The notes under the pieces are model-generated. The model saw nothing but the letters and a program-made list of their open reading frames with translations. It had not been told where the DNA came from and ran no database searches. Position numbers and translations under genes: made by a program. Positions 1-34,163 of a stretch of DNA of 34,163 bases are shown here, one piece after another. The stretch covers positions 1 through 34,163 of the forward strand of contig JAPLTV010000022.1 of assembly GCA_026397955.1 (NCBI GenBank), written 5' to 3'. This DNA is from Verrucomicrobiota bacterium. GTDB lineage: Bacteria; Verrucomicrobiota; Verrucomicrobiia; Opitutales; UBA953. Within the stretch, counting starts at the first letter, position 1; each line of letters starts with the position of its first letter.

Positions 1-19
1 TCCTCCCTCGACTAATCCC

Positions 20-871
20 ATGATCAAGAGACTGCTCTTTGTCCTCTTGGCTTCCGCCACCGCGGTTTCAGCCCAGACGACCGCCTTCGGCACGAAAGCC
101 ACAGCGAACGCGGCCGAGACGACCGCGACCACTCCCGCCACCAAGGGCAGCGCGAAAGCCCTTGAGGAAGAAGTCGACAACACCGTCGTCATCACTCCCT
201 TCCGCTCCCTTACGCCTCCCGAAGCCAAGACGAGCCGCACGTTCCAGCTCTCCAAGGTCAATAAACTGGGCTTCACGGAAACCTCCAAGGAACTGCAGCG
301 ACTTTACTCGGCCTTCGCTACGCAACGCATCATCGACGGCTCGCCGTCCGGCTCGAGCAAGGCCACTGGCTATCTCGCGACGGTGAACTACGCGATCGTG
401 CAGGACCTGGGCGATAACCGCTTCCTCGCCAAGGCCGCCTGGCCGGCCGCCGGCCCCAACGACGTCCTCGCCGCTGGCGCCGACACGATGGCCGTCCTCC
501 TCCTCGAAAAGCCGGCCAAGGTTGGTGATACGGGCAAGATCACCGGCATGCACGTCGGCACGGTCGCCCTCCTCTTCACCGCCACCTACCCGCCCCTCGT
601 CGGCAAGCGCCTGACGCTCCGTCGCGAAGCCTTCGTCGAATGCGCCACGCTCGAGGACTCCCCGGCCGGCCTCCAGAAATTCGTGGAAGCGGTCAACGCC
701 GGCGCCGAGATGAGCGCGACGACCAACGAGCAGATTTCCTGCAAGAAGTGCGGCGGCCTGGGTTTCACCCGCGAAGCCGAGAAGGGTAAGCTACTCGACA
801 AGCGTATCCCCTGCGCCGAATGCGTCAGCGGCAAGGTGATCATCTCGGTCGAGACCAAGTTCGCCCCGTAA
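20..871 (+). CDS. Secreted hypothetical protein with C-terminal CxxC pairs
   Basis: A 283-residue protein with a clear signal peptide (residues 1-18, MIKRLLFVLLASATAVSA), so it should be exported. A low-complexity Ala/Thr stretch follows (about 20-50). The middle of the protein has no motif I recognise. Near the C-terminus (about 241-270) there are two Cys pairs, CKKCGG and CAEC, spaced like one half of the DnaJ zinc-finger repeat (CxxCxGxG), which suggests a small zinc or redox finger. The start is the ATG right after the 5' edge of the window. It ends 65 bp before the likely start of the polyprenyl synthase, on the same strand, so the two may share a transcript. The function is unknown. Confidence 0.75.
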   Translation: MIKRLLFVLLASATAVSAQTTAFGTKATANAAETTATTPATKGSAKALEEEVDNTVVITPFRSLTPPEAKTSRTFQLSKVNKLGFTETSKELQRLYSAFATQRIIDGSPSGSSKATGYLATVNYAIVQDLGDNRFLAKAAWPAAGPNDVLAAGADTMAVLLLEKPAKVGDTGKITGMHVGTVALLFTATYPPLVGKRLTLRREAFVECATLEDSPAGLQKFVEAVNAGAEMSATTNEQISCKKCGGLGFTREAEKGKLLDKRIPCAECVSGKVIISVETKFAP

Positions 872-936
872 GCCGCCTAGGCGGAGTTACTGCATCCTGC
901 GCTTGCGCAAGGGCTTTTTCACCCGCACATTGCGGC

Positions 937-1887
937 GTGTCCTCCCCGCTGCACGCTGGCCTTGAAGCCCACTTCGCGGCGCTCGAGAAATTCCTCGCGG
1001 CGCAGGAACTCGCGTTCGAACCGGAAGTGCGACCGATGGTCCGGGACGTGCTCGCCCACCCGGGCAAACGTCTCCGCCCCTTGCTGGCGTTCGGCTCCGG
1101 CGCCGGTGGAAATCCCCCCGACGCGCTCGTCCGCGGCGCCGGGATCATCGAGCTGGTCCACCTCGCCACGCTGGTCCATGACGACGTCCTGGACGGCGCC
1201 GACACCCGCCACGGCAGCGACACCCCGAATCGCACCCACGGTGCCCACGCAGCCGTGCTCTTTGGCGACGCCCTCTTCGCCCACGCACTCGTCCTCGCCG
1301 CCGACCACCCGACGCCGGAGCTTTGCCGCATCGTCGCCCGCGCCTCCCGCGAAGTTTGCTCCGGCGAAGTCTGCCAGACGTTCTCGCGCGGCCACGACGA
1401 CCTATCCCTCGAAGATTATTACCGCCATATCCGCCTGAAGACGGCGGAACTCTTCGAAGGCGCCTGCCAAGCCGGCGCGCTCCTTGCGGACCGCCCGCCG
1501 GAACACATCGCGGCCTGCTCCCTCTTTGGCCGCCATCTCGGTATCGCCTACCAGATCTACGACGACCTGGTCGACCTACTCCAAGATGACACCAAGGCCG
1601 GCAAGACCCTCGGCACCGACGCCGCCAGCGGCAAGCTGACCTTGCCGATGCTGCTCGAGCGCGACCTCTCCGGCAAAGGTTTCCTGACGGCCCTCCGCAC
1701 CGGCGGCGACGCCCGTAAACTGATCTCCACCGAAGCCTGGCGCGAAAGCTTCCGCCGGCTCGATGCCGAGATCGCCGCCGCGGAGCAGGCCCTCGAACCG
1801 ATCGCCGGGTCTCCTTCGCCTTTCTTCCTACTGCGTCTCACGGCCTTCCTCCGCGAAGCCGCCGCGCGCCTCGCGCCGAAGGCATGA
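937..1887 (+). CDS. Polyprenyl diphosphate synthase (trans-isoprenyl, IspB-like)
   Basis: Trans-isoprenyl diphosphate synthase that would condense IPP units onto an allylic diphosphate, probably for the quinone side chain. Both aspartate-rich motifs are present: HDDVLDGADTRHG (first Asp at residue ~82) and YQIYDDLVD (Asp ~209), the latter followed by KAGKTLGTD and KLTLPML as in octaprenyl/heptaprenyl synthases. The open frame reaches back to 820, but that would overlap the upstream gene and adds non-family sequence; the GTG at 937 gives VSSPLHAGLEAHF and 316 residues, the usual family size. The stop overlaps the start of a 34-residue membrane peptide (ATGA). The exact product chain length cannot be read from the sequence. 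Confidence 0.9.
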   Translation: MSSPLHAGLEAHFAALEKFLAAQELAFEPEVRPMVRDVLAHPGKRLRPLLAFGSGAGGNPPDALVRGAGIIELVHLATLVHDDVLDGADTRHGSDTPNRTHGAHAAVLFGDALFAHALVLAADHPTPELCRIVARASREVCSGEVCQTFSRGHDDLSLEDYYRHIRLKTAELFEGACQAGALLADRPPEHIAACSLFGRHLGIAYQIYDDLVDLLQDDTKAGKTLGTDAASGKLTLPMLLERDLSGKGFLTALRTGGDARKLISTEAWRESFRRLDAEIAAAEQALEPIAGSPSPFFLLRLTAFLREAAARLAPKA

Positions 1888-1988
1888 GGATTTTCCGCAC
1901 GACCGCGGCGGAACGATTGGCGCTCGCCTTCGTGCTCGGCTGCCTCGCCGCCGCGACGGGGCTACTGCTACTCTGGCGCTCCCTCTGA
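1884..1988 (+). CDS. 34-residue single-span membrane peptide
   Basis: A short frame beginning at an ATG that overlaps the polyprenyl synthase stop (ATGA, 1884-1887), which suggests translational coupling. It encodes 34 residues: a basic N-terminus (MRIFRTTAAER), then one hydrophobic span of about 20 residues (LALAFVLGCLAAATGLLLLW) and a short RSL tail. The stop abuts the stop of the convergent DUF192 gene. It could be a membrane tether or regulator of the prenyl synthase, or an unselected frame; coupling and the clean transmembrane pattern are the only evidence. Confidence 0.45.
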   Translation: MRIFRTTAAERLALAFVLGCLAAATGLLLLWRSL

Positions 1989-2492
1989 TCAGGGAATAAA
2001 CCGCTTCGGGTCGAAGCCACGCGCCTTCAAGGCGGAGCGCATGTCGTCGACGTTCACCTTGTCGCCCGGCTTGACGCCGAAATGGCCGAACCAACCCGAC
2101 CGCATCTCAATCGCAAAGCGCACCTGATCCGTGGTCGAAGAAGTGGTCTCGGTGTCCCCGGCACTCATGGTCCGGACCTCGAGGACGGTCCCATCCCGGG
2201 AGATAAAGGCGATATCGAGGTCAAGGGGCGTATCCTTCATCCAGAAACGCATTTGCGAGTCGGTGTCATACATGAACGCCATACCTTCCTCGTCAGTGAG
2301 TTTGGTTACACCCATGAGGCCGCGGGCTTTCTCGAGGTCGGTCGCGGCGATCCGCAACTGGCCGAGCACCTGGCCCATGCGCACCGGGAAACGCGTCTCG
2401 ATGCCAAGTTCGGCGACCGGCGTCGAGGGGGTTTGGTGGCTATCGCAGGCGACAAGCGCCAAGGCCAGGGAAAGGAAGAGCGACCGAATCAT
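1989..2492 (-). CDS. DUF192 family lipoprotein
   Basis: A 167-residue exported protein of the DUF192 family (COG1430), small beta-rich periplasmic proteins of unknown function. The family's recognisable core is present: KARGLMGVTKLTDEEGMAFMYD, then FWMKDTPLDLDIAFISRDGTVLEV. The frame is open upstream to 2675, but the start chosen at 2492 gives a proper lipoprotein signal (MIRSLFLSLALALVAC, lipid Cys at 16) and avoids the divergent methyltransferase gene. The gene is convergent with the polyprenyl synthase pair, stop to stop with no gap. Confidence 0.85.
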   Translation of the reverse strand: MIRSLFLSLALALVACDSHQTPSTPVAELGIETRFPVRMGQVLGQLRIAATDLEKARGLMGVTKLTDEEGMAFMYDTDSQMRFWMKDTPLDLDIAFISRDGTVLEVRTMSAGDTETTSSTTDQVRFAIEMRSGWFGHFGVKPGDKVNVDDMRSALKARGFDPKRFIP

Positions 2493-2546
2493 AGCGGGGA
2501 GTGTTCCTGCGATTGCCTCGGTGGCAAGATTCGCTTGCTTCGACGC

Positions 2547-3260
2547 ATGGAACGCGACCCGCAGGCCCACTGGCTCGAGACCGAGACGGCCCTGCACTAT
2601 GCCCGCGCGGCCGTAAGGGTTGGGGTCTGGACTTCCGAACGTGTGCTCATCGAACGGCACTTCACCCAGTCTCACCGCATCCTGGAGCTCGGCTGCGGCG
2701 GCGGTCGGGTTGCCCTAGGATTGTTACAGTCAGGCTACTCCCACGTGGTCGCGACGGACTTCTCCCCGATCATGGTGAGCCTCGCCCGGGCGGTGCTGGC
2801 CGACCACGACGAAGCCTGGGAGAAGATTGTCGAGCAGCAGGATGCCACCGCCCTCACTTATCCCGACGCCTGCTTCGATCGCGCCATCTTTGCCTTCAAC
2901 GGGTTGATGTGCTTGCCGAGTCGGGACCATCGCCTCGCCGCGCTTCGCTCAATTCATCGCGTCCTGAAGCCGGGGGGCATCCTCCTCTTCACGGCTTCGG
3001 ACCGCGAGAAAGGCGCCAACGCGACCTACTGGGCGAAGGAAGATGCGTCCGACGAGTCCGTCCCGGGCGACCGCTGGCACGAGAGCGATACGTCACCCGT
3101 CTTCATCCATAGCAGCACCGAGGCAGAAACCCGCAGCGAGCTGTCTGAAACAGGCTTCACGGTCCTCGAGTGCCCACTCAGCACCGAGGTCGCGGCGGAT
3201 GGCCCGCTGGTCCGCGAGTTTGCCGGCGAGACGCGCTTCTTCGTCGCCAGAAAGTCTTGA
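2547..3260 (+). CDS. Class I SAM-dependent methyltransferase
   Basis: A 237-residue class I methyltransferase of the Methyltransf_11/25 type. Motif I ([10 protein letters not shown], residues 46-55) binds S-adenosylmethionine; the acidic residue after strand 2 is Asp71 in ATDFSPIM; motif II is around [14 protein letters not shown]; the post-II strand is [13 protein letters not shown]. The open frame extends back to 2082 across the antisense DUF192 gene, so I placed the start at the ATG at 2547, which opens a normal-length family member. It is divergent from the DUF192 gene with 54 bp between. The substrate cannot be read from the sequence. Confidence 0.88.
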
Positions 3261-3295
3261 GGGAACCGACCCGCACGGGTCTTGTCGGGATACCC

Positions 3296-6016
3296 ATGCC
3301 TTTCTGCCGCTCGCTGTTACTCGCCCTCCTCCTGCCCTTCACCGCGCAGGCACTGGACCTGCACGTTTCGCCGAAAGGGGATGACCGGGCCAGCGGCAAA
3401 GCCGACGCCCCGTTGGCCTCGCTCGATGGTGCCCGGCTCGCCGTCCGCAAACTACCTCGCCCGCTCAGTGAACCGGTCCGGGTAATCTTCGCCGAAGGGA
3501 CCTACCGCCTAACCGCCGCGGTCACGTTCGATGCGAAAGATTCCGGCGAAGAAGGAAAGCTCATCTCCTACGAAGCCGCGCCTGGCGCCAAGGTGGTCAT
3601 CTCCGGCGGCAAGGAACTGCCGCCTTTCACGTCGGGCAAGGACGGGCGCTGGACTTTACAGGTTCCGGCGGGCACCGAGACCTTCGAGCAGCTGTGGGTG
3701 GGGAACCTCCGCGCTACCCGCGCTCGCACGAAGAACCCTGGCAGCCACTTTGTGCGAAGCGTCGAAAGCGAGGCACCCATCCCTGGCGGGGCTCCCACTT
3801 CGGGCTTCACCGAGCAGACGATTCGCGTCGACCCGAAGGAACTCTCGTCCTTCGGCGAAGTCAGTCCGTCCGAAGCCCAAGATGCGGTGGTGACGTTCTA
3901 CCATAAGTGGGACTCGACCCGCAGCCGCGTGGAGTCGGCCAATTCAGCCGACGGCACCTTGAAGGTCCGCGGCCCAGCCCAGAAGGCCAACACCGCCTTC
4001 GACCACCATACGGGGATGGTCATCGAAAACCTACTGTCGTTGCTCGACGAGCCCGGCGAATGGTTCCTCAGCCGCTCCGGCCAGCTCACCTACCTGCCCC
4101 GCCCCGGCGAAGCCATCGGGACATCGCGCGCCACCTATCCCGTCGCGGAAAAGCTGCTGACCATCACCGGCCAGCCCGGCGCCCCCGTCGCACACCTCGC
4201 CTTCCGCGGGCTTCGTTTCAGCCACGCCAAAGGCCTTCCCTCTCTCGCGACGGCCACCCCCAACCAATCCGCGGTCCGCACAGTGGATGGGGTGATCACG
4301 CTCGAACACGCCCGGCAGGTCTCGTTCGCGGGCTGCGAGCTCTCCCACATCGGCAGCTATGGCTTCTCGCTCCGTCAGGGTTGCCGGGAGGTCACGATCG
4401 ACAAGTGCCTGATCACCGACCTCGGTGCCGGCGGCATCAAGATCGGCACGTTGAACGACGAGGCGAAGCCTGAGAATCACGCGAGCCACAACCGGGTTCA
4501 TAATAATATCATCCGCGACGGCGGCGTGATTTTTCCCTGCGCGGTCGGCGTGTGGATCGGCTCCTCCTCGGACAACGTGGTGACGCATAACGAGATCTCG
4601 GACTTCTTCTACTCCGCGGTCTCCGTCGGCTGGCGCTGGGGCTACGCGCCCAGCAACGCCAAGCGCAACCAGGTCGACTGGAACCACCTCCACCACCTCG
4701 GCAAAGGCATGCTGAGCGACATGGGCGGCGTCTACACGCTCGGCCCCTCCGAAGGTACCTCAGTCAGCCATAATCACATCCACCATGTGACCTGCTTCAC
4801 CTACGGTGGCTGGGGGCTCTACACCGACGAAGGTAGTACCGGCATCACGATGGAAGGCAACGTGACCCACGACACCACTGACGGCGGCTTTCACCAGCAT
4901 TACGGCAAGGACAATGTCATCCGGAACAATGTCTTCGCCTTCTCCGAAGATTATCAGGTGAAGCGATCCCGCGCCGAGGAACACCTCTCCTACACGTTTG
5001 AGCAGAACATCGTCGTCTACGATCGTGGCGACCTCCTGGGCGGCAATTGGAGCGGCACGACCGCGAACTTCCTTCACAAGGGCAACGTCTACTGGGATGT
5101 CTCGGCCCGCCCGGTGACCTTCACGGAAAAGAAGCTCTCGTTCGCCGACTGGCAGAAGAAAGGCCAAGACATTGGCTCGCTCGTCGCCGACCCGCTCTTT
5201 GTCGATCCGGCCAAGCGCGACTTCCGCCTGAAGCCCGGCTCACCGGCCCTTGCCCTCGGCATCAAGTCCATCGACGTCTCCGCAATGGGTGTCCTCCAGG
5301 ATGACTCCGCCTGGCGGAAACTCGCGGAGACCTTCGAGCGCGGCCCCGAGCTCACCCGACCAGAACGCCCCGAAGCACCGCCCCTGAATATCCGCCAAGG
5401 CTTCGAAGGACGTATCATCGACCAGCAACGCCCCTTCCCGCATGGCACCCCTGCCCTGACGATCAACCACGCGCCTCCCGGCAAGCCACGCGTCAGCCTC
5501 GGCGACGCCCTGCGCATGAGCCCGGCCAAGCACGCCGAAGGCAAGCAGTCCCTGCTCTTCCAGGACGCCCCAGGGCTTCCCGCCCATTACTACCCGATGC
5601 TCTCGTTCAATCCGCATCACCGGACCGGCACGTCGACCGTGAGCTTCGCCCTGTACCTCGAACCGAAGGCGATCTTCATCCACGAGTGGCGCACCAAAGG
5701 AAACCCCTACCGCACGGGACCCGTGCTGCACATCGCGAACGGCCGCCTCACCGGCGTCAAAGGCCTCGACGTGGCGCTACCGACACAGAAGTGGATCCGC
5801 TTCGAGCTCTCCGCCGTCATCGGCGATACCGTCACGGGCCGCTGGAACCTGAAGGTGACCCCGGAAGGCGAACCCACGAAGGAATTCAAGGACCTGCCCT
5901 GCCGCCACCCAGACATGAAGACGCTCGACTGGGTCGGCTTCATCAGCAACGCCAACGAGAAGACCGAGTTCTACCTCGACGACCTCACGATCCTGACCGA
6001 CGACCCCGCCCGCTGA
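3296..6016 (+). CDS. Secreted right-handed parallel beta-helix protein
   Basis: A 906-residue exported protein. It starts with a signal peptide ([19 protein letters not shown]) and then [15 protein letters not shown]...[10 protein letters not shown], the usual opening of pectate-lyase-like or DUF1565-type beta-helix proteins. From about residue 310 to 610 there are repeated short turns with Asn/His/Gly ladders such as [35 protein letters not shown] and DNVIRNNVF, typical of parallel beta-helix coils. The last ~230 residues (after ~680) are not helical repeats and may be a separate carbohydrate-binding-like sandwich. The likely role is binding or cleaving polysaccharide outside the cytoplasm. 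The frame is open from 3170, but the signal peptide fixes the start at 3296, 36 bp after the methyltransferase. Confidence 0.85.
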
Positions 6017-6853
6017 TCACTTCGCCGGCTTAGGGTTCTCCTTGAAGAACCGGATGATCAGCTCCGTCGAGCCCTTAGCGTATTCGTGCCCACCGCTATG
6101 GATGGCTGTCACGAGTGGCGCCCCTTTGGTCGAGGCAAAGATCGTCGCATCGAGCACACCCTCCTTGGCCCATGGCTTACCTTCTTCCGCGCAGGCGTTG
6201 AAACGCTTCACCGCGGCGAATGTGGCCTGTTGCCAGGTAAATTTGACAAGCGGGTCCTTTTCACCCGCGACGTGGATGACCGGCATCGGCGGTAACGCCT
6301 TCGAGTCACCCCTCAGCCCTCCCGCGACGGAGCCAATGGCGGCGATGACTTCCGGACGAGCCTGCCAGAGCAGGTAGCTAAAGGCGGCGCCGTTGGAATG
6401 GCCCATGGAAAAGATCCGACGTGCGTCGACCGAATGCTCCTTCTTGAGGTCGGCCAGGATAGTGTCGAAGAGCTTGATGTCCCGACCACCCTCGCTCTCG
6501 ACGGTCGTCTGCCAGCCGGGCATGCGGCCTTCCTTGTCAACGAGCGGCGAGACGGTCGGCAGGCCCTGCGGGAAGACGAGGATCGAAGTCGTATCGAGCT
6601 CCGCGTAACCCCAGCGGGTGGCCGAGTGGGTCGAGCGGCCGCCGTGACCGTGCCAGCCGAAGACGACGGCCAACTGACCAGCGACACCGGCCGGCACGCG
6701 GACGAGCGCCGTCCGCTTCACGCCGTCGATCGTCCAGGTCCGTTCCACGAAGCCTTCCGGCGCCTTGGCCGAGAGCAAATCACGGAACTTACCCTGGGCG
6801 GACAACGAAGTCGCGCCGACCAAGGCGAGGCAAAGAAGAAGGAAAGATCTCAT
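6017..6853 (-). CDS. Secreted LpqC/PHB-depolymerase-like esterase
   Basis: A 278-residue alpha/beta-hydrolase of the poly(3-hydroxybutyrate) depolymerase/LpqC group (COG3509), exported by a signal peptide (MRSFLLLCLALVGATSLSAQ). The oxyanion region is FGWHGHGG (~65-72), the nucleophile elbow is GHSNGAA with Ser153, and likely acid and base are Asp200 (GEKDPLVKF) and His256 (HSGGHEY). Members include feruloyl and acetyl-xylan esterases, so plant polysaccharide ester cleavage is possible. The start at 6853 is set by the signal peptide. The stop abuts the stop of the beta-helix gene; the two genes share a TGATCA palindrome at 6014-6019. Confidence 0.85.
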   Translation of the reverse strand: MRSFLLLCLALVGATSLSAQGKFRDLLSAKAPEGFVERTWTIDGVKRTALVRVPAGVAGQLAVVFGWHGHGGRSTHSATRWGYAELDTTSILVFPQGLPTVSPLVDKEGRMPGWQTTVESEGGRDIKLFDTILADLKKEHSVDARRIFSMGHSNGAAFSYLLWQARPEVIAAIGSVAGGLRGDSKALPPMPVIHVAGEKDPLVKFTWQQATFAAVKRFNACAEEGKPWAKEGVLDATIFASTKGAPLVTAIHSGGHEYAKGSTELIIRFFKENPKPAK

Positions 6854-6862
6854 AAACAATAA

Positions 6863-6891
6863 GGGCTTCCCGATGTAACACCGGAAAGCCC
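6863..6891 (-). terminator. Intrinsic terminator after the BAX-inhibitor-like gene
   Basis: Read on the minus strand, GGGCTTTCCG pairs with CGGGAAGCCC (one G-U pair, 9-base loop) and is followed by TTATT. It lies 24 bp beyond the stop of the 6915-7652 gene and only 10 bp before the start codon of the esterase at 6853, so the esterase is either expressed by read-through or started from inside this element. Confidence 0.6.
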
Positions 6892-6914
6892 CTCGTAGTT
6901 GCCCTGAATCAGGC

Positions 6915-7652
6915 TTAGTCGCGACGGCCACCCGCGAAGAAGCGGATGACGTAGAAGAGCAGCGTGACGAAGGAGGAGAACAGGATGAAGGCCGCCGCGA
7001 CGTGCTGGTCGGTCTCGAGGGTGTTCTTGATCTCGTTGGTCTGGTAGAGGATCACGGTGGCCATCAGGACGATCATCGCGATGGAGAACCAGGCGCCGAG
7101 GCTGAGGCCGGCGATGGCCGCGACGAGCACGATGGCGAGGGCGGCGAAGCTGCCGAGGATGATGGCCACCTTGAGGAAGGAGAAGTCGAGGTTCGTCATG
7201 AACACCAGGGCGGTGAGGCCGGCGATCATGCCGCCGGTGACGATGCCGGCCGGGACGAGGACGCTGCTGGCGTTACCCTTGGTGGAAAGGATGACGTAGC
7301 CGATGAGGGGGATGAAGATCAGGGCTTCAAGGATGACATAGAGTCCAAGGCCGGCATATTGAGTACCACGGGAGGAGCGGTTGAAGGCCAAGGACTGGGC
7401 GAGGGTAGTCGCGCCCCAGAAGGCGAGCATGACGAGCAGGATGCTCCAGCCACCCAGGGACTTGATCATGGAGCCGAGGCCGGCGAACACCGCGAAGGCG
7501 ATACCGCTGCGCTGGTCGAAGCCGACGAAGAAAATCGCCAGCAAGGCCGCGAAGGCGGCGAAGCCGATGGCCACGAGGCCGTAGGTGCGACGGAAGAAGG
7601 CAGCGCGGTCGGCGGCCGGGGCGTCAGCGACGATGAAGGGGTTGGATTCCAT
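6915..7652 (-). CDS. BAX inhibitor-1/YccA family membrane protein
   Basis: A 245-residue polytopic inner-membrane protein with about seven hydrophobic spans, matching the UPF0005/BI-1 family (YccA, YbhL), whose members are calcium-leak channels or modulators of the FtsH protease. The N-terminus (FFRRTYGLVAIGFAAFA) and the C-terminal part (LYQTNEIKNTLETDQHVAAAFILFSSFVTLLFYVIRFF) match bacterial BI-1 proteins, including the acidic residues at the last loop. The start ATG is unambiguous. A terminator hairpin follows. Confidence 0.92.
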   Translation of the reverse strand: MESNPFIVADAPAADRAAFFRRTYGLVAIGFAAFAALLAIFFVGFDQRSGIAFAVFAGLGSMIKSLGGWSILLVMLAFWGATTLAQSLAFNRSSRGTQYAGLGLYVILEALIFIPLIGYVILSTKGNASSVLVPAGIVTGGMIAGLTALVFMTNLDFSFLKVAIILGSFAALAIVLVAAIAGLSLGAWFSIAMIVLMATVILYQTNEIKNTLETDQHVAAAFILFSSFVTLLFYVIRFFAGGRRD

Positions 7653-7700
7653 ACCCTACATCTTAGCCCTTTTCTGGGACAGTCAAGTCACCCCTCCCCC

Positions 7701-10223
7701 TCACCGGTTACGAAACCGTACCGATATTATCCTGAACTGGCGGCCGAGGTGGCTTGCTGGATGTTCTTCGGCCACCCTCTGGACGATTAGCTCACAGACA
7801 GAGCTCCCTCCCTCCCCCTCTGCCCGCCCAGTGATCCTGAACGTGTCGCCACGCACCGTCAGCACGGGCGCCCAGGCCTCCAGCAGGTCATTCGTCCTAA
7901 GGTGAATCGGCAACTCCGATGCGACCGCAACATAGGGCCGGTTGATGCCCGCCTCCTCCAAAGCCTGCTCTAAAATCCGCGATCGGGCGAAGGCTGCCAA
8001 CGAAGCATAGGGCCAGCCATGGCTCGGCTGTAGTTCGACGACTTTGCGTGCTAGTTCGGTGAGCTTATCCGCATCGAAACAGCGCATCCCTTGCTGACCA
8101 GTTAGCCCGGCGAAAGCTATTTCCGGCAAGAATGCCGCAGACTTGTCCGCGATATCGACAGAACTGAGCGATCCCCACTTGGCGAGCGAAGCACCGCCAG
8201 GCCTGGTGAAGAAAGTTGGGCCACGCAGTTCCTGCGGCCCGAACGGCCCGCCGACCTCCGCCTTCCACACCCCATCCGCAGCCCTCAGGAAAGCCTCCCA
8301 GGCCCTGGGGTCGCGTGAGTTGACGTTAAATGGACCGACAATATAAAACCCCCGGGCAGCATCGGCCGATCCAGCGACCACACCGCCCCCAGCTGCGATC
8401 AAGAATGGGTTATGCGAAACGACGCCCGGTTCGGGAACCGTTAAAGGCGCGGCGAAGAAGGCGGAATCCAGGTGCTCGCGCCAGAACGAGGACCCTAATG
8501 ACTCAAGATGACGGAGCGAACCGACGGACAGACGAGGAGCGCTGGGGAAATCACGAAGCCTCACCGAGGCGAACGCCCCCGCCTCGCTGGCGTCATGACG
8601 ATTGGGATGGAGATCCCAGAGAGGACCAGCCAACGGCGAAGCATCGTAATCCACGACATCCAACGCGGCCCCCACAGGATGATCGACGACCCATTCAATG
8701 GCGTCCATTGGTTCCGAAAAATTCCACCTCGAGCTTGAAAACCGCCCCGCGGCGGCCGCCGACCAGAACTCGCTCGCCTCACGGGACCGGAGGCGCACGC
8801 GTAGACAGGCCCGACGCTCTTCAATCACATAACCCGAGCTATCCTCGCGGGAATAATCCTCGCCCGTGGTGCGAATCATGAAATCAGGAAAGGGTATATT
8901 CTCCAAGACGATGACGGGCTTGGCGGGATAGTCCGTGATGGCGACATCACGAGGCGGCTCCCCCGCATAGGGCCGCAGACGGATACCTACCTTGCCCCTG
9001 AAGCGCACCGCGATCTCGATCCGATCCGATGGCAGAAATACCGTCGGCTCCGGACGTTTCCAGCCAGGACCATGAGAGGCCCGGTCCATCTTCCACGTCG
9101 TCTTGGTAAGGATGCGCGCCAGGCCCTGCGGCTGACTCGTCGGCGCCGGATTGACCAACGCGTAGACCTCGCCCGGTAAAAGCCCGCGCCCTGCCATCCC
9201 ATAGGTCGACGTATCGGTGATTTCAGCCCAGAGCCAAAGACCCCGCTCACGCAAGCCCTGCCGGATAATCCCGAAATCTTCCTGCGGGCAGTCATCCAGA
9301 TCGGTGACGAAGGAACTCTGCGTCTCCAGGTTGGTCACCGTCACCTCTGGAGAACCCATAATCTCCACGAGGAACATCTTGCCCTGCGGGCCAGCAAGTA
9401 CCGGCACGGTGAGTCGATTCCATAACACCATCGTCCCATGGAACCGTAACCGATGCCGGCCATCGCTCCGCGAGTTGAAGAAACCTAGGCTCAACCTGAA
9501 ATCTGCGAGAACGGGTAAAGTCGAGAGTGACCTGGGACCGTCTTCGACGCGGACAAGGGGATATCCTTTCATGGGTGAGGACACAAAAGGGGAACTCGGC
9601 AGGACCTGCCCCATTGCTTCACCGAGCTCCGAAGCCAGCACCGCATCGTTTGAGAGATTCTTCCTCCACCCACCGTTCACCGGATCGGTGAGCAGGCCTC
9701 GCACCTGCCACGAGTAAGCTTGGGCTGACGCCGCACCGAAAAAATCAGGTCCACCGCCCGCCAACGCAATCGATTGCGACGGCGATACTGACTCGGCCAA
9801 AGCGAACGGGAGTTTGGCTCGGCCAGCGGCCGTCCGAGCCCAGCCCGAAGCCTGACCGGAGGCTACAGAGCGGGCGGACACGTCGTGCCCCATGGAGAGA
9901 TCTATCGTCGACCAACGGCAAAGGAGGGAACCGTCCGCGAATTCGGCTGTCAGCTTCACCTGCGACGACTTGCTTCCGACCACCAGTTGTCCGGGCGATG
10001 ATTCATAACTATGGCCGACATCCAGGCCAAGCCCTGCCTGTAATTCCGCAAGGCCAAGCCTAGCGGCGTTTTCAGAGGCTATTCGCAGCGCGCGTCCCCG
10101 CCGGACCGCCTCCTCCTGCCTATGTTCAATCATCAGGAGCGAGGCCAACGAAAAGGCCAACGCGACCAGCCCCGCCAACACCATCAGCGAGGCCAGTAAT
10201 ACTAATCCGTTTCTCTTATTCAT
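7701..10223 (-). CDS. Verru_Chthon cassette protein A-like pilin-type protein
   Basis: An 840-residue protein with a pseudopilin or PilX-type N-terminus: short basic lead MNKRNG, a ~28-residue hydrophobic helix (LVLLASLMVLAGLVALAFSLASLL), then a charged coil. Segments that I recall from the Verru_Chthon cassette protein A family are in the right order: GLLTDPVNGG (~178), LPVLADFRLS with a following LWNRLTVPV, GPFNVNSRDPRAWEAFL (~631), YASLAAFARSRILEQALEEAGIN, and APVLTVRGDTFRITGRAEG (~788). The frame is open to 10961, through an antisense response regulator, so I use the ATG at 10223 which opens the pilin helix. The usual partner genes B, C and D are not in this window. The role is probably in a surface or secretion structure; this is inferred. 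Confidence 0.72.
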   Translation of the reverse strand: MNKRNGLVLLASLMVLAGLVALAFSLASLLMIEHRQEEAVRRGRALRIASENAARLGLAELQAGLGLDVGHSYESSPGQLVVGSKSSQVKLTAEFADGSLLCRWSTIDLSMGHDVSARSVASGQASGWARTAAGRAKLPFALAESVSPSQSIALAGGGPDFFGAASAQAYSWQVRGLLTDPVNGGWRKNLSNDAVLASELGEAMGQVLPSSPFVSSPMKGYPLVRVEDGPRSLSTLPVLADFRLSLGFFNSRSDGRHRLRFHGTMVLWNRLTVPVLAGPQGKMFLVEIMGSPEVTVTNLETQSSFVTDLDDCPQEDFGIIRQGLRERGLWLWAEITDTSTYGMAGRGLLPGEVYALVNPAPTSQPQGLARILTKTTWKMDRASHGPGWKRPEPTVFLPSDRIEIAVRFRGKVGIRLRPYAGEPPRDVAITDYPAKPVIVLENIPFPDFMIRTTGEDYSREDSSGYVIEERRACLRVRLRSREASEFWSAAAAGRFSSSRWNFSEPMDAIEWVVDHPVGAALDVVDYDASPLAGPLWDLHPNRHDASEAGAFASVRLRDFPSAPRLSVGSLRHLESLGSSFWREHLDSAFFAAPLTVPEPGVVSHNPFLIAAGGGVVAGSADAARGFYIVGPFNVNSRDPRAWEAFLRAADGVWKAEVGGPFGPQELRGPTFFTRPGGASLAKWGSLSSVDIADKSAAFLPEIAFAGLTGQQGMRCFDADKLTELARKVVELQPSHGWPYASLAAFARSRILEQALEEAGINRPYVAVASELPIHLRTNDLLEAWAPVLTVRGDTFRITGRAEGEGGSSVCELIVQRVAEEHPASHLGRQFRIISVRFRNR

Positions 10224-10253
10224 GGATGAGGAATAAGCCCCATCGTCTTTCCA

Positions 10254-10282
10254 TTGATAATAAAAGGGCAAAACAGGATATA
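10254..10282 (+). promoter_or_regulatory. Candidate promoter for the first response regulator
   Basis: TTGATA, 17 bp, then GATATA with more AT (GATATATC), 18 bp before the start codon at 10300, inside an AT-rich 76-bp gap between the divergent pilin-like gene and the regulator. The -35 match is good and the -10 match is modest. Confidence 0.3.
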
Positions 10283-10299
10283 TCTCAGGTATTGATTCC

Positions 10300-11049
10300 A
10301 TGAAGACATCATTGCGCAAAATCCGCGTCAGCCGTCCCGCCGCCCACCCGACCTTCCCGCTCACGAGGAAACCTTCGGTATCTTCGGCACCTGCAGGCAA
10401 GAAGCGCGTGCTGGTGATCGAGGACCAGTCCGCGGTCTGCGACCTGGTCGCGGAGATGATCCACGCGCACCCGCGCTGCGACTTGGCCGGCAAGGGCTCC
10501 GATGGTGAAAGCGCGGTCGAGTTGGCTCTGCAACTCAGACCCGACATCCTGGTACTCGACGTCATCATGCCCGGGGTCGGCGGCATCGAAGTCCTGCGTC
10601 GCCTCGGCGGTAGCCTGCCAGCGATGAAGGTGCTGATCTTTTCCGGCAAGCAGGAGCCGCACATCGTCCGCGCCCTCATGCAGGCGGGCATCCACGGCTT
10701 CGTGAACAAGAACGGCCCGCTCTCCGAACTCCGCAAAGCCCTCGAGGCGATCGCCCTCGGCAACACCTGGTTCAACGAGGACTTCAGCCGCACGGTCCGC
10801 CAGGCCCTCGCCTCCCCCGCCCACCTCGGCGAAGGGGTGATCGACCAGCTGACCCCGCGCGAACGGGAGATCGCCGTCCTCATCGCCCAGAGCCACAGCA
10901 GCAAGGAAGTCGCCGGCCGCCTCAGCATCAGCATCAAGACCGCCGAGAACCACCGAGCCAACCTGATGCGGAAGCTGGGCGTCCGGGACGTAGCCGGGCT
11001 GGTCCGCTTCGTGGTCCGCCAGGGGCTGGTCGACCCGACGGCGGAATAA
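10300..11049 (+). CDS. NarL/FixJ-type response regulator (first of two)
   Basis: A 249-residue two-domain regulator. Residues ~35-160 form a receiver domain: acidic pair E41/D42, phospho-acceptor D87 in LVLDVIMPG, conserved Ser/Lys positions S115 and K137. Residues ~183-245 form a LuxR/GerE helix-turn-helix (LTPREREIAVLIAQ...SIKTAENHRANLMRKLGV). It has ~34 extra N-terminal residues compared with its neighbour. No histidine kinase gene is nearby. It is divergent from the pilin-like gene and 72 bp before a second, clearly paralogous regulator. Confidence 0.92.
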   Translation: MKTSLRKIRVSRPAAHPTFPLTRKPSVSSAPAGKKRVLVIEDQSAVCDLVAEMIHAHPRCDLAGKGSDGESAVELALQLRPDILVLDVIMPGVGGIEVLRRLGGSLPAMKVLIFSGKQEPHIVRALMQAGIHGFVNKNGPLSELRKALEAIALGNTWFNEDFSRTVRQALASPAHLGEGVIDQLTPREREIAVLIAQSHSSKEVAGRLSISIKTAENHRANLMRKLGVRDVAGLVRFVVRQGLVDPTAE

Positions 11050-11121
11050 GATTGTTACCAAAGGACGCCCTTTTGCGTTCGCCTGCGGAGGGGAGGAGGA
11101 CAGAATCATCCTCACCCCCTC

Positions 11122-11793
11122 ATGAAGACAACTTCCCGGAAGGCGAAAACGGTCGTGGTCGTGGAAGACCAGACCGCCATCTGCGAACTGATCATCGAGA
11201 TGCTTGAAGTCCGCGGCCTCTATCGCGTCCTGGGCTCGACGGCCGACGGCAACGAAGGCCTGGCGCTGGCGAAGCAGCTCAAGCCCGACATCCTGATCCT
11301 CGACATCCTCCTGCCGGGCATCAGCGGCCTGGAAGTCCTCCGCCAGCTCCACGGCACGCAACCTGACCTGAAGGTCCTGGTGTTCTCCGCCAAGTCCGAG
11401 AAGCAGCTCGCCCGCGGGCTCCTTAAGGTCGGCGTCCGCGGCTATGTCCCGAAGAGCGCCCGCCTCTCCGAACTCCGCCAAGCGGTCGACGCCGTCGCCG
11501 CGGGTGACACCTGGTTCAGCGACTCCTTCCAGAAGGCTATGGCCGACGCCCTCACGGCGCCAGAAAGTGACGTCGACGCCAAGGGTACGACGCTCACGGA
11601 ACGCGAAAAAGAAATCGCGATCCTGCTGGCCAAGAGTTTTTCTAGCAAGGAAGTGGCCGTGAAACTCGATATCAGTGCCAAGACGGTCGAGAACCACCGC
11701 ACGAACCTGATGCGTAAACTCGGCGTCCACGATGTCGCCGGGGTCATCCGCTTCGTGGTACGCCAAGGCTTCTACGACCCTTCCGAAGGTTGA
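11122..11793 (+). CDS. NarL/FixJ-type response regulator (second of two)
   Basis: A 223-residue response regulator with receiver domain (E15/D16, phospho-acceptor D61 in LILDILLPG, K111 in VPKSARL) and C-terminal LuxR helix-turn-helix (~158-215; LTEREKEIAILLAKSFSSKEVA, KTVENHRTNLMRKLGVHDVAG). It shares long near-identical stretches with the upstream regulator, e.g. SSKEVA, NLMRKLGV and RFVVRQG, so the pair is a tandem duplication. No cognate kinase is visible. The recognition helices are so similar that overlapping target sites are likely (inference). Confidence 0.92.
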   Translation: MKTTSRKAKTVVVVEDQTAICELIIEMLEVRGLYRVLGSTADGNEGLALAKQLKPDILILDILLPGISGLEVLRQLHGTQPDLKVLVFSAKSEKQLARGLLKVGVRGYVPKSARLSELRQAVDAVAAGDTWFSDSFQKAMADALTAPESDVDAKGTTLTEREKEIAILLAKSFSSKEVAVKLDISAKTVENHRTNLMRKLGVHDVAGVIRFVVRQGFYDPSEG

Positions 11794-11851
11794 GCCGAGC
11801 GGACGGATTGCGTCCGGGGGAGTTCCGCATCCCAATACAGGCCTCCCTTCC

Positions 11852-12907
11852 ATGACCACTACCGCCCAGGCCTTCGGTTCCGCCTCACCTTCTTCGAAAC
11901 TCGCCCCGCTGCAGATCGCGCGCCGCGAGCCGGGCCCGACTGACGTGCAGATGGAGATCCTCTTCTGCGGCGTCTGCCACTCCGACGTCCATACGGCCCG
12001 CGGCGAATGGCCGGGCACGAACTACGCCTGCGTCCCGGGCCACGAGATCGTGGGCCGCGTCACCGCGGTCGGCGCTAAGGTCACGAAGCTCAAGGTCGGC
12101 GACATCGGCGCGACGGGCTGCCTGGTCGACTCCTGCCGCACCTGCCCGAGCTGCCAAAAGGGCCTGGAGCAGTTCTGCCGCACCGGCGCGACCTTCACCT
12201 ACAACAGCCCCGACAAGCACCTCGGCGGCCATACCTTCGGCGGCTATTCCTCCGCCATCGTGGTCGACGAGGCCTTCACCCTGCGCGTCCCGCAGGGCAT
12301 GGACCTCGCCGCCACCGCCCCGCTGCTCTGCGCCGGCATCACGACCTACTCCCCGCTCCGCCACTGGAAGGTCGGCCCCGGCCAGAAGGTCGGCATCGTG
12401 GGCCTCGGCGGCCTCGGCCACATGGGCGTAAAAATTGCCCGTGCCTTCGGCGCCCACGTCGTCCTCTTCACCACCTCCCCCTCCAAGGTCGCCGATGGCC
12501 TCCGACTCGGTGCCCATGAAGTCGTCGTCTCGACGGACGCCGCCGCGATGGCCAAGCACGCCTGCTCGCTCGACTTCATCCTCGACTGCGTCTCCGCCCA
12601 GCACGACCTCAACGCCTACCTCTCGCTCCTACGCCTCGACGGCACCCTCTGCCTCGTCGGCGTGCCCGAGCAGCCGCTCGCGGTCCATGCCTTCAGCGTA
12701 ATCATGCCCCGTCGCAACTTCAGCGGCTCCTGCATCGGCGGCATCGCCGAGACCCAGGAGATGCTCGAGTTCTGCGCCAAGCACGGCATCGTCTCCGACA
12801 TCGAGCTGATCCCGATTCAGAAGATCAACGAAGCTTGGGACCGCATAATCAAGCAGGACGTGCGCTACCGCTTCGTGATCGACATGGCCTCACTGAAGCA
12901 GGCCTGA
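11852..12907 (+). CDS. Zinc-dependent NAD(P) alcohol dehydrogenase, YahK/CAD group
   Basis: A 351-residue medium-chain alcohol dehydrogenase of the cinnamyl-alcohol-dehydrogenase group, aldehyde reductases that mostly use NADPH. Catalytic zinc ligands: C42 (CGVCHSD), H64/E65 (GHEIVG) and C160 (LLCAGITTYSPL). Structural zinc: C95, C98, C101, C109 (SCRTCPSCQKGLEQFC). The Rossmann glycine motif is GIVGLGGLGHMGVK (181-194). These features match E. coli YahK closely. The frame opens at 11732, but the ATG at 11852 gives the family N-terminus. It is 58 bp after the second response regulator and nearly abuts (5 bp) the convergent metallopeptidase gene. Confidence 0.92.
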   Translation: MTTTAQAFGSASPSSKLAPLQIARREPGPTDVQMEILFCGVCHSDVHTARGEWPGTNYACVPGHEIVGRVTAVGAKVTKLKVGDIGATGCLVDSCRTCPSCQKGLEQFCRTGATFTYNSPDKHLGGHTFGGYSSAIVVDEAFTLRVPQGMDLAATAPLLCAGITTYSPLRHWKVGPGQKVGIVGLGGLGHMGVKIARAFGAHVVLFTTSPSKVADGLRLGAHEVVVSTDAAAMAKHACSLDFILDCVSAQHDLNAYLSLLRLDGTLCLVGVPEQPLAVHAFSVIMPRRNFSGSCIGGIAETQEMLEFCAKHGIVSDIELIPIQKINEAWDRIIKQDVRYRFVIDMASLKQA

Positions 12908-12912
12908 GCGAG

Positions 12913-14547
12913 TTACTTCGCTTCGCCCTTGATTGCGGCCGATGCGGCATCCGCAGGAGTCCGCGCCAACATCTGGTAAAGCGGGCTGGATGCTGGAATG
13001 GAAAGCTCCTGGCGGATATTGCGGAAGAACTCCTGGAGCCGATTGGTCTTGGCGAGGAGGATCGGGTCCGTCGCCAGTCGGCCGTAAAAGACCTGGTCGG
13101 CGACCATCATGCGCGCGTACATCGTCGCGCGGTCGTCGGTGGCGATATTCATGCCGTAAGGTTCGGCGAAACCCTTTCGTCCCTTGTTGTCCTTGGTGTG
13201 AGTGGGCTGTCCTTCGGCGCTGACAGAATTCGGTCCGATCCGATATCTGAAGCCGTCTTCGTTCAGGGCATCCCAAGTGGCCCCAAACAGCGGGCTACCG
13301 GAGCGCGTGAACTGGCGTTCCATCGCGTGAAAGACCTCGTGATGCGTGGTGCGGCTGAAGAAGGCACGGGAAGCCACGTCCTCCGGTTTGAAGGAGTTCA
13401 ACCCGTAGGCGACCGCCGGCTTGGGAATCCAGCTGAAGCTCTGGCCGGCCAGTTTTACATCGCGGTAAGTGAACTCGTCCAAGATGTAGATATTGCCGAA
13501 ACTCAGCCGGGAGACGATCGCATCGGGATACATGTCCAGTTCGTCGCGCAGCATGCGCACGAAGGCCTTGAATTGGACAATCTTCTTGTCGGTGAAATAC
13601 GAATAGACCAAGCGGACCTTGGCGGGCATCGGCGGCGCAGGCGAACCGGGCGCCCACAGCACGGTGATGCCCCACTTCTTTTCGATGAGACGCAGGTCGG
13701 CCTGAATTTCCGGGTCTTTCTTGATCAGGTCGACGCTACCTAGATTGGTGAGGTCGTTCGTGCAGACGATTCGCTGGGACTCGGGGATAATGGTGAGCTG
13801 ATCGAAGAACGCTTGGTCGAAACCCTTATCCTGCGTGGCCAGGAAATCTTTCATGACGGCGAGTTTCTTGGCGATCGAAGGGTCAGCCTTGGCTTCGGCG
13901 ATCAGATCTAGGTGTTCGAATGGGTCCCAGAAAAGACCGAACAAGGCGGCACGCGAGTCGGCACCGGCCAAGCGCTTCCCGATGGGGGTGGTGGAGGCGG
14001 TAGCTGGCTTGGTGAGTTTCTTCCAGGCTTCAAACGAGATGGGATCGGCCGGAGCCTTATGGTCTTGGAGCAGGAAGCCGATCAGGGTCTGATGGATATG
14101 GCGCCCCTTGAAAAACTCCTGCACCGCGGTGAGCTTGGCGGGGACAGTCAGGGCAATCGCCTCGGCGGCCTTGAATTCAAATGACGACGAAGAGGTGGGC
14201 ATAACGCCCGACGCCGGACGCTTGGACAAAAAAGATTCGGCCAGCACAAGCTGGCGCGGTCCATGATGCTTCAGGAAACCCGCTGGATAGCGCTTGAGCT
14301 CCTCTTCCACCCATTCGAGCACCTTCACTGTACCGGCGAGATTCGCGTCCGTGACCGGGGTGATATCGTAGGACGCCGATAATGCGTTGTCGTCCGATTC
14401 AGCTGACCGGATCTCGATATCATACTGGGCCTTGAACCGGCCCTTCAGGTCAGCGAGCTGCTGGCTGACGGGAGTCGGTTCTGTCGCGATCAAAACCCCA
14501 AGCCCGAAGCCCAAAAACATCAGGGCATGGCGAAGCGAGCGTTTCAT
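12913..14547 (-). CDS. Exported two-domain putative zinc metallopeptidase
   Basis: A 544-residue exported protein (signal MKRSLRHALMFLGFGLGVLIA). It has HEVFH at residues 403-407, an HExxH zinc-protease motif, followed by a possible glutamate ligand in WDALNEDGF (~425-432). The sequence appears to be two copies of one domain: residues ~35-250 and ~290-540 share the same order of landmarks (ELxxYP, then ...FFxxxxHxxxxH-like segment about 60 residues later, WxxL, DxRA[LT][LM][FY]). In the first copy the HExxH site reads HIHQTLIGF and is not a zinc site. So one active and one degenerate domain. I cannot name a MEROPS family. The start at 14547 is set by the signal peptide. Confidence 0.7.
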   Translation of the reverse strand: MKRSLRHALMFLGFGLGVLIATEPTPVSQQLADLKGRFKAQYDIEIRSAESDDNALSASYDITPVTDANLAGTVKVLEWVEEELKRYPAGFLKHHGPRQLVLAESFLSKRPASGVMPTSSSSFEFKAAEAIALTVPAKLTAVQEFFKGRHIHQTLIGFLLQDHKAPADPISFEAWKKLTKPATASTTPIGKRLAGADSRAALFGLFWDPFEHLDLIAEAKADPSIAKKLAVMKDFLATQDKGFDQAFFDQLTIIPESQRIVCTNDLTNLGSVDLIKKDPEIQADLRLIEKKWGITVLWAPGSPAPPMPAKVRLVYSYFTDKKIVQFKAFVRMLRDELDMYPDAIVSRLSFGNIYILDEFTYRDVKLAGQSFSWIPKPAVAYGLNSFKPEDVASRAFFSRTTHHEVFHAMERQFTRSGSPLFGATWDALNEDGFRYRIGPNSVSAEGQPTHTKDNKGRKGFAEPYGMNIATDDRATMYARMMVADQVFYGRLATDPILLAKTNRLQEFFRNIRQELSIPASSPLYQMLARTPADAASAAIKGEAK

Positions 14548-14641
14548 GGGGGTGTCGCTCAAAATGAGCCAATCCTCCCAGATGACCACCCTAAGTTTTG
14601 AACCAACCGCAGAGCCGGCCTAGGCAATAGATGAATCGAGC

Positions 14642-14723
14642 TGCCTTGGGTAGGGCGGGTTGTCCCTAACCCGCCGTTGAAAGACAACTATGTCGTGACG
14701 CGGTCCCGACCCTACCCGAGGCA
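14642..14723. repeat. Cloverleaf-like palindromic intergenic element
   Basis: An 82-bp element closed by a 14-bp outer stem (TGCCTTGGGTAGGG with CCCTACCCGAGGCA, one wobble) and holding inner stems: GGCGGGTT/AACCCGCC (14654-14675, loop GTCCCT), GTTG/CAAC (14676-14688) and a weaker GTCG/CGAC (14692-14709). It sits in the 253-bp gap between the metallopeptidase and the GDSL gene. It resembles REP/BIME-like repeats; no second copy is in this window. Confidence 0.55.
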
Positions 14724-14750
14724 GGTGTTCGCGGTCGGAGAGACAAGAAA

Positions 14751-14777
14751 CAAAAAGGCCGCCCGGATGGGCGGCCC
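14751..14777 (-). terminator. Intrinsic terminator of the GDSL esterase gene
   Basis: On the minus strand GGCCGCCC, loop ATCC, GGGCGGCC, then TTTTTG: a perfect 8-bp GC stem with a U-tract, 24 bp past the stop codon at 14801. Confidence 0.85.
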
Positions 14778-14800
14778 TCTTCAAAACCTGAGGCTAAGGC

Positions 14801-15538
14801 TTACTTGAGCAGTTCCTTGACCTTGGCTTCCATCGCGTCGGACCAGATCTGGTATCCCTCGGCGTTCGGGTGCAAGAGGTCGGGCATGATGCTCTTGGGG
14901 AGCGTGCCGTCGGCTGCGAGGAATTTGGCGCCGACATCGAGGAAGAAGACCTTCTTGTCGTCAGCGAAGCCCTTCACGATGGCGTTGGTGGCCTCGTTCT
15001 GCTGGCGGAACTTATCGTCCTTGTTCGCGCCGCGCGGGAAGATGGCGAGGATCAGGATCTTGGCGTCGGGGCACTTCTTCTGGAGGCTGGCGACAATGGC
15101 CTTGATGCCTTCGGCGGTCTGCTCGGCGGTGCACTCATAGACAGCGCCGTTGAGCTCCTTCTGGGCGCGACCCTGGTGTCCGGTGTTGTTGGTGCCAATC
15201 ATCAGGACAATCTCCTTCGGTTTGAGGCCATCGAAGTTGCCGTGCTCGAGACGCCAGAGCACATGCTCGGTGCGGTCGCCGCCGATACCAAAATTGGCGG
15301 CCTTGAGCGGTGCCCAGGTCTTCTCCCAGACGGCCTTGCCCTTGCCGTCCCAACCGTGGGTGATCGAGTCACCGAGGAAGACGAGCTGGGCTTCGCCCTG
15401 CTTCGAGATGACGTTGAAGGATTCATGGCGCTTCTCCGTGCCGGGATGGAGCACCGGCTGGGTGGCGTAATTGGTCGCAGCCGAGACAGCGACGAGGGAC
15501 GCCACAAGGGCGACGAGGGATGTGATGCGGGTCTTCAT
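14801..15538 (-). CDS. Secreted GDSL/SGNH esterase, PAF-acetylhydrolase-like
   Basis: A 245-residue exported SGNH hydrolase (signal MKTRITSLVALVASLVAVSA). All four blocks are visible: block I FLGDSITHGW with Ser58; block II FGIGGDRTEHVLWRL with Gly87; block III MIGTNN with Asn117; block V DLLHPNAEGY with Asp220/His223. The spacing and the WRLEHG segment match the PAF-acetylhydrolase-like subgroup common in Planctomycetes and Verrucomicrobia, which remove acetyl or other small esters, often from glycans. It is a single gene with its own terminator. Confidence 0.92.
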   Translation of the reverse strand: MKTRITSLVALVASLVAVSAATNYATQPVLHPGTEKRHESFNVISKQGEAQLVFLGDSITHGWDGKGKAVWEKTWAPLKAANFGIGGDRTEHVLWRLEHGNFDGLKPKEIVLMIGTNNTGHQGRAQKELNGAVYECTAEQTAEGIKAIVASLQKKCPDAKILILAIFPRGANKDDKFRQQNEATNAIVKGFADDKKVFFLDVGAKFLAADGTLPKSIMPDLLHPNAEGYQIWSDAMEAKVKELLK

Positions 15539-15651
15539 AGGGGTAGGCGCACTCTGCCCTTCCCCTCATCCGCTGGCAAGCCGTCAGGGTTTAGCCCTAG
15601 ACTGAATGAGAATCTCCTTCACTTCTAACGGACCTCATCCAGCCTCCAGAC

Positions 15652-16302
15652 ATGAGCCAACCGCTAAAGTTCTTCATCGCCGGCCTACTGCTCCTCTCGG
15701 CCGTGATCGCCTACGTGCTGACCCGGCCGCAGAGCCAGCCCGCCTGGGATGGCACCGCCCTGCTGGCACGCGCCGAGCAATCGCTCGAAGGCTTACCGAC
15801 CAAGGAAGCGGCCGAAATCCGTGCCCTTCTCGTGAGCACCGGGCCCACCCTCGTGGACGACCGGGCCAGCGCTTGGCTCAAGGCAGCCATCAAGGGCAAC
15901 CTCGAACCGGTCAGCGTGTTCGCCATCGCGAACCTCCGCGCCTTGGCCGAAAGCGGCGACATTGAAGCGATGTCCGGACTATCCTTCGTGCTGACCCAAA
16001 GGATCGCAACCGCGGACGAAGGCTTCCGGTGGCTGCACAAGGCCGCGGAAAAGGGTCATGCTCAATCCGTCTTTATAGTGATGAGCCGTGACCTGGAAGA
16101 CAAGCCTGCCGAGCTCCTCAAGGCCATGACCGAGTTCGCCCTGCGCGAAGACGACGCGGGATACCAAGCCCTCTACTGGTTCGCTTTCGCCCACGAGAAA
16201 GGCCAACACGGACTGCCTCAGGACGCCACGAAGGCGACCGACTACCGTAATCGCGCCAAGGCCTTGGGCGAGAAGCTGCGGGCGTCCGCCACGACGAAGT
16301 GA
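15652..16302 (+). CDS. Membrane-anchored Sel1-like repeat protein
   Basis: A 216-residue protein with an N-terminal signal anchor (FFIAGLLLLSAVIAYVL). The rest is alpha-helical with Sel1-like units: ADEGFRWLHKAAEKGHAQSVF and ALYWFAFAHEKGQHGLPQDATKATDYRNRAKALG, plus a weaker one around ASAWLKAAIKGNLEPVSVFAIANL. Sel1 repeats are protein-binding solenoids. It is probably a periplasmic scaffold. It is the last ordinary gene before the mobile-DNA zone. Confidence 0.7.
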   Translation: MSQPLKFFIAGLLLLSAVIAYVLTRPQSQPAWDGTALLARAEQSLEGLPTKEAAEIRALLVSTGPTLVDDRASAWLKAAIKGNLEPVSVFAIANLRALAESGDIEAMSGLSFVLTQRIATADEGFRWLHKAAEKGHAQSVFIVMSRDLEDKPAELLKAMTEFALREDDAGYQALYWFAFAHEKGQHGLPQDATKATDYRNRAKALGEKLRASATTK

Positions 16303-16329
16303 AGGTTCACTTCACCTCGGGGCGAACAC

Positions 16330-16422
16330 GGGGTCAGGCCGTACCCTGGTTCAGGGTGTAACTAAAAACGCCTGAAATGCTCGAATCTAGTTACGCCTAC
16401 GTTAGGGGTACGGCCTGACCCC
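16330..16422. repeat. 93-bp palindromic element, copy 1 (GGGGTCAGGCCGTACC ends)
   Basis: Bounded by a perfect 17-bp inverted repeat, GGGGTCAGGCCGTACCC (16330-16346) and its complement (16406-16422). Inside is a second inverted pair (GTAACT ... AGTTAC) around TGAAAT. A 92-bp relative with the same outer 16 bp is at 34037-34128. This looks like a REP/miniature element mobilised in trans, for example by a REP-associated tyrosine transposase; none is encoded here. Confidence 0.75.
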
Positions 16423-16439
16423 ATGGGCGATTGCATAAC

Positions 16440-16489
16440 ATGTCGATTTAATCATCTTAAATCGACATATCGACTTTGACATGTCGATT
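16440..16489. promoter_or_regulatory. Repeated operator-like sites before the first fic gene
   Basis: ATGTCGATTTAA (16440-16451) and its exact complement TTAAATCGACAT (16457-16468) form a 12-bp palindrome with a 5-bp gap. A third half-site, ATGTCGATT, is at 16481-16489, overlapping a TTGACA at 16476. The cluster ends 20 bp before the start codon at 16510. The Fic protein's own C-terminal winged helix is a plausible ligand (autoregulation). Confidence 0.55.
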
Positions 16490-16509
16490 GGCAGTGGATT
16501 GCCTAAGTC

Positions 16510-17610
16510 ATGGCCAACAAGCCCGTGAAAGGATGGAAACCAGAGGCGCCCTATAACGAGCTCCCTGCCCTACCCCCGTTGACGCCGTTGCAGACCCCGG
16601 CCGTCCTCAAGGCGACGATCCGAGCTCGCGTGGCTTTAGCCGAGCTTGATCGCCTAGCCGGCAAGCTACCCAATCCGGGCATCCTCGTGCGGACCCTCCC
16701 TCTGATGGAGGCGCGTTGCTCCTCCGAGATCGAGAACATCGTGACGACGGACGACATGCTCTTCCAACGAGCCGACCTGCCAAGCGAGTCCACGCCACCC
16801 ATCGTGCGCGAGGCTAGCCGTCACGCCGAGGCATTGCTCGAAGCCTACCACGGGCTGAAGAAACTCCCGGTCTGCTCAAGGCTCGCGCAGCAGGTCTGCA
16901 CAAGGATCAAGGGACACCCCATGCCCATTCGCAAACTGCCCGGCACCGTCATCGCGAGCCGCAAGCAGGTCATGTACACTCCGCCGGTCGGCGAGTCCGT
17001 AATCCGCGGGCTCCTGGCCAATTGGGAGACCTACCTTCACTCCGACGACGACACGGATCCGCTCATCCGCATGGCTGTCGCGCATTATCAGTTCGAGGCC
17101 ATCCACCCGTTCACGGACGGCAACGGTCGCACCGGCCGCATCCTCAACAGCCTTTACCTCACGGAAGCAGGCCTCTTGGAGCAACCGATTCTCTACCTCA
17201 GCCGCTACATCCTCGCCCATCGATCAGATTATTACCGACTACTGAACGCCGTCACAAGCCACGAGGCCTGGGAAGAGTGGGTGCTCTATATCCTTAATGG
17301 TGTCGTCGAAGTCGCCACCTGGACCGCAGGCAAGGTGCGGGAAATCCACACCCTCTTGGAATCAACGCAGAAGCAAATCGTCAAGAAGTGCCCCGACCTA
17401 CCCTTGGACGAGATCATGCGGGCCATCTTCGAGCAGCCCTACTGCCGGATTCGCCACCTCGTGGACACCGGCATCGCGAAGCGTGAAACCGCGTCGCTCT
17501 ATCTCGTCCAGCTGACCAAGGCGGGCGTGCTCACCGAAATCAAGCAGGGGCGCGATAAACTCTTCCTTAATCACCGTCTCCTCCACCTACTGACCAACCC
17601 CGAAGGCTGA
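16510..17610 (+). CDS. Fic family protein, class II, with C-terminal winged helix
   Basis: A 366-residue Fic enzyme, a family that transfers AMP from ATP to protein hydroxyls. The catalytic motif HPFTDGNGRTGR is complete (199-210), with a leading YQFEAI. An N-terminal inhibitory motif of the (S/T)xxxE(G/N) type, SSEIEN (71-76), marks it as class II, so self-inhibited until Glu75 is displaced. The last ~80 residues (from ~290) look like a winged helix (FEQPYCRIRHLVDTGIAKRETASLYLVQLTKAGVL). Start ATG 16510 follows an operator-like repeat cluster. It is only moderately similar to the second Fic protein at 18049-19191, so they are not a recent duplication. Confidence 0.92.
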   Translation: MANKPVKGWKPEAPYNELPALPPLTPLQTPAVLKATIRARVALAELDRLAGKLPNPGILVRTLPLMEARCSSEIENIVTTDDMLFQRADLPSESTPPIVREASRHAEALLEAYHGLKKLPVCSRLAQQVCTRIKGHPMPIRKLPGTVIASRKQVMYTPPVGESVIRGLLANWETYLHSDDDTDPLIRMAVAHYQFEAIHPFTDGNGRTGRILNSLYLTEAGLLEQPILYLSRYILAHRSDYYRLLNAVTSHEAWEEWVLYILNGVVEVATWTAGKVREIHTLLESTQKQIVKKCPDLPLDEIMRAIFEQPYCRIRHLVDTGIAKRETASLYLVQLTKAGVLTEIKQGRDKLFLNHRLLHLLTNPEG

Positions 17611-17779
17611 CGATCGTAGACGTTTTGAAATGGTCATAGTTCTTGGTCATACCCGGACCGGCCCACTCGATCTTTGGTAGAGTTTTTGGTAACGTCGGGC
17701 CAATCAGACCCAGCCATTGACGGTAAAATGAACCAATTCAGCACATAAAACGCACGCAAAGTCCTTGATCGGACTGTAC
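17611..17779. other. Non-coding stretch after the first fic gene
   Basis: From the fic stop to the tRNA-Ser fragment. I see no gene, terminator or strong repeat; the base composition is lower in GC than the surrounding genes. Confidence 0.4.
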
Positions 17780-17807
17780 GCGTCAAAGTGGCGGACAGGA
17801 TGGGATT
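17780..17807. repeat. tRNA-Ser 3'-end fragment, copy 1 (attachment-site-like)
   Basis: A 28-bp block starting GCGTCAAAGTGGCGGA, identical except for one base to 20333-20360. Its minus strand ends in a TCCCATCCTgTCCGCCA string, which matches the 3' end (T-arm and acceptor, CCA) of a serine tRNA gene. No tRNA body adjoins it. Integrases of genomic islands use exactly such 3' ends, so this is a likely att remnant. Confidence 0.6.
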
Positions 17808-17895
17808 GGCTGCGCTACGCTCCGGACCTAACGGCCCAATGCCTAAGGCATTGCCTGTTCGCCTAGCGGCTCACCGAAGTCAGACTTTGCGTATT

Positions 17896-17996
17896 TATGT
17901 CGTCGACCTTCAACGACCGAGCTTTTTTGGGGACAAGTTGCGGACAAATTAACTGCCAACTCTGCTAAGTTACTGCCGAGGTTTTTGCGCGCAAGT
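17896..17996 (-). pseudogene. Relic of an integrase gene 3' end, copy 1
   Basis: A 101-bp block homologous to 20382-20482. On the minus strand it reads NLAELAVNLSATCPQKSSVV, inside a 60-codon open frame (17843-18025) that has no full-length gene upstream because the second fic gene stops 23 bp away at 18049. Its place next to a tRNA 3' fragment suggests the tail of a tyrosine integrase; no catalytic residues remain, so this identity is inferred. Between it and the tRNA piece is a palindrome-bearing insert (AATGCCTAAGGCATT at 17837-17851) absent from copy 2. Confidence 0.45.
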
Positions 17997-18048
17997 GATT
18001 TGACGGCACATGAAGAGCTGATCAACCCCTGCTCCCGCGCGGCCCGGA

Positions 18049-19191
18049 TCAGCCCTCGTTAAGGATTTCGATATAGCGTTGGTAGACGAAGACACGGTTA
18101 CGTGCCTTGCCGGTAGTTTCTCGCAGGATGCCGTTGTCGACGAGTGCCTGGACAGCTCGGGTCGCGGCCGGGAAGTTGGTATCTAAGGCAGCAGCTACGC
18201 CTTTGATGTCGAGGATGGGGCGCTTCCGGAAACAGCCTAGGGCGCCGGCCGCCTTGCCGCCGGATCGGCCAAGCTTCTGGACCTTGGCTAGGTCCTCTTG
18301 GTAGCAGTCAGCGAGCTTCCGAGCCGTCAGGGATGCGGAATGGGCCGTCTCGGCTACTCCCTTGAGGAAGAAGTCGACCCAGGCCTCCCAGTCCCCCTCG
18401 GCCCGCACCTTGTCGAGCAGGCGATAATACTCCGCCTTGTGGGCCTTAAGATAGAGGCTGAGGTAGAGCAGCGGACGTGAGAGCTTTCCGGACTGCTGGA
18501 GCAGCAGCGCGATGATTAGGCGACCGATTCGTCCGTTACCGTCGAGGAAGGGGTGGATGGACTCGAACTGCACATGGGCGAGCGCCGCGCGGACGAGCGT
18601 GGGCATGCCGTCCTCGGCGTTGATAAACTTATCTAGATCGCCCATGCATGGCAGCACCTCGTGCGGAGGCGGCGGGACGTAGTGCGCCTGGCTGGGCCGC
18701 TGGCCGCCAATCCAGTTCTGGGATCGACGGAACTCGCCGGGCTCCTTCTCGGACCCCCTGCCCTTCGCCATCAACTTCTCGTGCATCTCGCGGATGAGAC
18801 GGCCGCTGAGGGGAATATCCTTCAGGCGCGCCATCCCATACTCCATCGCGGCCACGTAGCTCGAGACCTCCTTTACATCATCGATCGGCACCTGCAGGTC
18901 ATCCAGCTCGAAGAGCATGAGGTCGGACAGAGTCGACTGGGTACCCTCGATCTGGGAGGAGAGCACCGCCTCCTTGCGCACATAGGCATACAGGAAGAGG
19001 TCCATCTCAGGGAGATGGAGCGCCGCCCCGTCCAGTTTGGCCAAGGCGGCCTCTGCCTGCTCCAGCAGACGCCGGCGAGCAGCCGTCATCTCGATGCCGG
19101 GGCTAGGTGGCAGCGGGGTGGGCACAAAAGCCCTAACCTGCTCCCCCTGGCAGGCAGTAACCTCGAATCGGCCGGTCGGACCTCGCTTCAT
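18049..19191 (-). CDS. Fic family protein, class II (second)
   Basis: A 380-residue Fic protein with Fic_N domain. Catalytic motif HPFLDGNGRIGR is at 213-224; the inhibitory helix is SSQIEGTQ (78-85), the standard class II form with its autoinhibitory Glu82. The flap region before the core includes RRSQNWIGGQRPSQAHYVPPPP (~155-176). The C-terminal ~85 residues resemble a winged helix (RKRPILDIKGVAAALDTNFPAATRAVQALVDNGILRETTGKARNRVFVYQ). It lies between two attachment-like repeats and has repeated GTTAAT-type sites upstream. Possible roles include modification of gyrase or other targets, or a toxin-like function; no antitoxin partner is needed because inhibition is built in. Confidence 0.92.
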   Translation of the reverse strand: MKRGPTGRFEVTACQGEQVRAFVPTPLPPSPGIEMTAARRRLLEQAEAALAKLDGAALHLPEMDLFLYAYVRKEAVLSSQIEGTQSTLSDLMLFELDDLQVPIDDVKEVSSYVAAMEYGMARLKDIPLSGRLIREMHEKLMAKGRGSEKEPGEFRRSQNWIGGQRPSQAHYVPPPPHEVLPCMGDLDKFINAEDGMPTLVRAALAHVQFESIHPFLDGNGRIGRLIIALLLQQSGKLSRPLLYLSLYLKAHKAEYYRLLDKVRAEGDWEAWVDFFLKGVAETAHSASLTARKLADCYQEDLAKVQKLGRSGGKAAGALGCFRKRPILDIKGVAAALDTNFPAATRAVQALVDNGILRETTGKARNRVFVYQRYIEILNEG

Positions 19192-19196
19192 GCCAT

Positions 19197-19263
19197 GTTA
19201 ATTAGCCAAATCTTTGTTAATGCCAAACTAATTCTGCGTTAATAATGAATGGCGTTATTAACG
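19197..19263. promoter_or_regulatory. Repeated GTTAAT-type sites before the second fic gene
   Basis: GTTAAT occurs at about 19197, 19216 and 19238; the last belongs to an inverted pair CGTTAATAA (19237-19245) and TTATTAACG (19255-19263) with a 9-bp gap. The cluster covers the promoter region of the minus-strand fic gene that starts at 19191. It parallels the ATGTCGATT cluster of the first fic gene but with a different motif. Confidence 0.45.
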
Positions 19264-19286
19264 TGGGTTCGAAGCCTAAAGATTCC

Positions 19287-19555
19287 TCAAAGGGTCAGCC
19301 GGGAGTAATCGGCAGGCGGGAGCATCACGACATGGGCGACAACCCTTCCCTGCCTGAGGAACCGGCAGACGATCTTGGCCTTAGATCGCACAGAGACCTG
19401 AGCTTGGTCCGCGCCGACGAACAAGGCTCGTTCGGATTTCTTCTTCAGGCGCTGGGCTAGCGAGCTACGGCAGAATCGCGGATCTCTAGGTCAGAAGTAT
19501 TAGCCAACTCATGGAATCTGACGGTCTGGATTTCGAACTCGGGGAACTTAGTCAT
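19287..19555 (-). pseudogene. Possible frameshifted small gene of unknown function
   Basis: On the minus strand an ATG at 19555 opens MTKFPEFEIQTVRFHEL...DSAVAR and stops near 19460. In the next frame it would continue directly as LAQRLKKKSERALFVGADQAQ... to a stop at 19287. Joined, it would be a ~89-residue protein. I do not recognise it; the RLKKKSERALFVGAD part is only vaguely like ExbD-type proteins. It may be a broken gene or chance reading. Confidence 0.2.
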
Positions 19556-19685
19556 AAAAACAGCATCTGGCGCCTGAATCAGAAGGCAAATGGCAACCGC
19601 GAAAAACATTCATTCAAGAAAATCAGGATAACAGATGTAGGCATCTGATGGTTGCACCTTAGAGTGTTCTCATTAGCCAAGTGAC

Positions 19686-19862
19686 ATGACTTCGAGGTCT
19701 CAGGCGTTTCTTGCCGCAGTAGGTGCTGCCAACAGCTGGGGAGAAATCCATGCCGCTTGGGCCTCCAAGACAGAAAAGGAAAAAGGGGATCGGTTTGAAG
19801 ACCTGATAAAAGCTTATCTCCAACTCGCCCCCGAATACCCTTCAATGCGACCGCAAACTGAT
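19686..19862 (+). pseudogene. N-terminal stub of a restriction-type helicase
   Basis: The first ~55 codons read NSWGEIHAAWASKTEKEKGDRFEDLIKAYLQLAPEY, which closely resembles the opening of large DEAD/DEAH helicase-nuclease proteins of the type ISP restriction or predicted-helicase group (pattern ...EKGxxFExLxKAYLxxxPxY). After PEY the homology stops abruptly and the frame runs into the lipoprotein gene. The remaining several kilobases of such a gene are absent, so this is a deletion relic. The whole open frame runs to 19952. Confidence 0.5.
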
Positions 19863-20229
19863 GCGCCCTCTTGTACTATTGCTTGCGATTGCTACGCTCA
19901 TGATGTGCGGCTGCAACTGGCAGGCCAATCAGAAGATCAAACTAGTATTTAAAAACATCCATGTAGGAGACACAGAGCAATCTGTCGTAAAGTTTTCCGA
20001 CTCCCAAGGGTGGTATCATGAAAAGCTCCCCAAAGCCAAAGAGTATGGATTATTCGCGACCCAAGATTACGCCTACACCTTGCGAATCTACGAAAAAAGC
20101 CGGCGCAAAGACTTTGAGACGCTCGTCGCATTCGATCCTGACGGAAAAGTCGTGAACGGAGGGATTACGATGTACTATCTGCCACTCATAGGCGAAAGAG
20201 TGACGGTCATGACGGGTCGACCTCGCTAA
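19861..20229 (+). CDS. Small putative lipoprotein
   Basis: A 122-residue protein with a signal peptide and lipobox-like LMMCGC (lipid Cys at 16 or 18). The mature part contains FKNIHVGDTEQSVVKF, a pattern seen in SmpA/OmlA-like or BamE-like small lipoproteins (xxIxxGxTxxxV), followed by YAYTLRIYEKSRRKDFETLVAFDPDGKV, also consistent with a two-strand/one-helix fold of that kind. The start ATG overlaps the broken helicase frame. GC content is lower than in the flanking genes. Function unknown. Confidence 0.55.
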   Translation: MRPLVLLLAIATLMMCGCNWQANQKIKLVFKNIHVGDTEQSVVKFSDSQGWYHEKLPKAKEYGLFATQDYAYTLRIYEKSRRKDFETLVAFDPDGKVVNGGITMYYLPLIGERVTVMTGRPR

Positions 20230-20332
20230 CTTAACGGCCTACACACAGACGACCGCGGACAGCGTTCGGACAAGGGATTGCCGGAGTCTCTTAACGGTTT
20301 AACCCTGTTCACCCGTTAGAAGGGGCAAATCG

Positions 20333-20360
20333 GCGTCAAAGTGGCGGAGAGGATGGGATT
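20333..20360. repeat. tRNA-Ser 3'-end fragment, copy 2 (attachment-site-like)
   Basis: Direct repeat of 17780-17807 with one base changed. On the minus strand it reads TCCCATCCTCTCCGCCA and is preceded by TTCGAA, so it keeps the T-loop sequence as well and is closer to a real serine tRNA 3' end than copy 1. The two copies are 2,553 bp apart, same orientation. Confidence 0.65.
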
Positions 20361-20381
20361 CGAAGGAAAATTCCTCGTGTG

Positions 20382-20482
20382 TATGTCGTTGAACTCCAAC
20401 GACCGAGGATTTTTGCGGACAGTTTGCGGACAAGTTAACTGCCAACTCTGCTAATTTACCCGAGTGATTTTAGCGCGCAAGT
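20382..20482 (-). pseudogene. Relic of an integrase gene 3' end, copy 2
   Basis: A 101-bp block homologous to 17896-17996; the minus strand reads KLAELAVNLSANCPQKSSVV, with a stop codon (TAA) seven codons upstream in the same frame, so it is decayed. It ends 34 bp before the stop of the sigma-factor gene. As with copy 1, the tail lies beside a tRNA-Ser 3' fragment, which fits a tyrosine integrase gene ending near its att site. Identity is inferred. Confidence 0.45.
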
Positions 20483-20516
20483 ATTATCCGCAAATCCGTT
20501 GCAGAAAATACTCAGA

Positions 20517-21023
20517 TCAAAGCGACAAGGTTTCACGCAATCGATCTCGCGCGGAAGCGACGCGATGTTCGACCGCCTTGGCAGTCAGCCCGAGGGCTTC
20601 CCCGGCCTCCTGATGCGACAGTCCTGAATAGGCGGTTAGGATCAATGGCTCGCGCAAACCTTCAGGCAGACGCTGGACTGCGGCACGCACCATGGCGGCG
20701 CGCTCATCGGCATCGGCGGTGTCCTCGACCGAACCCTCGGGAATCTCCGGAGTCAGGCCGGTAAACCTCGCCAGCCGTCGCAGCCAGCTGCGCCGCCGGT
20801 TCCTGGCCAGGTTGATCGCGATCCCGAAGACCCAGGTGGAAACGTTTCCACCGGTGAAACGCTCGGAGGTCCGCCATGCCGTCGCGAAGGCCTCGGCGGC
20901 GACCTCCTCCGCATCGGCCGCATCGGGAAGCAGGCGATGGAGGTAGCCGCGGATGCGCGGGTTCAGCTCATCGAAGAGCACCCGCCATCCAGCCTGGTCG
21001 TCCTTTGCAGGCAGGCCGTTCAT
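20517..21023 (-). CDS. ECF RNA polymerase sigma factor, CnrH-like
   Basis: A 168-residue ECF sigma-70 factor. Region 2 is at about 20-80 (RGYLHRLLPDAADAEEVAAEAFATAW, then STWVFGIAINLARNRRR) and region 4 at ~108-165 (RLPEGLREPLILTAYSGLSHQEAGEALGLTAKAVEHRVASARDRLRETL). It is the third gene of an overlapping minus-strand trio (start overlaps the upstream stop by 4 bp): a small membrane protein, a periplasmic sensor, then the sigma factor, the same order and sizes as cnrY-cnrX-cnrH of Cupriavidus. The likely regulon is the neighbouring metal genes (inference). Confidence 0.9.
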   Translation of the reverse strand: MNGLPAKDDQAGWRVLFDELNPRIRGYLHRLLPDAADAEEVAAEAFATAWRTSERFTGGNVSTWVFGIAINLARNRRRSWLRRLARFTGLTPEIPEGSVEDTADADERAAMVRAAVQRLPEGLREPLILTAYSGLSHQEAGEALGLTAKAVEHRVASARDRLRETLSL

Positions 21024-21469
21024 CGGGCCTTGTGGTGTCCGTCGACGCCGGGAGCGCCCTCATGGGAGAGGGCTTCGACCTGCGGCAGGATGAGCGCGAC
21101 GTAGGCTTTTCCCTTCTCGGGCGGCATGCAGCCGGCAATCGCGAGCACGTGCTCGCGACGGGAACGCTCGCAGCGTCCGAGAGCGGCCTCGAGGCCGGCC
21201 TTGGACTCGGGGCCGGGCTTCGCCTCCATGGCGAGCTTGGCCTGCCTCACCGCCTCGCAGTGAACCTCGCACTCCTTCTCGAACTCGCCCTGGAGCGCGG
21301 CGATCCGGCCGATGGCGGCGTCATCGAGCCCGAACTCGGCGCGCAGCCACGCGGCCTCCGAACGCTGCTCGCACGCCGCGGCCATCCTGAAGTCCCGAAT
21401 CGCCCACCAACCTGCGAACCCGGCCAGGAGCGAGAGGACCAACACGGTGATCAGGAGCCGCCCCCTCAT
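21020..21469 (-). CDS. Periplasmic heavy-metal sensor, CnrX-like, Cys-rich
   Basis: A 149-residue protein with an N-terminal membrane anchor (LLITVLVLSLLAGFAGWWAI) and a helical periplasmic domain, the same size and layout as CnrX (148 residues) and related to the ZraP/CpxP family. The potential metal ligands are mainly Cys: C33, C67, H70, C71, C100, H107, C114, plus a C-terminal DGHHKAR. In CnrX the site is His/Glu/Met, so a thiol-preferring metal is suggested. The ATG at 21469 overlaps the stop of the upstream gene; a longer frame to 21670 runs through that gene and is rejected. Confidence 0.72.
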   Translation of the reverse strand: MRGRLLITVLVLSLLAGFAGWWAIRDFRMAAACEQRSEAAWLRAEFGLDDAAIGRIAALQGEFEKECEVHCEAVRQAKLAMEAKPGPESKAGLEAALGRCERSRREHVLAIAGCMPPEKGKAYVALILPQVEALSHEGAPGVDGHHKAR

Positions 21470-21705
21470 CGGGCGGAAGCCTCCACGATTGAGCGCGCAT
21501 GAAGCTTGGCCATCTGCTGCGAGTCCTGGTTGTTCGAGCGCCAGCCAGCCAGTCCGCCGACCAAGAAGACCGCCATGGCGACGGCCGAGACGCGAAGCAC
21601 CGGACTGGGCCTGGGCCCCCTGAGGATGTCGCGGGAAAAGTCCTCGCAACGGCGGGGGGAGACCTGCCAAGCGGACATCAACTCGTCGATGGGTTTGTTG
21701 CTCAT
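21466..21705 (-). CDS. Small single-span membrane protein, CnrY-like anti-sigma candidate
   Basis: A 79-residue protein: N-terminal ~35 residues probably cytoplasmic (MSNKPIDELMSAWQVSPRRCEDFSRDIL), one transmembrane span (VLRVSAVAMAVFLVGGLAGW, ~36-55), and a short periplasmic tail. CnrY, the anti-sigma factor that holds CnrH at the membrane, has the same topology and similar size (95 residues) and is also the first gene. I assign it by topology and gene order rather than sequence identity. Overlaps the next gene by 4 bp. The start at 21705 is 101 bp from the divergent multicopper oxidase. Confidence 0.6.
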   Translation of the reverse strand: MSNKPIDELMSAWQVSPRRCEDFSRDILRGPRPSPVLRVSAVAMAVFLVGGLAGWRSNNQDSQQMAKLHARSIVEASAR

Positions 21706-21718
21706 ATTGACTGTTTAA

Positions 21719-21739
21719 TGTCCGGACACCCCGGTGTCC
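21719..21739. promoter_or_regulatory. Nested palindromes between the sigma operon and the copper oxidase gene
   Basis: TGTCCGGACA (21719-21728) is a perfect 10-bp palindrome, and it overlaps GGACACC-CC-GGTGTCC (21724-21739), a 7-bp inverted repeat with a 2-bp centre. Both lie just upstream of the start at 21705 in the divergent control region. It may be an operator or a leader hairpin. Further right, GGAACC at 21779-21784 matches a common ECF -35 element but I could not place a matching -10. Confidence 0.4.
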
Positions 21740-21806
21740 CCCCTAAAGCCATTCGGGTGACCATAAAACATTCCGGGGGGAACCGGGGATGCGCACATGA
21801 ATAGGT

Positions 21807-23930
21807 ATGCGGATCAACACGGTGCAGCCAATCAAGCGGGTGTCGGCGTGGGGTCTCCTCATGCTCGCGACCTTACTGGCCGCCCCTGCGCAGGCCTGCG
21901 AGATCTGCCGCAAGGCCTACTTCGACGCGATGGAAGCGGCCCCCAAGGCCTCGGCCCTTCACCCGGAAGCCCGCGTGGTCGAATACCGCCTCTCCATCTC
22001 CGAGCAGACCTTGAGTCCGGCAGGACAGCCGACGCAGGCCCTGACCATCAACGGGGGCACGCCAGGCCCCGTGCTGCGCTTCAGGGAAGGCGACGTGGCC
22101 CGCATCACCGTGGTCAACGGCCTGGCAGACGACTCGACGTCCCTCCACTGGCACGGGCTACTCGTCCCCAACCTGCAGGACGGAGTGCCGGTCGTCACCA
22201 CACCCGTGATCGGCCCCGGGCAGTCGCGCACCTTCGAGTTCCTGATCCGCCAGAACGGCACGTACTGGTACCACAGCCACACTGGCCACCAGGAACAGCG
22301 CGGCGTCTACGGCGCGATCGTGATCGAACCGAAGGAGGTCGAAAAGCTGGCCGACCACGACCAGGTCGTCATCCTTGGCGATTGGACGAACGAGCACCCG
22401 GCCGAGGTCCAGCGCTCGCTGCTGCGCGGAAGCGACTGGTACTCCTACCGCAAGGGCACGGCGCAGTCGCTCATCGGCGCCTACCAGGCCGGCAAGCTCA
22501 AGGAATACCTCGATGGCCAGAAGTCCCTGGTTCCCCCGATGGACCTCTCCGACGTCGCCTACGACGCCTTCCTGATGAACGGACAGCGCCGCCTCCAGCT
22601 TCCCGGCAAGCCGGGCGAGAAGGTGCGCGTGCGGCTGATCAACGCAGGGGCAGCCAGCTACTTCTACCTCGATGCCGCTGCGGGCCCGCTCCGGATCATC
22701 TCCGCGGACGGCCAGGACGTGGTCCCCTTCGAGCAGAAGCGCCTGCTGATCGGGCCTGCCGAGACTTACGACGTGCTTCTCACCGTGCCTGCCTCGGGCT
22801 CCTGGGAACTCCGCTCCACCGCGCAGGACGGCAGCGGGTCGGTCTCGGCCTGGATCGGCGAAGGGTCACCGCATGAGGCGGCCCCTCCGCCCAAGCCTGA
22901 CCGCTATGGCATGAGCGCCTACCTGTCCTCCATCCTCGACCAGATCGACCCCGAGCCCGGCGCCCAGGAACCTGAGCGACCGATCTCGCCCTACGCCAAG
23001 CTGCGCGCCGCCAAGCCCCACGCCGTCGCCGCCTCCCACCGGGAGCTGACGCTCAAGCTGACAGGCGACATGATCCGCTACGAGTGGAGCTTCGACGGGC
23101 TCGACCCCCGCGAGGCCGAGGCGATCAAGGTCAAGGAAGGCGAGACGATCCGGCTGCGCCTGGTGAACAACAGCATGATGCATCACCCGATCCATTTCCA
23201 CGGCCACTTCTTCCGCCTGGTGGACGCAGCCGACAAGGACCCAGCGACCTCCCCGCTGAAGCACACGGTCGACGTCCCCCCGATGAGCGTGAGGACGATC
23301 GAGTTCACGGCCGACGAGGGCCAGGGAGACTGGCTGATCCACTGCCACCTGCTCTACCATCACATTACGGGCATGGTGCGCACGATCCGCGTGACCGGTG
23401 CCGACGGCGCGGAGCCGCCGCATCCCGCGGCCACGCACGCCATGGCGACGACCTACGCCTGGGGCCAGGCCGCCTTCACCAACGCTTCCGCGACGGGCTA
23501 CGCGACAATCCAGTCCGGACGCGACAACCTCTACGTCAGGTGGGAGGAGGGCCTGCGCCGCGGCGACGGTCATGAGCGGGAGATCAGCTACCAGCGCTAC
23601 CTAGACACGCGCCTGTCGCTCGTCGCCGGCTACCGCTTCGGCAACCTGGACGGCGACCGGGACGGACCCTTCGCCGGCGCAGCCTTCCGCCTGCCCTACT
23701 TCGTCGACCTAGGCCTGACCCAGCAGTCCGGAGGGGAAACCCGGGCGGCCTTGGCCAAGAGCCTGCAGCTGACCGACCGGCTCTCGCTCGACCTCTCCTA
23801 CCGCTACGGCAGGCGCACCCACGCGTCCACCGCGGCGGACCTCCGCTACCTCCTCACCAAGGACCTCTCGCTCACCGCCGGCTATAGTTCCGACTTCGGG
23901 GCCGGCGCCGGCATCCTCATCCGCTTCTGA
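21807..23930 (+). CDS. Multicopper oxidase (CopA-like) fused to a C-terminal beta-barrel
   Basis: A 707-residue exported protein. Signal peptide 1-30 (LLMLATLLAAPAQA), then CEIC at 31-34. All four copper motifs of a three-domain multicopper oxidase are present: HWHG (114-117), HSHTGH (156-161), HPIHFHGH (460-467) and HCHLLYHHITGM (512-523, type 1 Cys513 and Met523). The oxidase would convert Cu(I) to Cu(II) or act on another periplasmic substrate. Residues ~548-707 are not oxidase: they are alternating amphipathic strands (RLSLVAGYRFGN, YFVDLGLTQQSG, LSLDLSYRYGRR, LSLTAGYSSDFG) ending in a terminal Phe, as in outer-membrane barrels and CopB. A start at GTG 21840 is also possible. Divergent from the CnrYXH-like trio. 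Confidence 0.88.
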   Translation: MRINTVQPIKRVSAWGLLMLATLLAAPAQACEICRKAYFDAMEAAPKASALHPEARVVEYRLSISEQTLSPAGQPTQALTINGGTPGPVLRFREGDVARITVVNGLADDSTSLHWHGLLVPNLQDGVPVVTTPVIGPGQSRTFEFLIRQNGTYWYHSHTGHQEQRGVYGAIVIEPKEVEKLADHDQVVILGDWTNEHPAEVQRSLLRGSDWYSYRKGTAQSLIGAYQAGKLKEYLDGQKSLVPPMDLSDVAYDAFLMNGQRRLQLPGKPGEKVRVRLINAGAASYFYLDAAAGPLRIISADGQDVVPFEQKRLLIGPAETYDVLLTVPASGSWELRSTAQDGSGSVSAWIGEGSPHEAAPPPKPDRYGMSAYLSSILDQIDPEPGAQEPERPISPYAKLRAAKPHAVAASHRELTLKLTGDMIRYEWSFDGLDPREAEAIKVKEGETIRLRLVNNSMMHHPIHFHGHFFRLVDAADKDPATSPLKHTVDVPPMSVRTIEFTADEGQGDWLIHCHLLYHHITGMVRTIRVTGADGAEPPHPAATHAMATTYAWGQAAFTNASATGYATIQSGRDNLYVRWEEGLRRGDGHEREISYQRYLDTRLSLVAGYRFGNLDGDRDGPFAGAAFRLPYFVDLGLTQQSGGETRAALAKSLQLTDRLSLDLSYRYGRRTHASTAADLRYLLTKDLSLTAGYSSDFGAGAGILIRF

Positions 23931-23951
23931 CCACCACCAACCCACACCACC

Positions 23952-24611
23952 ATGAAACACGCCATACTCGCCATAATGCTCTCAGCCTGCGGCCTGATCG
24001 CCGCCGACAAGCCCGCCGACGCGAAGCCCTACCCCCTCGACAAGTGCATTGTCTCCGACGAGAAGCTCGGCGCCGAGGGCAAGCCCGTCGTCTTCGTCCA
24101 CGAGGGACAGGAGATCAAGCTCTGCTGCCAGGACTGCCGCAAGGACTTCGACGCCAACCCGGCCAAGTACCTGGCCAAGCTGCCCAAGGCCGACTCCAAG
24201 CCGGCCGGCGCGGAGCACAAGATGTGCGCCTGCTGCGCCGACGCCGCCAAGCCGGCGGAAGCGGCGAAGCCCCATGAGCACGGTGACAAGGCCGGCATGA
24301 AGTGCCCGGATTGCTCCTGCTGCTGCAAGGACCACGGAGCCAAGGCCGACGGCCACGACCATGACGCGAAGCCGGCGGACGCCGCCAAGCCCCACGAGCA
24401 CGGCGACAAGGCGACGAGCGCCGACAAGGCCGAGGCCGCCAAGCCCTACCCTCTGAAGAACTGCATCGTCTCCGACAACGACCTAGACTCGATGGGCGAA
24501 CAGGCTTCGTTCGTCTACCAAGGCCAAACGATCAAGGTTTGCTGCAAGCCCTGCATCGCGAAGTTCGAGAAGAATCCAGCCAAGTACCTTAAGAAGCTCG
24601 AAGGCAAATAA
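23952..24611 (+). CDS. Exported metal-binding protein with two YHS/TRASH-like repeats
   Basis: A 219-residue exported protein (signal ~1-18). Two copies of the same ~52-residue unit, at 26-77 and 165-216: YPLxxCIVSD...F.(H/Y)xGQxIKxCCxxCxxxFxxNPAKYLxKL, which is the layout of YHS or TRASH metal-binding domains. The linker (78-164) is Ala/Lys-rich with CACC (92-95), CPDCSCCC (118-125) and two AKPHEHGDK units (105-113 and 145-153), so it can bind many soft or borderline metal ions. It follows the copper oxidase by 21 bp and is probably co-transcribed; a periplasmic metal buffer or chaperone is likely. Confidence 0.8.
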   Translation: MKHAILAIMLSACGLIAADKPADAKPYPLDKCIVSDEKLGAEGKPVVFVHEGQEIKLCCQDCRKDFDANPAKYLAKLPKADSKPAGAEHKMCACCADAAKPAEAAKPHEHGDKAGMKCPDCSCCCKDHGAKADGHDHDAKPADAAKPHEHGDKATSADKAEAAKPYPLKNCIVSDNDLDSMGEQASFVYQGQTIKVCCKPCIAKFEKNPAKYLKKLEGK

Positions 24612-24620
24612 GCCTTCCGA

Positions 24621-24647
24621 AGCCCCGCAGAAGCGGGGCTTTTTATT
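24621..24647 (+). terminator. Intrinsic terminator of the copper oxidase operon
   Basis: AGCCCCGC, loop AGAA, GCGGGGCT, then TTTTATT: an 8-bp stem and U-tract, 9 bp past the stop codon at 24611. Confidence 0.9.
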
Positions 24648-24702
24648 GGGCAAGACCGCGAGCGTTCCTCGCCTCCGATGAGTATCAGGATGTGCTGACC
24701 TG

Positions 24703-24984
24703 ATGAACGATGCTCCGACCTCCAAACAGTGCGACCCGGCGTGTGACATGACGGGCGGTGCTTATTCTCCTTTGCGACATAGGCACGAGGGAACGACCTA
24801 CTATTTCTGTAACCCGAGCTGCCTGCGGAAATTCCAGGCGGCTCCGGACAAGAATCTGCGTGCTCCCGACCAGGCCGACGGTGACAATACTTGCTGCACG
24901 GTCGAGTCGACGGACGGACTGACCTACTCCTGCCAGAAGCGAACCAACTGTAACATTACGGTTGGCCCAACAAACCGTCCCTGA
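24703..24984 (+). CDS. Small YHS-domain protein
   Basis: A 93-residue protein without signal peptide. Residues ~8-55 fit the YHS domain: CDPACDMTGG...HEGTTYYFCNPSCLRKFQAAPDKNL (the usual form is DPVCGM...YxGxxYYFCxxxCxxxFxxxPxxY). Four more Cys follow (CCTVESTDGLTYSCQKRTNC). YHS domains accompany copper and heavy-metal ATPases and oxidases. It lies after the terminator of the oxidase operon and could have its own promoter. Probably a cytosolic metal chaperone or sensor-like binder. Confidence 0.7.
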   Translation: MNDAPTSKQCDPACDMTGGAYSPLRHRHEGTTYYFCNPSCLRKFQAAPDKNLRAPDQADGDNTCCTVESTDGLTYSCQKRTNCNITVGPTNRP

Positions 24985-25044
24985 TCACAAGCCTCCTATA
25001 AATCCAGCGCAATTGCCACGCCGCCTGATTTAAAGGCAGATCGC

Positions 25045-25461
25045 TCAGTGGGCGCAAGTACAGCCATACTCCTGACGCTTGCACTCTCCGCAGAGGGCGG
25101 TGTTCAAAGTCAGACGGAAGTTCGTCGGTTTGGCGTCCGCCGCGGCGCGGACTTGAACCACGATGGCCGCCGGCTCCTTGGCTTGCAGCGGTTCCTTGGT
25201 GATGAATCCATTCGGATGGGGCTCAAGGATGACATCCTTACCGTCGACCTTAACGACGACGATGCGGTCGCCTCTGGGCACGGGCTTGCCGGCGGCGTCG
25301 GCGAAGGTGACCGTGGCCTTGCGGTCCGACTGGATCACGAATTGCGCGCGCAGTCCGGGTGCCTCCAGACGGCGACCAGGCTGGACGTCGGTAGCCGGCT
25401 TGGCGGGCTCGGCGGCGATCAGGGCGCCGATTGAAAACAGGGAGAGAAGGAGGATTTTCAT
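25045..25461 (-). CDS. Exported small protein of the RND operon, Cys-rich C-terminus
   Basis: A 138-residue exported protein (signal MKILLLSLFSIGALIAA). The middle resembles a small beta domain (LRAQFVIQSDRKATVTFADAAGKPVPRGDRIVVVKVDGKDVILEPHPNGFIT), and the end is CGECKRQEYGCTCAH, a likely metal-binding tail. It is the last gene of the minus-strand efflux operon; its start overlaps the stop of the RND pump gene by 4 bp. Similar small proteins occur near czc/cus pumps. A role as periplasmic metal donor to the pump is inferred. Confidence 0.65.
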   Translation of the reverse strand: MKILLLSLFSIGALIAAEPAKPATDVQPGRRLEAPGLRAQFVIQSDRKATVTFADAAGKPVPRGDRIVVVKVDGKDVILEPHPNGFITKEPLQAKEPAAIVVQVRAAADAKPTNFRLTLNTALCGECKRQEYGCTCAH

Positions 25462-28400
25462 GGTTGGGTGGTTGTTGGGGTGGGAGAAGAGGAGAAACGC
25501 GCCTCGACCCAGTCATAAAGGACAGGGAGAAGCAGGAGCGTCAGGGCAGTGGAAGTGAAGATTCCCCCGATGACGACGGTCGCCAGCGGCTGCTGCACCT
25601 CGGCCCCTGGACCGGTCGAAAGGGCCATGGGCACGAAGCCCAAAGAAGCGACGAGCGCGGTGATGAGCTTGGGACGCAGCCGGGTGACGGTGCCGTCGAC
25701 CACCGCGAGGCGGAGCGGGCGGCCTTCCGCCCGCAGCTGGTTGATGAAGCTGATCAGCATGATGCCATTGAGGACCGCGATGCCCGACACCGCGATGAAG
25801 CCGATACCGGCCGAGATTGTGAAGGGCATGCCTCGCAGCCAGAGTGCAAGCACGCCGCCTATAGCCGCGAGCGGCACGCAGGTGAAGACTAGTGCCGCCT
25901 GACGAAAACTGCCAAAGCCGGCATAGATGAGGAGCAGGATCAGCCCAAGCGCCGCGGGGACGACCAGCGTCAGGCGCTCGCGCGCCCGCTGCAGGTTCTC
26001 GAACTGGCCACCGAACTCCCAATAGACGCCGCCGACCGGCTTGACCTCGGACTTGAGTTTGGCCTCGGCTTCGCGCACAAAGCCCTCGGTGTCACGGCCG
26101 CGGACGTTGATGAGGATGGCCAGACGGCGGCGCGCGTCCTCGCGGGTGATGACGCCCGGACGTTCGACCAGTTTGACGTCAGCCACCTTGGAGAGCGCGA
26201 CCATCGTACCGGAGCCATCCTCGGCAGAGACCGGGAGATCGCCGATCTGCGAAGGCGAAGTACTTTCGGCGCCAGGCAGGCGAACGACGACCTCCATGGG
26301 ACGCCCCGAAGCGGGCAGCTGCCCCGCCCTCGCGCCGCCCAAGGCGGTCGAGACGATGTCGTTGAGCTCCTCCGCATGCAGGTTACGACGGACCAGTTGG
26401 TCTCGCTTTGGAACGATGTCGACCGAGGGCAATAAGCCTGAGGCCTCGAACACGACGTCTCCGCCGCCGGGAATCTTACGGAGCACGGCCACCGCCTGCT
26501 CGGCCACGGCTTCCATATTGGAGAGTTCGTCGCCGAAGATCTTCAGCGAAAGATCGGCTCGGGAGCCGGCCATGATTTCATTGAAACGCAACTGGATCGG
26601 CTGGGAGAACATCGTGGTCTGCCCGGGGACGGTCCGCTCCAGGAGTTCGGACATGAGTTCGACGAGCCTTGCCTTATTGATGGGCGAACCACCTTCACGG
26701 CGCCACGTGTCGCGGGGTTTCAACTTCACATAACTATCCGCGACGTTCGGCCCCATCGGATCGCTGGCGATCTCGGCGGTACCGATGCGCGCGAAGACAT
26801 GGTCGACCTCCGGAAACTTGGCACTCAGGAGGATCTCAGTGCGCTTCTGCAGGTCCATCGAGGAGGCCAGATCGAGGCTGGAGGCTCGGACGAACTGGAT
26901 GCTGATGGAACCTTCGTCGAGCTGCGGGATGAAATCGGCCCCGAGACGCGTGTAGCCGACGGCGGCTGCGAGGGCCGCGAGCGAAGTGGCGACGACGGCC
27001 GCGGTTCGATGGGCGAAGCACCATCCAAGCATCGCCGAGAAGACCGACTTGAGACGGCGGATCAGGCCACCTTCCTCGGCATGACCTTCAGCCCGAAGCC
27101 AGAAAGAAGCCAGGGCAGGCATGACGGTCAGGGCGACGAGCGCGGAAGCCGCCAAGGCGACCACGACGGCCGCGGCCATGGGCTTGAACATCTTCCCTTC
27201 GATACCCTCGAGGGCGAAGATCGGCACATAGACCAAGGTGATCACGGTCACGCCAAGGAACATCGGGCCGGCGACCTCGCCGGCGGCGGTCGACAGCTCG
27301 GCAGTACGCTCATCCTCGGTCAGGGGTCGCCCGAGGGCCCGGACACGCTCCTCAAGCCGTCGCAGGAAGTTCTCCACCATCACCACGGAACCGTCAACGA
27401 TGAGTCCGAAATCGATGGCGCCCAGACTCATCAGATTGGCGCTGGCCTTGGAAACGGCCATGCCGGTGAGCAGGAGAAGGAACGAGAGGGGGATCGCCAA
27501 GGCGACGAGCAAAGCGGCCCGCCAATGCCCCAGCAACACCAGCAGGACGACCACGACGATCAACGCCCCTTCGAAGAGGTTCGTCTCGACGGTCCGGATG
27601 GTCGCGCCGACGAGGTCGGAGCGGTCGTAGAGCACGGTAAGCTTCACGCCCTCCGGCAGGTGGGTACCGATGGCGGCGAGCTTCTCGACCGCGCGTTTCG
27701 AGACTTCGCGGGAGTTCTCACCGGCTAGCATGATGGCGGCGCCGACGACGGCCTCCTGCCCGTCGACGGTGGCCGCACCCATGCGGGAGGCGTTGCCGAC
27801 CGAAACACGGGCGACGTCACCCACGGTCACGGCGGGACCGAGGCCGGCGGGGCGAAGCGGTATACCAGCGATATCCTGGGCGGTCCGCACGCGAGTGTCA
27901 GCGCGGACCGTGAAGGCCTCGCCGCCGAGCGTGACGACACCGCCCCCGGCGTTCTCGGTGTTACGACGGACGGCCCTGAGCAGTTCTGACATGGGTACGC
28001 CTGACTTGGCAAGCTTGGCGAGGTCGGGTTCGACGAGCATCTGGCGCTCGTGCCCGCCGATGACGTTGACGTCCGCCAGTCCCGGCGTGGAACGGAGCGC
28101 CGGGCGCACGCGCGTGTCATGCAACAGGCGCAAATCACGTAGGCGCGTGGACTCGTCGGCCGGCGCCTTGGCATCGGCGGCGTAGCCGATCGAGTAATAG
28201 ACGATTTCCCCGAGTCCGGTGCTGATCGGCGCCATCACGGGTACGGCACCCGGCGGCAGGTTGCCGGAGGCCTGCCCGATACGTTCGGTCACGAGCTGGC
28301 GGGCGCGGAAGATATCGGTACCATCCGCAAAGATGAGCGTGACCTGCGAGAGCCCGGTCTTGGAGAGCGAACGGAACTCGACCAAGCCCGGTAGGCCTGA

Positions 28401-28619
28401 GAGCTCGGATTCGAGCGGGATGGTGACGCGCGACTCCGCCTCGTCGGCGGCGTAGGAAGGCAAGGCGGTGTTGATCTGCACCTGCGGGCCGGTGATGTCG
28501 GGCATGGCATCGATCGGGACGCGCGTGGCGGACCAGGCTCCGAGCAGGCAGAGCAACAGGGCGCAGGTGAGCACGACCGCGCGGCGGCGGATGGACCAGC
28601 GAGCGAGGGCTGCGATCAT
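25458..28619 (-). CDS. CzcA-type heavy-metal RND efflux pump
   Basis: A 1053-residue inner-membrane RND transporter of the heavy-metal (HME) family, a proton antiporter that drives metal through the envelope. Two repeated halves, each with six membrane spans, are visible. In TM4 the proton-relay residues of divalent-ion pumps are present: IDFGLIVDGSVVMVEN with D403, D409 and E416, matching D402/D408/E415 of CzcA; the Cu/Ag pump CusA has a different TM4. So Zn/Co/Cd/Ni is favoured over Cu(I). The gene sits between the short adaptor (1 bp apart) and the small exported protein (4-bp overlap). Length and start are normal for the family. Confidence 0.92.
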   Translation of the reverse strand: MIAALARWSIRRRAVVLTCALLLCLLGAWSATRVPIDAMPDITGPQVQINTALPSYAADEAESRVTIPLESELSGLPGLVEFRSLSKTGLSQVTLIFADGTDIFRARQLVTERIGQASGNLPPGAVPVMAPISTGLGEIVYYSIGYAADAKAPADESTRLRDLRLLHDTRVRPALRSTPGLADVNVIGGHERQMLVEPDLAKLAKSGVPMSELLRAVRRNTENAGGGVVTLGGEAFTVRADTRVRTAQDIAGIPLRPAGLGPAVTVGDVARVSVGNASRMGAATVDGQEAVVGAAIMLAGENSREVSKRAVEKLAAIGTHLPEGVKLTVLYDRSDLVGATIRTVETNLFEGALIVVVVLLVLLGHWRAALLVALAIPLSFLLLLTGMAVSKASANLMSLGAIDFGLIVDGSVVMVENFLRRLEERVRALGRPLTEDERTAELSTAAGEVAGPMFLGVTVITLVYVPIFALEGIEGKMFKPMAAAVVVALAASALVALTVMPALASFWLRAEGHAEEGGLIRRLKSVFSAMLGWCFAHRTAAVVATSLAALAAAVGYTRLGADFIPQLDEGSISIQFVRASSLDLASSMDLQKRTEILLSAKFPEVDHVFARIGTAEIASDPMGPNVADSYVKLKPRDTWRREGGSPINKARLVELMSELLERTVPGQTTMFSQPIQLRFNEIMAGSRADLSLKIFGDELSNMEAVAEQAVAVLRKIPGGGDVVFEASGLLPSVDIVPKRDQLVRRNLHAEELNDIVSTALGGARAGQLPASGRPMEVVVRLPGAESTSPSQIGDLPVSAEDGSGTMVALSKVADVKLVERPGVITREDARRRLAILINVRGRDTEGFVREAEAKLKSEVKPVGGVYWEFGGQFENLQRARERLTLVVPAALGLILLLIYAGFGSFRQAALVFTCVPLAAIGGVLALWLRGMPFTISAGIGFIAVSGIAVLNGIMLISFINQLRAEGRPLRLAVVDGTVTRLRPKLITALVASLGFVPMALSTGPGAEVQQPLATVVIGGIFTSTALTLLLLPVLYDWVEARFSSSPTPTTTQP

Positions 28620-28620
28620 C

Positions 28621-29055
28621 TCAGTGGCCGTCGGTGCAGCCGACGCCTCCCTTGATGGCCTGGAGTTCTGCGAGCCAGAGGCCCCACACGCCCGCGATGG
28701 CGATCACGTCGCCCTCGAGCAGACCGTCGGCGACCTGGATCGAGCCGTCAGACTCGACGCCTGGCTTCACCTCGGTGCGCAACCAGCGCTGGCCGTTCTG
28801 GACGAATACGAAGGCCCCCTCGGAGTTCCGGAGCAACGCATCGACCGGAACCAGGACGCGATCGGCCTTGGCCTGGGCCTCGGCCTTGCGCAGGCCGATG
28901 AACTCGGCCGCATCTGGGGTCAGCAGCAGGCCCTGCCCTTTCTTGAACTCGGCGGCCTTGGCCGGAGGAACGGCACCCTCTATTTGACCTGAAGTTGCCT
29001 GCTTGCCGCAGCCAGCCAACGCGACGACCAGGAGAATGGAACTGAAGGTCTTCAT
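28621..29055 (-). CDS. Minimal RND periplasmic adaptor-like lipoprotein
   Basis: A 144-residue lipoprotein (lipobox LAGC, Cys16). Residues ~65-140 match only the membrane-proximal C-terminal part of CzcB/CusB-type adaptors: VPVDALLRNSEGAFVFVQNG.RWLRTEVKPGVESDGSIQVADGLLEGDVIAIAGVWGLWLAEL. The lipoyl and alpha-hairpin domains that reach to TolC, about 200-250 residues, are absent. There is no sign of a frameshift: the gene is an intact frame, overlapped by TolC's stop and followed 1 bp later by the pump. The GCTDGH tail could bind metal. Whether it can bridge pump and TolC is doubtful. Confidence 0.75.
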   Translation of the reverse strand: MKTFSSILLVVALAGCGKQATSGQIEGAVPPAKAAEFKKGQGLLLTPDAAEFIGLRKAEAQAKADRVLVPVDALLRNSEGAFVFVQNGQRWLRTEVKPGVESDGSIQVADGLLEGDVIAIAGVWGLWLAELQAIKGGVGCTDGH

Positions 29056-30323
29056 CGGGACGCGACGGGATTGAAGGGAACGCCGCTGAGTTCGCGCAGG
29101 CGGAAGCCGGCCTCGACGGCCTGCTCCTGAATGAGCAACGCGGAGTCGACAGCCTCGAGATAACCAGCCTGGGCATCCATGAAGAGCTGCAGCGACAAGG
29201 CGCCGGCACGGAAGTGAGACTCGGCGAGTTTGGCTGCTTCCGAAAAACGCACCGCCGGATCGTCCTTATGCATGCGCAGCTGGTCGACCTTGGAGGCATA
29301 GGAAAGCCAGGTCTGTCCGAGGTCCTTCTCGACGTCACGCCAGGCCGCGGAAATGGCGGACTTGGACTGCCGGCGGCGCTCATTGGCCGAACGCTCGGCG
29401 GCGCTCGAGCGACCGCTCACCGGCAGCGGGATGTCGAACCGGAGGCCCACAATGGTCTCACGCCCGCCGACGCGGTCCTGCGAGACGTACGGACCGGCCG
29501 TGAAACCCGGCACGCTGTCCGAGCGTGCGAGGTCGGACTGCAGGCTGAGCTGCTCGGACTCGAGCACGTGCATCCGGTAGGAGAAATTGCCCTGCTGGGC
29601 GGCGGCCAGGAGCTCCTCGAGCTTAGGGGCATCCTTGAGCGCGAGCACCGGGGCCTTGACGGTGAGCGGAGCGAGCGAAGGCGTGCCGCGCAGCTGGTTC
29701 ATCTCCAGCAAGGCCTGCTGCAGCGCCAGGCGCGCCTCCTCGGCACGGCGGCGGGCGACGACCTCGGCGGCCTCGACCGACCGCAGTTCGATGGTCGGGG
29801 CGGGACCGGAAGGATCGCGTCCGACCAAGGCCTTGCGTAGGCCGGCGAAACGCGCGGCGACTTCTTCGCAAGCCTGGGCGCGGACTTGGGCGCGGGACAG
29901 GCGATAGGCGAGCACTGCGGCCTTCGCCTCCAGCGCTTGCTCGAAACGACCCAGGCCGAGTTTGGCGGCCTCGATCTGGCGGTCGGCGATGGCCCGACGG
30001 AGGCGCAGCCGCTCCGGCCATTCGAAAGTCTGGCTCAGCGAAGCCGTCCAGACCTGACCTTCATCCAGAAAAGCCCCACCCGCATCACGCAGACGCTTAC
30101 GGCCGACCTCAAGGGACAGCACCGGATCCGGGTTGGATGAGGCAGCCGAACCAGACTCGCGTTCGGCAGCCAAGGCGGCGACATAGGCCTGGCGCTCCGG
30201 GTTGGACTCGACCGCCTGGCGGACCAGTTCGGCGACATCGACCGGAGCGGGCGATGGAGTTTCGGCCGCACAGAGCAGGCCAGGAAGAAGGAGAATCGGA
30301 GATAGGAATCGGAAAATGGTCAT
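29052..30323 (-). CDS. TolC/CusC-family outer-membrane efflux protein
   Basis: A 423-residue exported protein (signal MTIFRFLSPILLLPGLLCAAE) of the outer-membrane factor family. It has the long helical arms and repeated halves of TolC, e.g. DVAELVRQAVESNPERQAYVAALAAERES and DEGQVWTASLSQTFEWPERLRLRRAIADRQIEAAK, and ESEQLSLQSDLARSDSVPGFTAGPYVSQDRVGGRETIVGLRFDIPLP. It would form the outer-membrane channel for the RND pump. Its stop overlaps the start of the short adaptor gene. The signal peptide fixes the start at 30323, although the frame is open to 30389. Confidence 0.9.
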   Translation of the reverse strand: MTIFRFLSPILLLPGLLCAAETPSPAPVDVAELVRQAVESNPERQAYVAALAAERESGSAASSNPDPVLSLEVGRKRLRDAGGAFLDEGQVWTASLSQTFEWPERLRLRRAIADRQIEAAKLGLGRFEQALEAKAAVLAYRLSRAQVRAQACEEVAARFAGLRKALVGRDPSGPAPTIELRSVEAAEVVARRRAEEARLALQQALLEMNQLRGTPSLAPLTVKAPVLALKDAPKLEELLAAAQQGNFSYRMHVLESEQLSLQSDLARSDSVPGFTAGPYVSQDRVGGRETIVGLRFDIPLPVSGRSSAAERSANERRRQSKSAISAAWRDVEKDLGQTWLSYASKVDQLRMHKDDPAVRFSEAAKLAESHFRAGALSLQLFMDAQAGYLEAVDSALLIQEQAVEAGFRLRELSGVPFNPVASR

Positions 30324-30390
30324 GGATTTGGATGCATGCGGGCGCGTGCCCAGGTTGCCCCCTTGGACGACGGCATAATGATACGTCACT

Positions 30391-30436
30391 CCCTACGGCC
30401 GTCGCGGTCGTAGGGATGAAGGGCGGACAAGCCGCC
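30391..30436. repeat. Paired hairpins between the Cys-rich gene and tolC-like gene
   Basis: CCCTACGGCC-GTCGC-GGTCGTAGGG (30391-30415, 10-bp stem with one wobble) followed by GGCGG-ACAAG-CCGCC (30422-30436). No U-tract follows on either strand, so a REP-like or mRNA-processing element is more likely than a terminator. Confidence 0.4.
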
Positions 30437-30450
30437 GACCTAGGACCGAA

Positions 30451-30819
30451 TCAGACCCGCAGACACATCGTCCCCGCCCTCAAGGCAGGCGGACGAAGAA
30501 CATCGGAAGCCGATAACCGAAAAGTTTCCGCGGCGCACGAGGAGATGCGGCGGACCGAGTAGACATGGAACTCAGGCTGAAAAGGTTTGCGGGCCGAAAC
30601 CTTGACCAAATCAGCGAGAGCCAAAGGTTCATCAGCGAGCGCGACAGCGGAAGCCGGCGAGACACAGTCGGAGCAGTCGTCGGGGCGGGTGCAGGCCTTG
30701 CCGGCATGCTCGCAGGAGGACTCCTCGGGACAGACGCAAGCATCGGAAGCGAGCAGCCCGGACGACGCCCAGAGAAATAGGGCGAGGCAAGCGAAAAGCC
30801 TGGATCGGACTGCGAACAC
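30451..30819 (-). CDS. Cys-rich exported protein at the head of the RND operon
   Basis: A 122-residue exported protein: signal FAVRSRLFACLALFLWASSGLLA, then a Cys cluster CVCPEESSCEHAGKACTRPDDCSDC (seven Cys in ~25 residues), then a non-conserved tail with two more Cys. Small exported proteins of this kind (CzcI-like) are often the first gene of czc/cus operons. The frame is open to a TTG at 30855, but that TTG overlaps the -35 box of the best promoter; the GTG at 30819 sits almost at the predicted transcript start and gives a proper signal peptide. Start uncertain. Confidence 0.55.
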   Translation of the reverse strand: MFAVRSRLFACLALFLWASSGLLASDACVCPEESSCEHAGKACTRPDDCSDCVSPASAVALADEPLALADLVKVSARKPFQPEFHVYSVRRISSCAAETFRLSASDVLRPPALRAGTMCLRV

Positions 30820-30826
30820 GACCCTT

Positions 30827-30855
30827 TTAGTAAGAGGGGGCCTAGACGAAGTCAA
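30827..30855 (-). promoter_or_regulatory. Candidate promoter of the RND efflux operon
   Basis: On the minus strand TTGACT (30855-30850), 17 bp, TACTAA (30832-30827). The expected transcript start is at about 30820, at or next to the GTG start at 30819, which suggests a leaderless or almost leaderless message. Confidence 0.45.
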
Positions 30856-30915
30856 TCGGCATGTCGAAATGCCTGAGAAGGGATGGCGATCGGGTCACCA
30901 GACGCGAATGCAACC

Positions 30916-30944
30916 GTGACAACCAAGCAGGCTGAAACCAGAAT
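30916..30944 (+). promoter_or_regulatory. Candidate promoter of the P1B ATPase gene
   Basis: GTGACA (30916-30921), 17 bp, CAGAAT (30939-30944), with the start codon at 30953. The expected transcript start is at about 30951, again almost at the start codon. Confidence 0.35.
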
Positions 30945-30952
30945 CAGTCTAG

Positions 30953-32971
30953 ATGGAACCCCTGACACCACCAAGCAAGAACAGTGTGGACGACGGCGGC
31001 TGTAGGAATTCCTCCGCGGGAACAAAGAATACCGGCAGCTGCGGATGCCATGACAATGAACTATTCGAAACGAACTGGCACCAGACGGGGAAAGGCCGGC
31101 TTGCCATCTCCATGGCGCTGCTCATCTGCGTCTCATGGGCCGTCGAGCACTTCACCCCGGGCGCAGGCAAATGGCCTTTCGTCGGGGCCAGCCTGATCGG
31201 ACTGGCGCCGGTGGCGAGGACCGCCTTCGCCGCGCTGCGCGAAGGGCGTCCCTTCACGATTGAAAGCCTGATGACGATAGCGGGGACCGGCGCGCTGTTC
31301 ATCGGAGCCGCGGAAGAGGCGGCCGTCGTTGTCTTCCTGTTCGCCGTGGGCGAGCTGCTGGAGGGCGTGGCCGCCGGCAAGGCGCGGCAAGGCATTCGCG
31401 CGCTCGCCGACCTGGTCCCCAAGACGGCCAGACTACTCGAGGATGGCGTCCCGCGGGAAGTGCCTGCGGCGAACCTGCTCGTGGGCCAGCTGGTCCTGGT
31501 GCGTCCGGGCGACCGCATACCCTCGGACGGCGAGATTGTCGAAGGATCTTCAGGCATCGACGAAAGCCCCGTGACAGGGGAAAGCGTGCCCAAGACGAAA
31601 GGCCCGGGTGACCCTGTCTTCGCCGGATCGATCAACACCGAGGCTGCCCTCAAGGTCCGGGTCACCAAGGCCCAGGAGGACAACACGATCGCCCGCATCA
31701 TCCGTCTGGTCGAGGAGGCCGAGGCCACGCGTGCGCCGACCGAACGCTTCATCGCGCGGTTCAGCCGATGGTACATGCCGGCCATCGTGGCGTCAGCGGC
31801 CCTGCTGATGGCGGTGCCTGCCCTCATATTTGGACAGCCTTGGGAGACTTGGACCTACCGGGGCCTCTCGCTGCTCCTGATCGGATGCCCCTGCGCCCTG
31901 GTCATCTCCGTGCCCGCCGCGATCGCCGCGGCGCTATCCGTCGGTGCCCGCCGCGGGCTCCTCATGAAAGGAGGGGCTGTCATCGAGGCCGCCGCAAAAG
32001 TGTCGCATGTGGCCTTCGACAAGACCGGCACGCTGACCTACGGGCGCCCCGTCGTGACCGACGTGGTCACATTCGGCGAGACCAGCGAAGAACAAGTGCT
32101 CGCCGTGGCGGCCGCCATAGAGACGAGTTCGAGCCACCCCTTGGCCGTCGCGATCCTGATGCGGGCCAGAGCGGCGAAGGTCTCGCCGGCCCATTCAAGC
32201 AACGCCAAGGTGATTGCCGGCATAGGGGCGACGGCCACCGTCACCGGCACCCCCGCCTGGATAACCTCCCCCCGCCATGCGGCGAAGAACGGAGGCCTGA
32301 GCGAGGAGGGCCTGCGCAAGGCGGCCAGTCTCGAAGCGGAGGGTAAGACAGCCGTGGCGGTGTTCCGGGACAACGGCCCCTTGGGGCTCATCGCGGTGAG
32401 GGACGAGCCCCGTAGGGACGCCCGCGAGGCGGTGCGGCAACTGAAATCAATGGGAGTTTCCTCCGTGGTGCTGACAGGAGACAACCCGCGCACCACGGCC
32501 GCCATCGCCAGCGGCTTAGGCCTCGAATTCCGAGCCGACATGATGCCCGCGGACAAGTCTAAGGCCATCCGCGAGATGGCTGAGCAGGGCGGCGTCATGA
32601 TGGTGGGCGACGGGATCAACGACGCTCCGGCCCTTAAGCAGGCGAACGTCGGCGTGGCGATGGGGTCTGGCACCGACGTCGCGCTCGAGACGGCCGACAT
32701 CGCGATCCTCCGGGACCGGGTGACGGATGTCGCGACCCTGATTCGACTGTCCCGCGCGACTATGACGAACATCCGCCAGAACATCGCGTTGGCCTTCGGT
32801 TTCAAGCTCGTCTTCCTCGCGACCACGGTGTTGGGCCTGACAGGACTCTGGGCCGCCATCCTCGCCGACACTGGTGCGACCATCCTCGTGACACTCAACG
32901 CGCTTCGGCTTCTACGGCTCAACCCCGAGGGCGATCAGATTAAAAATTCGAAGCCTGCCATCCCACAATAG
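30953..32971 (+). CDS. Zn/Cd/Pb-type P1B heavy-metal ATPase
   Basis: A 672-residue heavy-metal P-type ATPase that would export divalent ions from the cytosol. Key sites: TGES (208-211), CPC metal motif (312-314), DKTGT phosphorylation site (Asp356), SSSHPLA with His395, and GDGINDAP (552-559). The last membrane segments read FGFKLVFLATTVLGLTGLW and LADTGATILVTLNALRLLR, with the Lys and Asp that mark ZntA/CadA-type Zn/Cd/Pb pumps. There is no N-terminal HMA domain; instead a short tail has Cys17, Cys30, Cys32, His33 (CGCH). It is divergent from the RND operon. Confidence 0.93.
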   Translation: MEPLTPPSKNSVDDGGCRNSSAGTKNTGSCGCHDNELFETNWHQTGKGRLAISMALLICVSWAVEHFTPGAGKWPFVGASLIGLAPVARTAFAALREGRPFTIESLMTIAGTGALFIGAAEEAAVVVFLFAVGELLEGVAAGKARQGIRALADLVPKTARLLEDGVPREVPAANLLVGQLVLVRPGDRIPSDGEIVEGSSGIDESPVTGESVPKTKGPGDPVFAGSINTEAALKVRVTKAQEDNTIARIIRLVEEAEATRAPTERFIARFSRWYMPAIVASAALLMAVPALIFGQPWETWTYRGLSLLLIGCPCALVISVPAAIAAALSVGARRGLLMKGGAVIEAAAKVSHVAFDKTGTLTYGRPVVTDVVTFGETSEEQVLAVAAAIETSSSHPLAVAILMRARAAKVSPAHSSNAKVIAGIGATATVTGTPAWITSPRHAAKNGGLSEEGLRKAASLEAEGKTAVAVFRDNGPLGLIAVRDEPRRDAREAVRQLKSMGVSSVVLTGDNPRTTAAIASGLGLEFRADMMPADKSKAIREMAEQGGVMMVGDGINDAPALKQANVGVAMGSGTDVALETADIAILRDRVTDVATLIRLSRATMTNIRQNIALAFGFKLVFLATTVLGLTGLWAAILADTGATILVTLNALRLLRLNPEGDQIKNSKPAIPQ

Positions 32972-33050
32972 TATCAAAGAAAGGATCGAGGATCGCAGGC
33001 TGGTCAGGTCACTCTAGATGGGGCTAGTTGAAATATTGCTCGAGGGTGAT

Positions 33051-33111
33051 TTAATCAAAAATATCCCAAAATCCGCGCAAATCAGTAAGGCTCGAGTTTC
33101 GTTTTGATTAA
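33051..33111. repeat. AT-rich inverted repeat after the ATPase gene
   Basis: TTAATCAAAA (33051-33060) and its exact complement TTTTGATTAA (33102-33111), with GCTCGAG at 33038 and 33090. It lies in a 172-bp AT-rich gap that otherwise holds no gene. It could be an operator, an end of a lost mobile element, or a weak terminator. Confidence 0.35.
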
Positions 33112-33143
33112 ACAACGACAGCTAAAAATGGCCATTCCATTTG

Positions 33144-34019
33144 CTACTTCCGCATCCCTTGCCCAAGCAGATCATCTCTAGGACTGTCCTGATACATCCG
33201 AATCACCTTACCTGTGGCCGTAGGGATACCTTTTATCTCCATCGGGAATAGGCGCCGAGCGTCGACCTTAAGGGAGGATAGTCTGTTTTCATAAGCGAGG
33301 GCCTTATCGAGCATCCGGCGGCCGTACGGGCTAAGACCATCGATAAAGGCCTTCTGCGATCCATCCTTGGCCGACAATTCAGCTAGAGGCTCAGATGACT
33401 TAATACCCTGCTCAAAGCGCTGGGCGGTGTAGCCATAGGCCAGGAGGCGAAGGTACAGCCGTTTGGCCGCGTCAACGTCGCCGGCATAGATCGACCGGCG
33501 GAAATTCCGAAGGGCTTCGGCGTCCGGAGAATCATAGCCGCCCTGCTCTCGTGAGATGCCGGTCTTGGCCTGCTTCCACTGGGTGGCCTTGTCCCGGATG
33601 TAATAATACGCCCACTGCTCCGGATCTCGCCGGCGGACCTGAAGCACGAGCTGTGAGGCCCAGTCCCAGGACGACCTCGGCGAATAATAATCCGGGTTAG
33701 TTGCCCGCATGATCATGTCGGCCGTGAACTGGTCCGTCATCTGACCCAGGATGGTCTGGGCCATGGCGTAGCGCGGGATGTTGCGCTGGTTGGCTACGTC
33801 AGGGAACGGGTTCTTGCCGCTCACGACGGTGTAGATGGTCTTCTGGGCCGGGCCGACGCTTGCGACCTGGTTGGCCAGGTCGTTGGCATAGCCTTGGGCG
33901 AACTCGCCGACGGCGGTGCTCCAGTCGGTCCGCCCTTCCATCAGGTCCATGCCGGTCTGGGCAAAGCGGTTGCCCCCGAACCAGCGGAGAATGTCGGCGA
34001 AGCCGGTGGCCAGGTACAT
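33144..34019 (-). CDS. Fragment of a large, possibly phage-related protein
   Basis: A 291-residue frame, likely the C-terminal part of a larger protein. It has no signal peptide and no known catalytic motif that I see; it is mainly helical and polar, with segments such as ILRWFGGNRFAQTGMDLMEGR, NPFPDVANQRNIPRYAMAQTILGQMTDQFTADMIMRATNPDYYSPRSSWDW and NFRRSIYAGDVDAAKRLYLRLLAYGYTAQRFEQGI. The style is that of large phage or plasmid polyvalent/structural proteins. Upstream of its first ATG the frame stays open only until a TGA inside the adjacent palindromic element, so the 5' part has been cut off or replaced. Identity is uncertain. Confidence 0.5.
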   Translation of the reverse strand: MYLATGFADILRWFGGNRFAQTGMDLMEGRTDWSTAVGEFAQGYANDLANQVASVGPAQKTIYTVVSGKNPFPDVANQRNIPRYAMAQTILGQMTDQFTADMIMRATNPDYYSPRSSWDWASQLVLQVRRRDPEQWAYYYIRDKATQWKQAKTGISREQGGYDSPDAEALRNFRRSIYAGDVDAAKRLYLRLLAYGYTAQRFEQGIKSSEPLAELSAKDGSQKAFIDGLSPYGRRMLDKALAYENRLSSLKVDARRLFPMEIKGIPTATGKVIRMYQDSPRDDLLGQGMRK

Positions 34020-34036
34020 GACCCGGGAAAAGCGAT

Positions 34037-34128
34037 GGGGTCAGGCCGTACCTTTGGGGAGTTGAACCAAAAGTGGCATGAAATCTTTAGTTTTCGGTTC
34101 AAGCATAGTCAGGGTACGGCCTGACCCC
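34037..34128. repeat. 92-bp palindromic element, copy 2 (GGGGTCAGGCCGTACC ends)
   Basis: GGGGTCAGGCCGTACC (34037-34052) and its exact complement (34113-34128), with an inner pair TTGAACC/GGTTCAA (34062-34068 and 34096-34102) around TGAAAT. Same outer ends, same length within 1 bp and same plan as 16330-16422, but a different inner stem sequence. It abuts the truncated gene at 33144-34019. Confidence 0.75.
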
Positions 34129-34163
34129 GTTGGCTCCCCCGCCCCTGATTCGTAAAGCACGCA

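Follow-up and report, generated by a model that had tools for sequence, protein, structure and literature searches.

A single-chain CopA-type multicopper oxidase and CopB-like outer-membrane barrel of Verrucomicrobiota and other phyla

The closest described counterpart of the protein reported here is the PcoA/PcoB (CopA/CopB) pair of Proteobacteria, in which an oxidase and an outer-membrane barrel are encoded by two adjacent genes. PcoB consists of 12 antiparallel strands with both ends in the periplasm (PMC9210255). In Caulobacter, PcoA and PcoB are described as interdependent, and a disordered arm of PcoB stabilizes PcoA and may dock it (PMC12509749). The direction in which copper passes CopB is disputed, as uptake is argued in PMC9210255 and efflux together with a stabilizing PcoA-PcoB contact in PMC12509749. 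A natural fusion of two Pco components is YcnJ of Bacillus subtilis, but its parts are PcoC and PcoD, i.e., a periplasmic copper protein and an inner-membrane protein, and the fusion has been taken as a sign that these two work together (PMC9210255). The nearest precedent is G2EDV6 of Bizionia argentinensis (Bacteroidota), a PcoA-like oxidase whose residues 611-809 were termed porin-like with some similarity to PcoB; in the accessible portion of that source the mention is one sentence, without barrel structure, family or phylogeny (PMC11213822). Among open-access titles and abstract openings, nothing on such a fusion was found beyond this sentence of 2024 (PMC11213822, portion accessible). The layout is not wholly unreported, and it is common in Bacteroidota and Verrucomicrobiota yet hardly described.

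The window analysed is a DNA stretch of 34,163 nucleotides from a Verrucomicrobiota bacterium (contig JAPLTV010000022.1). One of its genes encodes a single chain that comprises an oxidase and a CopB-like outer-membrane barrel. The initial annotation had suggested such a one-chain arrangement, and it is borne out by one intact frame (ATG start, 707 codons and no internal stop in the translation) and by recurrence of the join across several phyla. The gene and its parts, all on the forward strand, are as follows.

21807..23930 (+), fused multicopper oxidase/outer-membrane barrel gene, 707 amino acids (frame, Pfam, structure models)
21807..21896 (+), putative Sec-type signal peptide, residues 1-30; signal and cleavage site predicted from the sequence
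21996..23396 (+), three-domain CopA/PcoA-type multicopper oxidase, residues 64-530 (PF07732, PF00394, PF07731; TIGR01480; full-chain model)
23397..23450 (+), linker, about residues 531-548, between the oxidase domains and the predicted strands
23451..23927 (+), predicted 12-stranded CopB/PcoB-like outer-membrane beta-barrel, residues 549-707, with C-terminal Phe (models, profiles, Foldseek)

The fused protein shares with PcoA/PcoB a CopA-type three-domain oxidase, a homologous 12-stranded outer-membrane barrel and metal-resistance surroundings. Unlike the two-gene pair, it is one chain, usually has no twin-arginine (Tat) motif, possesses a shorter barrel in which the gate residues are partly kept and has a short linker where PcoB has its N-terminal arm. 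We propose that it is probably a periplasmic Cu(I) oxidase anchored in the outer membrane, with its own barrel as the CopB partner, i.e., a single-chain CopA-CopB (PcoA-PcoB). The chain would be exported by the Sec system and its C-terminal barrel would insert into the outer membrane, while the oxidase would fold and take up copper on what is presumably the periplasmic side, beneath its own barrel. There it would turn periplasmic Cu(I) into the less toxic Cu(II), an activity expected from its family features, and the barrel may serve as a CopB-type copper conduit beside the oxidation site, both the passage of copper and its direction being presumed.

The oxidase was initially annotated as a complete three-domain enzyme, and Pfam agrees: PF07732, PF00394 and PF07731 match residues 64-530 far above their cut-offs. 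All four copper-ligand motifs that we would expect of a multicopper oxidase with three domains are found in the protein, namely HWHG, HSHTGH, HPIHFHGH and HCHLLYHHITGM. The family features of CopA/PcoA are present, namely three cupredoxin domains, four His-rich copper motifs, and the Cys and Met. TIGR01480 (CopA) is the top NCBIfam match, with 361.1 bits over two stretches; this score is under the cut-off of 478.95, so the oxidase is a relative of CopA and not a member by that rule. The loop preceding the third oxidase domain contains a single Met in 58 residues, and in one alignment the same loop contains 13-23 Met in 25 Bacteroidota proteins and 1-2 in seven close relatives. Substrate handling may therefore differ in this Verrucomicrobiota branch. 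Both the TIGR01480 score and the Met-poor loop weigh against the single-chain CopA-CopB proposed above.

Two observations concern the N-termini of fused proteins. In the window protein, a CxxC motif directly follows the signal peptide (21897-21908; mature N-terminus CEICRKAY), and such motifs (CEICR, CELCR, CDDCK) occur in many fused proteins of Verrucomicrobiota; judged by eye, this is no standard lipobox. All seven proteins L076 and L079-L083 (Chryseobacterium) and L041 (Pedobacter antarcticus) carry one or two extra N-terminal C(P/V)MHPE..CPKCGM motifs and are three-part fusions of a metal-binding domain, an oxidase and a barrel; PF19335 was confirmed by Pfam in both proteins scanned, L076 and L041.

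The barrel half of the window protein carries no Pfam or NCBIfam name above cut-off, and fused proteins on plasmids are mostly annotated as 'multicopper oxidase domain-containing protein'. It had been described from the sequence as about 160 residues of amphipathic strands from residue 545 to a terminal Phe. An AlphaFold2 model of the tail, built from an alignment of 65 tails (the window and related loci), predicts 12 strands at residues 549-706, which upholds this description apart from a small shift of the starting point, the first predicted strand beginning at about 549. From tail residue 41 onward, blocks of ten residues have mean pLDDT values of 83-96; the full-chain model (pTM 0.88) has the same 12 strands, and the linker of the tail model contains no predicted lumen helix. 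Along the strands, hydrophobic and polar positions alternate with a mean difference of 2.9 Kyte-Doolittle units over 48 sequences, a value that none of 2000 column permutations reached, and the inward face of the barrel is polar (mean Kyte-Doolittle -1.4). The model is that of a transmembrane barrel and not of a soluble beta domain, the fold that would have contradicted the initial annotation. In a Foldseek search of 350,542 PDB chains, the first match was PcoB (7pge; E 1.7e-6, TM 0.59 by both lengths, 18% identity) and the runner-up was a porin (E 6.2e-5), so that the tail is predicted to be a 12-stranded barrel with the fold of PcoB. The C-terminal residue is Tyr in 74 and Phe in 28 of the 103 aligned fused sequences, L017 being truncated 2 bases from a contig end; nine of 112 loci (partial, unfused or duplicate) were excluded from this alignment.

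At the level of single sequences, the kinship to CopB is faint. A search with the CopB profile PF05275 had been recommended, and the window tail alone gave no match to it at E up to 1 (cut-off 27 bits), although eight of 48 related tails match weakly (E up to 0.1, best 3.2e-4; 20.3 bits for the tail from genome G086) and a clear match emerges between profiles. Pfam matched the window tail itself to a TonB barrel with 23 bits and to TamB with 15 bits, under the respective cut-offs of 27 and 22.4. Other models matched in the 48 tails were OMP_b-brl (eight tails, best E 1.9e-5), DUF481 (five, 6.5e-7) and the TonB barrel (five, 1.4e-5). With such mixed matches, CopB does not stand out when sequences are taken one by one, and the best E-value of DUF481 for a single tail (6.5e-7) is better than that of CopB (3.2e-4), which counts against the proposed reading.

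The comparison of profiles by hhalign is more discriminating. The tail profile matched that of CopB, built from 8 sequences, at a probability of 96 (E 2e-9). With a trimmed 48-row tail profile the probabilities were 96 for CopB, 87 for DUF481 (15 sequences) and 43 for OMP_b-brl (14 sequences), and with a 65-row profile DUF481 drops to 23 while CopB holds 93. The three families reversed gave at most 7.2, the tail against its own reverse 33, and CopB against OMP_b-brl and against DUF481 0.6 each. A generic barrel signal is real, given the value of 87 and the best single-tail E of DUF481; a generic rather than CopB-like barrel was nevertheless rejected, since CopB outranks both OMP_b-brl and DUF481 in the profile comparison. 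Homology to CopB is thus indicated above both barrel controls. Thirteen of 24 positions conserved in both families share their residue, including G, P, R and T-x-R-L, and shifted alignments share 0-3, which favours the fitted register.

The residues of the PcoB gate are partly kept. The position of PcoB Q179 is Ala626 in the window protein and Gln in 17 of 48 tails (15 of 25 from Bacteroidota), and that of E187 is Asp634 in the window protein and Asp or Glu in 15 of 48. The latter position is acidic in 11 of 20 Verrucomicrobiota and 2 of 25 Bacteroidota tails, and 22 of 25 Bacteroidota tails have an acid two residues further on. The PcoB numbering used here is offset by 81 on the structure chain and fits the residues named in the accessible part of PMC9210255. 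With the gate kept only in part, the ion path may differ from that of PcoB. That different gate residues are kept in the two phyla, and that the tail of about 160 residues is shorter than the PcoB barrel (198 in 7pge), would suit a CopB-derived barrel that no longer conducts copper and just holds the oxidase at the outer membrane. We regard this as unlikely, as the inward face is polar and several Gly, Pro and Arg positions together with T-x-R-L are common with CopB. Moreover, PF05275 has no match elsewhere in the genome of the window, which leaves no separate CopB to do the conducting, with the proviso that this genome is 94% complete and a separate CopB could be missing from the assembly.

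A related question is on which side of the membrane the oxidase resides. Both ends of PcoB are periplasmic; the even strand number and this topology suggest, provided that the topology is shared, that the oxidase faces the periplasm, as the initial annotation had supposed. Type V autotransporters consist of an N-terminal domain followed by a C-terminal 12-stranded barrel. The fused protein has the same order of parts and the same strand number, and an oxidase sent outward in this manner would act on the cell surface. Among the 48 tails, the autotransporter barrel model PF03797 matches one (E 0.04) and the inverse autotransporter model two (best E 0.0087); PF03797 does not match the window tail in Pfam. 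Such display seems very improbable to us, because CopB/PcoB is the best fold and profile match among those tested, the linker has no predicted lumen helix and multicopper oxidases are compact, unlike known passengers; barrel family, passenger type and linker all set the fused protein apart from type V autotransporters.

The proposed single-chain CopA-CopB is not confined to one genome. Among the best 80 loci from 84,980 species genomes there are nine Verrucomicrobiota relatives at 68-85% identity, one Acidobacteriota, one Geobacter MAG, one Pseudobdellovibrionaceae MAG and 68 loci with Bacteroidota names. Plasmids yielded 3819 matching records, 24 of which cover at least 80% of the query; these 24 best rows (93-99% covered) are from Bacteroidota except for one record of Ilyobacter (Fusobacteriota). 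Cultured carriers of the fused gene include Spirosoma linguale DSM 74, with two plasmid copies, and Chitinophaga pinensis (L039). On the Fusobacteriota record, the Ilyobacter polytropus plasmid pILYOP02 (L166, typed conjugative), the fused gene adjoins annotated periplasmic heavy metal sensors. The fused layout was found, among the matches listed, in the nine Verrucomicrobiota relatives, in dozens of Bacteroidota and in single Acidobacteriota, Geobacter-MAG and Fusobacteriota-plasmid records. The initial annotation had recommended a search of other Verrucomicrobiota for the same fusion; beyond what it foresaw, the fusion is widespread and not special to this genome. Although the genome of the window is fragmented (126 contigs) and unfused neighbours occur in the same order, a frameshift or misassembly that joined adjacent copA and copB genes has a negligible probability and was rejected, since nine close relatives as well as isolates and plasmids of other phyla have the same fused frame and the fused sequences form their own clade.

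Oxidases matching at E 1e-20 or better occur in 40 of 288 Verrucomicrobiota genomes, and a barrel-only profile gave 32 matches in 28 of the 288. Twenty-seven of these matches are uninterrupted and lie in open frames of at least 709 residues. The other five are a barrel with an internal stop (G113), one split over two frames (contig C31 of G086, two rows), a broken one (G268) and, close to the beginning of a contig, a fragment of 77 residues (G259). With 27 matches in long frames and the other five interrupted or fragmentary, no intact stand-alone barrel of the fused type was found among the 288 genomes. Copies of the fused gene broken by a frame break or a stop are located at 3449-5460 of contig C31 in G086, 288-1766 of C66 in G268 and 2245677-2247806 of C1 in G113. 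PF05275 exceeds its cut-off in seven of the 288 genomes, each with an oxidase nearby on the same contig that stops 19-59 residues past the last copper motif and is therefore unfused; four of these seven pairs were inspected individually. None of the 288 genomes has both a fused-type barrel (28 genomes) and a separate CopB (seven). The fused gene is missing from those searched genomes that are most closely related to that of the window (one from its genus and two from its family) and is thus probably accessory here.

In a tree of the oxidase part only, 56 fused and 13 unfused rows are split by one branch with 100/100 support, present in 200/200 bootstrap trees. This tree was drawn from 122 sequences after 23 near copies were removed; the unfused L121 and L167 were lost to the end-motif rule, and fused rows were omitted as well, three that were long or odd and 25 others, as was the outgroup. 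An earlier, quicker tree that had 98 rows and included a distant outgroup showed the same split, the unfused side being supported at 97 and the fused side at only 43. Verrucomicrobiota are found on both sides, unfused ones with plasmid-borne proteobacterial copies and fused ones with Bacteroidota and others. The simplest reading would be that the fusion originated once and then spread between phyla, although in a tree without a firm root gain and loss look alike.

The two groups also differ in their signal peptides. CueO and CutO oxidases carry Tat signals (PMC8456105). A loosely defined twin-arginine motif at the signal peptide was found in 10 of 15 unfused CopA and 5 of 107 fused proteins and, within Verrucomicrobiota, in 5 of 7 unfused and 4 of 34 fused ones; the match in L031 precedes the likely start, and for L159 and about 12 of the 107 fused rows the signal stretch is evidently misplaced. 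Fisher tests of this contrast gave 5e-8 overall and 0.003 in Verrucomicrobiota, values that overstate independence because the proteins fall into two clades and the unfused rows include near copies (L155, L157 and L158). Outer-membrane beta-barrels are exported unfolded via Sec. Since the barrel must travel unfolded, a fused protein is expected not to use Tat, and the low Tat rate agrees with Sec export as a single evolutionary contrast, not many.

Where PcoB has an arm, the fused protein has the linker, and the covalent link could permanently do the job of the PcoB arm. A His-rich linker as replacement of the disordered arm was borne out in part only: His accounts for 4.6% of linkers and 2.2% of barrels in the 48 tails, mainly due to Verrucomicrobiota, while Bacteroidota linkers mostly have 0 or 1 His. 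The linker of the window protein has two, and those of some Verrucomicrobiota relatives have more.

The genes surrounding the fused gene are the following.

20517..21023 (-), gene for an ECF sigma factor, oriented divergently from the oxidase gene (Pfam)
21020..21670 (-), periplasmic protein with a membrane anchor, its gene overlapping that of the sigma factor; no family match
23952..24611 (+), protein with two YHS (TRASH-like) domains and a middle part rich in His and Cys, 21 bases past the end of the fused gene (Pfam)
24703..24984 (+), second small YHS protein, 93 amino acids (Pfam 27.3 bits, under the cut-off of 30.3)
25458..28619 (-), CusA/CzcA family heavy-metal RND pump (Pfam; TIGR00914, 1121.5 bits)
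28621..29055 (-), lipoprotein-like piece of 144 amino acids that matches only the C-terminal part of CzcB/SilB-type adaptors and has no Pfam match
29052..30389 (-), TolC-like outer membrane efflux protein (PF02321)
30953..32971 (+), heavy-metal P1B-type ATPase, for which Zn/Cd models score above Cu models (profile scores)

That metal genes surround the fused gene favours the single-chain CopA-CopB proposed above, and that the adjoining P-type ATPase looks like a Zn/Cd rather than a Cu transporter speaks against it. A relative of the double-YHS protein, sought with its two YHS halves in frames of less than 450 residues, follows the fused gene on its strand at a distance of no more than 0.5 kb in all 24 fetched fused loci of this branch (L004-L012, L084-L097, L099). 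It was found in none of L171-L180 (0/10; another Verrucomicrobiota genus, whose oxidases group with Bacteroidota), L181 (0/1) and L013-L083 (0/71, two without downstream sequence). The double-YHS protein is a candidate periplasmic copper partner. The ECF sigma gene and the overlapping membrane protein gene are kept in L004 and L005, and the membrane protein is possibly a metal sensor of the CnrX kind. The 144-residue adaptor stub is also kept in L004 and L005 (69% and 92% identity); it would make an odd adaptor for a tripartite pump. Two Fic-domain genes lie near each other on opposite strands at 16510-17610 (+) and 18049-19191 (-).

More tentatively, and with less confidence than in the single-chain CopA-CopB itself, we suggest that the oxidase may cap its own CopB channel from the periplasmic side and pass Cu(II) straight into it; such an enzyme-gated conduit may have arisen once and spread across Bacteroidota and Verrucomicrobiota, replacing the two-gene copAB.

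Whether CopA and CopB form one working unit and in which direction CopB conducts are unsettled, and the single chain bears on the former: that the CopA and CopB parts occur naturally and widely as one chain is independent evidence of their acting side by side. The chain is also a fixed 1:1 object for work on structure and flux, and it leads to the prediction that export would shift from Tat to Sec when oxidase and barrel are joined.
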